64,000 nucleotides of DNA. Origin: Bacteroidota bacterium (GTDB taxonomy: Bacteria > Bacteroidota > Bacteroidia > Sphingobacteriales > Sphingobacteriaceae). The position numbers and the translations under genes are program-made. Position 1 is the first letter of the stretch, and every line of letters starts with the position of its first letter. The stretch is from contig JABDAU010000005.1 in assembly GCA_013289045.1 (NCBI GenBank), positions 19,116 to 83,115 on the forward strand, in the 5' to 3' direction. The notes beneath the pieces are model-generated. The model saw only the letters and a list, made by a program, of their open reading frames with translations, was not told the origin of the DNA and searched no databases. Of this stretch, positions 1-64,000 are shown one piece after another.

Positions 1-744
1 CTCGTCTGAGATTTCTTCAGACTCAAACATATTCTCGATCTTCGATTGCAGGATGGAGATCGGGGTCATCAGCTCGTGCGAGGCATTGGAGATAAACTCA
101 CGCTCCTTTTGAAACGTACTTTCGATGGTGCGGATCATTTTATGGATGCTGATATCAAGATATTGAAAATCTTCCGTAGAGGTTTCCACCTGTTTATAGC
201 TGCCAAAATTAGGGAACTTTTGCCCGATAAGCTTGGTTTTAATGATACGCCCCAACGGCCGGAGCACATAGTCGGAATATAACTGGTCTGCAGCTATGGT
301 CAGGATGATCATTCCCACCAAAATCACAAACGCCACACTTTGCAACGGGGCAGATCGTTCATTTACCGTATCCTGGCTGATACCGATCTCGAGCAAATAA
401 TTCTTCTTCGCCACCAAAAAATTATAGCTCAATATACGGTACTGGATGGTATCGCCCTCTATCCTGCGCGGCTCGGTTTTGATCGTATTTAGATGATCGG
501 TGATCGTATCTTCCTCAAGGTTATAATACTCCTCTTTCAAGGGCGAGTAAGCTGCATACGCATAATCCTTTACCCCGTATGTCCGGATGATTTTCAGCAA
601 TTTAGTCTTCTGCTTTTGCAGTTTATTATCGGTAAAATTCTGGTTAATGTTGCGGATGAGTACCGGCAGCAACAAAACAAACAGGGTTACAATTACCAGT
701 TTTGATATGGTATTGAACAGCGTGAGTTTTGTTTTGAGCTTCAA
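1..744 (-). CDS. sensor histidine kinase (partial, runs off window start)
   Basis: Minus-strand translation includes ...TFQKEREFISNASHELMTPISILQSKIENMFE (H-box); N-terminal TM segment LVIVTLFVLLLPVLI; directly downstream of an OmpR-type regulator. Start codon uncertain (TTG at 742-744 possible). Confidence 0.85.
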   Translation of the reverse strand, partial: MKLKTKLTLFNTISKLVIVTLFVLLLPVLIRNINQNFTDNKLQKQKTKLLKIIRTYGVKDYAYAAYSPLKEEYYNLEEDTITDHLNTIKTEPRRIEGDTIQYRILSYNFLVAKKNYLLEIGISQDTVNERSAPLQSVAFVILVGMIILTIAADQLYSDYVLRPLGRIIKTKLIGQKFPNFGSYKQVETSTEDFQYLDISIHKMIRTIESTFQKEREFISNASHELMTPISILQSKIENMFESEEISDE

Positions 745-748
745 TGCG

Positions 749-1432
749 CTAAGCGTTAATTTTAACTTTATAACCTAAGCCGCGCACGGTTTCCAGCCAA
801 TCGGTTGTGGCGTAAGCGTTTAGTTTTTTGCGGATATTTTTGATGTGGGCGTCGATGTAGTTCGAGTCATAATCGTCGTTCACCACGCTTCCCCAAATAT
901 GTTCGCTTAGCTGGTTACGGGTTACCGTACGGTTTTTGTGCAGGATGAGGTAGGCCACCAGGTCGAACTCTTTTTTGGTAATGCCCGGTATGGGTTCGCT
1001 GCCGAATGATATGGTGCGTTCGGTCAGGTTCACCAAAAAATCGCCTAATTGTATCACGTTGTTCTTTAGCCCGTACTTGCGCCTGGTGATGGCCTGCATA
1101 CGACTTTGCAGCTCGAGCAATGAAAACGGTTTGGCGAGGTAATCGTCGGCGCCCATGTCGAGACCTGTGATACGGTCGTTTATTTCGGCGCGCGCGGTGA
1201 GGATGATATAAGCGGAATCGGGGTTATTCTTTTTGGCTTCTTTAAGCAGGTCGAGGCCGTCATAATCCGGCAGACCGAGGTCAATCAGGATGAAATCGTA
1301 CAGGTTTACCGCCACCTTTTCGGATGCCGAGGTACCGTCGAAACATATATCACAGATGTAGTTATAGTTGGTAAGGAAAATTTCCAGCTCACGGGCAAGC
1401 GCCTTTTCATCCTCTATAATTAAAACATTCAT
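749..1432 (-). CDS. OmpR/PhoB-family response regulator
   Basis: MNVLIIEDEKALARELEIFL receiver, ILIDLGLPDYDGLDLL, C-terminal winged helix IRKKLNA...ETVRGLGYKVK. Confidence 0.95.
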   Translation of the reverse strand: MNVLIIEDEKALARELEIFLTNYNYICDICFDGTSASEKVAVNLYDFILIDLGLPDYDGLDLLKEAKKNNPDSAYIILTARAEINDRITGLDMGADDYLAKPFSLLELQSRMQAITRRKYGLKNNVIQLGDFLVNLTERTISFGSEPIPGITKKEFDLVAYLILHKNRTVTRNQLSEHIWGSVVNDDYDSNYIDAHIKNIRKKLNAYATTDWLETVRGLGYKVKINA

Positions 1433-1439
1433 GGGCTAG

Positions 1440-2354
1440 CTAATAAAACACGTAAAAAAACGTCAGGGAATAAAAAGATTCGTGGTGGTTTTTCAGCAAT
1501 CCCTCCACATTTACCGGTATTGAATATTTGTACGCAAACTCAAGCGTATAATGCGGCCGGTTATAGGCTATCGGTATCTTGATGCTGTAATTGAGCATAT
1601 TGAACTGGCTATTGTCCTGCGAAAACTTCGGCTCGGTAGGGTTATCGACGTAAATGTCGTCAATATCCAATCGATAAGCATGATCTGTCGCGTAACGCTG
1701 TACAAAGTTTTGCGTGCCCATAATAGCGCTTACGGTAGGGTCGAGCGTGAGGTAATCTTTATCATTAAAAACGCTGAATTTGCTTTCGAAATGCTTGGTG
1801 GCGTTTACGGTTACAAAAATGTCGTTCTCATCGCCAAAAAGATAATCGCCAATGGCATTGAACTTTAGAAATTTAAGGTCGAACGTATTTTTCCAATTGA
1901 TATCGTTTGACGATGCCGACTTGATCACCTGCGCGGCATCACGGTTAAAGAAAAAGTGCGTATAGCTGATGGTACCGGTAAAGCGCTTAGAGTAATGAAA
2001 CAGGTAACCGCCGCCAAAGTCTATCTCATCAAACAAAGGATTATAGCCCAAGATCTTCAAACCATAGGTATACAGTAAAAATCCGTTTTTGGTATTGTAG
2101 ATCACATCCGAAGAAACATAAGGATACTTTATTGGCCCGGTACGGCCAAAGAACTGCACATCGCTGCCATAGGAAACGCCCGCTGATATCGATGCCTTTT
2201 TCACAATGGTATCGGTTGTATCGGGTTTGGCCGTCAATGTGAATTCACTCGAAGGGGGGCATAGCTTCGCCGGCGCAGCATAAAGTGCGTTGCAGGTAAA
2301 TAAAGCTATCAGCAGGCAAAAATATTTCATCAATTTACAATTGTGCGTTAACAA
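1440..2354 (-). CDS. hypothetical secreted/outer-membrane protein
   Basis: Signal peptide MKYFCLLIALFTCNALYA; beta-rich aromatic strands ending FFYVFY typical of outer-membrane barrels. Confidence 0.6.
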   Translation of the reverse strand: MLTHNCKLMKYFCLLIALFTCNALYAAPAKLCPPSSEFTLTAKPDTTDTIVKKASISAGVSYGSDVQFFGRTGPIKYPYVSSDVIYNTKNGFLLYTYGLKILGYNPLFDEIDFGGGYLFHYSKRFTGTISYTHFFFNRDAAQVIKSASSNDINWKNTFDLKFLKFNAIGDYLFGDENDIFVTVNATKHFESKFSVFNDKDYLTLDPTVSAIMGTQNFVQRYATDHAYRLDIDDIYVDNPTEPKFSQDNSQFNMLNYSIKIPIAYNRPHYTLEFAYKYSIPVNVEGLLKNHHESFYSLTFFYVFY

Positions 2355-2687
2355 TTAGCCTCCTCCGTTCCTTCTTGGTATTTCCGGCGGTCGCTCAAGC
2401 CCTTCAGGCCTGCGCTGCCGCTTAGGTTTCGGTTTTTGCCCCGAAGCATCAACAGGCGTTTCCTCCACCTTTTCGGGTTTTGGCTGCCGCTTTGCTTTGG
2501 AAATCTCTTTTATTTTCTTCTTGTCATCGCCCTGGTGTTTTTTGGAAGTATCGGGCAGGATGGTATATAATTCGGTTGGATTGAGCTTGTACCTGCTGAA
2601 GATGCTTCGTTTTTCTTTCGCCAGTGCAAATGACAAAACGGGCATAAAAGCCAATAAAATGACAATATACGCAATCCGCTTAATCAT
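2355..2687 (-). CDS. hypothetical secreted Pro/Lys-rich protein
   Basis: Signal-like N-terminus, basic proline-rich C-terminus; directly adjacent to the next ORF. Confidence 0.5.
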   Translation of the reverse strand: MIKRIAYIVILLAFMPVLSFALAKEKRSIFSRYKLNPTELYTILPDTSKKHQGDDKKKIKEISKAKRQPKPEKVEETPVDASGQKPKPKRQRRPEGLERPPEIPRRNGGG

Positions 2688-2871
2688 TGAGAAGAGGAGA
2701 AGACTTAAAATATGTTAAATATAACATTGCTCAAAAATAATATAAGCATGCCGATTACTAAGTATTTATAACAAATATTAGCAGGCATGCAAAAGCACGT
2801 TAAAAATAACGTACGCATGGTACTCCGCAGGAAAACTTTTGGTGAATAAGGGACAGGCTGCAAAACCCGGG

Positions 2872-3807
2872 TTATTTTATGCCTTTTGAAGCATAAACAC
2901 GGTTATGGTCGTCAATAATAACGCATGCAATCTGGTTCAGTTTGTTTACCAGGTACAGGCTGGCGTTAACCCCCATTGCTATAACCGGCGCCGTTAAAGC
3001 GCCCGAGAGCTCGGCAGTAGGGCTGATAACGCTGGCGCTCATGATACCACTAACCGGGAAACCGTTTTTAGTGTTAATAGATTGCTTTTTATTTACGGCC
3101 AGTTGTTTATCAGCATCAACAGCGGTTGAAATACTCATGTTGCTGATATCGGCATTTGCATATGGATGATTTTGCTGTAGCGGATCGGCAGTGGCGATGG
3201 TCCACGGCTCATGGTTGGGCTGCAAACCCCAGGTAAGCAAGCTGCCATCCGCATTGATAACGCCGCTGCTAACGCCTGCCAGCTGCAATGCATATTTCGC
3301 CCTGTCGGTAGCGTAGCCTTTGCTTAACGAAGCAAGACTGATACGCATATTTTTGTCCTTCAGGAAAACCGTAACGTTTACCTCATCGAGGATAACGTTT
3401 TTATAGTTGTTATGGGTCGAGCGGCTTTCGGTGCTTTTATCGGCAACGTAAGTGATGTCGAAAGTGCCATGCATCAGTTCAGATATCTGCAAAGCACGGT
3501 CGATGAGTCTGAAGATCTCGGCATCAACCTTTACCGGTTTAATGCCTGCATTGCGGTTTATTTCGTTTACCTGGCTGTTGTCGGTAAGGCCGCTTAACAG
3601 GCGCTCTACCCTGTTTATTTCGGCTATGGCGGCGTTGATCTGTTCCCCGGCACGCACGGCATCATCGGCAACAACACTTATCTCAAACTGGGTACCCATC
3701 AGCCACGCATCATGTCCGAAGATGTTCGAATCGCTTTTTAAATTTTTAACAGCCAGCATAGTATTCCGAATTAAATTTTCTATAAACTGCTTATCATACG
3801 GGCACAT
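2872..3807 (-). CDS. ApbE-like (FAD:protein FMN transferase family), apparently degenerate
   Basis: DAWLMGTQFEISV..., ALQISELMHGTFDITY, INTKNGFPVSGIMSASVI; actual start may be the internal MLAVKNL. Confidence 0.75.
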   Translation of the reverse strand: MCPYDKQFIENLIRNTMLAVKNLKSDSNIFGHDAWLMGTQFEISVVADDAVRAGEQINAAIAEINRVERLLSGLTDNSQVNEINRNAGIKPVKVDAEIFRLIDRALQISELMHGTFDITYVADKSTESRSTHNNYKNVILDEVNVTVFLKDKNMRISLASLSKGYATDRAKYALQLAGVSSGVINADGSLLTWGLQPNHEPWTIATADPLQQNHPYANADISNMSISTAVDADKQLAVNKKQSINTKNGFPVSGIMSASVISPTAELSGALTAPVIAMGVNASLYLVNKLNQIACVIIDDHNRVYASKGIK

Positions 3808-3959
3808 TTGTTGCCAATGTGATATTCGAAAGTAGCCGGGCTTTATGAAATTGAGATGAAAACCAACAAGTTGATGAAATAATTAGGAAAATTTACAATT
3901 GGAGGAGGATGGGAGGTAAAAGGTGAAAGGTGAAAGTGGCAGGATTTAGTATTCCGTCC

Positions 3960-4128
3960 GTCCGCTATCAGTGCGGACACTTGCGAACATGTACCGGACA
4001 GAAATATATTACGCCCCGCTGTCTGTGTCCTCACAGACAGCTTACTGTGTTGTCTGTGGGGACACAGACAACGGGTATTATGAGTGCTTTTATAGCAAAC
4101 TTACGAAGTCTCAAAGACTTCGTAAGTT
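3960..4128. repeat. cluster of four short inverted repeats (REP/BIME-like)
   Basis: GTCCGC/GCGGAC (3960-3978); GCTGTCTGTG-TCCT-CACAGACAGC (4018-4041); GTTGTCTGTG-GGGA-CACAGACAAC (4049-4072); AACTTACGAAGTCT-CAA-AGACTTCGTAAGTT (4098-4128). Confidence 0.85.
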
Positions 4129-4197
4129 AATAGCATGTCTTATAAATGTATGTGAAGGTATATTTCAAAACCTTTTATCTTTAACCTTTAACCCTAC

Positions 4198-5268
4198 TTA
4201 AGCTACAGTGCCTTCTTTTAGCTTCTCAGCATTCTCGGCGAATTGCAGGGCTTCCATTATCTCGAGGATATCGCCGTTCATTACGCCCGGGAGGTTGTAG
4301 ATGGTGAGGCCGATGCGGTGCTCGGTTAAACGTCCCTGCGGATAGTTGTAGGTACGTACTTTTGCTGAGCGGTCGCCGGTTGATACCATGGTTTTGCGCT
4401 TTTTGGAGGTTTCTTCCAAATGCTTTTGCAGCTCCATTTCGTAAACCCTTGAGCGTAGTACCTGAAGGGCCTTATCGTAGTTCTTTAGCTGCGATTTCTG
4501 ATCCTGGCATTGTGCTACTATGCCTGTTGGGATGTGGGTAAGCCTAACGGCCGAGTAGGTGGTATTTACCGATTGCCCGCCTGGTCCTGAAGCACAGAAT
4601 AAGTCCTTGCGGATATCGCTTACCTGCAGATCTATATCAAACTCATCTACCTCAGGCAATACTACCACGGTAGCTGCCGATGTATGTACACGACCCTGGG
4701 TTTCAGTATCCGGCACACGCTGTACACGGTGCACGCCCGATTCATATTTCAGGGTGCCGTAAGCATCTTCGGCCAATACGTTAAACACAATTTCCTTGTA
4801 ACCGCCTGATGTACCTTCGGTATAATCGACCAATTCGGTACGCCAGCCGCGTTTTTCACAGAAGCGCATGTACATCCGGTAAAGGTCGCCGGCAAATAAT
4901 GCAGCTTCGTCGCCGCCTGTGCCGCCACGGATCTCTATTATGGCATTCTTGGTATCTTCAGGGTCTTTCGGGATCAGCATTACGCGGATCTCTTCTTCCT
5001 TTACATCGCGCTGCTCCAGCAATTCATCCAGTTCCATTTTAGCCATTTCACGGAATTCTTCGTCCTTTTCGGTAGCTAAAATTTCCTTGTTGCTGTCGAT
5101 ATTGCTCAGGATGTTGCGGTAGATCTTATACTCCTCAACAATCTTGGCCAAATCCTTATATTCTTTGTTCAATTGGGCAAAGCGTTTCATATCAGCCATG
5201 GCGTCAGGGCTGCTCAACTCGTTTTCAACGTCTTTCCAGCGTTGATATATCGCTTCTAATTTATCTAA
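4198..5268 (-). CDS. prfA: peptide chain release factor 1
   Basis: [18 protein letters not shown] and [22 protein letters not shown] (GGQ motif); start set at [12 protein letters not shown]. Confidence 0.95.
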
Positions 5269-5435
5269 CATAATCTTATCGGAAGTATCCGGAAAGCCCT
5301 TCACAGGCCATCCAAAAAGTGTACAAAAGTACGAAATTCCGGGTAGTTTTTAATTCATTGCATTGTAAATTGATATTCCGCATGTTAACATCAATACCGG
5401 AGTTAAAAGGTAAGTGTTTATCATTAAATTGCAGC

Positions 5436-5810
5436 ATGAAAATAACATTCATCCACCACATTGTCCTGATCGTAAAAAATATAGCCGAAACCGAAAAGTA
5501 TTATACCGGCTTTTTAGGTCAGCCTGCCATACAGAATGAAGGTATGCTGATCTATACTATTGGGGAAACCAAGGTTTTCTTTGTGTTGCCTAAAGGCGAA
5601 TATGAGGTAAAAGATAAAGACAAAGGCGGACTTAACCATATTGCCTTTGGCGTTCACTCACTTGATGAGCTTAAACATTTTGAAGGCTTGCTTACACAGG
5701 CATCCATCCGCCACAGCGGGATAAAAACGGGCAAGCAGGGTGGTACAGAATATATCTGGATGGATGACCCTGATAATATCAGGATCGAAATATACTATAG
5801 CCCTTCATAA
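5436..5810 (+). CDS. VOC-family (glyoxalase/methylmalonyl-CoA epimerase-like) protein
   Basis: MKITFIHHIVLIVKNIAETEKYY...GGLNHIAFGV...DPDNIRIEIYY. Confidence 0.85.
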   Translation: MKITFIHHIVLIVKNIAETEKYYTGFLGQPAIQNEGMLIYTIGETKVFFVLPKGEYEVKDKDKGGLNHIAFGVHSLDELKHFEGLLTQASIRHSGIKTGKQGGTEYIWMDDPDNIRIEIYYSPS

Positions 5811-5818
5811 CAGGTGGG

Positions 5819-6574
5819 CTAATCTTTTTGCTCAAAATATTTCAGGTGCACATCCTGCCCGTCGAACTCGGCGTATGAGCAATGGTTTATCCACTCACCC
5901 AGGTTAATGTAGCGGCTGTTTGTCCCAACAGGTAAATCCAGCGGTAAATGTCGGTGACCGAAGATCATGTAATCGTAATGCGTGGTTTTGAGCACTTCGT
6001 TGCAATAGGTAACCAGCCATTCCTGCTCGCCCGGCTTGCCTTCTTCGCGCTTGCTGTTAATGGAGCGGCTTCTGCCCGACCAATAATTGGCTATGCCGAT
6101 ACCTAAGTTTGGGTGGATCCTTGCAAATAGCCATTGGCAAAGCTTACTGCGGAAGATGTTTTTCAGCACCTTGTACATATTGTCGCCCGGGCCTAAGCCG
6201 TCGCCGTGGTGGAGGAAGAATTTCTTGCCGCTGCGTTCTATCACCAGTTCGTTGGAGATCACCGAGGCGTTCAACTCCTTTTCAAAGTAGTTGAACATCC
6301 ACATATCGTGGTTGCCTTTAAAGAAATAGATCTTTACCCCGGCATCACTCAACTCGGCCAGTTTGCCCAGCAGGCGGATGTAGCCGCGCGGCACTACGGT
6401 AGCATACTCGAACCAGAAATCGAACAGGTCGCCCATCAGGAAAACTTCGGCGGCATCGGTCTTGATCATGTCCAGCCAGCGCACCAGTTTTGCTTCGCGG
6501 TTGCGGGTAATGGCATAGCCGCCTGCGCCAAGGTGTACGTCTGAAGCAAAATAGAGTTTGTTGCGGATTGGCAT
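5819..6574 (-). CDS. UDP-2,3-diacylglucosamine diphosphatase-like metallophosphoesterase
   Basis: YFASDVHLG, MGDLFDFWFEY, FKGNHDMWMF, LHHGDGLGPGD, FGHRHLP. Confidence 0.85.
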   Translation of the reverse strand: MPIRNKLYFASDVHLGAGGYAITRNREAKLVRWLDMIKTDAAEVFLMGDLFDFWFEYATVVPRGYIRLLGKLAELSDAGVKIYFFKGNHDMWMFNYFEKELNASVISNELVIERSGKKFFLHHGDGLGPGDNMYKVLKNIFRSKLCQWLFARIHPNLGIGIANYWSGRSRSINSKREEGKPGEQEWLVTYCNEVLKTTHYDYMIFGHRHLPLDLPVGTNSRYINLGEWINHCSYAEFDGQDVHLKYFEQKD

Positions 6575-6621
6575 CGGGTAAAAATACGCTTTAAGGCTGA
6601 AAGGTTAAAATCTGCCGCAAG

Positions 6622-7067
6622 TCAGAAGCTCATACCGTAACTCTGCATCGCAAATAGTATAAACACGGTGACGGCCAATGGCCAAAGGATACTGCGCGGG
6701 TAATAGTCCTTTTCGGGAAGCTCTTTTTATAGAAATAGAATGCCAGCGCCAGTCCGCCGAGGATTTGCAGCGCCTTGAATATGCCAAGGTACAACAAGTC
6801 GTTTAGCGAAAGCACATTGGCGGTGAGTTTGTAATTATTGGTGAACCAGTATTCGCCATAGGTTTCAACGCCTTCAAAAGCCAGCAGGAAGATAACCACC
6901 GGCGCAATGGCTTTTTTATAACCGGCCACCCACAGGTTAATGATGAGCAATATACCGCCGATAAGCGGATCGGCCAGTATGGAGAACCATAACACAGCAT
7001 TGCGCGAGTAGATCTCTACAAAATCGCCGTTATGTTGGTCAAGGTTATCGTTATCATCAAATTCCAT
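6622..7067 (-). pseudogene. small membrane protein interrupted by a frameshift at an A5 run (6724-6728)
   Basis: Track ORF 6630..7067 ends in non-membrane residues; a one-base shift at the homopolymer gives ...KKELPEKDYYPRSILWPLAVTVFILFAMQSYGMSF*. Confidence 0.6.
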
Positions 7068-7405
7068 GCGGCAAATATACGTTTCAACCCGGTTTTAGTG
7101 GGTTGCGGTAAGTAAAATATCTGTGTATTAGCAAGAAATAAAAAGAGCCCGGGATGTGCGATTCCTTCCCTCTGCCCTTCTGGTTTAAGAGTTAGCGCAG
7201 CGCTCTTAAACCAGTAATGTTTGTGAAATTGAAAGCTTCTGCACAACATTCCTCTCACATTTCAACCAAATTCAATTTTATTTTCGTTGGTAACTTTAAT
7301 GTCATATTAATAACACATTTTCACAAAAAATACGTTTTTATTACTCACCCCTATAAAAATTCAATGCGCGCACAACCGTTCCGTAGCCCGAGGCGTTCTT
7401 ATTAT

Positions 7406-8020
7406 ATGAAGAGCCTGTTATTCGCATTTGCCGCCCTGTTTATACTTAGCACCACTGCAAACGCCCAGCAAGCCTGGGAGCTGCGCCGCGACGAGGATGG
7501 CATAAAAATATATTCGCGCCGCGTTAGCGGCAGCAAAACCATCGAGCTGCGCCTGCTTACCCAATACAACGCCACCTCGCAGCAGCTCATCAATACGCTG
7601 CTTGATATCAGCAACTATTCCAACTGGATCTACGGCAACAGGAAAGCCGGCGTCATAAAAAAAGTAAGCGACCACGACATCATTTACTTTACCGAAGCGC
7701 ACCTGCCATGGCCCATTGCCGACCGCGACCTGGTAACCGAGCTCATCATTAACCAGGCCACGCAAACCGCGCCGCTCACCATACAAGCCAAAAGCGTACA
7801 AGGCATATTGCCGCCCAAACCCCATTTCATCCGCGTGCCCTACTCCATGGCCACCTGGCACGTAATGCCCGATGGCGCCAACAAAATAAACGTCGACTAC
7901 ACCTTCGCCATCGACCCGGGCGGCAGCATCCCCAACTGGCTCGTCAACATGACCATCGCCAGCGGCCCGTATAAATCGTTTGTGAAGTTGAGGGACATAT
8001 TGAAGACGGCGAAAGGGTGA
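7406..8020 (+). CDS. secreted START-domain lipid-binding-like protein
   Basis: Signal peptide MKSLLFAFAALFILSTTANAQ; AWELRRDEDGIKIYSRRVSGS...LLDISNYSNWIY...WPIADRDLV. Confidence 0.85.
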   Translation: MKSLLFAFAALFILSTTANAQQAWELRRDEDGIKIYSRRVSGSKTIELRLLTQYNATSQQLINTLLDISNYSNWIYGNRKAGVIKKVSDHDIIYFTEAHLPWPIADRDLVTELIINQATQTAPLTIQAKSVQGILPPKPHFIRVPYSMATWHVMPDGANKINVDYTFAIDPGGSIPNWLVNMTIASGPYKSFVKLRDILKTAKG

Positions 8021-8046
8021 GGGGGCAGTTTATCAAACTTTACAAC

Positions 8047-8169
8047 TAATCTCTAATCATGGGCGTTGCCACAGCCTGCGCTGAGGCCCTCGAAGCGGCC
8101 CGCGCTATCCGTTCATACTGCACGAGGCCTTAGCCGCGAGGCCGGTATCCACTACTATCGCTAACGCGG
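8047..8169 (-). repeat. ~120-bp dispersed repeat, copy A
   Basis: Reverse complement CGTTAGCGATAGTAGTGGATACCGGCCTCGCGGCTAAGGCCTCGTGCAGTATGAACGGATAGCGCGGGCCGC...GGCAACGCCC...TTAGAGATTAG, matching copies at 12675 and 20467. Confidence 0.85.
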
Positions 8170-8178
8170 GCTGAAGAA

Positions 8179-8225
8179 GTGTTCGTTCGGTACCTGACCG
8201 AACACTTCCGAACAGTGCCGAACAC
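8179..8225 (+). repeat. GTTCG repeat R1 (left boundary repeat)
   Basis: GTGTTCGTTCGGTACCTGACCGAACACTTCCGAACAGTGCCGAACAC. Confidence 0.9.
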
Positions 8226-8659
8226 TAATCCTCCTCGTCCATTTCCCATGGGTCGGTAACCAGCTTTATTACGATAACGCTTGGGTCATCCTTAAGCGGG
8301 TTTAAGTCTTTGGTTTTAGTGCAATATACTGCATTAGCTTCGTCCGCCCATACCTGAAGTTCAAACTCGCCGGGGACTTCACAGGTGAGTTTGGTGTTGG
8401 GTTGTATCTCAAAATATTCCAGTACTCTTAGTATAGTGCCTGCGGTTTTCTGCATCGCTGCTTTACCGTCTTCGGCTTCATCGCGGGCTTTTTGTATCTC
8501 GCGGTTACAGCGGATAATGGCATCCAGCTCGTTCACATTGGTTTGTCCGGTGTAGGGCAAAGCATCAGCAAGCAGGCGATGAAATCGCTTTTCCAGTTTA
8601 CGGTGCCAGTGTGTTTGGTTGTAATATTTGTGGCACAGGTTGGTTAATTCTCCGTCCAT
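8225..8659 (-). CDS. hypothetical protein (144 aa) in helicase/primase operon
   Basis: Overlaps upstream gene by 16 nt; stop codon at the edge of R1. Confidence 0.65.
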   Translation of the reverse strand: MDGELTNLCHKYYNQTHWHRKLEKRFHRLLADALPYTGQTNVNELDAIIRCNREIQKARDEAEDGKAAMQKTAGTILRVLEYFEIQPNTKLTCEVPGEFELQVWADEANAVYCTKTKDLNPLKDDPSVIVIKLVTDPWEMDEED

Positions 8660-9633
8660 TTTTTCATTTGTTTAATTTGTTCAATCCATAGGTCGGCAAG
8701 GTCAATGCCTTGCGCATGTTCTTCGGGTGTGGCGTTTCGTTGCAATATCTGGTCGACAGCAAAGGTTGCGGTCGGGATACGCAGGTTCAGTTCACGGGCT
8801 TTTTGTATCCATTTTTCATAGCCATTGGTATCAGGGAATAAGATCACCCGCCTGCCTTTTAATACTTTGCACTTCTCCAGGCTTAGCCCTTCCAAACTCC
8901 CGGCGGCCAGCCAGATATGGTCGGGCTGAAAAAAGCTGCATATTACAGCAGTCTTTTCACTTTCGGCTATCGCTACTATTTTGTTGGGATGTGCTTTGAG
9001 CAGGTGCTCGCCGAAAAAGCATTGCTGAAGAGTGAAGTTTGCAGTTGCCTGTTTGCAGTTTGCTTTATTACTGCCAACTGATAACTGCTTACTGCTAACT
9101 AAACTATGCGCCCACGCAATATGATTATACGGCTGCTTTACCCGGTGTCCGTCCGCTGGATTGTACAGCATTATTTTTCCGGTGCGCAGTTTGTCGTTCA
9201 CATCCACCTGCCAAAATATAGTTGCGCCCGGCCAGTGTTTTGATGTGCCGATATGGTATTGATAAGCCAGGCGATAAGCCGTATCCTCGCCAAAGCAACG
9301 CACCAAAAAAGCCACGAAGTTATTGCGCTTAAATGCCCTTTCGGTTTCGCGCAGGTATTCAAAGGGCAGGGTATCGAAATAGTTGATGGGTTGTGGTTCA
9401 TGGTTAATGGTGTTTGGATAGCCCTGAACCGAGCCGCCGCTGGCGAAATAATCGCGTGGCGGGTAATGGTAGCCGCAATGGTCTATGCGGTCGCATTTAC
9501 CTACGTGGTCGGCTAAGTAAGCGTTGGTTTGGGTGTCGATATACCGTTTAAAAGTGCGGCGGTTATCGCAGCATTCGGGGCACACAAAGCGGCTGCCCCT
9601 GCCCTGGTAAGGTTGTAGGATGTAGCGGTGCAT
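8644..9633 (-). CDS. zinc-finger/Toprim-like primase-type protein (DUF6371-like)
   Basis: YQGRGSRFVCPECCDNRRTFKRYIDTQTNAYLADHVGKCDRIDHCGYHYPPRDYF; Toprim-like VAIAESEKTAVICSF...VILFPDTNGYEKW; start placed at MHRYILQPYQGRG. Confidence 0.75.
   Translation of the reverse strand: MHRYILQPYQGRGSRFVCPECCDNRRTFKRYIDTQTNAYLADHVGKCDRIDHCGYHYPPRDYFASGGSVQGYPNTINHEPQPINYFDTLPFEYLRETERAFKRNNFVAFLVRCFGEDTAYRLAYQYHIGTSKHWPGATIFWQVDVNDKLRTGKIMLYNPADGHRVKQPYNHIAWAHSLVSSKQLSVGSNKANCKQATANFTLQQCFFGEHLLKAHPNKIVAIAESEKTAVICSFFQPDHIWLAAGSLEGLSLEKCKVLKGRRVILFPDTNGYEKWIQKARELNLRIPTATFAVDQILQRNATPEEHAQGIDLADLWIEQIKQMKKWTEN
9036..9100. repeat. TTTGCAGT-family inverted repeat inside the primase-like CDS
   Basis: agtttgcagt...actgctaact; same word family as intergenic repeats at 32437 and 46420; translates in-frame as SSKQLSVGSNKANCKQATAN. 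Confidence 0.7.
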
Positions 9634-9839
9634 TTTGAGGTGAAAGGCAAAAGGGTAAAGGCGAATGATTTTCAATTCCCTCCCACGGGGAGGGGCGCGC
9701 GGGGTAGTGAAGTGGCAGGGAGGGGTTTGGCGAACAATGCCTAACAAGCAATGCATGGCGCATAAACCCCTCCCTTCCCCTCCCACGGGAGGGAATCGCA
9801 CGGGGCTTTGCTTTTATCGCATTTTCATACTGGCGATAA

Positions 9840-9884
9840 GTGTTCGTTCGTTCGGTATCTGTATCATTCCGAACGAACGAACAC
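9840..9884. repeat. GTTCG repeat R2, perfect 16-bp inverted repeat
   Basis: GTGTTCGTTCGTTCGG-13 nt-CCGAACGAACGAACAC. Confidence 0.95.
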
Positions 9885-9934
9885 CTGAGGCTTATAGGCG
9901 AAAGGAAAAGGGCGAAAGTAAAAAACCTTTAACC

Positions 9935-10978
9935 TTATAAGTTGGCTTTAGCGGCTTTTATCATGCGGTCAACCTGCGAATGGTTTTTGCCCATTTTGGC
10001 AGCTATCTCGCGCAGGCTCATGCCTTCTTCACGCAGGCGCAGGGCTTCTTCGGCCTGGTCAGGGTCTATGCCACGGCCTTGCTGTTTACGCAGGTGATCT
10101 GCTTCGGTACCGTAACCTTCAAAATCGTACAGCAGGAAGTTGGCCGGTTTTTCAACTCTGCAAATGCATACATTGTTACTGCCATATTCCTGCCCGGTAT
10201 TGCGTTGCTTTATCTGCTTCAGGTAACGCAGGTTTTTGTCTATAGTGCTTTCGCCAATGGCAAAGGCGCTGTCGCAAAAGTTCATCAACATCTTGCTGCC
10301 CTGCAAATCGTTGCGGGTAATGGGCAGGCTCATGTCCCGCTTTGGGGTATGCGCCAGTGCCAGTATGCTCAGGCCATAGCGGTTTTTCAATGCCTTCAGG
10401 TGCTTCATCAGCGGTAAGGCATCTTTGGCTTTTTCATTTTCGCTACGCAGGTAAGTGAGGTTATCTATCACCACTATTTTACTGCCGGTTTGCACTATGC
10501 TGCGTTCAAGGCAGGCACTCAGGTATTCGTCGAAATCCTTAAAGCCGGGCGGCATTTCGCTATTGGGGTTCAGTTCGGCACGGTAAAAATTGTCGTTAAA
10601 CCGGTAATGGTCTTGGTAATCGATGGAATACCTTGCCTCGAATTGCTTTTCGGTGAGCTCGAAATCGCAATAAAGTACCGGCTGGATATTCGCTTCGCAA
10701 TCGAACGGATTAACAGAATCGCCCATACTGATGGCATTGGCAATTTGCACTGCCAGTATGGATTTGCCCAAATTGCTATCGGCAAACAAAATACACAGTT
10801 CGCCTTCGTACCAAAATTTGCCGAAAAGCATTTTGGGTATGGCACGCTGGTTAGCCTGTTTGAGCCAGGTATTGGCAGTGCGAACGGTAAACAGTTCATC
10901 CTCGTTAACGAGGAAAACGCTTTGGTCGGGCGTTGGATGGATGCCGTCGAAGGCATTGGCAAGGTTGTTGGTTTGCAT
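9935..10978 (-). CDS. RepA-like AAA ATPase/helicase with C-terminal HTH
   Basis: Walker A-like FADSNLGKSILAVQIANAIS; IVVIDNLTYLRSE; C-terminal MSLREIAAKMGKNHSQVDRMIKAA. Confidence 0.85.
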   Translation of the reverse strand: MQTNNLANAFDGIHPTPDQSVFLVNEDELFTVRTANTWLKQANQRAIPKMLFGKFWYEGELCILFADSNLGKSILAVQIANAISMGDSVNPFDCEANIQPVLYCDFELTEKQFEARYSIDYQDHYRFNDNFYRAELNPNSEMPPGFKDFDEYLSACLERSIVQTGSKIVVIDNLTYLRSENEKAKDALPLMKHLKALKNRYGLSILALAHTPKRDMSLPITRNDLQGSKMLMNFCDSAFAIGESTIDKNLRYLKQIKQRNTGQEYGSNNVCICRVEKPANFLLYDFEGYGTEADHLRKQQGRGIDPDQAEEALRLREEGMSLREIAAKMGKNHSQVDRMIKAAKANL

Positions 10979-10991
10979 GGTGGTTTGGTTT

Positions 10992-11100
10992 GGTGAGTGG
11001 TTGATTGAGTTGATTAGGCGAATGGTTGATTGAGTGAGTGTTGATTGTTGGGTTAGGCGTAGTTCAACTACTTAACTACTCACCTAATGAACCACTCACC
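10992..11100. repeat. inverted repeat in front of the helicase gene
   Basis: GGTGAGTGGTT (10992-11002) / AACCACTCACC (11090-11100), filled with TTGATTGAGT-type words. Confidence 0.7.
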
Positions 11101-11210
11101 ATTTTTGCGCAGCAAAAAGAAAAAATACCCCTCTTATAGCCACTTATAGTAGTAGATGGCTTTTGTCGTGCTGTTAAAGGCAGACCTGTTTAGACTATGT
11201 TTTTGCTGGG

Positions 11211-11266
11211 GTGTTCGTTCGGTACCTTACCGAACACTTCTGTTACACTTCCGAACGAACGAACAC
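11211..11266. repeat. GTTCG repeat R3
   Basis: GTGTTCGTTCGGTACCTTACCGAACACTTC...CTTCCGAACGAACGAACAC. Confidence 0.9.
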
Positions 11267-11597
11267 TTTGTAAAGACTTGAATGAACAATTAGAGGGTGA
11301 TGTTCATTACAAATATAAAGAAATATCTTTTATATTACATAATATTCTTTAAAATAGTTTGTAATTGATTGAGGATGAGGCAGGAAAAGTTTGGTGGGAT
11401 TTGTGGTATTCGTTCTTTAGGGATGTTCAGTTGTGGAGCGAACAGGGTGATTAATCCCAAGCGGGATGATTGCGAGAGCTGTGGGTATCTATAGGAGATG
11501 GACAAGTGTAAAGAATACTGACAAAGTGGTGTCACTTGATATTTAATTTTTGTGTGTATATTAGCGGTATTAAACTATTGAACCTGAAACATAAAAT

Positions 11598-12197
11598 ATG
11601 ACTTGGTCTGCTGTTTGGAATGCATTCCTCAACGGGGTTGTCCCTGGCGTTGTAGCATCTGCAATTTTTCTTTTTATATTATTCATGTTAAAGCCTAAAA
11701 TTGTCATTAGTGATAAAATAGCTTCGCATTACAGAATAATTAACGGAACCAAACATCATGTTTATCTATTCAAAATAATAAACAAATCTCTTTTCTTTAA
11801 GGTATATGACTTAAAGGCAAATGCGTTTGTTTGTGAAAACATTCAAAATGTAAACGGAGTAGACACGAAATACACTGATATTACTCTTAAAGGCGTAGAT
11901 CAGTGGGTGTTAAACTCATTAAACTTTAGGCATATTTTACAAAATTTTTTAAGGAAGGACAAAACCTTACAGTCAAGGTGTGATTATGCTGCTCAATTTG
12001 TAACATTTGATAATGTTGCAACTTTATTACAAAATAACTCGTACATTAGCTTACAAATATTAGCAAAGCACTCTTTAACTGGTTTTTCAAGAGTAAAAAT
12101 AATGAAGTATCAGCACCACTCTAAAATCGAAAAAGGTGCATTTTTGAGTGGAAACTCATGTAAAATAGTCCAAATATCAGAACCAATAAAACAATAA
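11598..12197 (+). CDS. hypothetical membrane-anchored protein
   Basis: N-terminal TM GVVPGVVASAIFLFILFML; AT-rich relative to neighbours; good ATG. Confidence 0.65.
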   Translation: MTWSAVWNAFLNGVVPGVVASAIFLFILFMLKPKIVISDKIASHYRIINGTKHHVYLFKIINKSLFFKVYDLKANAFVCENIQNVNGVDTKYTDITLKGVDQWVLNSLNFRHILQNFLRKDKTLQSRCDYAAQFVTFDNVATLLQNNSYISLQILAKHSLTGFSRVKIMKYQHHSKIEKGAFLSGNSCKIVQISEPIKQ

Positions 12198-12292
12198 TGA
12201 AAACCTCACGTTAAAATAAAAAGTATGAAAGCCATGGACATCATTGTGATTAAAATGTAAGCATCCCGAGGGGAAACTTACTTTAAAATACT

Positions 12293-12319
12293 AAGCCACC
12301 AGATTTTGGTGGCTTTTTT
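12293..12319 (+). terminator. rho-independent terminator
   Basis: AAGCCACCA ... TGGTGGCTT followed by T-run. Confidence 0.75.
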
Positions 12320-12372
12320 ATTGATAATTATTTTTCTACGCTGGTACACTCGCGCCGTTTGTACTTAGTAAA

Positions 12373-12420
12373 GTGTTCGGTAACCGTTCGGAAGTGTTCG
12401 GTCAGATACCGAACGAACAC
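12373..12420 (-). repeat. GTTCG repeat R4 (right boundary repeat)
   Basis: Reverse complement GTGTTCGTTCGGTATCTGACCGAACACTTCCGAACGGTTACCGAACAC. Confidence 0.9.
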
Positions 12421-12442
12421 CCCACAAAGTATCAAACCATAC

Positions 12443-12536
12443 CGTCATGCTGAACTTGTTTCAGCACCTCATCATGCATGTGGACTATGCATGTTGGCTA
12501 CCTGTCTGTGGGTGCCGAAACAAGTTCGGCATGACG
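12443..12536. repeat. 25-bp near-perfect inverted repeat (CGTCATGC type)
   Basis: CGTCATGCTGAACTTGTTTCAGCAC (12443-12467) / GTGCCGAAACAAGTTCGGCATGACG (12512-12536), 2 mismatches. Confidence 0.85.
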
Positions 12537-12674
12537 GGCTGAGTGGCTATCAGGGTAATCCTAAAATCCTGCGAATCATGGTTCAGACAATGGGCGTATA
12601 CCTGTAAACGCAGAGATTGCGTCGTTGCGCCCGCGCTGCCCTGCTCACTCCGCGCAATGACGTGGGGGTGATTT

Positions 12675-12794
12675 GCGTTAGGGGTAGTAGCGGGTACCGG
12701 CCTCGCGCTTAATGCCTGAAGGCGTATGAGCGGATAACCCGGGCCGCAGGCAACGCCCTGTGTTAGAGATTGGAAATGAGTGATTAGAGATTAG
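12675..12794 (+). repeat. ~120-bp dispersed repeat, copy B
   Basis: GCGTTAGGGGTAGTAGCGGGTACCGGCCTCGCGCTTAATGCCTGAAGGCGTATGAGCGGATAACCCGGGCCGCAGGCAACGCCC...TTAGAGAT. Confidence 0.85.
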
Positions 12795-12923
12795 TTGCAT
12801 GGCGTACAATACATTTCTAATTGACAACTAAGCAGGCAACGCCCCAATACTTTACCATCTTCTCGCCCGTTATTTTAATTTAATACGGATTATTTATATT
12901 TAGGTGCCCTAATTGACCCTTAG

Positions 12924-15041
12924 ATGAAGAATACCTGTTGCCTTTGCGCTTTTGCTTTTTTACTTTGCGGCGTTACGTATGCACAGCAAATGAATTTGAA
13001 AACCCTCCCATACCCGAAAACCAAAAAGGTTGATACCGTTAACACTTATTTCGACACGCAGGTGCCCGACCCGTACCGCTGGCTGGAGGACGACCGCGCC
13101 GATGATACCCGCGATTGGGTGAAGGCCGAGAATGCGGTGACCGAAAATTATCTTAGCCAGATCCCTTACCGCGAGGCGATCCGCAAGGAGCTGGAAACGT
13201 TGTGGAACTACGAGAAGTACAGTGCGCCGTTTAAGGAAGGGCAATACCTGTATTTCTACAAGAACGATGGGCTGCAAAGCCAGGCCGTGTTATACCGTCA
13301 GCAGGGCGATGGCAAGCCGGAGGTTTTTTTAGACCCGAACAAGTTTTCTGCAGATGGCACTACCTCTATGCAGGGCATCGATTTTACCAAAGACGGTAGC
13401 ATGGCCGCCTACCAGCTGTCGGAAGGCGGGTCGGACTGGCGCAAGGTGATCGTGATCAGTACTGCCGATAAAAAGCAGGTTGGCGATACGCTGACGGATA
13501 TTAAATTCAGCGGGATTGCCTGGCACGGCAACGACGGCTTTTACTACAGCAGCTACGACAAGCCGAAGGAAGGCAGCCAGCTGAGCGGCATGACACAGCA
13601 CCACAAGCTTTACTATCATAAACTGGGCACCCCGCAAAGCAGCGACAAGCTGATATTCGGCGGTGAGGAAACACCCAGGCGATACATAGGCGCTTACCTT
13701 ACGGAGGATGAACGCTTTTTGGTGATCTCGGCAGCCAATACTACTACAGGCAATGAACTTTATATACAGGACTTCAGCATTCCCGGCAGCGGTATTGTTA
13801 AGGTGGTGGATAATTTCGATAATGAGCATAGTTTGATTGACAACGCGGGCAGCAAGCTGTACATCCTCACCAACTTGTATTCGCCCAATTTTAAACTGGT
13901 TACGGTTGATGCCGCCAACCCCGATCTTACGCATTGGAAGGACGTGATCCCGCAAACCAAGGACGTACTTTCGGTATCCACCGGCGGCGGTAAAATCTTC
14001 GCCGAATATTTGAAAGACGCTACTTCGCTGGTGCAGCAATATGATATGGACGGCAAACTGGAGCGTACCATTACGCTGCCTTCGGTGGGTTCGGCGGCAG
14101 GCTTTGGCGCGAAGAAGGAAGAGAAGCAGGTTTATTACACCTTCACCAATTACGTTTACCCTACCACGATCTTTAAGTATGATATCGCCAGCGGGGAGTC
14201 GGTTGTGTGGAAGAAATCGGGTGTAAAATTTGATCCCGAGCAGTACCAATCCGACCAGGTATTTTATACATCCAAAGACGGCACCAAAGTACCGATGCTC
14301 ATCACTTACAAAAAAGGCACGGTGATGAATGGCCGGAACCCGCTGCTGCTTTACGGCTATGGCGGTTTCGGGGTGCGCCTTACGCCTGCTTTCAGTACGT
14401 CGAATATCATCCTGCTGGAGCATGGCGGTATTTTCGCGGTACCTAACCTGCGCGGCGGCGGCGAGTATGGCGAGAAATGGCACAAAGAAGGCATCAAGCT
14501 AAAAAAGCAGAATGTATTTGACGACTTTATCGCTGCGGCGGAATACCTCATCAAGCATAAATACACGTCGAAGGATTACCTGGCGGTTTCAGGCGGCTCG
14601 AATGGCGGTTTGCTTGTGGGGGCGATGATCACCCAGCGGCCAGACCTGTTTAAAGTTGCCTTCCCGGCGGTTGGCGTGCTGGATATGCTGCGCTACAACC
14701 AGTTTACCGCAGGCGCGGGCTGGAGCTATGATTATGGTACTGCCGAAGATTCGAAAAAGATGTTTGATTACCTGTACAAGTATTCGCCCTACCATGCGCT
14801 GAAGCCGGAGGCTTACCCGGCCACGCTGATCACTACCGGCGATCATGACGACAGGGTGGTTCCGGCGCATTCGTTTAAATTCGCCGCGAGATTGCAGGAG
14901 TACCAGCAAGGGACGGCGCCGGTATTGATCAGGATAGAGACGAAGGCTGGCCACGGTGCCGGGAAATCGACCCAGCAGGTGATTGACGAGCAGGCGGATA
15001 AATGGGTCTTTATGTTTGCAAATATGGGTTTGCAATGGTAA
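12924..15041 (+). CDS. prolyl oligopeptidase family (S9A) serine peptidase
   Basis: PDPYRWLEDDRADDTRDWV; catalytic GGSNGGLLVGAMITQRPDLF; DDRVVPAHS; H in KAGHGAGK. Confidence 0.95.
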   Translation: MKNTCCLCAFAFLLCGVTYAQQMNLKTLPYPKTKKVDTVNTYFDTQVPDPYRWLEDDRADDTRDWVKAENAVTENYLSQIPYREAIRKELETLWNYEKYSAPFKEGQYLYFYKNDGLQSQAVLYRQQGDGKPEVFLDPNKFSADGTTSMQGIDFTKDGSMAAYQLSEGGSDWRKVIVISTADKKQVGDTLTDIKFSGIAWHGNDGFYYSSYDKPKEGSQLSGMTQHHKLYYHKLGTPQSSDKLIFGGEETPRRYIGAYLTEDERFLVISAANTTTGNELYIQDFSIPGSGIVKVVDNFDNEHSLIDNAGSKLYILTNLYSPNFKLVTVDAANPDLTHWKDVIPQTKDVLSVSTGGGKIFAEYLKDATSLVQQYDMDGKLERTITLPSVGSAAGFGAKKEEKQVYYTFTNYVYPTTIFKYDIASGESVVWKKSGVKFDPEQYQSDQVFYTSKDGTKVPMLITYKKGTVMNGRNPLLLYGYGGFGVRLTPAFSTSNIILLEHGGIFAVPNLRGGGEYGEKWHKEGIKLKKQNVFDDFIAAAEYLIKHKYTSKDYLAVSGGSNGGLLVGAMITQRPDLFKVAFPAVGVLDMLRYNQFTAGAGWSYDYGTAEDSKKMFDYLYKYSPYHALKPEAYPATLITTGDHDDRVVPAHSFKFAARLQEYQQGTAPVLIRIETKAGHGAGKSTQQVIDEQADKWVFMFANMGLQW

Positions 15042-15106
15042 ATTGAACCAAACAAAAATGGGCCGTAAAATTACAGCCCATTTTGTTGAATAATATTGAC
15101 GGGATA

Positions 15107-15517
15107 TTAACCGCGCCAGTGGTGACGATAATGCTCGTCATGGCTATCACGGATAACCTGTTGATCACGGTGGCCACGGAACTGTGAATATTTAGCCCTA
15201 ACCTGGTCGGCATGTAACCATGGATCTGGTTGGTTAATTACTACTTTATAACCGTGGTATAAATCGTAATTTGCATATTCGTGTGGTAAATTGTTTACGC
15301 TTACCCAGCTGCCGCGATAGTTAACAATAAACTTGTGGCTGTGTATAGAGTAATAGGCGTCTACATCCGGCAGATAATAGTACTCTGCGTGTTCATACCC
15401 TACGGGTCCCCATTCAGGTTGCGAACCGATGTTTACGTTCAAACGGATCTGTGCACCGGCAAATTTTACCGATAAGCAGCCAACTAATAATAAAGCTGCG
15501 AAAACTAGTTTTTTCAT
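15107..15517 (-). CDS. hypothetical secreted protein
   Basis: Signal peptide MKKLVFAALLLVGCLSVKFAGA; Tyr/His-rich body. Confidence 0.65.
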   Translation of the reverse strand: MKKLVFAALLLVGCLSVKFAGAQIRLNVNIGSQPEWGPVGYEHAEYYYLPDVDAYYSIHSHKFIVNYRGSWVSVNNLPHEYANYDLYHGYKVVINQPDPWLHADQVRAKYSQFRGHRDQQVIRDSHDEHYRHHWRG

Positions 15518-15610
15518 GATTTGTGTGAATTTGTATAAGTATGACAACTAAATATTAAAAAGGTTTATATTTAATAAATAAATAACTACAGGGAAAATAA
15601 GTTAATTCAT

Positions 15611-16171
15611 ATGTCAATTTACACCTATCTCCAGCTTATTTTTTTCGCCAGCGAACTGGGTCTGCTTATTTTTAAGCGGGCGAAATCCGGCAAAGTAAAG
15701 AACGAACGCGACAGGCGGTCGCTACTCATCTTATGGGTAGTGATAGCGTTAAGCTCGTGCGCAGGGCCATGGACAGCCGCATACCACATATGGGGATTAG
15801 ATAATTACCAGGCGGTGGAAATAGCCGGCATAGCCATTTTCGCTCTTGGCTTCATCATCCGTTGGACAGCCATTTACCAATTGGGCCGCATGTTTACAGT
15901 TAACGTGGTGATATCAGATTCGCACACCTTAAAAACCAGCGGATTGTATCAGATAGTTCGCCATCCGAGTTATTTGGGATTACTGTTAATTATAGCTGGT
16001 TTAGGCATAAGCCTGGATAGTTTGGTGAGTTTATTGGTGATGCTGGTACCATGCTTTATTGCTTTAAATTACCGCATTGCTATTGAGGAAAAAGCGCTGA
16101 CCGAAGAATTCGGCAAGCAATACACGGATTATAAAAGCAGGGTAAAAAGACTAGTACCGGGGATATATTGA
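15611..16171 (+). CDS. isoprenylcysteine carboxyl methyltransferase (ICMT)-family membrane protein
   Basis: YQIVRHPSYLGLLLIIAGLGI...EEFGKQYTDYKSRVKRLVPGIY. Confidence 0.85.
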   Translation: MSIYTYLQLIFFASELGLLIFKRAKSGKVKNERDRRSLLILWVVIALSSCAGPWTAAYHIWGLDNYQAVEIAGIAIFALGFIIRWTAIYQLGRMFTVNVVISDSHTLKTSGLYQIVRHPSYLGLLLIIAGLGISLDSLVSLLVMLVPCFIALNYRIAIEEKALTEEFGKQYTDYKSRVKRLVPGIY

Positions 16172-16172
16172 A

Positions 16173-17303
16173 TCAGGCAATTTTTGCTTCCGGTGCTAAG
16201 GGGGATGGTCGTTTACGGGTAAAGTAATTTACTTTTCGCTCCACATATCTATAGCCTAATTCGGCAACGATGATCATCAGTATCAGCACAATATAAGGCG
16301 CTAACGTTATCCATTTACCCATGTAAGGGCCATATAGCCTCATGAGCAAGATCCCGATCTCTTCGTGTATTAAATAGATCCCATATGATATTACGCCGAT
16401 CCGCCTCAATAACTTATTATTCAGAAATTGCAAATATTGCTTTTTATATATGAGCAATAAAAATAAAACCAGCATAACGACAGTGCCTGCCAGCATCCCC
16501 CAAAGCAGGCTATTGAAATAGGTATGAATGTCATAATACAGCAGATACAGGATGGCGATGCTACCCGCTATCCGGAAAATATTTCCTTTAAAAACGATTC
16601 CCTTATACAACTGATAAAAGATGACCCCGCACATAAACCATGTTATGTAAAAAGTAAGATTGAATAGTTCGCTGCAATATTGCCAGCTTTTGAAAAACTG
16701 TATAAGGCCGTACTTTGATACCAGCTCATTATGATCATTGATAAGGATGCCAGGCACGTCTTTAACAATGCTTATGATAATGCCAGCCAGCAGCATATTG
16801 GTAAAAAAACGCTTCTTGTTTAAAAAATACACGCAGGCGCTGATAAAATAAAACTGTACCTCGGTCCATAACGACCAGTAGCTGCCGTTGATCCAATGGA
16901 AATCAATACCTGTAAGGTTCGACCATATGGCAGGGTTGATAAAAGTAAAGCCGGGCAACAGGTTACGGGAATAGTGGGCATTCCTGAAAAAATGAGCTAT
17001 ATCGAGCCAGCAAACAACCGCAAACGTGATAAGCGAGTAAAGCAGCATTGCCGGGAAAAGCCGCTTAAAGCGGTGGAGAAAGAAGACTCCTATAGTAGCC
17101 GTATTTTCCAGGCTGTAACTGATCACAAAGCCCGATATGATAAAGAAGAACTCTACACCCAAATATCCGTACCGGAATACCGGGAAAGTTAATCCTGCAT
17201 CATGGCTTCCAATAGTTAGCGGATTGGTAAGATGATAAAGCACAACAATGGTAACGGCGATAAACCTAAAGCTATCCAATAAGCCTATCCTGTGCTTTTC
17301 CAT
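16173..17303 (-). CDS. acyltransferase 3 family (OafA/YrhL-like)
   Basis: MEKHRIGLLDSFRFIAVTIVVLYHL..., many TM segments. Confidence 0.9.
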   Translation of the reverse strand: MEKHRIGLLDSFRFIAVTIVVLYHLTNPLTIGSHDAGLTFPVFRYGYLGVEFFFIISGFVISYSLENTATIGVFFLHRFKRLFPAMLLYSLITFAVVCWLDIAHFFRNAHYSRNLLPGFTFINPAIWSNLTGIDFHWINGSYWSLWTEVQFYFISACVYFLNKKRFFTNMLLAGIIISIVKDVPGILINDHNELVSKYGLIQFFKSWQYCSELFNLTFYITWFMCGVIFYQLYKGIVFKGNIFRIAGSIAILYLLYYDIHTYFNSLLWGMLAGTVVMLVLFLLLIYKKQYLQFLNNKLLRRIGVISYGIYLIHEEIGILLMRLYGPYMGKWITLAPYIVLILMIIVAELGYRYVERKVNYFTRKRPSPLAPEAKIA

Positions 17304-17380
17304 TAACAGGATTACGCGCCTGCTGTAGCTGCGGGTTGCCTCTGCTTACGGATTAATAGAATTATATTTTGAATGTTTAA

Positions 17381-19126
17381 TTATTGATCGCCATTGGTAA
17401 TAGTGGTATCAGCGGCTTTTTTAGTGGTAACGGCCGAAGCCAGCATCGGTTTACCGATCACTTTGTAATTGCCTTCGCCTTTCAGTATGGCATCCAGTTC
17501 GGTTTTGTCCTGTATGGTTTTGATTGCTGCTGCAAGTTCCTTATCATGCTTAAAGTTGGACTGGTAACGCCCTTTTTCAAAGTAATAACGCGATACGATC
17601 TCGTTTTCCAGCAATTGCTTTATCTCATCCTTGTGCAGTTGCAGGTCATTCTTCTTGGTCTCTGCCAGTTTGGCTTTCAAAGCATCATATTCAGACTGCA
17701 CCTGGTCGAACTGCTTTTCTTTTGTGGATTCAGTTTTCACCTGGTCGAGCAGTTTTTCAGCCGGACTGCTATAGCTGTAATTTTTATCGGAAAGGTATTT
17801 AACAAAGTCGTTATACTCACCGTCAGACAGGCTGAAAGTTGCCGGATCAGCAATCTTTGGATGCTTGTCACGGTACAGGTTAGCATAATCAAATATCAGC
17901 AGCTTGCTTACCAGGCTGGCGGTAATACTGGCAAAGCGGTCCTGCTTTACAAAAACATCAGGGTAAATGCCGCTGCCATCATACACCGAGCGGCCATCTT
18001 TGGTTTTAAATTCATGCATCAGCGAATCAGCTACTTTTACCACGCTGCCATCATCCTTACGGTGAGTATAATCCAGCGCCTGTATACACCTTCCCGATGG
18101 CACATAATATTTAGCGATGGTAATTTTCACCAAACTGTTGTACGGTAACGGGAAAGTCTGCTGTACCAAACCTTTGCCATAACTGCGCTGGCCGACGATC
18201 ACCGCACGATCCAGGTCCTGCAACGAACCGGCAACGATCTCCGAAGCTGAGGCCGAGCGGCTGTTCACCAAAACTACCAATGGCAGATCGGCTGCTAAAG
18301 GGTTATTGATTGTATTATAAGTAAAGTTCTTCTCCTTTATTTTACCACGCTGCGATACGATTTCTACGCCTTTCGGCACAAACAGGTTCACTATCTTTAC
18401 GGCTTCCTGCAATATACCGCCGCCATTTGAGCGAAGGTCGAGGATAATCCCGTTGGGGTTTTGCTTTTTCAGTTCGGTAAGCGCATTGGTCACCTCATCG
18501 CCCGAGTTCTCTAAAAACCTGTCGAGCTTGATATAGCCCATGTTGCCGCCAACCATGCCATAGTAGGATACGTTTGGCTGCCGGATCTCATCACGCGTAA
18601 GCGCTATTTCCTTTGGCTGCGCATCTCCCCTTTTCACCAGCAATTTTATCTCTGCGCCTTTTGATCCTTTAAGCAGCTGGCTCACATCGTCGCTGTTCTT
18701 ACTGTTCAGGTCGATGCCGTTTATCTTCATGATCTGGTCGCCGGGGCGGATATCCGCTTTTTGCGCCGGGAAGCCTTCAAATACTTCAGATACATACACA
18801 TTACCATTCCTGGAGAAAATGGTTGTGCCGATACCACCGTATTGCGTGCTTACATAATGAAGCTTATAATCTTCAATTTCCGATTCCGGAACAAACTCAG
18901 TGTAGGGATCAAGGCCGTCAAGCATGGCATCTGCGCCGGTTTTGAGAAATTTGGCGGAGTTGATATCATCCACATAGTTGATGTTCACCTCCTTGTATAA
19001 GGCGGTAAATACCTCCAGGTTCTTAGCGATCTGGAACATGTCGTCACTAAACCCAAATAAAAGGCATGCCACCAGTATTACACTTGCAGGCAGCCATATC
19101 TTCCTGTACTTCTTCACCCTGAACAT
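17381..19126 (-). CDS. S41-family C-terminal processing peptidase with PDZ domain
   Basis: GDQIMKINGIDL, GIILDLRSNGGG, LVNSRSASASEIVAGSLQD, GKGLVQ. Confidence 0.95.
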   Translation of the reverse strand: MFRVKKYRKIWLPASVILVACLLFGFSDDMFQIAKNLEVFTALYKEVNINYVDDINSAKFLKTGADAMLDGLDPYTEFVPESEIEDYKLHYVSTQYGGIGTTIFSRNGNVYVSEVFEGFPAQKADIRPGDQIMKINGIDLNSKNSDDVSQLLKGSKGAEIKLLVKRGDAQPKEIALTRDEIRQPNVSYYGMVGGNMGYIKLDRFLENSGDEVTNALTELKKQNPNGIILDLRSNGGGILQEAVKIVNLFVPKGVEIVSQRGKIKEKNFTYNTINNPLAADLPLVVLVNSRSASASEIVAGSLQDLDRAVIVGQRSYGKGLVQQTFPLPYNSLVKITIAKYYVPSGRCIQALDYTHRKDDGSVVKVADSLMHEFKTKDGRSVYDGSGIYPDVFVKQDRFASITASLVSKLLIFDYANLYRDKHPKIADPATFSLSDGEYNDFVKYLSDKNYSYSSPAEKLLDQVKTESTKEKQFDQVQSEYDALKAKLAETKKNDLQLHKDEIKQLLENEIVSRYYFEKGRYQSNFKHDKELAAAIKTIQDKTELDAILKGEGNYKVIGKPMLASAVTTKKAADTTITNGDQ

Positions 19127-19128
19127 GA

Positions 19129-19346
19129 GATTAGAGATTAAAGATTAGAGATTAGAAAAAAATGCCAATCCCAACCTACAACACATTAACGGTTAATTTA
19201 TAAATATAATATTTATATGGCACAAGGTAGTTATATAAAAAGAAAAGACCAGCACAATAGCCTGATCTATCAATATTATGAGAAAAAACTGAAATGAAAT
19301 AGAGATTCTAAATGTTTTTCTAATCTCTAATCTTTAATCTCTAATC
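19129..19346. repeat. 218-bp segment bounded by perfect 32-bp inverted repeats
   Basis: GATTAGAGATTAAAGATTAGAGATTAGAAAAA (19129-19160) and its exact reverse complement (19315-19346). Confidence 0.95.
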
Positions 19347-19358
19347 TCTAATCTCTAA

Positions 19359-19574
19359 CTACAGCCTGTTATTGTCAATGTTCACCAAAGCCTTTTTCAG
19401 CGTGAACACCACATATTCCCTGTTGCGGTTAACCAGTTGCATCAGGTTGGTGATCAGGCTTTCTTCCTGGCCCTCGGTGTATTGCAATTGCTCGTCGCTA
19501 AGGTTGTTATACTTTCTTTGGATCTTGATCTTTACGCGCTGCCAGTCTTTATTTGATATGCTGATCTCTGCCAT
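19359..19574 (-). CDS. CsbD-like small protein
   Basis: WQRVKIKIQRKYNNLSDEQLQYTEGQEESLITNLM resembles the CsbD pattern. Confidence 0.55.
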   Translation of the reverse strand: MAEISISNKDWQRVKIKIQRKYNNLSDEQLQYTEGQEESLITNLMQLVNRNREYVVFTLKKALVNIDNNRL

Positions 19575-19703
19575 TATTTAAAAATTTTCTCCAAAAATAT
19601 AAAATTAACAGGTTGCTGCATGCAATTTTTTTGGCACGGGAATAGTTAATTCAAATATTAATAGTTTATAACCAACCCCATTATTAACTAAAATTAAAAA
19701 CCG

Positions 19704-20285
19704 ATGAAAAAGTATCTATTAAGCGTAGTGCTGCTGGTTGCCGTAAGCATCAGTGCAAAGGCGCAATTCGACGTTGGCGTAAAGGGCGGCGTCAATTTTT
19801 CCAACATCAATGCCGATCAGCTCAACAAATCCACCAAAACCGGCTACCAGGCAGGCGTGTTCCTGCGTGTGGGCAGCGCGTTCTATATACAGCCCGAAGC
19901 ATATGTAGCCAGTACAGGCGGCGATTTCAATTCGAGCAATAACGGCGCCGATTACAGCGCCAGTGTACGTTTTACCACACTGAATGTACCCTTATTATTA
20001 GGCCACGAGTTTGGCACATCAAGCACTAACTTCAGGGTGATGGTAGGCCCGGTGTATTCTTATAACCTCAGCAAGAACGAAAGCTTCTCGCAGAATTTCA
20101 ACAATGCATACCATGATTTTGGCAACTATAACAACAGCACACTCGGCTACCAGGTAGGAGCTGGTGTCGACTTCGCCGGCCTAACCGCCGACCTGCGTTA
20201 CGAAGGCGGCCTCTCCAAACTGAACCCCAATTACGGGCAGCGGGCCAATATATGGTCGGTGAGTATCGGGTTTAAGATATTGTAG
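19704..20285 (+). CDS. outer-membrane beta-barrel (porin family) protein
   Basis: Signal peptide then FDVGVKGGVNFSNINA..., C-terminal IWSVSIGFKIL. Confidence 0.85.
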   Translation: MKKYLLSVVLLVAVSISAKAQFDVGVKGGVNFSNINADQLNKSTKTGYQAGVFLRVGSAFYIQPEAYVASTGGDFNSSNNGADYSASVRFTTLNVPLLLGHEFGTSSTNFRVMVGPVYSYNLSKNESFSQNFNNAYHDFGNYNNSTLGYQVGAGVDFAGLTADLRYEGGLSKLNPNYGQRANIWSVSIGFKIL

Positions 20286-20466
20286 GATTCGGTATTTAAC
20301 TGCAGAGGACGCGGAGTTTGAGTTTCGTGACTTTCTTTGTCTGAACCATGATTAAACGGATTAAAGGATTGCCTTTATGTAAATTCAATTTTAGAGACAA
20401 GATTTTGCATGCTAAAAGAGCAAAAAATCCTCTAATCCTAAAATCAAGCGAATCATGGTTCAGATC

Positions 20467-20583
20467 CGCGTTAGGGATTGCAGCGGATACCGGCCAAGCG
20501 CCTAAGGCCTGTGCAGTATGAGCGTAAAGCCCGGCCGCAGGCAACGCCCTGAATTAGAGATTAGTGATTGGTGATCAGAGATT
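20467..20583 (+). repeat. ~120-bp dispersed repeat, copy C
   Basis: GCGTTAGGGATTGCAGCGGATACCGGCCAAGCGCCTAAGGCCTGTGCAGTATGAGCGTAAAGCCCGGCCGCAGGCAACGCCC...TTAGAGATTAG. Confidence 0.85.
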
Positions 20584-20734
20584 AGGAATGAAAGTTATTG
20601 ATGAAATATTGAATTTTCGTTATTCATCACTGGACATTCGATGTTCATTATTCAAAAAATAATATCGGACACCGAATGCTGAATATCGAATAATGAAGTT
20701 TGAAAGTTTTAATCTAAAAACCTATAAAAACAGT

Positions 20735-20760
20735 AAAGCCCCTGATGGGCAGGGGCCTTT
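20735..20760 (-). terminator. terminator downstream of the tRNA-like pair
   Basis: Minus strand GGCCCCTGCCCATCAGGGGC followed by T-rich tract. Confidence 0.65.
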
Positions 20761-20795
20761 ACTAACCAATTATAAACCTAAATTATGAGAAGAGC

Positions 20796-20910
20796 TGTAG
20801 GAGAAGGAATCGAACCTCCACAGAGTGGTTATTCTCATTGCTGAGAGTTTCCCATAGTCTCCGCCACCGCGACAAGGAGGTGTGTCTGCCAAAAATTTCA
20901 CCATCCTACA
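20796..20910 (-). tRNA. tRNA-like gene 1, long variable arm, apparent anticodon GUC (non-canonical)
   Basis: Acceptor TGTAGGA/TCCTACA; D arm with GG; CCTCC-TTGTCGC-GGTGG; T arm GGAGG-TTCGATT-CCTTC; no encoded CCA. Confidence 0.7.
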
Positions 20911-20974
20911 TTTTAATAATTCTAAACCCGGTTTTCCCGCACTGTCTTTCAAATGCGGTCGGCTTAGAAATTGC

Positions 20975-21086
20975 TGTTGGGGAAGGATTCGAACCTCCAC
21001 AGAGTAGTTAGCCCGCTTCGGGTTTCCTATGCTCTCCGCCACCGGGACAAGGAGGTGTGTCTGCCAAAAAATTTCACCACCCAACA
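20975..21086 (-). tRNA. tRNA-like gene 2, long variable arm, apparent anticodon GUC (non-canonical)
   Basis: Acceptor TGTTGGG/CCCAACA; CCTCC-TTGTCCC-GGTGG; T arm GGAGG-TTCGAAT-CCTTC; variable-arm helices covary with gene 1. Confidence 0.7.
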
Positions 21087-21238
21087 TTGTTTTTTTCTTT
21101 AAAGAACGCTCAGCAATTGTCATTTGCTTAATACAAATCTAAAGCACTATTCATTTTCTTGCAAATATTTCAACGAAATAATTTTATTTTTAGTTTTATT
21201 TTAATTAAACTTGTATATTAGTATAGAATTTAAAATTT

Positions 21239-21715
21239 ATGTCCCACAGAAAAGCCCAAAATTTAGAAATTGATAATCTTGATATACAGATTTTATCGAT
21301 TTTAATGAAAAATGCAACTACGCCGTATACGGAAATTGCAAAAGAACTGATCGTTTCGGGCGGAACCATACACGTGAGGATGAAAAAGCTGGAGGAGATG
21401 GGTGTAATTAAAGGTGCCACACTGGAAGTTGATCCTCAGAAGTTAGGTTATGATATTACTGCTTTCCTTGGGATCTATCTCGAAAAAGGTTCGCAGTATA
21501 TTGAGGCCGTGAAACAATTAAAAAATGTAAAAGAAATTGTTGAGTTGCATTACACCACCGGCAGCTGGAGCATTTTCGCCAAAATTGTGTGCCATGACAC
21601 GAGTCATCTGCGCGAGATTTTGAACGAACAGATCCAGGGAATTCCCGGCGTACAACGCACAGAAACATTTATTTCGCTTGAAGAAAGCATCCGCAGGCAA
21701 ATCACGCTGGAATAA
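21239..21715 (+). CDS. Lrp/AsnC-family transcriptional regulator
   Basis: LEIDNLDIQILSILMKNATTPYTEIAKELIVSGGTIHVRMKKLEEMGVIKG. Confidence 0.95.
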   Translation: MSHRKAQNLEIDNLDIQILSILMKNATTPYTEIAKELIVSGGTIHVRMKKLEEMGVIKGATLEVDPQKLGYDITAFLGIYLEKGSQYIEAVKQLKNVKEIVELHYTTGSWSIFAKIVCHDTSHLREILNEQIQGIPGVQRTETFISLEESIRRQITLE

Positions 21716-21747
21716 ACTTTTACATTTTACCGACCCGTTCCGTTTAC

Positions 21748-21778
21748 AAAAACCGCTTCATGACATGAGGCGGTTTTT
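21748..21778 (+). terminator. rho-independent terminator after the Lrp gene
   Basis: AAAAACCGC...GCGGTTTTT. Confidence 0.8.
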
Positions 21779-21807
21779 ATGTTTTATACTTATATTTAAC
21801 TATAGAA

Positions 21808-22524
21808 ATGAAATTCCATTTACCGCTATCGCCAATGCAAAATGATTTTTATGGTTCGATTATCGAAACGATAAAAAAATATTACCCGATTGGGATTAAA
21901 AGTAGCGAGGATGCATATTTTAAATATCCGGGCCAGATTGAATTAGGTGAACTTGTTATTGACAATATCCATAAAGCAAAAAATTTTAAATCTAGATGGA
22001 GGGATTTTGAAAAGCAGCTCCGTACTGATCTGCATAAAAAGATATGGGGCGAGACTTATGCTAGCAAACCAAGCTTTAGCTCCAGTGTAGTTATAAGGAA
22101 ATCAAAACGTTTTGACCTGATACACATTAAAAAATTGCATTTCTCAGTTAGCCTTTTAGGGCCTTATTATACTATATACGGCATGGACGAAACTGCAGTT
22201 GTAGATCAAAGAGACGGGCGCGATCTTTTTTACACGGCTTTAAATACTGTAACAGTTTCACCTTATAAAGAATATGAATCCAGTTTCATTGCTTTGAGAG
22301 AGTCAATTGAAAAGCGATTCACTGGTTATAAGTTCATCCCTTTTAAACTGCATTCAATGCTACTTGATAAGCTATGCGATCCCTATGATTCTGAAAAAGA
22401 GATGACCATATATAGTGCATTGTTTGATGATTTCCTGGATGGCTATAACACAAACAGGAGGCGAGGAGATGATAGTTATGGAACTGAAGTATGGATTAAA
22501 CCTAATCAGGGAAATCGCTTTTAA
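21808..22524 (+). CDS. hypothetical protein
   Basis: 238-aa intact ORF, AT-rich, no recognised family. Confidence 0.6.
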   Translation: MKFHLPLSPMQNDFYGSIIETIKKYYPIGIKSSEDAYFKYPGQIELGELVIDNIHKAKNFKSRWRDFEKQLRTDLHKKIWGETYASKPSFSSSVVIRKSKRFDLIHIKKLHFSVSLLGPYYTIYGMDETAVVDQRDGRDLFYTALNTVTVSPYKEYESSFIALRESIEKRFTGYKFIPFKLHSMLLDKLCDPYDSEKEMTIYSALFDDFLDGYNTNRRRGDDSYGTEVWIKPNQGNRF

Positions 22525-22552
22525 GATTTTAAATGATTGATGCTTAATATTT

Positions 22553-22676
22553 AGGCTAAAGCCCGAATCGGCTGATAAACCTAACCGTTGGCTAAAGCCA
22601 AACGGCAATTAAATTATAATTGCCGTCCCATTTATGGGACGGATAACTATTAAAGGATGCATTGGCTTTAGCCGAA
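22553..22676. repeat. multi-hairpin repeat cluster (GGCTAAAGCC / GTCCCATTTATGGGAC)
   Basis: GGCAATTA..TAATTGCC, GTCCCATTTATGGGAC, ttaggctaaagcccgaat and attggctttagccgaat. Confidence 0.75.
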
Positions 22677-22766
22677 TATTCTACGAAATATTTTTAATCG
22701 ATTTGATTTCTCTGTTCCTTATCTTACGGCTGGAAATAAGTAATTATATTTATAGTAATTGGTTAT

Positions 22767-22994
22767 ATGGACATCCAGACCGAAAAACTCCAGCTTGTTA
22801 AACGTTTACTTGATACGGATGACGAGTTGATCATTAAGCAGGTAAAAGACATTTTTGAAAATCATGAAAAGGATTTTTGGAACGAGTTACCTGAATTTGT
22901 AAAGCAAGGCATTGAGCGCTCGCGCGAACAGGCTGCCCAAGATTTGCTTACCCCGCATGATGAGGTAATGAAAAAATACGAAAAGTATTTATGA
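22767..22994 (+). CDS. addiction-module antitoxin-like protein
   Basis: 75-aa DELIIKQVKDIFENHEKDFWNELPEFVKQGIERSREQAAQ, overlaps a ParE/RelE-like gene. Confidence 0.7.
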   Translation: MDIQTEKLQLVKRLLDTDDELIIKQVKDIFENHEKDFWNELPEFVKQGIERSREQAAQDLLTPHDEVMKKYEKYL

Positions 22995-23270
22995 GATTAG
23001 CCATTGCCTGGACCGATGAGGCAAAAGAAACCTTTGACTATTTTACAAATTGAAGCTAAGTGGGGCGCAACCATAGCCGGGCGATTCGTTAAAGAAACCA
23101 ATAGAGTTATAGACGCAATTAGCTTGCAGCCATACCTATTTAAATCTTCATTACAAGAAAACGTAAGGCAGGCTTTTATAAGCAAGCAAACTTCCATGTT
23201 TTACGAAGTGCACAGCGCCCATATCACTATTCTATTTTTTTGGGATAACAGGCAAGAGCCGATTGCTTAA
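22991..23270 (+). pseudogene. ParE/RelE-family toxin, frameshifted
   Basis: Frame 1 MRLAIAWTDEAKETFDYFTN* (TGA 23051-23053) continues in the +1 frame as IEAKWGATIAGRFVKETNRVIDAI...ITILFFWDNRQEP. Confidence 0.75.
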
Positions 23271-23271
23271 T

Positions 23272-25554
23272 TTACAGCTTAAACTTCCCCTTTAAAGCCG
23301 CCAATTTTATCTGCATATCTGTCTCCGGTTCCGGTTCGCGCTTCTTATTCTGGAAATTATTATTCCCACTCTGTTGCTGAACCGGCTTTTGTGCAGGTTT
23401 ATAATTATTGTTCGCAGCCGGCTTCGGCTCATTTTCCTTCATGGATAAAGAGATCCGCTTCCGGCCCTCATCCACACCGGTAACCGTTACTTCCACTTTC
23501 TGCGCAACCTTTAACACTTCGTTCGGGTCTTTAATAAAACGGTTAGTGATCTGGCTCAAATGCACCAGTCCATCCTGGTGAACGCCGATGTCCACAAACG
23601 CCCCGAACGCCGTGATATTAGTCACGATGCCCGGTAGTTTCATACCGATTTTCAGGTCGTTAATGGAATTTACGCCATCGGTAAAGCTGAATTTCTCGAA
23701 CTGCTCGCGTGGGTCGCGACCGGGTTTGGCCAGCTCGGCCATAATGTCGTTCAGCGTTGGTAGACCCACCGTTTCCGAAGTATATTTTTGCAGCGGGACG
23801 CTTTTGCGCAGCTTTTCATCGCGTATCAGGTCGTTCACGGTGCATTTCATGTCCAATGCCATTTTCTCCACCAGCTCATAACGCTCGGGGTGAACGGCGC
23901 TTGTATCCAGCGGGTTACCGGCATTATGGATGCGCAAAAATCCTGCGGCCTGCTCAAATGCCTTATCGCCAAGTCGCGGTACTTTTTTCAGTTGCTCACG
24001 TTTCTTGAAAGCGCCGTTTTGGTTACGGTAATCCACAATGTTCTGTGCCAGCTGCGGGCCAAGTCCCGAAACATATGCCAGTATTTGCTTGGATGCCGTG
24101 TTAAGCTCTACGCCTACAGCGTTCACGCAATTGATAACGGTATCATCCAGGGAGGTTTGCAGTTTATTTTGATCAACGTCATGCTGATATTGCCCTACCC
24201 CTATCGATTTTGGATCGATCTTTACCAGCTCGGCCAGTGGATCCATCAAACGGCGACCAATCGACACCGCTCCCCTAACGGTAATATCCTTATCCGGGAA
24301 TTCGTCCCTTGCCACTTCGGAGGCGGAATAGATGGACGCGCCGCTTTCATTTACCATCACGATGATCGCATCAGGCAAATTCAGGTCGCGGATAAATACT
24401 TCCGTTTCTCTGCCGGCAGTACCGTTGCCGATAGCAATGGCTTCTATCTTATGCTTTTCAAATAAATGGCGCACAGTTTTCTCTGCCTGTTGCGCCTGAC
24501 CCGCACCTGTGTGCGGATACACGGCCGTATCTTCCAGCAATTTACCCTGCTCATCCAAACAAGCCACTTTGCAGCCCGTACGGAAACCCGGGTCGACAGC
24601 CATTACGCGTTTTTGGCCGAGCGGTGCGCCTAACAATAACTGGCGTGCATTTTCGGCGAATACTTTAATGGCTTCTTCATCAGCACGTTTTTTGGTGAAC
24701 AGGCGCACCTCTGTTTCCATAGATGGTTTCAGTAAGCGCTTATAGCCATCCTGTATGGCCAACTGCACCTGCTGCGATGCGGGATTATTTCCTTTTACAA
24801 ACTGGCCTTCCAATATCGCGATAGCATCATCTTCCTGCGGTTTGATATCCAGCCAAAGGATCTCCTCCTTCTCACCGCGGCGCATAGCCAGCACGCGATG
24901 CGACGGCGCAGTTTTCACCGACTCGGTCCACTCAAAATAGTCTTTATATTTTATCCCGGCTTCTTCCTTACCGGCAATTACTTTCGATTCAAAAGTACCC
25001 TTCTCAATAAACAATTCCCTGATCTTTGTACGGGCTTCTGCATTCTCGCTTATCTGTTCGGCGATGATATCCCGCGCACCTGCCAACGCTTCTTCAACAG
25101 ATGCCACGCCTTTTTCCTCATCTATAAATCCGGCCGCCTCGGCTTCCACATCAAAGCGGCTTTGCTCCCATAGTTTATCAGCCAATGGCTGCAGGCCTTT
25201 TTCGCGGGCAGCGGTGGCGCGGGTTTTCCTTTTGGGGCGATACGGCAGATAGATATCTTCCAGCGCGACCATGGTTTCGGCTTCATTGAGTTGCTTCTCC
25301 AGTTCAGGGGTTAGCTTGCCCAGCTCGGTAAGCGACTTGAAGATAGCTTCTCGGCGTTTATCCAGGTCGCGGAGTTGTTGCAGGCGGTCGCGGATGGCGG
25401 TCACCTGTACTTCGTCCAACGTACCGGTCACCTCTTTACGGTAACGGGAAATAAAGGGAACGGTTGCCCCTTCGTCGAGCAATCCGGCGGTGGCGCTTAC
25501 CTGTTTCTCACTGATCGAAAGCTCGGCGGCTATTTTTTTGTAATGCGTGGTCAT
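23272..25554 (-). CDS. tex: Tex-family RNA-binding protein with S1 domain
   Basis: GATVPFISRYRKEVTGTLDEVQ; VMAVDPGFRTGCKVA; S1 KIGMKLPGIVTNITAFGAFVDIGVHQDGLVHLSQI. Confidence 0.95.
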   Translation of the reverse strand: MTTHYKKIAAELSISEKQVSATAGLLDEGATVPFISRYRKEVTGTLDEVQVTAIRDRLQQLRDLDKRREAIFKSLTELGKLTPELEKQLNEAETMVALEDIYLPYRPKRKTRATAAREKGLQPLADKLWEQSRFDVEAEAAGFIDEEKGVASVEEALAGARDIIAEQISENAEARTKIRELFIEKGTFESKVIAGKEEAGIKYKDYFEWTESVKTAPSHRVLAMRRGEKEEILWLDIKPQEDDAIAILEGQFVKGNNPASQQVQLAIQDGYKRLLKPSMETEVRLFTKKRADEEAIKVFAENARQLLLGAPLGQKRVMAVDPGFRTGCKVACLDEQGKLLEDTAVYPHTGAGQAQQAEKTVRHLFEKHKIEAIAIGNGTAGRETEVFIRDLNLPDAIIVMVNESGASIYSASEVARDEFPDKDITVRGAVSIGRRLMDPLAELVKIDPKSIGVGQYQHDVDQNKLQTSLDDTVINCVNAVGVELNTASKQILAYVSGLGPQLAQNIVDYRNQNGAFKKREQLKKVPRLGDKAFEQAAGFLRIHNAGNPLDTSAVHPERYELVEKMALDMKCTVNDLIRDEKLRKSVPLQKYTSETVGLPTLNDIMAELAKPGRDPREQFEKFSFTDGVNSINDLKIGMKLPGIVTNITAFGAFVDIGVHQDGLVHLSQITNRFIKDPNEVLKVAQKVEVTVTGVDEGRKRISLSMKENEPKPAANNNYKPAQKPVQQQSGNNNFQNKKREPEPETDMQIKLAALKGKFKL

Positions 25555-25631
25555 ATTTTAAAAACGGACTGCGAAGTTGGCATACTTCGGCTAAATATCA
25601 AAAAGGAGTTTTTAACAATTGTGGTTATTGC

Positions 25632-26051
25632 TTACGGGCACCGACTTATCCCGGCTTCAATGCCTGCGGCTATCATCCGGCCATAGCCGTCATCGGCTAA
25701 ATAAGCTACATAGTTTTTTGCTAAGAGATAATTTTTCTTGGCTGCGGCATGATCACCCAGATCTTCGTACGATTTACCCACATTGAGGTACAAAGAAGGG
25801 TAATAAGGTTTTACAGTATCATCCCCCATAGCCATTGCATGCATTAATGAAATTTCGTTCCACTTCAGGTTTTCGGACTTATCCTGCTGATGGCGCGCCA
25901 TGTAATGCGCCGCAACAAATTTCTCAAAATCACTGGAAGCAGTCACCCAGGCCTTTTCAAATAAATCTTTCGCAGCATCATTTTCCTCCGCCTCGGCCAT
26001 CATGCCTTCGGCACAAAGTTTTACCACGGGGTTTTCATGATCAAATTGCAT
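25632..26051 (-). CDS. hypothetical TPR-like protein
   Basis: Helical repeats LYLNVGKSYEDLGDHAAAKKNYLLAKNY. Confidence 0.65.
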   Translation of the reverse strand: MQFDHENPVVKLCAEGMMAEAEENDAAKDLFEKAWVTASSDFEKFVAAHYMARHQQDKSENLKWNEISLMHAMAMGDDTVKPYYPSLYLNVGKSYEDLGDHAAAKKNYLLAKNYVAYLADDGYGRMIAAGIEAGISRCP

Positions 26052-26059
26052 TGGCTGAT

Positions 26060-26965
26060 CTATTTGTTCAGCCAGCCATTAGCATCCATCCACTCCTGCA
26101 GCCTGTCGAACCAGTAATCTTTAGTTGTGGCATTATGCAAACCAAACCCGTGCCCACCTGCTGTATAAATATGCATTTCGGCTTTCACTTTATTTTGCAG
26201 CAGCGCATCATAAAACATCAGCGAATTTTGTACCGGTACGGTGTTATCATCTTCGGCGTGCACTAAAAAGGTGGGCGGCGTTTCGGCGGTAATTTGCTTT
26301 TCATTACTATACAGGTCGATCGATTGCTGCGAAGGACTTGTTCCGATCAAATTCTCGCGCGAGCCTATATGCGCAAAGCCCCCAAAAGTGATCACGGGAT
26401 AAATCAGCGCCATAAAATCAGGGCGCAGGCTGATATTTTCCTTATCTTCTATAGCGGGTTTATCAAAATGTGTCCCTAATGTAGAAGCCAAATGGCCGCC
26501 GGCAGAGAAGCCGATCACGCCAACCTTCATTGGGTCAACGTTCCACTCCTTCGCATTTTTGCGGATCATCACCAATGCCGATTGCGCATCCTGCAGCGGA
26601 CCGATAGTTTTATCAACCATAATACTGTCGCTGGGCAGGCGGTATTTCAATACAAAAGCTGCAACGCCAATTTTATTAAATGCGCGGGCTATGGAATCAC
26701 CCTCGTGCCCCATTGCCACGCCGGAATACCCGCCGCCGGGAATAACCAGCACAGCAGTATGCGCCGAACCACCCTTCAATAAATAAGGCGTTAATGTTGG
26801 GATGGATACCTTTGTAACGCCGCCCCACTCGTTAAGGTTTTCTTTGTAGGTTGAAGGTGCGGGCTTTGAATTCGGGATACCGTTTGGGTATAGCGGAGTT
26901 GGGGTTTGGGCGGATAGTCCGCCTGCAATTATTGATAACATTAGTAACAGGGCTGCAAACTTCAT
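26060..26965 (-). CDS. secreted alpha/beta hydrolase (BD-FAE/esterase-like)
   Basis: AVLVIPGGGYSGVAMGHEGD; VGVIGFSAGGHLAST; HAEDDNTVPVQNS; GGHGFG. Confidence 0.9.
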   Translation of the reverse strand: MKFAALLLMLSIIAGGLSAQTPTPLYPNGIPNSKPAPSTYKENLNEWGGVTKVSIPTLTPYLLKGGSAHTAVLVIPGGGYSGVAMGHEGDSIARAFNKIGVAAFVLKYRLPSDSIMVDKTIGPLQDAQSALVMIRKNAKEWNVDPMKVGVIGFSAGGHLASTLGTHFDKPAIEDKENISLRPDFMALIYPVITFGGFAHIGSRENLIGTSPSQQSIDLYSNEKQITAETPPTFLVHAEDDNTVPVQNSLMFYDALLQNKVKAEMHIYTAGGHGFGLHNATTKDYWFDRLQEWMDANGWLNK

Positions 26966-26970
26966 GGTTA

Positions 26971-27657
26971 TTAAGACTTTATCGATCGGTAAAAATTGTC
27001 CTTGTAAGTATCCGATACCGGGATAAGCTGGTCGTTGATCCTTATCCTGTCCTTTTCGATACTGTTTATTTTACCCAAAGCTATAATAAATGATTTATGT
27101 ACCCTGCAAAAATTTTCCTTTGGCAGCTCATTTTCCAGGTCGCCGAAGGTTTCAGGGGTCATGATCCTTTTGCCGGGCAGGTGCAGGCAGCGGTAATCGC
27201 GCATACCTTCTATAAACAGGATGTCGTCCAGGTTTACTTTCTCCAGCCTGTACTCGGTTTTCACAAATATGAAGGTCTTGCGGCTGTTCTTTGGGGTCGA
27301 AATATGCTTGTCGTAAACCTTGGTTACTGCCTGCATAAAACGCTCGAACGTGTAGGGCTTCAGCAGATAGTCGGCCACGTTTAGGTCGAAACCTTTTAGT
27401 GCATATTGATCAAAAGCGGTTGTGATGATCACATCCGGGCGGTTATTGATGGATTCGAGCAATTGGATGCCGGTGAAACCATCCATCTGGATGTCCAGGA
27501 ACAATAAGTCGACCTTTTCCGACTTCAAAAACCCGATGGCCTCGATAGCATTATCAAAACAATGCAGCAATTTCAGGAACGGCGCCTTCAGCACAAATTC
27601 TTTTATGCGTTCCATTGCCAGGGGCTCATCCTCAATTATTACACAGTTAATTATCAT
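26971..27657 (-). CDS. LytTR-family response regulator
   Basis: INCVIIEDEPLAMERIKEFV..DLLFLDIQMDGFTGIQLL; LytTR YRLEKVNLDDILFIEGMRDYRCLHL. Confidence 0.95.
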   Translation of the reverse strand: MIINCVIIEDEPLAMERIKEFVLKAPFLKLLHCFDNAIEAIGFLKSEKVDLLFLDIQMDGFTGIQLLESINNRPDVIITTAFDQYALKGFDLNVADYLLKPYTFERFMQAVTKVYDKHISTPKNSRKTFIFVKTEYRLEKVNLDDILFIEGMRDYRCLHLPGKRIMTPETFGDLENELPKENFCRVHKSFIIALGKINSIEKDRIRINDQLIPVSDTYKDNFYRSIKS

Positions 27658-28699
27658 GCAGGTTAACGGCTAAAGTTACGGTAAACCTGTCGTTACTTTT
27701 ATTAATATCCATTTCATATTTATTAGGATATAACAAGCTTAACCGGCTTTTTATCAACTCCAACCCAAGTCCACTGTTCGGCTGCAGTAGTTTATCCCCA
27801 GCATCAAACGCATTGCTGCAGTAGAAATTTACTTGTTTATCATCTTTAATAACAATGCGGACTTCAATAGCATTGCTGATCTTTTTATTGATGGCATGCT
27901 TAAATGCGTTTTCTATAAAAGGGATAAACAGCATCGGCGCTATGCGTAAATTACCGGTGTCGCCTTCAACAGTAAAACTAACAAAATCGGCATTGGAGGT
28001 GCGGATCTTTTGAAGTTCGATATACTGGCCTATATATTTGATCTCTTCGCTAAGCGCCACTGTTTCAGCAGGACTTTCATACAAGGTAAATCTTAATATA
28101 TCCGAAAGCTTTTTCAGATAGGTTGAAGCGGCTGCCGCGTCCTTTTCTATCAGCACATCGATGTTATTCAGCGTATTAAATAAAAAGTGTGGGTTTATTT
28201 GTGCTTTCAGCAATGCGAGATTAGTTTCAAGATTGATCTTTTCCATTTGCTGCCGCTGATGGCGTTCAGTCACCCATGAAGTTATGGCAGCTATGCCACA
28301 TGCGTACAAGGGGTTCATGATTATTAATATCGAGACATTTGCAAGCTGTACGCTAAAAGATTTATTTACATACCCCATAAAAGGGTGTATTTTTATGAGT
28401 AATGCTGCAAAACCAATAGTTACTAACGTAGCCAACAGGCTCAAAAACACAAACAATCCTAAGCGTTGCGTCTTTACAAACCGTGGGAATAACAGCAGGT
28501 AAAATGTATAAAAGTTTGCTATGAGCAACAGTTCATAGGTACAGTTAAACTTTAGCTCCCCCATAAACACCGATGGAGGATGGGAGAATAAATATGGATG
28601 AAAAATTATGTATACGATAGATACCAGGGCAGGCGTAGTTATAAGTAATAAATAAAACGCCTGCAATAAAATAGCCAATAATGATGATTTCTTTTTCAT
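27647..28699 (-). CDS. LytS/YehU-type sensor histidine kinase
   Basis: TNLALLKAQINPHFLFNTLNNIDVLI; overlaps the LytTR gene. Confidence 0.95.
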   Translation of the reverse strand: MKKKSSLLAILLQAFYLLLITTPALVSIVYIIFHPYLFSHPPSVFMGELKFNCTYELLLIANFYTFYLLLFPRFVKTQRLGLFVFLSLLATLVTIGFAALLIKIHPFMGYVNKSFSVQLANVSILIIMNPLYACGIAAITSWVTERHQRQQMEKINLETNLALLKAQINPHFLFNTLNNIDVLIEKDAAAASTYLKKLSDILRFTLYESPAETVALSEEIKYIGQYIELQKIRTSNADFVSFTVEGDTGNLRIAPMLFIPFIENAFKHAINKKISNAIEVRIVIKDDKQVNFYCSNAFDAGDKLLQPNSGLGLELIKSRLSLLYPNKYEMDINKSNDRFTVTLAVNLHDN

Positions 28700-28813
28700 G
28701 TTTTGTTAGTTAAGATTAAACATGTTTCAAAAATCATTTTTGCTCGTGGTGATGTAAAAAATATTCTGCCAGTTGGCGGTTTCTGCCTGCAAAGTATTAA
28801 AATTCAAGAAAAA

Positions 28814-28842
28814 AGGTGTTACCCGCTAAGGCAACACCTTCA
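28814..28842 (-). terminator. hairpin downstream of prfB
   Basis: AAGGTGTT...AACACCTT. Confidence 0.6.
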
Positions 28843-28863
28843 AATATTTTCATATTACGGTCT

Positions 28864-29953
28864 TTACTTATCACCGCCAAACTCCATCAGATAAGCTTTC
28901 AGGAAATCATCCAGATCTCCGTCTAAAACAGCGGCCGCGTTTGAGGTTTCGTAATCGGTACGCAGATCTTTCACCAGTTTATACGGGTGGAGTACATAAT
29001 TCCTGATCTGCGACCCCCATTCTATCTTCTTTTTGTTGCCCTCTATGGCATTGCTGGTTTCCTGCCGTTTGCGCATCTCTATCTCGTATAACTGCGATTT
29101 CAGCAAACGGATAGCGTTATCTTTATTCTGCAACTGCGACCGCGATTCCTGGTTTTTGATGATAATGCCCGATGGCTTGTGGTACAACCGAACGGCAGTT
29201 TCCACCTTATTTACGTTCTGACCGCCTGCACCTCCCGAACGGAAAGTTTCAAACTCTATATCTGCCGGGTTAATGTCTATCTCAATGGTATCATCAACCA
29301 GCGGGTACACGTATACAGATGCAAATGAAGTGTGCCTTTTTGCGTTCGAATCGAACGGCGAGATCCGCACCAAACGGTGAACGCCATTCTCTCCTTTTAA
29401 ATAGCCATAAGCAAACTCGCCTTCAATTTGCAAGGTAACGGTTTTAACCCCGGCCACGTCACCTTCCTGGAAATCCTGCTCGGTAACTTTATAGCCGCTT
29501 TTTTCGCCCCACATAATATACATGCGCATCAGCATGCCTGCCCAGTCGCAGCTTTCGGTACCACCTGCACCGGCAGTGATCTGCAATACGGCGTTCAGCT
29601 GGTCTTCTTCGGCTGACAGCATGTTTTTAAATTCCAGCTCTTCCACCGCTTTAGTGGCTGCGTCAAACTGCTCCTTCATTTCGGCTTCAGTTGCATCGCC
29701 GCCCTGGTAAAATTCATACATTACGCCGGCGTCTTCCACAACAGCTTCAACCTTCTGGAAGGCGTCTGTCCATACTTTTTTGGTTTTGATGGAAGCGAGT
29801 ACCTTTTCGGCCTCTTTGGGGTGGTCCCAAAAATGCGGGCCGATGGTTATTTCCTGTTCTTTTTGTAGTGCATCGAGTTTAGTATCGATGTCAAAGATGC
29901 CTCCTCAGGGAAGTTACTCTATCCCTTAAATCCTGGATCTGTTCTTTAGTCAT
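28864..29953 (-). CDS. prfB: peptide chain release factor 2, expressed by +1 programmed frameshift
   Basis: [23 protein letters not shown] then +1 frame [16 protein letters not shown]...; CTT-TGA-C at 29890-29896 with upstream [23 protein letters not shown]. Confidence 0.95.
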
Positions 29954-30093
29954 TCGGCAAAGATATATTGGATTTTGGATTTCGAATGGGGGATTTCGGA
30001 TTTTTTCCAACTAATTCCGAAATCGAACATCCGAAATCCGAAATAAAAAAGGCCTGCCATACGGCAAGCCTTTATAAAGTAGTTAAAATATTG

Positions 30094-30543
30094 TTATGCT
30101 ACGGCAAGTTGCTTTAACAAAGCATCTGCGCGGTTTCCGCTTAGTTTTTGGATGAGTGAGCTTAAGGCAAACTCTTTATTCTGCTCGCTTTTTGATTCTT
30201 TGATGATCTCCTGCATTACCGGCGGGATCAATGCTTTTGCTATTTTCGCCGCTTCTGCCGGTGCTATCTGGTAATAGTTATTCAGTTTGTTGGCAAATTT
30301 TCGCTCCGCGTTTGATATAAGCGGGTTATTGAATACACCGGTAAACTGAAAATAATTTACGAGGTCTTTCAATTTACCACCTTCAACCTGGCCTTTCAGC
30401 ACCTCGATAATTGAGCTTGAAGCGTCATTTATCACAGCTTCACGGTTTTTTTCCGGTATCGCCGGATTGTCAATAACAGCCGTCCCGGCGTTATTTTTTA
30501 CAAGCAGATAGAGTTTTTCAAACATAGCAGATAAATTTTTCAA
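30094..30543 (-). CDS. hypothetical protein
   Basis: 149-aa intact helical ORF; start may be internal MFEKLYLLV. Confidence 0.6.
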   Translation of the reverse strand: MKNLSAMFEKLYLLVKNNAGTAVIDNPAIPEKNREAVINDASSSIIEVLKGQVEGGKLKDLVNYFQFTGVFNNPLISNAERKFANKLNNYYQIAPAEAAKIAKALIPPVMQEIIKESKSEQNKEFALSSLIQKLSGNRADALLKQLAVA

Positions 30544-30756
30544 TTGAATTAAGAAAATGGTGATAAAATCATATTTTCTTTATCATATGGACAAATATAG
30601 TAAATAAAAGTTTTTAATTTGTAAAGAAAATGCAATAATTTTTCAAAAAATCGCAATTTACTAAGTGTAAAACAAACACTAAGAGGGGTGTGTTAATTAT
30701 ACACGATTATATACAAATTGTAAACTTTCAGATTAATACTTCTCCTCGGTTTATAA

Positions 30757-32433
<1,677 letters not shown>

Positions 32434-32436
32434 AAA

Positions 32437-32498
32437 GTTTGCAGTTTACAGTTGGCTGTTCGCTTAGTTCAGCCAACTGCAAACTCTTAACTGCAAAC
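32437..32498. repeat. TTTGCAGT-family inverted repeat
   Basis: GTTTGCAGTT..CAGTTGGCTG / CAGCCAACTG..AACTGCAAAC, perfect arms. Confidence 0.9.
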
Positions 32499-32503
32499 TC
32501 CTC

Positions 32504-33595
32504 TTACTTCTTCACAAACTCTACCTGGTACAAATGCGGCCATTTTTTACCGGTGATAAATATCCTCTTACCAACAGCATCATAAGCAATACCATTCAGC
32601 ACATCAGCATTTGGCGCACGCTGGTCTTCAGGGTAAAGTTTGGTAAGATCTATCCTTTGCTGTATTGCACCGGTTTTGGGGTCGATAACTAAAATCTCGT
32701 TGGTTTGGTAATGGTTAGCGTATATTTTACCATCAATGTATTCCAGCTCGTTGATCGAGTCGACCGCTTGTTTATCGTTGTAAACATCAATATAGCCCGT
32801 GGTTCTCCAGGCATCTTTACTAATGAACCAGATGCGGTTGGTGCTGTCGTCCATGTAAAGCTTGCTGCCGTCAAAACACATGCCCCAGCCTTCGGCACCT
32901 ATGTTATTAGCAAAGGTATTTAACAGTTTAAAAGTGTTTTTATCGTACACGTATCCGATCCGCGATTTCCAGCTCAGCTGGATGATCTTATCGCCGACAA
33001 TGGATATGCCTTCGCCAAATATCGTTGGGTCTACCATTACCTTTTGCAGCACCTTGCCGGTGTTCAGATCCGTCTTTCGCAAGCTCGACTGGCCGATAGA
33101 AAGATCAGCCTTTTCACCCGGAGGGGACTGTGACTGACCGCCGCCGCTTTCGTACAAAAATCCATCCTGGTACAGCAAGCCCTCAGTGTAGCAACTGGTG
33201 TCGTGCGGAAATACTTTTACTACTTTATAAGTAAGTTCCTCTGGCGCTTTGGCAGCCATTAATACAATGTTGGTTGACACTTCCTGCGCTTGCCCGCCGA
33301 CATAAACTTTGGCGGTGATGAGCTTATTGCCTAACCGCATAGTATCAGTTTTCAGGGTAAGCGCTGATGAATCCTTACGGGAAGTAAACCTTGCCGAATC
33401 AAGCAGGTAAACCACAGAATCAATTTTTGCACCGGATAGGTTCAAACTCACCTTTACCGGGTCGCCGGCCTTGTAGGAAGTTCCGGCATCAGGCGACATG
33501 GTGATATTGGTGGGTGGCGTATTATGTTTGCAACCGTAATAACCGAAAGTTATTAATACAGCAGCAGCGACAAACAGCTTTATTCTTTTATTCAT
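32504..33595 (-). CDS. glutaminyl-peptide cyclotransferase-like lipoprotein
   Basis: VVKVFPHDTSCYTEGLLYQDGFLYESGG...NELEYIDGKIYANHYQTNEILVIDPKTG. Confidence 0.9.
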   Translation of the reverse strand: MNKRIKLFVAAAVLITFGYYGCKHNTPPTNITMSPDAGTSYKAGDPVKVSLNLSGAKIDSVVYLLDSARFTSRKDSSALTLKTDTMRLGNKLITAKVYVGGQAQEVSTNIVLMAAKAPEELTYKVVKVFPHDTSCYTEGLLYQDGFLYESGGGQSQSPPGEKADLSIGQSSLRKTDLNTGKVLQKVMVDPTIFGEGISIVGDKIIQLSWKSRIGYVYDKNTFKLLNTFANNIGAEGWGMCFDGSKLYMDDSTNRIWFISKDAWRTTGYIDVYNDKQAVDSINELEYIDGKIYANHYQTNEILVIDPKTGAIQQRIDLTKLYPEDQRAPNADVLNGIAYDAVGKRIFITGKKWPHLYQVEFVKK

Positions 33596-33603
33596 GATTC
33601 AAT

Positions 33604-33969
33604 TTAAGTATGAGGCCAAAACGCGTCTTCAATATGCTTTATTTTATAGTTCCCGTTTTTATCAAACAACAGCGAAATAATATCAAAACGTACCTCGCCT
33701 TCATGGTTCATCAGGTAAATGTATTCGTCGGCGGCTTCCACCAGCAGGCGTTGCTTGCGGGCATCCACAAAATCTTCCGGTTCGCCAAAACCGTTGCCTG
33801 TGCGTGCTTTCACCTCGGCAAATATAATAACCTTGTCTTTATAAGCTATTAAATCTACCTCGGCTTTGCCATGCGTCCAATTTTCGTCCAGTATTTCATA
33901 ACCGGTATTTTCCAGTAAAGTTTTTGCAAGCTGTTCGCCTTTACGGCCCAGTTCCAGGTGTTGGGCCAT
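33604..33969 (-). CDS. YraN/UPF0102 family endonuclease-like protein
   Basis: LELGRKGEQLAKTLLENTGYEILDENWTHGKAEVDLIAYKDKVIIFAEVKAR. Confidence 0.9.
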   Translation of the reverse strand: MAQHLELGRKGEQLAKTLLENTGYEILDENWTHGKAEVDLIAYKDKVIIFAEVKARTGNGFGEPEDFVDARKQRLLVEAADEYIYLMNHEGEVRFDIISLLFDKNGNYKIKHIEDAFWPHT

Positions 33970-35903
33970 TATTTGAGGATTACGGAACCTAAATAATCGG
34001 ATATGTTTTTCTCCACCTTTTTCATATGCACATACTGGTTGAGCAATATTTCCTGGTCATTCTCACTTTCGGTGGTCTGCAATTCGCTGCGCAGCCTGTC
34101 GAGTATTTTGCCAACTTTTTGCTTTTTTAGATGGAAGATAGCGCCGAGAATGGTCGCCTTCATGTTCACCTGCTCATCGGGCACCGTGATCTTATGCATC
34201 TCGTACCAGTTCTCGCTAAGCGTATATTTTGATGCGATGAGCGTTACGGTAATGTCCACAATTTCCTTTTCAGGATAATGGATAAAGAACTGTTCTTCGG
34301 GCAAAACTCCATTTTCCACCTCCTGCCGGTAAATTTCCATAAAGCGCTTTACAGGCGGATAGTCGAACTCTACATCGCTCAATTCAGCTACCATAAATGG
34401 CCCGATATACGTATTGGCAATACCATCCCAATCGATCATGCGGCTGCCGTATAACAAAAGCAGGCGGATGATCTCCTTTTCCTGGGTCGAGTCGTCTTTA
34501 GGTTTCGATTCCTCAATTTCCTGCGCGTAAAGTTCATCCGGCGGCGGCAGTTCTTCCGGTTGATAGCGTTGTGCTTGCTGCTGCGAGTTTTTTTTCGCTT
34601 TAGCCATTCGCATCTTATTCAGCTCGGTTAACAGCGCGCGCTCATCTATTTTCAGTTGGTAACTGCACTCTTTAATAAATACGGAGGCTTTGATGGAATC
34701 AGGTATCTTAGCAATACTTTCCACGATCTCGCGGATAACTTCCGCCCTCTTTATCGGGTCATTACCCGCATCTTTTAGCAGGATATCAGTTTTATAAAGT
34801 ATGAAATCCTTACGGGTATCGGTTATATATTTTTTAAAGGCGGCGGTACCTACACTGCGTACATAGCTATCCGGATCGTGTCCGTCAGGAAACAGCACTA
34901 CCTTCACATTCAGACCCTCCTCCAAAATCATATCCAACCCACGCAGCGAAGCTTTGATACCTGCAGCATCGCCATCATAAAGAATAGTGATATTTTTAGT
35001 GAGGCGACCGATCAGCCTGATCTGCTCCACCGTAAGCGATGTGCCTGACGAGGCCACTACGTTCTCTATCCCGGCCTGGTGAACAGAGATCACATCGGCA
35101 TAACCCTCCACCAAAAGGCAATTATCCTCTTCGCGGATAGCCTTTTTGGCAAAGTAAAGGCCATACAAAACGCTTGACTTATGGTAGATCTCCGACTCCG
35201 GCGAGTTGACATATTTAGGCGAGTTCTTGTCATTCTTTAGCGTACGTCCGCCAAAGGCGATCACCCTACCCGTAAAGCTGTGGATGGGGAACATCACCCT
35301 CCCGCGCCAGCGGTCATATAATGAGCCGTTGTCGCGTTTAATGGATAACCCTGTTTCTTCTAAATATTGCGGCAAGTAACCATCCTTTATCGCTTGCCCG
35401 CTGAATGCCTCCCATTGATCGGGCGAGTAACCCAACTCAAATTTCTTGATGGTATCGTTATTAAAACCCCGCTCTTTAAAATAGCTCAGGCCGATGTTCC
35501 GGCCTTCTTCAGTTTCCAATAAGGTATCGTGGAAAAATTTGGTGGCGTAAGTGGTAACAATCATCAGGGCCTCGCGACGGTTCTCGGCTTCGCGATTCTC
35601 TGGTGATGTAATTGTTTCTTCGACCTCAATCCCGTACTTTTTCGCCAGCCATTTCAACGCTTCGGGATAGGTGAACTTTTCCAATTCCATTAAAAAGGTT
35701 ACGACCGTGCCACCTTTTCCTGAAGAGAAATCATGAAAAATACCTTTAACAGGAGAAACCGTAAATGATGGCGTCCGCTCATTACTGAACGGCGAAAGGC
35801 CCACGTAATTAGCGCCGCGCTTCTTTAATTGCACAAATTCCCCTATCACCTCCACAATATCTGTGGCTTCCATAATGCGGTCGATAGTGGGTTTCGTGAT
35901 CAT
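33969..35903 (-). CDS. dnaG: DNA primase
   Basis: MITKPTIDRIMEATDIVEVIGEFVQLKKRGANYVGLSPFSNERTPSFTV...; LLVEGYADVISVHQAGIENVVASSGTSLT; ITILYDGDAAGIKASLRGLD. Confidence 0.95.
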   Translation of the reverse strand: MITKPTIDRIMEATDIVEVIGEFVQLKKRGANYVGLSPFSNERTPSFTVSPVKGIFHDFSSGKGGTVVTFLMELEKFTYPEALKWLAKKYGIEVEETITSPENREAENRREALMIVTTYATKFFHDTLLETEEGRNIGLSYFKERGFNNDTIKKFELGYSPDQWEAFSGQAIKDGYLPQYLEETGLSIKRDNGSLYDRWRGRVMFPIHSFTGRVIAFGGRTLKNDKNSPKYVNSPESEIYHKSSVLYGLYFAKKAIREEDNCLLVEGYADVISVHQAGIENVVASSGTSLTVEQIRLIGRLTKNITILYDGDAAGIKASLRGLDMILEEGLNVKVVLFPDGHDPDSYVRSVGTAAFKKYITDTRKDFILYKTDILLKDAGNDPIKRAEVIREIVESIAKIPDSIKASVFIKECSYQLKIDERALLTELNKMRMAKAKKNSQQQAQRYQPEELPPPDELYAQEIEESKPKDDSTQEKEIIRLLLLYGSRMIDWDGIANTYIGPFMVAELSDVEFDYPPVKRFMEIYRQEVENGVLPEEQFFIHYPEKEIVDITVTLIASKYTLSENWYEMHKITVPDEQVNMKATILGAIFHLKKQKVGKILDRLRSELQTTESENDQEILLNQYVHMKKVEKNISDYLGSVILK

Positions 35904-35964
35904 TGCCGGGTTGCAAATGTAGGGCAAAAGCCCGTTGTATTTTAACAAAGGTTAAGATACAATT

Positions 35965-36822
35965 TTATTTTATTGATTGCCGGGGATTTAAAAATGTTAT
36001 GGCTATGCCGGCGAGCATGATCACGCTGCCGATGATCTCGTTCAGCACCAAACGTTCGCTCAAAAGCAACGCGGCCAGCAGCCCGGCAAATACGGTTTGA
36101 CTAAGTAGTGAGATAGAAACGCGGGTAGGCTCCATGTGATGGATGGAATAGTTTATGGTTAGCCAGCCCAATAACTGGCAAACTACGCCCATTCCGATAA
36201 AGCAGAGCCACACTTTTGAGGAAAATCCCACGACCGGGTTGCCTGTACAAAGGCAGGTGATCAACAGAAACACGCTCGCGCCAAGCATGCTGTAAAACAT
36301 AAACGGAAACACGTCCAGTTTGGAGCGGGATTTTTTAGTGATGAGGATATACGCGGCGTAAAATATACTGGCAAGCACGGCCAATAAAATGCCAGCATTC
36401 AATTCGAGGTGCAGGATGTGCCCTGCGCCAACCAGCAATATCATACCTGCAATGGCGATCAGCGTACCGATCCAGAACGACCTGCCAACTTTCTTTTTCA
36501 GGAAGAAAAAAGTGAATAATCCTACCCAAAGCGGCGCCAGGTTAGCAATAAGCGTTGAGACCGTTGCGCTGATCTTCAATAAAGAAATATTCCAAACTGC
36601 AATGTCCATTGCAAAAGTAAAGCCCGCCAACAAGGCTACCCACATGTGCCGCCTGTCTATCCTGATATGTTTTTTGATAATGCAGTATGGCAGCAAACAG
36701 ATCCAAGCAATAAAAACCCTGTAAAATGCCCCGCTAATGGGCGCAACGCCAGCCAGTTTTACAAATATGGGCGAAAAGGAGATGCACAAAATGCCTATGC
36801 CGAGGCTTAATCTGGGGTTCAT
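35965..36822 (-). CDS. EamA/DMT-family transporter
   Basis: 10-TM pattern, two repeats, C-terminal LLLSERLVLNEIIGSVIMLAGI. Confidence 0.9.
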   Translation of the reverse strand: MNPRLSLGIGILCISFSPIFVKLAGVAPISGAFYRVFIAWICLLPYCIIKKHIRIDRRHMWVALLAGFTFAMDIAVWNISLLKISATVSTLIANLAPLWVGLFTFFFLKKKVGRSFWIGTLIAIAGMILLVGAGHILHLELNAGILLAVLASIFYAAYILITKKSRSKLDVFPFMFYSMLGASVFLLITCLCTGNPVVGFSSKVWLCFIGMGVVCQLLGWLTINYSIHHMEPTRVSISLLSQTVFAGLLAALLLSERLVLNEIIGSVIMLAGIAITFLNPRQSIK

Positions 36823-36941
36823 GATAAATGCAAACTTACATAACCACCGGGCTAATTACTGTTAGCTTAGGACAATAAAAAGATCGATAATTGTAGCAAC
36901 CGGCGCTTGATTTTCGTAATTCCTTGTATATTTAAATTACG

Positions 36942-37460
36942 ATGAAAAAATCTATTTACCTTATCACAACAATAGCCCTGTTATGCTCAGCCTGCGGGCA
37001 TGGTTATATTCGCCCATGCTGTGTAGCCAACGTAGGAGCACGCACAACCCAGCTATTGGCTCAACGCGACAGTTCGGCATATATGACCAGGCACATCACG
37101 GCGGTTTTAAAAAACGACTCTATAACCCTTAGTGGCAGTGGGCAACCGGGTTCAGTAGGAAACAATGTTTTACTCGATTCGATCTACATCCGGTTTAAAT
37201 TTACCGATACCGGCACATATGACCTGAGCAATGCAAAGATCGCTTATGCAACTATTTTGGGGCCCGATGCCAATATAGAGCCGAATAGCGTGATCACGTG
37301 GTACAAATTAGATAATTCGGCGACAAATACTTTAAAGGTGGCCCAATACGACAAGGGTAATAACTGGGTGGTGGGCTACTTCAATCTGCATTTTTTAGCC
37401 AACGGACAACCGGACGTAAGCTTTTCAAACGGGGTTTTTTACGCATCGCTAAAGAAATAA
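36942..37460 (+). CDS. hypothetical lipoprotein
   Basis: Lipobox-like MKKSIYLITTIALLCSACGHG. Confidence 0.65.
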   Translation: MKKSIYLITTIALLCSACGHGYIRPCCVANVGARTTQLLAQRDSSAYMTRHITAVLKNDSITLSGSGQPGSVGNNVLLDSIYIRFKFTDTGTYDLSNAKIAYATILGPDANIEPNSVITWYKLDNSATNTLKVAQYDKGNNWVVGYFNLHFLANGQPDVSFSNGVFYASLKK

Positions 37461-37478
37461 GGTTGTTATAATCAGAGA

Positions 37479-37841
37479 TCAAAGCTCTGCCAGAAATATT
37501 TCGGCGGGTATGTCCAAAAAGCGATGCAGGCCTTTAGCCATTTTCAAAGTCAGTTCTTTTTTTCCCGCCAAAACCAGCGAAACGTAGCTTTTGGAACCTA
37601 TGATAGGCTCCAGGTCTTTGTGCTTCAGGCCTTTTTCTTTCAATTTTAGTTTAACAACATCAATGGGATCGGGGTCAGGCAATGTATAATTTCTATCCTC
37701 ATAATCCTTCACAAGCAGTAATAATATATCCAGTTCATCGCTTTCAGGAGTTCCTTCTTCTGCGTGAAATATCTCAATTGTGCGCCTGAGAGCTTCTTTA
37801 TATTCTTTTTCGGTTTTTAATATTTTCAAAGTATTGATCAT
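37479..37841 (-). CDS. HigA-like XRE-family antitoxin/regulator
   Basis: VKLKLKEKGLKHKDLEPIIGSKSYVSLVLAGKKELTLKMAKGLHRFLDIPAEIFL. Confidence 0.85.
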   Translation of the reverse strand: MINTLKILKTEKEYKEALRRTIEIFHAEEGTPESDELDILLLLVKDYEDRNYTLPDPDPIDVVKLKLKEKGLKHKDLEPIIGSKSYVSLVLAGKKELTLKMAKGLHRFLDIPAEIFLAEL

Positions 37842-37937
37842 ATAAACAAATCTATTTAAAAGTTACGCGTAGTAAAGAATAGAATCTGCTTTACATTATA
37901 AATTGTATTTTTGCCGTTCAAAAATTAAAATTCATAT

Positions 37938-39476
37938 ATGAGCCAGCGGGTAAAAATTAAAGAAATTTTAGATAAAGTAGCACCTTTTGGTATTTTCATT
38001 ACTCCTCTTACTGTTGATACAACTCTTATAGATGACCTATATCCAAAATCTAATATTGACGAAATAAAAATTGGTAACAATATTACCATCAAGGGCTGGA
38101 TCCGATCTTTCCGTAACAACCAGTTTATTGCTTTAAATGATGGCTCAACCAATAATAACCTGCAGGTGGTTGTCGATTTTGAAAACACCGACGCCGCCCT
38201 GCTGAAACGGCTTACCACCGGCGCTGCCATCAGCGTTACCGGGCAGTTGGTAGCTTCTTTAGGCAAAGGACAAAAGGTCGAGGTAAAAGCCACCAGTATT
38301 GAGATATTGGGCGATTGCGATCCGGAGAAATACCCGCTGCAATTAAAAAACCGCCCAAGTTTGGAATACCTGCGCGAGATTGCACACCTGCGTTTCCGTA
38401 CCAATACGTTCGGCGCGGTGTTTCGCGTGCGTAACAGCCTGTCATTTGCGGTGCACCAGTTTTTCCAGGAACGTGGTTTTGTTTACCTGCATACGCCAAT
38501 CATTACCGCATCGGATGCGGAGGGTGCCGGCGAAACTTTCCACGTAACCAACTTCGATTTGCTGAACCCGCCAAAGACAGAGAACGGTGAAATCAACTAC
38601 AAGGAAGATTTCTTTGGCCGTGCCACCAACCTTACCGTTTCCGGTCAGCTGGAAGGCGAGTTGGGCGCAATGGCTTTGAGTGATATTTACACTTTCGGCC
38701 CAACTTTCAGGGCGGAAAATTCGAATACTACACGCCACCTGGCGGAGTTCTGGATGATAGAGCCTGAAATGGCTTTCTATGACCTGAACGACAACATGGA
38801 CCTGGCTGAAGCATTGCTGAAATATGTGATCCGTTACGCTTTAGACAAAAACCTTGACGATCTTGAATTTTTAAGTCAGCGTTTGTCCGAAGAGGAAAAA
38901 CAGAAGCCACAAAACGAGCGCTCGGAAATGAGTTTGCTGGATAAGCTGCAGTTTTGTTTGGACAACAGCTTTGAGCGCCTTACTTATACCGAAGCTATCG
39001 ATATCCTGAAGGATTCGACCCCGAACAAGAAGAAAAAATTCCAATACCTGGTTGAAGGCTGGGGTACCGACCTGCAATCTGAGCATGAACGCTATTTGGT
39101 AGAAAAACATTTCAAAAAGCCGGTGATCCTGACTGATTATCCCAAAGAGATCAAAGCATTCTACATGCGCCAAAACGAACCTGATGCACAAGGCCGCGAA
39201 ACTGTACGCGCCATGGATATCCTGTTCCCGGGTATCGGCGAGATCGTGGGCGGCTCGCAGCGCGAGGAGCGCTTGGACAAGCTGGAGCAACGCATGGATG
39301 AAATGGGCATACCAAAAGAAGAGCTGTGGTGGTATTTGGATACCCGCCGTTTCGGCTCATGCCCGCATGCCGGTTTTGGTTTGGGCTTTGAGCGTTTAGT
39401 ATTGTTTGTTACCGGCATGGGTAACATCCGGGATGTGATCCCATTCCCAAGGTTCCCGAAAAATGCGGAATTTTAG
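37938..39476 (+). CDS. asnS: asparaginyl-tRNA synthetase
   Basis: [88 protein letters not shown]. Confidence 0.95.
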
Positions 39477-39513
39477 TTGGGATTTCACCGATTTGGGTTT
39501 GGGATTACACTGA

Positions 39514-39780
39514 TTGAAGATTTTAATGATCACACTTGAAAAAGTTAAAATATATGCCAGCTTTAATGGTGATGGTGACTTATATTTTCAGTCTAAGCAT
39601 TCACAGCCTTTGATATTTGGTGGAAACGAATGGGGATTGATCGATGATTTGATTCAGGATTATATTATTGCAAAAAATGGTCATGCTTCAACTTCATTTA
39701 TTGAAGCACTGAATGAAAAGGCTTTGGTAATTTGTGATAGCCCTGAAACGATTGATTTTCTTAAATCAATTGCATACTAA
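39514..39780 (+). CDS. hypothetical protein
   Basis: 88-aa intact ORF. Confidence 0.5.
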   Translation: MKILMITLEKVKIYASFNGDGDLYFQSKHSQPLIFGGNEWGLIDDLIQDYIIAKNGHASTSFIEALNEKALVICDSPETIDFLKSIAY

Positions 39781-39782
39781 CG

Positions 39783-40232
39783 ATGCCCGCAATCGAGCTC
39801 CATACCCATATCAACGCCCCCATCGAAAAAGTTTTTGATCTTGCCCGGAGTATTGATCTGCACATACAATCCACCAAACAAACCGGCGAGCAGGCTATTG
39901 CAGGTCGCACGAGTGGACTGATCGGTTTAGGCGAAACCGTTACCTGGCGGGCGAAGCATTTCGGCATTTGGCAGGGACTGACCTCAAAGATCACTGTTTA
40001 TAACTACCCAACTTTTTTTGCGGATGAAATGGTAAAAGGCGCTTTCAAAAGCTTCCGGCATGAACATTATTTTTCAGTTGAAGGTAAAGGCACTTTGATG
40101 CGGGACGTGTTTGTTTTTGAATCGCCGTTTGGGATAGTTGGCCGGTTATTTAATTGGCTGATTTTGAAAAGGTATATGACGAGGTTTTTGTTGGAGCGGA
40201 ATAGGGTGATAAAGGAGACCGCTGAATTTTAA
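39783..40232 (+). CDS. SRPBCC-family protein
   Basis: IELHTHINAPIEKVFDLARSIDLH...GEKVTWRAKHFG-like; MRDVFVFESPFGIVGRLF. Confidence 0.85.
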   Translation: MPAIELHTHINAPIEKVFDLARSIDLHIQSTKQTGEQAIAGRTSGLIGLGETVTWRAKHFGIWQGLTSKITVYNYPTFFADEMVKGAFKSFRHEHYFSVEGKGTLMRDVFVFESPFGIVGRLFNWLILKRYMTRFLLERNRVIKETAEF

Positions 40233-40327
40233 TGTTTTTTTTGATTGCGTTGATTATAGGAGGTGTATTAATGGCCACGACGGATTATGAACTTGACATC
40301 GGTGTAATCCTTCCCAAATCGGTGTAA

Positions 40328-41260
40328 TCACCTCGTATACGCCTTTTGCACGATCAAGAAACTCGCATGCTCCGTTTTATGCAATGGTATGTCCCAATAA
40401 CCCTGGTAAGTGATCTTCGTCGGCACTAATTCCCCGTTCACATTGTTAAGCTCCATGTTCATTTTCACATCCAGGTCGATAAACAGGTTGTGATATTGGA
40501 GATTGACGTAACGCCCTAATATCTGGAAGGTGTTGATATCGAAAATGGTGGTCAGCTCTTTGATCACCACGTCATTGCCCTCCGTACTTTGCTTTTGCAC
40601 TACGCGGAAACGGTACACGGGTATCGTATCCAGATATGTTCCGCGCGCGAACTGGTAATCGTAAAACTGCCGCATGTCGGGCGAGAAGATCTCTGTTTTA
40701 TCGCTGATGAAAGGAATGCCGTTCACCCGGTGGCCCGGAGCGAAGATGAGCGTTTTCATCTTGTCCTTATAGGATTGATCTTTGCTATCGCCGGCAGGTT
40801 TTATACTGCCTCCGGTATTGTAGGTGGCGTTATAAGCTGCGGTAAATATATAATCGAACATATTCAGCGTGTATAGCTGGTATTTGCCGTCTTTTTTATA
40901 GAGTGTGCCGCTGTCGCGCTTCGCCAGGTATTCAATAACAGGCCTGCCTCCGGGACTGTAGGTGCGCTTTATTTTCCGGTAGATCTTACCGTTAATTTTA
41001 TTCTTTTTATCGTAGGTGTAGATGTAATTCTCAGCAATAAAGGAATATTTCTTCATGTTTCGAAAGGCCTGGTAAAAGCCGGTATCTGCTAATACAGCAT
41101 TGATAAAATCCTGTGCATTGAGATGATGGGCGTGGATGTTTACGATAGGTGTATCGATCACTATCGTACGGATGGTATCAGGATTGAAAGGTTTGTTTTG
41201 TGCTTTGAGGCTGAGTGCGAAAAACAGTAGGCTGAAGGAAAGAACGATGGTTTTTTTCAT
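40328..41260 (-). CDS. hypothetical secreted protein
   Basis: Signal peptide MKKTIVLSFSLLFFALSLKAQ; beta-rich. Confidence 0.65.
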   Translation of the reverse strand: MKKTIVLSFSLLFFALSLKAQNKPFNPDTIRTIVIDTPIVNIHAHHLNAQDFINAVLADTGFYQAFRNMKKYSFIAENYIYTYDKKNKINGKIYRKIKRTYSPGGRPVIEYLAKRDSGTLYKKDGKYQLYTLNMFDYIFTAAYNATYNTGGSIKPAGDSKDQSYKDKMKTLIFAPGHRVNGIPFISDKTEIFSPDMRQFYDYQFARGTYLDTIPVYRFRVVQKQSTEGNDVVIKELTTIFDINTFQILGRYVNLQYHNLFIDLDVKMNMELNNVNGELVPTKITYQGYWDIPLHKTEHASFLIVQKAYTR

Positions 41261-41306
41261 AAGAAAAGTGGCTATGAACTATGAACCATCAACTATGAAC
41301 TATTAA

Positions 41307-42491
41307 TTAATTCCCCAATTGCTTCACCGCCAGATACGCCATCAATCCCGTACTCAAATTCAGTGCAGATTCTTCCACATCAAAAGTTGGGGTATGTACG
41401 GATGATGTTATCCCACGGCTTTCATTACGCGTGCCTAAACGGTAAAAGCATGAATCTGCTACCTGCGTATAATAAGCAAAATCCTCAGCTGCCATCCAGA
41501 TATCCAGGTCGAGCACGTTTTCTTTCCCTAAGTAATCCTCGGCGTGGCTGCGTGTTATTGCGGTCAGCTTTTCTTCGTTGATAAGAAAAGGATAACCATG
41601 CATAATATTGAACTCGCAGCTGCCGCCCATGCTTTCGGCAATGCCTTCGGCCATCTTTTTCATTTTGATGTGGGCATCGGCACGCCATTTTTCGTCCATG
41701 GTACGGAAGGTACCTTCAAGGTAGACTTCGTTAGGGATCACATTGGTGGCACCGTTAGCGATCACTTTGCCAAACGATAATACTGATGGATTTTTCGGGT
41801 CAGCAAAGCGGCTTACCACTTGCTGTAGCGCAGTAAGGATGTGCGCGGTGATAATCACAGGGTCGACATTTTGCTGCGGTTGTGCCCCGTGGCCGCCTTT
41901 ACCGCGAACCGTAACATATAATTCATCAGCCGAAGCCATGTATTTACCGGCACGGAAACCGACTTTACCGGCATCGATCAAAGGCATCACATGCTGACCG
42001 ATCACTGCCGCAGGTTTCGGGTTTTCCAGTACGCCTTCTTTTATCATCAGGCTGGCGCCACCGGGCAGTTTTTCCTCGGCAGGCTGAAAGATCAGTTTTA
42101 CCGTACCGCCAAACTGGCTTTTTAATTTTGTTAATATACTGGCAGTGCCCAATAGGGATGAAGTATGCACGTCATGACCGCAGGCATGCATTACGCCGTT
42201 ATTCTGCGATTTGTAGGGAACGTCATTGGCTTCAAGAATAGGCAACGCGTCCATATCGGCGCGCAGGGCAACTACCTGGCTGGATGGCCTGTCGCCTTTT
42301 ATCAGGGCAACCAAACCGGTGTCGGCCATTTTGTGGTATTCGAGGCCCATTTCTTCCAGCTTACGGGCTACGAAAGCCGAAGTTTCTGTTTCATGAAAAG
42401 ACAGCTCAGGATGCGAATGCAGGTGGCGGCGGTTAGCTACTACTCCGTCAAAAATATTCGACGCTAAATCCTGTATCTGTTCCTTTATCAT
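41307..42491 (-). CDS. M20-family amidohydrolase/peptidase
   Basis: RRHLHSHPELSFHETETSAFV; ALRADMDALPILE; MHACGHDVHTSSLLG; GKGGHGAQPQQNVDPV. Confidence 0.95.
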   Translation of the reverse strand: MIKEQIQDLASNIFDGVVANRRHLHSHPELSFHETETSAFVARKLEEMGLEYHKMADTGLVALIKGDRPSSQVVALRADMDALPILEANDVPYKSQNNGVMHACGHDVHTSSLLGTASILTKLKSQFGGTVKLIFQPAEEKLPGGASLMIKEGVLENPKPAAVIGQHVMPLIDAGKVGFRAGKYMASADELYVTVRGKGGHGAQPQQNVDPVIITAHILTALQQVVSRFADPKNPSVLSFGKVIANGATNVIPNEVYLEGTFRTMDEKWRADAHIKMKKMAEGIAESMGGSCEFNIMHGYPFLINEEKLTAITRSHAEDYLGKENVLDLDIWMAAEDFAYYTQVADSCFYRLGTRNESRGITSSVHTPTFDVEESALNLSTGLMAYLAVKQLGN

Positions 42492-42970
42492 TCTGTATTG
42501 AGTTTTGGGGTTACTTTTTCTGACACGATGAACAATCCGCTGAACCAGGGTTTCAGGTCATGCGCCATCTTCTCTGCCTCCAACCTTGTCCTGTAATCAC
42601 CTACGTGCACTTTAAAATAGGGCTCACTATAGCTGATGTACGTACGCTGATCAGGGAAACGCTCCTGGAATTTCGCCTGTGCATCATAAGCAGCCTGCCT
42701 TTGCGCCCCGCTGTAGATCTGCACCCGGTAACCTTCAGTCGAAACTGAAATAACACCGGTTGAACCTGGCGCTACGTTTGCCGGCGTACCTGTCTTCTTC
42801 TCAACCAGGTAATCCTGCACCAGCGAATCTACTTTAGGGTCTTTAATTACTTCAACCTTGCCCCGCTCCTGCGCAAACAGTAAGGAGGGCAATACTAACA
42901 AGCTGCAGCATGCAGCAAATTTCAGCGATCTCGCAATTAAAGACCTTGAAAATGACAGCCCATCTCTCAT
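42488..42970 (-). CDS. SPOR-domain protein
   Basis: GYRVQIYSGAQRQAAYDAQAKFQERFPDQRTYISYSEPYFKVHVGDYRTRLEAE. Confidence 0.85.
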   Translation of the reverse strand: MRDGLSFSRSLIARSLKFAACCSLLVLPSLLFAQERGKVEVIKDPKVDSLVQDYLVEKKTGTPANVAPGSTGVISVSTEGYRVQIYSGAQRQAAYDAQAKFQERFPDQRTYISYSEPYFKVHVGDYRTRLEAEKMAHDLKPWFSGLFIVSEKVTPKLNTE

Positions 42971-42996
42971 CTTCTTGCCTTTTTAGTTTATGTACT

Positions 42997-45900
42997 TTAT
43001 ACCTGGCCCTGGCCGTGGCAATTTTTATATTTTTTGCCGCTTCCACAAGGGCAAGGATCGTTTCTTCCAACCTTTTGCTCTACGCGTACCGGTGTCGGCT
43101 TCTGTGGCTCGCGGGTATCATCCAGCATCGGGATACCGCTTGGCTGCACCAATTCCGGTTTCGAGGTACGCATTTGCTTCATATCTGTACGCGGCTGCGG
43201 GCGTGCTTCACGCACTTGCTCCGGCTCCTGCTGTACAGGTATGCCGCCCCTGAACAGGAAGCTTACCATTTCCTTGTTCACGGCTGCAAGCATGTTCCTG
43301 AATAATTCAAAGGCCTCAAACTTATAAACCAGCAAAGGATCTTTTTGTTCGTAAACAGCATTTTGTACCGATTGCTTCAGTTCGTCCATCTCGCGCAGGT
43401 GTTCTTTCCAGGCATCATCGATCTCAGCAAGCGTAACCGTCTTCTCAAAAGATTTGAACACTTCAAAACCTTTGTTCTGTACAGCTTTCTTTAACGGAAC
43501 AGCTACCTGCAAGCCATTAACACCATCCGTAAACGGCACCACAATGTTTTCAACCATCTCGCCGCGGGTATCATACACATCCTTTAATACAGGATATGCC
43601 TGCGCCGCGATTGCCTCGCTCTTACGTTTGTAAAAGTCCATTGCCGCATCAAAAACCAGCTCGGTAAGTTGATTGGCATTGGTATCGGCAAATTTTTGTT
43701 CGTCGATTTCTGTATCTACCGAGAAAGTGCGGATAATCTCCAGTTGGAAGCCTTCGAAGTTGTTCTCTTCCTTATATTGGGTAACAATGTCGGCGACAAC
43801 ATCATAAATGGTATTGTTCAGATCCACTTCCAAACGATCGCCGAACAGCGCATTCTTTCTTTTTGAGTAGATAACAGAACGTTGTGAGTTCATCACGTCG
43901 TCATATTCCAGCAAACGCTTACGGATACCGAAGTTATTTTCTTCTACCTTTTTCTGTGCACGCTCGATAGATTTTGAGATCATCGAGTGCTGGATCACTT
44001 CGCCTTCTTCAACGCCCATGCGCACCATCAGGCTGGAGATCCGCTCCGAGCCGAACAAACGCATCAGGTTATCTTCAAGCGATACAAAGAACTGTGACGA
44101 ACCCGGGTCGCCCTGGCGTCCTGCACGGCCGCGCAACTGGCGGTCAACACGGCGCGATTCATGCCTTTCGGTACCTACAATGGCCAAACCACCAGATGCC
44201 TGCACACCCTCGCCCAGCTTAATATCCGTACCACGACCAGCCATGTTGGTAGCAATGGTAACAGTGCTAGCCTTACCCGCTTCGGCCACAATATCGGCCT
44301 CACGCTGGTGCTGTTTAGCGTTCAGTACGTTATGTTTAATGCCGCGCAATTTTAGCATACGGCTCAGTAATTCCGAAATTTCAACAGAGGTAGTACCTAC
44401 CAGTACCGGGCGCCCTGCCTGTGTCAGTTTTACGATCTCGTCGGCAACGGCATTGTATTTTTCGCGAATGGTACGATAAACCAAATCTTCGCGGTCGGCA
44501 CGGCTGGTTGGGGTGTTGGTTGGTATCTCTACCACATCCAGTTTATAGATCTGCCAAAACTCGCCTGCTTCAGTTATCGCAGTACCGGTCATGCCCGCAA
44601 GCTTGTGGTACATACGGAAATAATTTTGCAGCGTAATGGTAGCGAAGGTTTGGGTAGCATCCTCAACCTTTACATTTTCCTTAGCTTCTATAGCCTGGTG
44701 CAAACCGTCCGAGTAACGGCGGCCATCCAAAATACGGCCGGTCTGCTCGTCAACTATTTTTACTTTGCCTTCGTCAAGAATATATTCGGTGTCTTTTTCA
44801 AACAGTGTATAAGCCTTCAACAATTGGTTTACCGAGTGGATACGTTCTGATTTGATAGAGAAATCGCGCATCAGCTCATCCTTTTTAGCCACCTTCTCGT
44901 CGGCAGGCATACTTGATTTTTCAATATCAGCGATCTCGGTGCCTACATCAGGCATCACAAAGAAATTCGGATCTTCGCCGGTAGCGGTGATCAGCTCAAT
45001 ACCTTTTTCTGAAAGCTCAACCTGGTTGTTTTTTTCGTCGATTACGAAGAACAGCTCGGCATCAACCTTATGCATTTCCTTGCTTTGGTCCTGCATGTAA
45101 AAGTTTTCGCTTTTCAGCAATACCTGCCTGTTAGCGCCTTCGCTCAGATACTTTATCAGCGCCTTGCTCTTTGGCAAGCCACGGTGCGCGCGCAATAAGG
45201 CTAAACCGCCTTCATCGGGGCCGGTCTTACCTTCGGCAATCTCTTTCTTGGCTTCGTTTAATACGGCATTTATATAAGCTTTCTGGGCATTCACTAAACG
45301 CTCAATGCGCGGTTTCAGCTCATAAAACTCATGCTCGTCGCCACGTGGTATCGGGCCTGAAATGATCAATGGCGTACGCGCATCGTCAATCAATACCGAG
45401 TCAACCTCATCCACCATCGCGAAATGCAGTTTGCGCTGCACCAGTTCTTCAGGTGTACGTGTCATATTGTCACGCAGGTAATCAAAACCAAATTCGTTAT
45501 TGGTACCAAAAGTGATATCTGATAAATAAGCCTTGCGGCGCTCTTCAGAGTTTGGCTCATGTTTATCGATACAATCAACCGATAAACCGTGGAACTCATA
45601 CAGCGGCCCCATCCACTCCGAGTCACGACGCGCCAGGTAATCATTCACCGTTACAATGTGAACACCCTGACCAGCAATCGCATTCAGGTAAGCAGGCAGC
45701 GTAGCCACCAGCGTTTTACCTTCACCTGTAGCCATCTCGGCAATTTTACCCTGGTGCAATACCACACCGCCTATCAGCTGCACATCGTAATGTACCATAT
45801 TCCAGGTGGTTGGGTTGCCTGCAGCAAGCCAGGTGCTGCTGTGGGTAGCTTTATCGCCTTTTATGGTTACGTTTGATTTGCGTGCGGCAAGGTCACGGTC

Positions 45901-46308
45901 GAAATCGTTTGCTGTAACTTCAATACCGGTGCTGCCTGCAAAACGGCGGGCAGTTTCCTTAACCACGGCGAAGGCTTCCGGCAGAATATTCATCAAGATC
46001 TCTTCCAGTTCTGTGTCGCGGTCTTTTTGCAGCTTATCCAGCTGGCGGAATAGCTCAACTTTCTCGCTTACATCAGCAATATCAACCTCGTTCTCTGTCC
46101 TTTCTTTTATTGCTGCTATTTCAGCGTCGATACCTTCCAGGCCGGTTGCTATCGTTGCTTTAAATTCTATGGTTTTAGCCCTGAGCTCATCGTTACTGAT
46201 ATTCTCCAACTTGGCGAACTCTTCCTTGATCTTCTCAACCAAAGGCAAGATGCTCTTTACGTCGCGTTCCGATTTGCTTCCAAAAAGCTTACTGATAAAT
46301 TCTAACAT
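42997..46308 (-). CDS. secA: preprotein translocase ATPase SecA
   Basis: [42 protein letters not shown]-terminal [14 protein letters not shown]. Confidence 0.98.
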
Positions 46309-46416
46309 GTTTAATCTGATATATTCCTTCCGGCTTCAACAATTGCGCCATCTGTAACCCAAAAGTCATAATGGCAGGCAAATATAGGTTTTTGGCGGGA
46401 TTTCCGAGGATTGGTT

Positions 46417-46631
46417 GGCAGTTTTCAGTTTGCTGTTTGCTGTTAATTGGGGTTAACAATTGCAAACTACCCACCGCCAGAGAAGTAGTTGGCAGTTTGC
46501 TGTTTGCAGTAAGCTTGAGTTAACAAAATGCAAACTGCACGCCGCCAGAGAGTAATTAGCATTTGGAAGTTACTGTGTATGGTTAATTTGAGTAAACAAC
46601 TGCAAACTGCGCGCTGAAAACTGTAAACTTT
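46417..46631. repeat. three tandem ~70-bp diverged inverted-repeat units (TTTGCAGT family)
   Basis: ttggcagtttgctgtttgc...ttaaca..tgcaaactgc..cgccagaga repeated with divergence. Confidence 0.8.
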
Positions 46632-46632
46632 C

Positions 46633-47199
46633 TCAATCCCCTTCCTCGTCAAAAAACTCGTCGTCCTCATCGTCTTCTGTATCGAGATTATCCAAGGCGT
46701 CAAAGTCGATATCATCGAAGCTGTCGGGCATGCCGTCGAAGCGTTCGTCTTCGTTGAAGCGCATGTCTTCAAGTTTTTCCTGTTCGGGGGTGCTGGTGTC
46801 GAAGCGGATGGCCCAATTGTCGGGGATGTCGTATGATTTGTCGAAGCCACGGATCCAGTCGACGAATACTATGCGGAATTCTTCCACTTTTTCGCGCATC
46901 AGGTCTACGTAATCCTCCTCGCCTAATTTAAACATGGAAGCGGATGATACGGCGTTGAACATATCCTGCGCCGCGAACTTAATGAGCACCGCGTTTTGCA
47001 TGCGCAGCGAGTACAGACTGCCGCCTTCAGCCCCGGCAATCTTGGCCTGGATGATATAGGCGTTGGTCATGATCTCGGCAGCAAGAAATTCCGTTTTTAC
47101 ACTATCCTTTAGCGAACCGGCAATAGCTTCGGCCAGTTCAACCAGTTCTTCCGACTTGCGGAAGACGGCGAGTTTCCTGTATTTATCTAAACGGCTCAT
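46633..47199 (-). CDS. hypothetical protein with acidic C-terminus
   Basis: Intact 188-aa ORF ending DDIDFDALDNLDTEDDEDDEFFDEEGD. Confidence 0.7.
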   Translation of the reverse strand: MSRLDKYRKLAVFRKSEELVELAEAIAGSLKDSVKTEFLAAEIMTNAYIIQAKIAGAEGGSLYSLRMQNAVLIKFAAQDMFNAVSSASMFKLGEEDYVDLMREKVEEFRIVFVDWIRGFDKSYDIPDNWAIRFDTSTPEQEKLEDMRFNEDERFDGMPDSFDDIDFDALDNLDTEDDEDDEFFDEEGD

Positions 47200-47277
47200 T
47201 TGCGCTGGGTTTGCGTGTTGACTACAAAGCTATAAAAAGGGGGCTAAAATGTAAGCGGGAGGGTGATTATTGTTTTT

Positions 47278-47312
47278 GGGCGTTGCCTACGGCCTGCACT
47301 GAGGCAACGCCC
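47278..47312. repeat. 11-bp perfect inverted repeat GGGCGTTGCCT/AGGCAACGCCC (remnant of ~120-bp repeat)
   Basis: gggcgttgcctacggcctgcactgaggcaacgccc. Confidence 0.8.
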
Positions 47313-47442
47313 AGATCGTTTAACCTATTACCCCCATTACATTATTCGCATTCTGCTACCCGCAGCAACCGCGCAGATTTACATATTCATAAAACTATGT
47401 CCTACTCTTATCTGCGGGTGAAAAAAACTTATCTTTGCGAAT

Positions 47443-48720
47443 ATGAAGATCCTGCTCCTTGGTTCAGGAGGGAGGGAAAGCGCCTTCGCCTGGAAATTAT
47501 CACAAAGCCCCAAATGTGAACAGCTGTACATCGCGCCCGGTAATGCGGGCACCGGCCAGTACGGCACCAATGTGGATTTAAAAGTCACCGATTCTGATGG
47601 CATTAAGCAGTTCGCGGTTGAAAATGGCATCAATATGGTACTGGTTGGGCCGGAAGAGCCGCTGGTGAAAGGCATACACGATGATTTTTTGGCGGATGAG
47701 CGGACAAAACATATCCCGGTGATCGGTCCGCAGGCTGAAGGGGCGCAGTTGGAAGGCAGCAAGGATTTCTCCAAACAGTTTATGAATCGCCACAATATCC
47801 CGGCGGCAACATCGAGAACATTCACACCTGGGACTTTGCAGGAAGGACTAGAGTACCTGCCTAAAGCGGGATTGCCTGTTGTGCTAAAAGCTGATGGCCT
47901 GGCGGCTGGTAAAGGGGTGCTCATATGCACCACATTGGAAGAAGCACAAGACGAGTTGGTTCAAATGCTGAGCCACGCCAAGTTTGGCGCAGCAAGCTCG
48001 AAGGTAGTAGTTGAGCGATTTTTACAAGGGATAGAGCTATCGGTTTTTGTGTTGACAGACGGTAACAGCTACAAGGTACTGCCATCGGCAAAGGACTATA
48101 AACGTGTGGGCGAAGGTGATACGGGCCTTAATACGGGCGGTATGGGATCGGTTTCGCCGGTGCCGTTTGCGGATGAGAAGTTTTTGAAGAAGGTTGAAGA
48201 GCGCGTGATCATCCCAACCATTGAGGGTTTGAAAAAAGACAATATCCCTTACAAAGGCTTTATTTTTATCGGGCTGATGAATTGCTACGGCGACCCGTAC
48301 ATGATTGAATATAACTGCCGCATGGGCGACCCGGAAACGGAAAGCGTATTGCCGCGTATTGAATCGGACCTGGTAGATTTATTAATAGGCGTGGCTGAAG
48401 GCACCCTGCACGAGAAAGAATTAAAGATATCTGATAAAACTGCTGCTACCGTAATGATGGTTGCAGGTGGTTATCCCGGCAAATACTTAAGGGATAAGGT
48501 AATGACAGGCATGGAGAATATCCGCGACTCGCTGGTATTTCATGCAGGTACTTACCAGGATGAAGACGGGGACATCAGGACATCGGGCGGGCGCGTGATC
48601 GCGATCACTTCGTTGCAGGACGGCATGTTTGCAGCCTTACAGCAGGCTACCGCTGACGCCAGCCGGATCTATTACGATGGTATGTACTTTAGGAAAGATA
48701 TCGGGTTTGATCTGTTGTAG
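47443..48720 (+). CDS. purD: phosphoribosylamine--glycine ligase
   Basis: MKILLLGSGGRESAFAWKLSQSP; GPEEPLVKG; LKADGLAAGKGV; NCRMGDPETE. Confidence 0.97.
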   Translation: MKILLLGSGGRESAFAWKLSQSPKCEQLYIAPGNAGTGQYGTNVDLKVTDSDGIKQFAVENGINMVLVGPEEPLVKGIHDDFLADERTKHIPVIGPQAEGAQLEGSKDFSKQFMNRHNIPAATSRTFTPGTLQEGLEYLPKAGLPVVLKADGLAAGKGVLICTTLEEAQDELVQMLSHAKFGAASSKVVVERFLQGIELSVFVLTDGNSYKVLPSAKDYKRVGEGDTGLNTGGMGSVSPVPFADEKFLKKVEERVIIPTIEGLKKDNIPYKGFIFIGLMNCYGDPYMIEYNCRMGDPETESVLPRIESDLVDLLIGVAEGTLHEKELKISDKTAATVMMVAGGYPGKYLRDKVMTGMENIRDSLVFHAGTYQDEDGDIRTSGGRVIAITSLQDGMFAALQQATADASRIYYDGMYFRKDIGFDLL

Positions 48721-48763
48721 AAGAAGTCCGGAATTATTGTTCCTGTCTTAAAACTTACCTGTA

Positions 48764-49945
48764 TCAATTGCCGAGCAGTCCGCTTAAACGGGTGGTCAGT
48801 TCTTCTCCGGTTAATTCACGGGCTATGATCCTGCCGTCCGGATCTATCAAAAAGTTCTGCGGTAACGCCGTCAGGTGATATAGCTTCACCACCTTGCTTT
48901 GCCAGAATTGCAATTCGGATACCTGCGTCCAGGTAAGGTTATCGTGACTAATGGCTTTCATCCATGTTGCCCTATCGCCTGATTTGTCCAGGGAAACACC
49001 AAGAATAGTAAAATTCTTGCCCTTGAATTGATTATACACTTTTACCATATCCGGATTTGCCTGTCGGCAAAGCGGGCACCATGATGCCCAGAAATCAACC
49101 AATACATACTTACCTTTGAACGAACTTAGGCTAATATTATGCCCGTTGGTATCGGGTAAAGTGAAATCCGGTGCAAGCTTACCTGTCGAAACTGTTTCCA
49201 TCTTTTCCAATTCCCCGGCATATTCAAGGCCATGTGCACTATTTTTTACTTCGGGCGAAAGGCCATCATATAAGGCCTTTACTTCTTCGTAGGGTGAATA
49301 GTAAGCGTAATAATATATCACATCCAGGCTCACCAGCGCCCATGAATGCGTTAAAACAAATTGTCTTTGTGCAGCTTTTTCTTCATCTTCCAGCTTTTTA
49401 TTCTGTAGCTGCAGCTCTTTCAAAAAAGCAATTGAGCTTTTTTGTGCCTCAGTTGCACTGGTATCACGCACTTCCAATTCCTCGTCGCGTTTGTCAAGCG
49501 GCAGCATCAACTGTTTATACTCTTCGTTTGCATCGTTGTTTTTGGTGCCGGTTATTTTAGCTTTTGATAGCGAATCGGTTGCATCTGTCAAGGTGATCAT
49601 TCCCGGTTCAATGTACAGTTCAACGTAATTATCATAGGTATATTTATCACCTTCTTTGTTTAGCGACAAATAGGCTGTAGTAGGTTCGCTAATATCGCCA
49701 TCTATTTCAAATTCGCCGTTATGCAGCGCAACCTTGCTCACTAATGTACGGTCATAAACCAGGAACACATGCGCCGCCGGGTTGTTCAGATTGGCTATTT
49801 TACCTTTTAAGGTATATTTACTGTTTTGCGCAAAAGCAACAATAGGCAGTAAAAATAAAATGATGAGGAACGGTTTTTTCATGGCTAAAAGTACATTTAT
49901 TGTACAAATTATTACCGCGCACAAATTAAAAAAGTCCGGAAGCAA
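48764..49945 (-). CDS. DUF4369/TlpA-type thioredoxin-like protein (WCPLC active site)
   Basis: YTLKGKIANLNNPAAHVFLVYD; VDFWASWCPLCRQANPDMVKVY. Confidence 0.9.
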   Translation of the reverse strand: MLPDFFNLCAVIICTINVLLAMKKPFLIILFLLPIVAFAQNSKYTLKGKIANLNNPAAHVFLVYDRTLVSKVALHNGEFEIDGDISEPTTAYLSLNKEGDKYTYDNYVELYIEPGMITLTDATDSLSKAKITGTKNNDANEEYKQLMLPLDKRDEELEVRDTSATEAQKSSIAFLKELQLQNKKLEDEEKAAQRQFVLTHSWALVSLDVIYYYAYYSPYEEVKALYDGLSPEVKNSAHGLEYAGELEKMETVSTGKLAPDFTLPDTNGHNISLSSFKGKYVLVDFWASWCPLCRQANPDMVKVYNQFKGKNFTILGVSLDKSGDRATWMKAISHDNLTWTQVSELQFWQSKVVKLYHLTALPQNFLIDPDGRIIARELTGEELTTRLSGLLGN

Positions 49946-50025
49946 AGTACTCCCGGACTAATATATTATCTAATTTTTTTGTCTTTTCCGACTTCCAGGC
50001 TTCCCCGACTTCCGGACTCAAAAAT

Positions 50026-51150
50026 TTATATCTTCCCGAATATCTCGCCTAATTTCTTTTCCAAATCATCGCCGAAGAGGTCTTTTGCAATGATCTTGCC
50101 GTCAGGGTCTAACAGCAGGTTTTGCGGGATTGCTTGTATGCCGTATAGTTTGGCGGCATCGTTATCCCAGAATTTCAGGTCGGATACGTGGTTCCATTCC
50201 AGGTGATCTTTGTGGATCGCCTGCAGCCATGCATCTTTTTTACCCGGGCGATCTAATGATACGCTCAGGATGGTGAAGTTTTTACCTTTAAAGCTGTTGA
50301 AGGCTTTTACCACGTTCGGGTTTTCAGCGCGACAAGGGCCGCACCATGATGCCCAGAAATCGAGCAATACATATTTACCGCGGAACGATGACAGCTTAAC
50401 AACATTGCCGTTGGTATCGGCCTGTGCAAAGTCAGGGGCTATTTTACCAACAGAAACGTTCTTCAATATGTTCAGGTAATCCTGGTATTTAACGCCGGCT
50501 TTAGAAGCACGGAGACCGGCTGATAACATATCAAATTTAGGCTGCAGCTTAGCATAGTCAGGATATGCCCCGCCCATGCCGCGTAGCGCCTGTAAGCTCA
50601 TGTATGAGTCGTTATGACCAAGGATATATAATGAATCCTGTTTGCCTTCTACAGTTGAGATCGAGTCGTCTTTTTTATCGATATAAGCGCCGAATTCTTT
50701 TGATTTCCTTTTGTCTTCGGGCGCTGCATAATATTCTGCGTAAAGCGCGCTGCGGGCATCGTTTACCGGCTTCATGAATTTTTCGTAATTCTCAGCGTCT
50801 TCGTTAACCTTTGTACCGGATATTGTAGCTTTTGAAAGCGAATCGGTACTGTTAATCAACGTTGTGCCACTTACCAGGTATACAGAATTGATATCTTGTT
50901 TCTTTTGGGCAGGCTTGTTATACTTGACAAGCAATCTGGCCATGGTGATATCAGGCACCTGTCCGCTAAATGTAAATGCGCCGTTTGTAATTGCAGTCGA
51001 ATCGCTTATTACTTTATCGCCGCTGCGATAGCTTATCAAAGCTTTCGTAGCGCCGGATGCAGGCGCAATCTGTGCCTTAATGGTGAAGTTTTCCTGTGCA
51101 AATGCCATTACCGGCGCAACGGCTAGTAATAATGAGATCAATTTTTTCAT
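50026..51150 (-). CDS. DUF4369/TlpA-type thioredoxin-like protein (WCGPC)
   Basis: LDFWASWCGPCRAENPNVVKAF; GIQAIPQNLLLDPDGKIIAKDL. Confidence 0.92.
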   Translation of the reverse strand: MKKLISLLLAVAPVMAFAQENFTIKAQIAPASGATKALISYRSGDKVISDSTAITNGAFTFSGQVPDITMARLLVKYNKPAQKKQDINSVYLVSGTTLINSTDSLSKATISGTKVNEDAENYEKFMKPVNDARSALYAEYYAAPEDKRKSKEFGAYIDKKDDSISTVEGKQDSLYILGHNDSYMSLQALRGMGGAYPDYAKLQPKFDMLSAGLRASKAGVKYQDYLNILKNVSVGKIAPDFAQADTNGNVVKLSSFRGKYVLLDFWASWCGPCRAENPNVVKAFNSFKGKNFTILSVSLDRPGKKDAWLQAIHKDHLEWNHVSDLKFWDNDAAKLYGIQAIPQNLLLDPDGKIIAKDLFGDDLEKKLGEIFGKI

Positions 51151-51211
51151 GTCAGTTAAAATGTATGGCGGGGGTACCGGCCTAAAAGTAATAATTAAAA
51201 TTTAACCCTAA

Positions 51212-52354
51212 TTACATATTTCCAAATATCTGCGTCAGCTTATTGTCAAGGTCGCTGCCACGCAGGTCTTTGGCGATGATCTTGCCGGTTGGGTCTAACA
51301 AAAAGTTGTGCGGAATAGATTGTACGGCATATAGCAGCGCCGCCTCGTTGCTCCAGAATTTCAGGTCAGATACTTGCGTCCAGGCAAGGCCGTCGGTTTT
51401 GATCGCACCAAGCCAGTCGGCTTTGCCTTCAGGTTTATCAAGCGACACGCCAAGGATGGTGAAGTTCTTGGTTTTGAATTTATTGTATGCTTTAACCACA
51501 TTCGGGTTTTCCTGGCGGCACGGGCCGCACCATGACGCCCAGAAATCGATCAGCACATATTTACCCCTGAATGAGGAGAGCTTTACAGGCCTTCCATCCG
51601 AATCATTCTGCGTAAAATCAGGTGCTATGGCGCCCAATGCTGTTGGCAGCAGCGCATCTATCGATTTCTTTAATTGCCTGGCTGATTCAGTATTTTTTAA
51701 AGCCGGATCGAGTTTATCGAATAATGGCGAGAGTTCAGAAACATCCACCACCGGCCCTAATTGCGCTATGGATACCATACTGAAGTAGCTTTTTGGATTT
51801 TCCTTCACAAAGTTTTCCAAAACGCCGATCTGTACTTTTTGTATTTCCTTGGCTTTAGCTTCCTGTTGCTCCGGCGTCATGGAGCTTGAAGTTGCTTTAT
51901 AACGCTCGGCCATGGCATTAACCGGAGCTAAGGCCATAATAAATTTCTGGTAATCGTCGTTGGCCGCAGAACCCGTCACCTTTGCTTTAGCAACAGAATC
52001 TGTAATGGAGGACACTGAAATAGCGGCTTTATCTAAAATAAAAGGTAAAGCGTCGGCCGTTTTTGGATCGAGGCTTGCAATGCCTCTTCCTGTGTGGTCT
52101 ATCACCAATGTTGCGCGGTTTGGGTCGATCACATCGCCTTTAAAGGTAAATACGCCGTTAACGATCAACGCCGAATCGACAACCTTATTAGCGCCAAGCT
52201 GATATAATAAATATGCGCGGGCGGGCGAATTTAAGTTGCCTACTTTAGCCTGGATAGTGAAATTCCCTGTAGAGTCGGATGGGAGTTGTTGCGCGAAGGC
52301 CATAGCAGGCAGCATCGCCATTAAAAAAACAAATATTTTTTTCATCAAGAGCAA
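51212..52354 (-). CDS. DUF4369/TlpA-type thioredoxin-like protein (WCGPC)
   Basis: IDFWASWCGPCRQENPNVVKAY; VQSIPHNFLLDPTGKIIAKDL. Confidence 0.92.
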   Translation of the reverse strand: MLLMKKIFVFLMAMLPAMAFAQQLPSDSTGNFTIQAKVGNLNSPARAYLLYQLGANKVVDSALIVNGVFTFKGDVIDPNRATLVIDHTGRGIASLDPKTADALPFILDKAAISVSSITDSVAKAKVTGSAANDDYQKFIMALAPVNAMAERYKATSSSMTPEQQEAKAKEIQKVQIGVLENFVKENPKSYFSMVSIAQLGPVVDVSELSPLFDKLDPALKNTESARQLKKSIDALLPTALGAIAPDFTQNDSDGRPVKLSSFRGKYVLIDFWASWCGPCRQENPNVVKAYNKFKTKNFTILGVSLDKPEGKADWLGAIKTDGLAWTQVSDLKFWSNEAALLYAVQSIPHNFLLDPTGKIIAKDLRGSDLDNKLTQIFGNM

Positions 52355-52499
52355 AAATCGTAAACTTTAACGGGAAAAAAGACAGAATAGTATTTAACTC
52401 TTCTCAAATCAAACCGATATTACTTTTTAGCAGAACTTCTATTATATCGCGTAACTGAATAATTAGTAATTTTGAAGCGATCTTAACATCACAATTTTC

Positions 52500-53150
52500 A
52501 TGAAAAAGAACCTTATCACGCTATTTATACTATTGGCGTTTTGCAAACTTGCTTCTGCGCAACATCATTTTTATGGCCCCTCCTCATCTGCTAATACCAT
52601 CTTTCAAAAAGGCGACGTGGAGTTTGGCATTAATGCCGGTTACGGCTTTTCATATATCGATTATGGGGATAGCTACTCCTCTATTTTGGGCACCTTTAAC
52701 GCGGCTATTTCGGCAGACTATTATTTTTCTGACACCTGGGGCCTTAAAATAAAAGTGATCTATGATCAAAAAGGTTCGTCTGACGGATCTTTATACGATA
52801 ATATGGGAAACGAAATTGACGGGTTAAAAGCGAGATTCAATTATATTACTGTCCCGGTAATGGCAAGCTGGCATTTTGGTATGAACCAAAACTGGTACCA
52901 GAACTTTGGCCCGTACGTTGGCTTTTTAAACAGCGTTAAAATTGGCGGATATAACGTAAAGGGCGATTTTAATACCATAGATGGTGGCCTTTCGGAAATT
53001 ACTGGCGTTAAATTTCCCATGTCAAACAGAAAAAGCTTATTTATTGAATTAGAAATTCAGCAAGGTGTGGTGGATATCGCTAAATATGATTCATCCGATA
53101 CACAAAGCTGGATAGACCGGGGCAGTATTAATGTGGGCCTGAACTTTTAA
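52500..53150 (+). CDS. outer-membrane beta-barrel protein
   Basis: Signal peptide, FGINAGYGFSYIDYGDSY..., C-terminal GSINVGLNF. Confidence 0.8.
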   Translation: MKKNLITLFILLAFCKLASAQHHFYGPSSSANTIFQKGDVEFGINAGYGFSYIDYGDSYSSILGTFNAAISADYYFSDTWGLKIKVIYDQKGSSDGSLYDNMGNEIDGLKARFNYITVPVMASWHFGMNQNWYQNFGPYVGFLNSVKIGGYNVKGDFNTIDGGLSEITGVKFPMSNRKSLFIELEIQQGVVDIAKYDSSDTQSWIDRGSINVGLNF

Positions 53151-53156
53151 TTCTGC

Positions 53157-54353
53157 TCAGGAAAGTTTTTGATAAGTGCGCCACCACAGGTCGGGCATTT
53201 CGCCGGATACGGCCTGCGTGTAATCGTTATAATTGCAGGGCACCAGGTGGAAGCGCTCGTTTGCCGAGCCGGTGTTCGGGTAAGGCACCTGCATCCACCA
53301 GCGGTCGGTCTTTTTGCTTTTTACGAATACCAACTGGTGCTCATCGTGCTTCAAACTCGTCTTATAAATAAGGTATTGTGATTTAGGGCTGAGCGGAAAG
53401 TCTTTCTTCCGGTTATAATAGCCATCTATAAAATACCATATCATCTGCGCCATCAGCATAGCGGTCTGGCCATTATTATCGTAAGCAGGATTGAATTCGT
53501 AAAAACCTATCGAACTCAACTTATCATTATACCCGGCATAACGCGCAAGCTGACAAGCCTCCTCGGCATAAAAACCGTTTGGCGTGGCATTGGCATTACC
53601 CATGGCATCGGCAGCGCGTACGGCATTAATATCAAAACTGATCATGCTGGCGTTGCGGATAACAGGTTCGGCCGCAGTAATGTTGCCGCTTAGCTCGCCA
53701 AGGCGGTGCACATCAAAAAATAATTTCTCCATTACACGCAAACCTGCCTGGCTGGTAAAATAGGTTTGGTAACCCAGGTTACTGTAGTTGAACAAGTAAT
53801 TAGGTTCGTGAAGGAATATTTTGTTGAGATATGATTCGGACGTGGTTTCGATGGTTTCCGTATAGATGTCGTCATCCAGGTCGAAATGTGAATCGATCAC
53901 CACCAAATCAACCTTTTGCTCCAATTGCTCATAGGCCATATATTGGGCATAGGTCAAATCCTGCCCGCCGCCGATGATGATGGGAACGATGTCTTTTTTG
54001 ATCAGCTCCGCAACAACCGTTTTCAGCGCGAAATAAGTATCGGTAACTGTGGCGCCGGCCTGTATATTGCCCAGGTCGGTTATTTTGGTGGCGTAATTGC
54101 CTTCGTTCAGCAGGTAAAGCTTTTCGCGAACATAATCGGGCGCAAGCGCGCAGCCGCTGTTGTTTACAGAATTCCTGTCGTCTTTTACGCCTATGATGGC
54201 AATGTCAGTATCCTCGCCGATATTTGAAAGATCGGCAGGCGAATGCTGTACCCTGTCGCCTAAGTGGCTGGTATAGTAACCCTTTTGCGGGGCAATTTTA
54301 GTAAGATCTATCGGCGTCAGGAAATCAGTTAAAGACATTTTGTTAATGTGCAA
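53157..54353 (-). CDS. arginase/formimidoylglutamase-family (ureohydrolase) protein
   Basis: VPIIIGGGQDLTYAQYMAYEQ..VDLVVIDSHFDLDDD; SFDINAVRAADA. Confidence 0.85.
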   Translation of the reverse strand: MHINKMSLTDFLTPIDLTKIAPQKGYYTSHLGDRVQHSPADLSNIGEDTDIAIIGVKDDRNSVNNSGCALAPDYVREKLYLLNEGNYATKITDLGNIQAGATVTDTYFALKTVVAELIKKDIVPIIIGGGQDLTYAQYMAYEQLEQKVDLVVIDSHFDLDDDIYTETIETTSESYLNKIFLHEPNYLFNYSNLGYQTYFTSQAGLRVMEKLFFDVHRLGELSGNITAAEPVIRNASMISFDINAVRAADAMGNANATPNGFYAEEACQLARYAGYNDKLSSIGFYEFNPAYDNNGQTAMLMAQMIWYFIDGYYNRKKDFPLSPKSQYLIYKTSLKHDEHQLVFVKSKKTDRWWMQVPYPNTGSANERFHLVPCNYNDYTQAVSGEMPDLWWRTYQKLS

Positions 54354-54626
54354 ATATGCGGATGTGCGGATGTGCGAATATGCGGATTTTTTTAAAAAAG
54401 CATAATTGATCTTTTACACATCTGCACATTTGATTTGCGGATGTGCAAGTGTGCGAATGTGCAGATGTCTTTATTAGTAATAAATCCATCAGCAGCAAAT
54501 ATGCAGTTTCACATTTGCATATCTGCACATCTACTAATCTGCACATTCACTTGCACATCCGCACATCAATCTGCACATTTGCACACGTGTCCGCCATAAA
54601 GGCGGATCCGCACATTTGCACATCAA
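54350..54626. repeat. (A/G)TGTGC(A/G)(A/G)AT word-repeat inverted repeat
   Basis: tgcggatgtgcggatgtgcgaatatgcgg ... cacatttgcacacgtgtccgccataaaggcggatccgcacatttgcacatc. Confidence 0.85.
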
Positions 54627-54629
54627 TAA

Positions 54630-55598
54630 ATGATCTTAGTTACCGGCGCAACAGGCTTTTTAGGTTCAGAACTGGCAAAACAGCTTGTTGAGCAGGGCGA
54701 ATTTATCCGCTGCACCAAACGGGCCAGTTCCGTTATCCCCCCGTTGCTTTCTTTCTATACTACGCAAGTTGAGTGGGTTGATGCCGATATAATGGATGCG
54801 TTTGCGCTGGAAGATGCGCTGGAAGACGTAACGCAGGCTTATCATTGCGCCGCCTGGGTATCACTAAGCCGGAAGGATAAAAACCCGATGATCCGCACCA
54901 ATGTTACCGGCACCGCCAACCTGGTGAATTTGTGTTTGGAGCGTAGTATCCGCCTGCTGCACGTTAGCTCGGTTGCGGCCGTTGGCATGGCATTGCCGGG
55001 CGAGCTGACCACTGAAAACCATCATTTGGAAGAAACTGCCGAGAATGATGGCTATGCCATATCCAAACTGGAAAGCGAAATGGAAGTTTGGCGTGGTGTA
55101 GCCGAAGGGCTTAACGCCGTTATCGTAAACCCATCACTGATCCTTGGTGTAAATGCCGGCACCGAAGGTACTGGTATGTTGTTTGAAACCGTGCGCAAAG
55201 GGTTGAAATTTTATACCGAAGGTTCAGGAGGATTTGTAGATGTGGGCGATGTGGCCAAATGCATGATCCTGCTGATGAACAGCGATATCGAAGCGGAGCG
55301 CTATATTATTAGTGCCGAGAACCGTTATTATAAAGACGTCACCACAAAAATTGCCGAGGGTTTTGGCATCAAACCACCATCAATGTTAGCCAAACCATGG
55401 ATGATGGGACTGGCCTGGCGCGGGGCGGAATTTGCAGCATTGTTTACCGGTACAGCGCCGGCGATTGATAAAACTTCGGCAGAGGGTGCGGGTAAGATAT
55501 TACGGTTTGATAACTCGAAAATAAGGAAAGCGATAGAAATTAAATTCAGGGCTATTGATGAGACGATAGACGAGGTTTGTGCGGCGATGAAGAAATAA
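54630..55598 (+). CDS. NAD-dependent epimerase/dehydratase family protein
   Basis: MILVTGATGFLGSELAKQLVEQGEFIRC; DGYAISKLESE. Confidence 0.92.
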   Translation: MILVTGATGFLGSELAKQLVEQGEFIRCTKRASSVIPPLLSFYTTQVEWVDADIMDAFALEDALEDVTQAYHCAAWVSLSRKDKNPMIRTNVTGTANLVNLCLERSIRLLHVSSVAAVGMALPGELTTENHHLEETAENDGYAISKLESEMEVWRGVAEGLNAVIVNPSLILGVNAGTEGTGMLFETVRKGLKFYTEGSGGFVDVGDVAKCMILLMNSDIEAERYIISAENRYYKDVTTKIAEGFGIKPPSMLAKPWMMGLAWRGAEFAALFTGTAPAIDKTSAEGAGKILRFDNSKIRKAIEIKFRAIDETIDEVCAAMKK

Positions 55599-55637
55599 TT
55601 TATTAATTTTCGTCTGCTAAACCAGGGAATTATTACA

Positions 55638-56420
55638 ATGAAAAAAATATCTCTTTTAACAGTCTTGCTATTAGCCGTACTTTTTACAAATGCACAAAAA
55701 AAAGACACTGTGGAAGAAAAATTCCGCAGCTTGCCTAATATCAATTACGAAATTGGTCCGCGTATAAATAATGAATTTCTGGATCAATATCTTGGTGATA
55801 AAATATCTGTTCCGAATGATGCAATCGCAAACCCACATAAATATGCTGTTGCGGCGTTGCACATTGACAGTAATGGCATAATAAGCAATATACGCCTATT
55901 TAAAAGTTACTCGCCGCAGTTAAATAACCAAATAACAAATGTGTTTAATGAGTTACCAAAATTAAAACCCGCATACAATGAGGGACATAATATTGCTATT
56001 GATTTGGCTATATCAATATGGTTTGGGAAAAGAAAGAGCACGGACAGTACGATAACAACTATTTGTAGCGACTACTCTCCAGATTATGATCCCACAAAAG
56101 ATTATAGCAATGTTTTTAATGCTGTAGAAAAGGTACCAACTTTTCCAGGAGGCAATGAAGCGCTCGGAAAATTTTTAAGTAGTAATATCAAATATCCACG
56201 CCAGGCTTGGGCAAATCACATACAAGGGATTGTTTATATAAGTTTTGTAGTAGATACTGATGGCTCGGTCGGTAATTTAAAAATTGTGTGGTCGCCTGAT
56301 GACGATCTAAGTATGGAGACGCTTCGAGTAATGCACCGATGTCCTAATTTTATTCCAGGGATACAAAATGGAAAACCTTTTCGCTGTATGTATACTTTGC
56401 CTGTTAGTTTTAAGTTATGA
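55638..56420 (+). CDS. TonB C-terminal-domain protein
   Basis: PTFPGGNEALGKFLSSNIKYPRQAWANHIQGIVYISFVVDTDGSVGNLKIV. Confidence 0.85.
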   Translation: MKKISLLTVLLLAVLFTNAQKKDTVEEKFRSLPNINYEIGPRINNEFLDQYLGDKISVPNDAIANPHKYAVAALHIDSNGIISNIRLFKSYSPQLNNQITNVFNELPKLKPAYNEGHNIAIDLAISIWFGKRKSTDSTITTICSDYSPDYDPTKDYSNVFNAVEKVPTFPGGNEALGKFLSSNIKYPRQAWANHIQGIVYISFVVDTDGSVGNLKIVWSPDDDLSMETLRVMHRCPNFIPGIQNGKPFRCMYTLPVSFKL

Positions 56421-56552
56421 AGAAAGCGGTTGTGCGACTATTTATAATCTCTCATTTAATCCCATTTTCTTCATCCCTGATTCACCAAAAATCTGCACAT
56501 TTGCATCACGTGTCCGCCAAACGGCGGATCTGCACTTCTGCAAATCATATAA

Positions 56553-57845
56553 ATGGATCAGTATTTTATAATCGACTTCGACAGCACTTTTACGCAGGTT
56601 GAAGCATTGGACGAACTTGCCCGCATTTCCCTCAAAAATCATCCCGACAGGGAACAGATCTATAAGCAGATAGAAGACCTCACCAACGCCTCAATGGAAG
56701 GCCGCCTGTCGTTTTCTGAAAGTTTGGAGAACCGTGTTAAGCTGCTGCAAGCTAATCGCGAGCATTTGAAACAGCTGATCTCTCACCTAAAAAAGAAGGT
56801 TTCTACCTCGTTCTCCCGCAATACCATCTTCTTTAAAAACCATACCGACGAGGTGCTGATCGTATCCGGCGGCTTTAAAGAATTTATTACACCGGTAGTT
56901 ACCGAATACTATATTAAAAAAGAAAATATCTACGCCAATACCTTTGTGTTTGATGAGGAAGGCAACATTATCGGATATGACCGCACCAACCCGCTCTCGC
57001 AGGAAGGCGGCAAGGTAAAGCTGCTGCGCCAGATGGACCTGCCGGGCGATATTTATGGCATTGGCGATGGTTATTCAGATTTCCAGTTGAAGGAATCGGG
57101 CATCATCAAAAAATTCTTTGCTTTTACGGAGAATATCGAGCGCAAATCGGTAGCCGAAAAGGCCGATCACATTACGCCCAGTTTTGATGAGTTTTTGTAC
57201 ATCAACAAACTGCCGCGTGCTATCTCCTACCCTAAAAACCGCATCAAGTGCCTGGTAATAGGTGATATTGAAGAGGATGCGCTGGCGCTGATGCGTAAGG
57301 AAGGATACAATATCCGTGTTAAAGAAAGCATTGATGTAAAATATTTGGATGAAGCAGGCATATTGTTTTGTGACGAGGAACATCAGCCTACGCCCGAACA
57401 ATTACAGAATGCAGGCAGGTTAAAAGCGATTGGAATTTTTGGCAGGATCAGCAGCCGTAAACTGGCCGAAGCTGCGTGCGAAAATGGCATCATCATTTTT
57501 GACGATCCAAAACATAACCCGCGTAACGATGATTTTATCCCGCGCCGTGTAATGGCGTTTATGAATGAGGGCAAAACGCACACCAGCTGCAACTTCCCCG
57601 ATCTGCAGCCGCCGCGTGTAAACAATGCACACCGGCTCATTCACATCCACAAAAACGTTCCGGGTATCCTGGCTAAAATAAACGACGTTTTCGCCCGTCA
57701 TAACATCAATATCGTGGGCGAGTTCCTGGTGACCAACCCGCAGATCGGCTATGTAATCACCGATGTGGAATCAGGTTACGACACGAATGTATTGAATGAG
57801 CTGAAAGCGATTGAGCAGACGATAAAGTTTAGGTTGCTCTATTAG
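56553..57845 (+). CDS. SerB-like HAD phosphatase fused to truncated SerA and ACT domain
   Basis: MDQYFIIDFDSTFTQVEALDELA; VSGGFKEFITPV; GIGDGYSDFQL; then KCLVIGDIEEDALALMRKEGY...; SCNFPDLQPPRVNNAHRLIHIHKNVPGILAKINDVFA. Confidence 0.85.
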   Translation: MDQYFIIDFDSTFTQVEALDELARISLKNHPDREQIYKQIEDLTNASMEGRLSFSESLENRVKLLQANREHLKQLISHLKKKVSTSFSRNTIFFKNHTDEVLIVSGGFKEFITPVVTEYYIKKENIYANTFVFDEEGNIIGYDRTNPLSQEGGKVKLLRQMDLPGDIYGIGDGYSDFQLKESGIIKKFFAFTENIERKSVAEKADHITPSFDEFLYINKLPRAISYPKNRIKCLVIGDIEEDALALMRKEGYNIRVKESIDVKYLDEAGILFCDEEHQPTPEQLQNAGRLKAIGIFGRISSRKLAEAACENGIIIFDDPKHNPRNDDFIPRRVMAFMNEGKTHTSCNFPDLQPPRVNNAHRLIHIHKNVPGILAKINDVFARHNINIVGEFLVTNPQIGYVITDVESGYDTNVLNELKAIEQTIKFRLLY

Positions 57846-57915
57846 ACCGTAGCCCATGGTCGATGGATCATAGCCATTGTGTATTTAACCACCATTTTTT
57901 GCTATGGTCTATCGA

Positions 57916-58386
57916 CTATTCCCCCAACGGCACTACCAAAACCGGTATGTGCGAATGACGCACCACGTATTCCGCAATGCTGCCATTGAACAGGCGATCG
58001 AGGCCGGTACGGTTGTGGGTGCCGATAATGATCAGATCGGCCTTAAATGTTTTGCTGCATTCAATTATTCCTTCGCCGGTCGAGCCAAACTCATTAAACT
58101 GGGTTATTTCAAATTTATCGCTGTATTTTTTGGTGGTACGGTCTAAAATATCTTCAGACATCTGTTGCTGCGCGTCCAATATTTCAGTATTCATCACATT
58201 AACGGATTGTATTGGCGAACCCAATATTTCATCCGCCCCGGTTGAGGCCGTTGGTATTGCTACCGGCTCTACCATATGCACCAGCCCGACGTGGGCGCCA
58301 AGCTCTCCGGCGAGGTTGAAACCATATTTTGTGGCATTTTCGGCATAAGTGCTGTCGTCAATGCCTATTAAAATTTTCTTTATCAT
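57916..58386 (-). CDS. universal stress protein family
   Basis: KKILIGIDDSTYAENATKYGFNLA; DLIIIGTHNRTGLDRLFNGSIAEYVVRHSHIPVLVVP. Confidence 0.95.
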   Translation of the reverse strand: MIKKILIGIDDSTYAENATKYGFNLAGELGAHVGLVHMVEPVAIPTASTGADEILGSPIQSVNVMNTEILDAQQQMSEDILDRTTKKYSDKFEITQFNEFGSTGEGIIECSKTFKADLIIIGTHNRTGLDRLFNGSIAEYVVRHSHIPVLVVPLGE

Positions 58387-58498
58387 GTTTGTAGGTTTGG
58401 ATGTAAGTGTATAACAATCGGGTAGGGATATGTTTTTGGCGGTTATGTAATATCCGTGCTAAAATACCTAAGATTTATTTTGTTTACTACATTTGAAC

Positions 58499-59458
58499 AT
58501 GAATTTCACACCCGAAATTGAAGAACGCCTTGCCCGGCTGCAGGAAAAGTATGAAGCCATGGGACAAGACATGCAATCATACCTGGATGGCTTGCTGTAT
58601 GCTGATTTCCTTACCTATTGGGATTACATCCACCTGGATACACTGCTTAGCCTGCAAAGCCCGAAAACGCCTTTCCCGGATGAGGAGATCTTCATCATGT
58701 ATCACCAGATCACCGAGCTGTATTTTAAGCTCGCTCTGCATGAGTGTAAGCAATTGGTAGAAAAACATCCGCTAAGCGCCGACTTTTTTACGACAAGATT
58801 AAAACGCATCAACAGCTATTTCCAGGCGCTCATCAATTCGTTCGAAATAATGGTTGACGGAATGGAGAAGGAGCAATTTCTTAAATTCCGCATGTCGTTA
58901 TTGCCGGCAAGTGGCTTTCAGTCGGGCCAGTACAGAATGATAGAGATCTATGCTACAGATTTTATCAACCTCGTGGCACGAGAGCAGCGCGAAGCCTTAC
59001 GCAGCGCTTCTATCGAGGAACAATTCGAACATCTTTATTGGAAATCAGGAGCTACCGAATTGGCAACCGGCAAAAAAACGCTTACGCTTAAGCAGTTCGA
59101 AAAGAAATACAGCAAAACCTTTATCGAGCTTGGCAAAGCTACCAGTAGCTACAATTTCAACGCGCTGCTGCATCAATTAAAATACGAAGGGCAATCGACA
59201 ACAGCGTTAGAAAGCGAATTGCGCCAATTAGATGTGAATGTAAACGTCAACTGGCCTTTATCGCACTATAAATCAGCTGTTCGCTACCTGCAACGCGAGC
59301 CTGAAGAGATCAAAGCCACAGGCGGCACCAACTGGCAGAAATACCTGCCTCCGCGTTTCCAGAAACGCATTTTTTATCCATCGCTTTGGACGGAGCAACA
59401 GATCGACGATTGGGGAAAAGGCTGGGTGGAAAGTGCGCTTTCAGGTTCATGGTTGTAA
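58499..59458 (+). CDS. tryptophan 2,3-dioxygenase family protein
   Basis: YLDGLLYADFLTYWDYIHLDTLLSLQSPKTPFPDEEIFIMYHQITELYFKLALHE; FQSGQYRMIE. Confidence 0.9.
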   Translation: MNFTPEIEERLARLQEKYEAMGQDMQSYLDGLLYADFLTYWDYIHLDTLLSLQSPKTPFPDEEIFIMYHQITELYFKLALHECKQLVEKHPLSADFFTTRLKRINSYFQALINSFEIMVDGMEKEQFLKFRMSLLPASGFQSGQYRMIEIYATDFINLVAREQREALRSASIEEQFEHLYWKSGATELATGKKTLTLKQFEKKYSKTFIELGKATSSYNFNALLHQLKYEGQSTTALESELRQLDVNVNVNWPLSHYKSAVRYLQREPEEIKATGGTNWQKYLPPRFQKRIFYPSLWTEQQIDDWGKGWVESALSGSWL

Positions 59459-59674
59459 CGATGTAGTCATAAATTGACTAAAATCCACCCTTTTTTAGTC
59501 ATTTTTCAGCAAAAAGTGTAGCATTTTATTTGCACGCGTTCAGCATTATTTGAAATTATAAATGCCTGCATATCAATAACTTAAGTTTTAATATACTGTA
59601 GCAAAGTGTAGCATTTCGTAGCGTTTTGCCGTATTTTTATGTGTATATTGTAGCGTAAACGTTTCACCTGCTAC

Positions 59675-59711
59675 ACCTGCCGGCAAGGCTGGCTAAATAG
59701 TGCCGGCAGGT
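59675..59711. repeat. 11-bp perfect inverted repeat
   Basis: ACCTGCCGGCA/TGCCGGCAGGT. Confidence 0.8.
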
Positions 59712-59893
59712 ATGCGAATGTTATCTTCGCCGCCTTTCGGGCCTATCAACCATGATCTATGAACCATGATCCATGAACTTATCTACCTGTCATAGGATAA
59801 TTAATTGCTGCTTTATACAAGTTTACGCACAAAATTATAGTTGGCACAAAAAATTCCGTACCTTGCCATTTTCGATAACTAATACCTACTGCC

Positions 59894-60958
59894 ATGATTG
59901 AGACGCTGGACATTAAGACCACTAAAACGCAGCATTCGCGTTTAGCTGAGACTGATTTTGACAATTTACCGTTCGGGAAACATTTCGCCGACCACATGTT
60001 TGTGGCCGACTATGCCGATGGTGAATGGAAGAATTTTGAGATAGTCCCTTACGGGCCTATTGATATGAGCCCTGCGATTTCGGCATTGCACTATGGCCAG
60101 GCTTTTTTTGAGGGCATGAAAGCCTACAAACATGCCGACGGTACTGTAACGATTTTCCGTCCGGATAAGAACGCCAAACGTTTTAATAAATCAGCCGAGC
60201 GCCTGTGTATGCCCGAATTGCCGGAAGATATTTTCGTGCAAAGCATTGCCGCGCTGGTCGACCTTGACCGCGACTGGGTGCCTTCGCAAGCCAACCACGC
60301 CCTGTACATCAGGCCGTTTATGTTCGCTACCGATCCGTATCTCGGCGTTACCCCATCGGCAACCTACAAGTTTATGGTGCTGATATGCCCTGTCGGCCCT
60401 TATTTCTCTAAAACCCTTAGGGTGAAAATAGAGGATTATTACACCCGCGCTGCCGAAGGCGGCATGGGCTATGCCAAAGCCGCAGGTAACTACGGTGCAG
60501 GTATGCTGCCTGCAAAAAAAGCTGTTGAAGAGGGCTTTGACCAACTGATATGGACCGATGGCAAAGAGCATGCTTACATTGAAGAAATGGGCGCTGCCAA
60601 CGCAATGTTTGTGCTGGATGGCAAGGTGATCACCCCGTCAACCCGCGATACCATTTTGGATGGCGTTACCCGCGATACCGTTTTGGCGCTGGCCCGCGAA
60701 TGGGGGTACCCTGTTGAAGAACGCCGCGTATCGGTTGCCGAAATTATTGACGGCGCCAAAAACGGCAAATTACAAGATGCTTTCGGAGCCGGAACAGCTG
60801 CAACCATTGCACCTGTAGGCTCTATTACCTACGATGGTGAAGAATATTTCCTGAGTGACCCGAAAACCCGCGAATTTTCGCAACGTGTGCTGAAAGAGCT
60901 GGATGCCATTAAATATGGTGCTAAGGCGGATACGCATGGTTGGAATTATGTTGTATAA
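59894..60958 (+). CDS. ilvE: branched-chain amino acid aminotransferase
   Basis: ALHYGQAFFEGMKAYKHADGTVTIFRPDKNAKRFNKSAERLCMPELP; EEMGAANAMFVL; FGAGTAATIAPV. Confidence 0.95.
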   Translation: MIETLDIKTTKTQHSRLAETDFDNLPFGKHFADHMFVADYADGEWKNFEIVPYGPIDMSPAISALHYGQAFFEGMKAYKHADGTVTIFRPDKNAKRFNKSAERLCMPELPEDIFVQSIAALVDLDRDWVPSQANHALYIRPFMFATDPYLGVTPSATYKFMVLICPVGPYFSKTLRVKIEDYYTRAAEGGMGYAKAAGNYGAGMLPAKKAVEEGFDQLIWTDGKEHAYIEEMGAANAMFVLDGKVITPSTRDTILDGVTRDTVLALAREWGYPVEERRVSVAEIIDGAKNGKLQDAFGAGTAATIAPVGSITYDGEEYFLSDPKTREFSQRVLKELDAIKYGAKADTHGWNYVV

Positions 60959-60980
60959 AGCAACATAATCATACAAATGC

Positions 60981-61004
60981 AAAAAGCCGCAATAGCGGCT
61001 TTTT
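60981..61004. terminator. bidirectional-type terminator hairpin
   Basis: AAAAAGCCGC-AATA-GCGGCTTTTT. Confidence 0.85.
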
Positions 61005-61031
61005 TGCTTAACCCCCAAACCACGAACCGCC

Positions 61032-61083
61032 CGGTCAAGTGTCCACACTTGACCGAAACACAGCTGTAAGCGTCCACGCTTAC
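61032..61083 (+). repeat. REPIN-like unit 1
   Basis: CGGTCAAGTGT-CC-ACACTTGACCG AAACACAGCT GTAAGCGT-CC-ACGCTTAC. Confidence 0.92.
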
Positions 61084-61126
61084 AATAAATTTGCCGCAGA
61101 AATAATAAATAATCATATTTATTACC

Positions 61127-61648
61127 ATGTCACGCAATGCCTCAACCGACGAATTATTCTTCGTAACCCTTACCGTAGTCAACTGGATAGACGTATTCAC
61201 GCGACGCATTTATAACGATTTTCTCATAGAAAACCTGGCATGGAGCCAGCAGAATAAAGGGCTGAACGTTTACGCCTATGTAATCATGACGAATCATATC
61301 CATATGGTGGCGAATGTTACCGATGGCTCATTGGGTGATGTATTAGGTCATTTTAAAACTTACACCTCCAAGCAATTATTCAAAATGATAGCTGAGAATG
61401 AACTGGAAAGCCGGAAAAAATGGATGTTGAAAGCATTTGAGCAAGCGGGAAAATATAATCCGTTAAACGTTAATCATCAATTCTGGCAAAATGGCAATTA
61501 TCCCGTTTTACTTTATTCGCCTGCGGTAATAGATCAAAAGATAGATTATATCCATGAAAATCCGGTTCGCGCAGGATTTGTGGGTTCAGCGCATGAGTTT
61601 TGGTATAGCAGCGCTAACCCGGAAAGCCCATTGAAGATTGTTTCGTAA
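61127..61648 (+). CDS. REP-associated tyrosine transposase (RAYT, Y1 family)
   Basis: LNVYAYVIMTNHIHMVANV (HUH motif NHIH); KIDYIHENPVRAGFVGSAHEFWYSSA; flanked by REP hairpins. Confidence 0.92.
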   Translation: MSRNASTDELFFVTLTVVNWIDVFTRRIYNDFLIENLAWSQQNKGLNVYAYVIMTNHIHMVANVTDGSLGDVLGHFKTYTSKQLFKMIAENELESRKKWMLKAFEQAGKYNPLNVNHQFWQNGNYPVLLYSPAVIDQKIDYIHENPVRAGFVGSAHEFWYSSANPESPLKIVS

Positions 61649-61696
61649 GTGTGGACACTTACAGCTGTGCTTCGGTCAAGTGTGGACACTTGACCG
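61645..61696 (-). repeat. REPIN-like unit 2 (inverted; contains RAYT stop codon)
   Basis: GTAAGTGT-GG-ACACTTAC AGCTGTGCTT CGGTCAAGTGT-GG-ACACTTGACCG. Confidence 0.92.
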
Positions 61697-61709
61697 GGCG
61701 AATTATTAT

Positions 61710-61744
61710 AAAAGGGAAAAGCCGCTATGCGGCTTTTCCCTTTT
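61710..61744. terminator. 16-bp perfect hairpin, terminator-like
   Basis: AAAAGGGAAAAGCCGC-TAT-GCGGCTTTTCCCTTTT. Confidence 0.85.
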
Positions 61745-61827
61745 ACTTGAAGTGCCGCGGACACAGTAGCTGTCAAGTGCTGTGTTTGCTTAGCCGATCG
61801 CCCAGGACACTTGAATGGGCGGATGAG

Positions 61828-61851
61828 GTAAAGCCGCTATAGCGGCTTTAC
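61828..61851. repeat. 24-bp perfect palindrome
   Basis: GTAAAGCCGCTATAGCGGCTTTAC. Confidence 0.9.
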
Positions 61852-61868
61852 AATTGGAATCGGAATAA

Positions 61869-61900
61869 ACCACAAAAGCGGCTATTGCGGCTTTTGTGGT
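61869..61900. repeat. terminator-like hairpin with CCG/CGG swap
   Basis: ACCACAAAAG CGGCTATTGCGG CTTTTGTGGT. Confidence 0.8.
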
Positions 61901-61912
61901 AAAAATTGCGCC

Positions 61913-61964
61913 CGGTCAAGTGTCCACACTTGACCGAAGCACAGCTGTAAGCGTCCACGCTTAC
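61913..61964 (+). repeat. REPIN-like unit 3
   Basis: CGGTCAAGTGTCCACACTTGACCGAAGCACAGCTGTAAGCGTCCACGCTTAC; one base different from unit 1. Confidence 0.92.
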
Positions 61965-62183
61965 GCACAACAGGGTAGTTATACCCCTTTACTAAATCGG
62001 GTATTTCTACGTGGTGTTTCTACAACTTCCCTGTGTATTTTTACATCGTTCCCCCTGAACCTTATCATTTTAAACTCTCAGGCTATATAACTAGCCTGAA
62101 CAACAGGGGAACCACCAGATTTGCACGTTTTGTTTTTATTTAATGTTGTTATTAGCCGGCCTGATATTGCCCATATCCGCCGG

Positions 62184-63491
62184 CTATTTTTCGTGCAGGC
62201 GGTTTAGTTTATTCATATAAAACGCACGCAGGGTGCTCCATTTATAATATGGATATGAGTTTGTTTCCAACCCGCTGATCCGCGCTTCCTTTTCGTTCAG
62301 CAATATCTTAACCAAATAGCCTTTGGTATCCTGCTTTTTGTAAAACACCCACATAATATTGGCGCTTAACGGAATCACAGCCGATGATTGCCAGTTCTTG
62401 TTCAATTCCACAGCAGCTTTGCTTGCTTTATCCGCATTGGAGATCTGCAGCAATGCAGCAAACGGCGCAATAGTTTCTGCATGTGCAAAGCGCAGGCGGG
62501 CATTATACGTGCCGGTTTTCATGTAATCATCCGCTGCACTAATAAAATCATTTAACAGCGGCGCGGCGATCCGTACCTGTATACCGTTGTTATCTGCACC
62601 CGGGCCTTTTTTCAGGTTCTCATCTGCCGAATCCATTTCGCCAAGGTTTTGCAGCTCGTTGCAGGTAAAGAGCGATGCAAAATCTACATCAGCCGCCTGG
62701 TAACCGGCTTGCTGGATCTCCGCCTTTAACGAGTAAACGATAGTAGCGAAGCCGAAAACATCATCCACAAATTTTTCCTTTTGCCCATCGCCCAACTTTT
62801 TCAAAAACGACTTAGCAAAAAAACGCGAGGCAATAGCACTATTGATCGCTTCGCGATGATCCATTTTATCCAATTCGGTCATCATCACTCCTTCATCTAC
62901 CTTATCCTCAAACGCTTTGTATGATGCTGAAAGATCGTAAAACCGCAGACTGGTGTCATCATTATAAAAGCTGGCCGATGCGGTGTCTTTCAATTTGCTG
63001 TTCAATCCTTTTAAAAAAGCATCCGCACTTTGTTTTGTCCTTACTTCTTTTGTAACGGCTACCTTCAGGCTAGTCCTGGTCTTGAAAACATTGCTATAGT
63101 TAAGTACCATACGTTCGCCCAGACCTCTCAGCTCATCGCGACCTTCTGCAGAAATGAATTTTATGCTTCCCTTTTCTACCTTCTGCAAGGCTATAACCAT
63201 TTGCTTTAGCTTTTTGCCTTTTTCGGTTAATGCATTTGCGCTATCAGCCTGCATCAATAAGGCGTAAGCCGATGTTGTTTTCACATCTTTGGTGAGGTGC
63301 CTGGCGCCATGCCTTCCTACATGGTCGATAAAAACCGGGCGGTAGCCTGCAGGTGCAGGGGTATTTTTATGATGATTGTCCTTATACAGCGTTTTGGTGC
63401 CTAAGAAACCATCTCCGCAGTTTTGTGCCGAAGCTGCAAAATGACAGGTGATGTATAGCAGAAGACTGAGCAGATATTTTTTCATATTCAA
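62184..63491 (-). CDS. histidine-type (acid) phosphatase family protein
   Basis: Signal peptide; PVFIDHVGRHGARHLTKD (RHG motif); RLRFAHAETIAPFAALL. Confidence 0.88.
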   Translation of the reverse strand: MNMKKYLLSLLLYITCHFAASAQNCGDGFLGTKTLYKDNHHKNTPAPAGYRPVFIDHVGRHGARHLTKDVKTTSAYALLMQADSANALTEKGKKLKQMVIALQKVEKGSIKFISAEGRDELRGLGERMVLNYSNVFKTRTSLKVAVTKEVRTKQSADAFLKGLNSKLKDTASASFYNDDTSLRFYDLSASYKAFEDKVDEGVMMTELDKMDHREAINSAIASRFFAKSFLKKLGDGQKEKFVDDVFGFATIVYSLKAEIQQAGYQAADVDFASLFTCNELQNLGEMDSADENLKKGPGADNNGIQVRIAAPLLNDFISAADDYMKTGTYNARLRFAHAETIAPFAALLQISNADKASKAAVELNKNWQSSAVIPLSANIMWVFYKKQDTKGYLVKILLNEKEARISGLETNSYPYYKWSTLRAFYMNKLNRLHEK

Positions 63492-63563
63492 TTAGCTTTA
63501 TGATAAACAAAAAAGAGGCGCAAAAGTATTGCGCCTCCGGAATATAATGTTTAGGGTTATGAA

Positions 63564-64000
63564 TTAGTGCAGATTGCCGCTACCGTTGGCCTGGTAAGCG
63601 CCAATATCCACACCCGGAGCAGTCACCACAGGCGCATAAGCACCGGTTGTTGTTACATTATTGTATGGCGCGAAATCTGTTTTACCTTTTCCGTAAGCCG
63701 GCGAAGTTGATGTGATATGGAAGCTTGAAGTACCAACCATTGTAATTAAAGGTGTTTGGTTACTTGCCGGTGTTGGCGCCGGAAACATGGTATAATTATA
63801 AGCGTTAACATCAAACGAGCCAAACAGCGGGTTGTTTTGCTGCGGGGTGGTCGACAGGATATCGCCTGGTTGTTGTACAGCCGAGAGCACGCCCTTGCTA
63901 ACGCCATCTGTAGCATAAAACTGGTTAACTATTGCTGCATTGTAACCATAAAAAAACTGGTTATTGTATTTTGTATTAACAACATCGGCAGTGGTTAATA
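63564..64000 (-). CDS. C-terminal part of a secreted protein (partial, runs off window end)
   Basis: Frame open to the window end: LTTADVVNTKYNNQFFYGYNAAIVNQFY...PGVDIGAYQANGSGNLH. Confidence 0.7.
   Translation of the reverse strand, partial: LTTADVVNTKYNNQFFYGYNAAIVNQFYATDGVSKGVLSAVQQPGDILSTTPQQNNPLFGSFDVNAYNYTMFPAPTPASNQTPLITMVGTSSFHITSTSPAYGKGKTDFAPYNNVTTTGAYAPVVTAPGVDIGAYQANGSGNLH

Follow-up and report, generated by a model that had tools for sequence, protein, structure and literature searches.

The window, a 64,000-nucleotide stretch of DNA, comes from a 3.75-Mb host assembly that consists of 172 contigs and is 63.5% complete. A gene at 61127-61648 (+) encodes a protein of 173 amino acids with the motifs NHIH, WQ, and YIHENPVRAGFV. 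H57 and H59 form the HUH motif, Y141 is the predicted nucleophile, and the named relatives of the protein are from Mucilaginibacter. The curated RAYT model NF047646 scored the protein at 89 bits (cut-off, 80), and a match to Y1_Tnp was found at 26.5 bits. The IS200 TnpA model NF033573 gave 21.8 bits against a cut-off of 55, placing the protein outside the IS200/IS605 family. A PDB search with the single sequence missed 4ER8, the structure of the Escherichia coli RAYT, but a profile built from 37 relatives recovered it. When an AlphaFold model of the protein (mean pLDDT, 92.1) was searched with Foldseek, the best match was 4ER8, followed by the ISDra2 and IS608 transposases (2xm3 and 2vjv were matched). 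H57, H59, W120, Y141, S161, and S162 were invariant in the alignment of 37 RAYT sequences. By family and fold, the protein is a RAYT, a Y1 HUH nuclease, as the preliminary description had proposed.

RAYTs of subclass 2.6, equivalent to group 5 of Bertels and found in Bacteroidetes, are characterized in PMC6006769 by the consensus motifs NH[LIV]H, WQ, YIH[QN]NP, and SS, a length of ~179 amino acids, and flanks with "atypical" secondary structures that lack GT[AG]G and have copies elsewhere in the genome. The window RAYT nearly matches this motif set with NHIH, FWQ, YIHENP, and YSS; its host and nearly all of the protein's relatives belong to Bacteroidota, and its flanks are without GT[AG]G. The motifs and taxonomy indicate that it probably belongs to subclass 2.6 (Bertels group 5).

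The gene lies within an element of ~675 bp with the order CCGCC, hairpin A, 10 nt, hairpin B, RAYT, hairpin B', 10 nt, hairpin A', and GGCGA. The complete element (675 bp, 61027-61701, +) has an inverted-repeat score of 44 across the gene, and its layout recurs in ~20 Mucilaginibacter loci. The 5' foot CCGCC (61027-61031, +) stands where canonical REPs have GTAG. It is followed by unit 1, with hairpin A (61032-61055, +; a 10-bp stem with a TCCA loop) and hairpin B (61066-61083, +), which has the polarity and apex of hairpin A. On the other side of the gene, unit 2 consists of hairpin B' (61645-61662, -), within which the RAYT stop codon falls, and hairpin A' (61673-61696, -), and is followed by the 3' foot GGCGA (61697-61701, -), whose consensus GGCGG is the inverse of CCGCC. 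Unit 3 (61908-61964, +) is an orphan left half-element with the foot GCGCC and hairpins A (61913-61936) and B (61947-61964). The 24-nt hairpin sequence CGGTCAAGTGTCCACACTTGACCG was found exactly at 61032-61055 (+), 61673-61696 (-), and 61913-61936 (+), with 0 matches expected in 100 shuffles. From reading the sequence, GGACACTTGAATGGGCGG at 61805-61822 (-) is probably a decayed right end that has lost the left hairpin arm. Four terminator-like GCCGC/GCGGC hairpins also surround the element, at 60985-61005, 61718-61742, 61827-61852, and 61874-61902. No Rfam family matched 60900-62100 at gathering thresholds.

As single-stranded DNA, every unit forms a pair of hairpins whose loops read TCCA (or TGGA), with z between -4.9 and -6.8, and a 10-nt linker containing CAGCT joins the two hairpins of each unit. 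The arrangement described previously, with unit 1 upstream, unit 2 inverted downstream, unit 3 further on, and two hairpins per unit around a linker of ~10 nt, was thus recovered in full, and the single base said to distinguish unit 3 from unit 1 lies in the linker (AAAC versus AAGC). The spacing of 265 bp given for unit 3 is correct when counted from approximately where unit 2 starts. The TCCA loop is closed by GTG/CAC, so the "CC tip" of that description corresponds to the two central bases of a loop of four. Its naming of each unit as a REPIN had to be corrected. The two hairpins of one unit stand in tandem with equal polarity, with CC on the strand that starts at the foot, whereas unit 1 and unit 2 are mutually inverted; a single unit is therefore half a REPIN, and it is two units in inverted orientation, with four hairpins between them, that resemble a REPIN. 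Canonical REPs carry the 5' foot GT[AG]G, in place of which CGCC, usually with a preceding C, is found here; a canonical REPIN unit has two inverted palindromes, in place of which two mutually inverted tandem pairs are found. Because these two defining features, the GTAG foot and the two hairpins, are lacking, we filed the element as a RAYT with variant ends.

The hairpin core AAGYGTNNACRCTT was detected at 37 sites genome-wide, compared with 0 for a reversed control, showing that the palindromes flanking the RAYT are dispersed elsewhere in the same genome. The consensus from the 12 host loci that were read is CCGCC-A-~9 nt-B-short spacer-B'-~9 nt-A'-GGCGG, and in the window element the RAYT gene takes the position of the spacer. 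Complete or nearly complete four-hairpin copies occur on contigs C1, C21, C72, C121, and C126, together with half-copies; inverted unit pairs without a gene were found at about five other places in the incomplete host genome and are frequent in relatives. The further genomic copies expected from the preliminary description are thus present, with inverted four-hairpin forms among them. In a manual count in three relatives, 23/24 pairs of hairpin A within 150 bp were convergent and none was divergent. Also present are lone A hairpins with a foot on either side (CCCGCC-A-GGCGGG), a form that a deletion from A to A' would be expected to leave; an origin of "double foot" REPs by deletion is suggested in PMC6006769 as well. 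The host genome contains three further RAYT-like genes (C66:10215-10697, C9:51286-51741, and C133:358-648). AAGYGT-type hairpins were not found in the stretches fetched around these genes, which may therefore have other cognate repeats.

In relatives, ~20 Mucilaginibacter RAYTs with 76-86% identity to the window RAYT carry matching ends. Among 57 distant RAYT loci (39-55% identity, nearly all from Bacteroidota), 41 had an inverted repeat across the gene with a score of at least 14, or 40/57 when L064, which contains a run of N, was disregarded. In control pairings, which set the upstream flank of one locus against the downstream flank of another, 3/120 had such a repeat. Two hairpins per side were present in many of the distant loci. 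The association of RAYT and hairpins that had been read from the window is supported. In L052 (3001-3536), extra sequence interrupts the RAYT frame near codon 20 (translation CLPVGRQG*); this may be a palindromic insertion of small size. By manual count, hairpins were present in 23/24 genomes with a close RAYT, to which the RAYT flanks themselves contribute, and in about 48/97 genomes without one. G066 has 12 hairpins and 0 RAYT matches, indicating that the hairpin copies can persist beyond a close RAYT or be served in the absence of one. In G026 (C1:803341-809791), three right half-elements (L183, L186, L189, L263) each follow a sequence of 250-400 bp, of which at least 6 similar copies are found in contig C6 of G099; this is apparently another, unrelated repeat family.

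Unit 2 carries GTAAGTGT..ACACTTAC where units 1 and 3 carry GTAAGCGT..ACGCTTAC, and this single compensated change had been taken as support for selection on structure. Weak on its own, it proved typical in a test across 117 distinct elements, which gives strong evidence for compensation; only the foot and the left arm were used to choose these elements. Pairing of the right with the left arm at variable positions had a mean of 0.81, compared with at most 0.65 in 2000 shuffles, and 96/110 left-arm letters that differed from the commonest were compensated (49/54, 16/22, 19/20, 11/12, 0/1, and 1/1). The pattern may reflect selection on structure, although template-switch correction of imperfect palindromes could produce the same pattern.

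The apex was common to both hairpins of a unit at a frequency of 0.74, compared with 0.24 for shuffled partners (p = 2e-4, n = 32); for distant loci alone, the values were 0.61 and 0.29. Between loci, apices vary and include GTGGAC, CGGGACG, TTACAAA, GCAAATGC, CTGAAAG, and GCAGGAGC. Three-base TCC-type loops were found in L039, L040, L041, L043, L049, and L052, and the intact RAYTs of these loci group together in a single clade (support 97/95); one RAYT clade has changed its hairpins from the TCCA to the TCC loop. RYN_308 (apparently G094) has one RAYT per loop type (L042 and L043), each with matching hairpins. In the genus survey, some genomes had only TCC-type hairpins (14 versus 0 in G045) and others only the TCCA type (29 versus 0 in the host genome, G000), and a few contained both. 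The foot CGCC lies beside hairpin A in all 117 elements, which were selected with it; an extra 5' C precedes it in 88/117, with little conservation further out. RAYTs of G017, G091, and G117 (73-74% identical) have the foot GCA instead of GCC. CCGCC as an insertion target outside the element is unlikely. The L041 element follows the RAYT sequence ATGACTAACC, whose intact form has no CGCC there, so that CCGCC is probably the element's own, on the thin evidence of a single junction. From these patterns, we infer that the RAYT reads the apex and foot and not the sequence of the stem. Such reading of the apex would agree with the biochemistry of group 3 RAYTs, in which specific loop positions are critical (PMC8266576), and would differ from the E. 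coli RAYT, for which the loop is not specific.

The compensated stems and common apices could instead result from a mutation process, namely quasi-palindrome template-switch correction or gene conversion between hairpins, and need not reflect recognition by the RAYT. Template-switch correction readily affects perfect palindromes. Truncated tandem RAYT copies and the in-place inversion that may separate L192 from L199 (see below) point to recombination at these sequences. Duplication or gene conversion between hairpins could also produce a common apex. Correction leaves unexplained, however, why one new loop appears in all four hairpins around the RAYTs of one clade and why two RAYTs in one genome have different loops, and we regard a mutation process as an unlikely alternative to recognition by the RAYT.

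The flanks of the close RAYT loci, examined in about 20 genomes, were non-homologous at most loci; common flanks were seen in L034/L036/L037/L055/L056, in L045/L047, and in L035/L051. The first five RAYTs lie in one neighborhood, where the gene of L036 is reversed relative to the flanks, owing either to a flip or to a hot spot that received insertions more than once. The site of the window element 3' of ilvE is empty in G026, G043, and G099. In favor of mobility, as are the non-homologous flanks and the empty site, the L041 element stands immediately behind a truncated RAYT copy and the L044 element immediately ahead of one. No base-exact empty site was found when the joined flanks of five elements were searched against 120 Mucilaginibacter genomes, in which only coding flanks aligned, as no relative was close enough. 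A synteny comparison of G026 and G099 (~92% identity) gave no clean insertion junction; many elements were common to both at the same places, with partial deletions and one element inverted in place. This four-hairpin element (L192, G026:1072972-1073104; L199, G099:C6:222425-222535) lies at the same place in opposite orientation with a small deletion on one side, as would follow either from an in-place inversion or from separate insertions. Two pairs of RAYT copies, each pair from a single genome, had 79-86% nucleotide identity (14-21% difference); movement in those genomes was not recent, because the copies are not near-identical.

These data also bear on the explanation that the RAYT is domesticated, with the hairpins kept for a host role such as transcription end, mRNA protection, or supercoiling, and that movement is ancient. 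The divergence of RAYT copies within genomes, the many elements that G026 and G099 have at the same places, and one RAYT locus that is common to three genomes and hence vertically inherited would all fit domestication. By contrast, it accords poorly with the differing RAYT neighborhoods in most of about 20 genomes, the empty ilvE site in relatives, the separate intrinsic-terminator-like hairpins beside the window element, and an apex type that tracks the RAYT clade; we consider domestication improbable, and less probable than the mutation process. Chance inverted repeats or ordinary terminators beside a transposase gene, for which only the setting with several terminator-like hairpins nearby would speak, have a negligible probability and are refuted by the shuffles (0 hairpin matches expected), the reversed control (37 versus 0 sites genome-wide), and the conservation of the hairpins in relatives.

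We consider it likely that the locus is a complete RAYT element ("REPtron") of the Bacteroidota subclass 2.6 / group 5, with non-autonomous copies served in trans. Most likely, the RAYT would bind single-stranded DNA at each end through the apex (TCCA loop and closing pairs) and the CCGCC foot, Tyr141 would cut near the foot, and the RAYT would then rejoin the strands. The short four-hairpin copies (A-B-spacer-B'-A') and half-copies would be non-autonomous derivatives on which the same enzyme acts in trans. Binding to apex and foot, cleavage, and mobility in trans are predictions from sequence comparison, and the "self-contained mobilization" ascribed to the window locus in the preliminary description would likewise be a putative property. 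A broader proposal, which we put forward tentatively and hold to be somewhat less probable than its opposite, is that group 5 RAYTs are not fully domesticated but IS-like, with double-hairpin ends, MITE-like copies in trans, and a changeable code of apex and 3-5 nt foot in which the stem is ignored. If this is true, the switches of apex (TCCA to TCC) and foot (GCC to GCA; G017, G091, and G117) record co-evolution of enzyme and substrate, and specificity is testable by swaps.

For the proteobacterial RAYTs of groups 2 and 3, biochemistry is given in PMC8266576. Here, a single genus provides a compact enzyme, a substrate that is defined, and natural enzyme/substrate switch pairs, of which two share a genome; with these, simple swaps can test recognition by apex and foot. 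A RAYT subclass whose flanks had been called only "atypical" also gains an architecture that is open to testing.

The window element resembles the REPINs/BIMEs of group 2/3 RAYTs (E. coli TnpAREP, Stenotrophomonas, and Pseudomonas) in that inverted palindromic units flank the RAYT, short copies are dispersed, and the foot lies 5' of the hairpin. A canonical REPIN, however, has a GTAG foot and two hairpins, whereas in the window type the foot is CCGCC, the hairpins number four, and the inverted pair encloses the gene. IS200/IS605 elements (IS608 and ISDra2) are similar in their Y1 HUH fold, subterminal hairpins, and size of ~0.7 kb with one short gene. The ends of IS200 are not mirror images, unlike those of the window element, and the transposase family also differs (NF033573, 21.8 bits versus 55). 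TIRYTs (PMC3733652) have a RAYT-like gene between long terminal inverted repeats, with repeat families elsewhere; they are mostly of subclass 2.1 according to PMC6006769, with an HTH tail and GGGG[AT][CG]A[CG] motifs that were not seen in the window element. Subclass 2.6 (PMC6006769) is alike in motifs, protein length, Bacteroidota host, flanks without GT[AG]G, and genomic copies. The main text of that paper gives no flank architecture, whereas here the ends are defined as inverted double hairpins with a CCGCC foot, a unit-wide apex, and a loop that switches with the RAYT clade. The system appears to be of a known, REPIN/RAYT-like kind, with ends of an unusual form.
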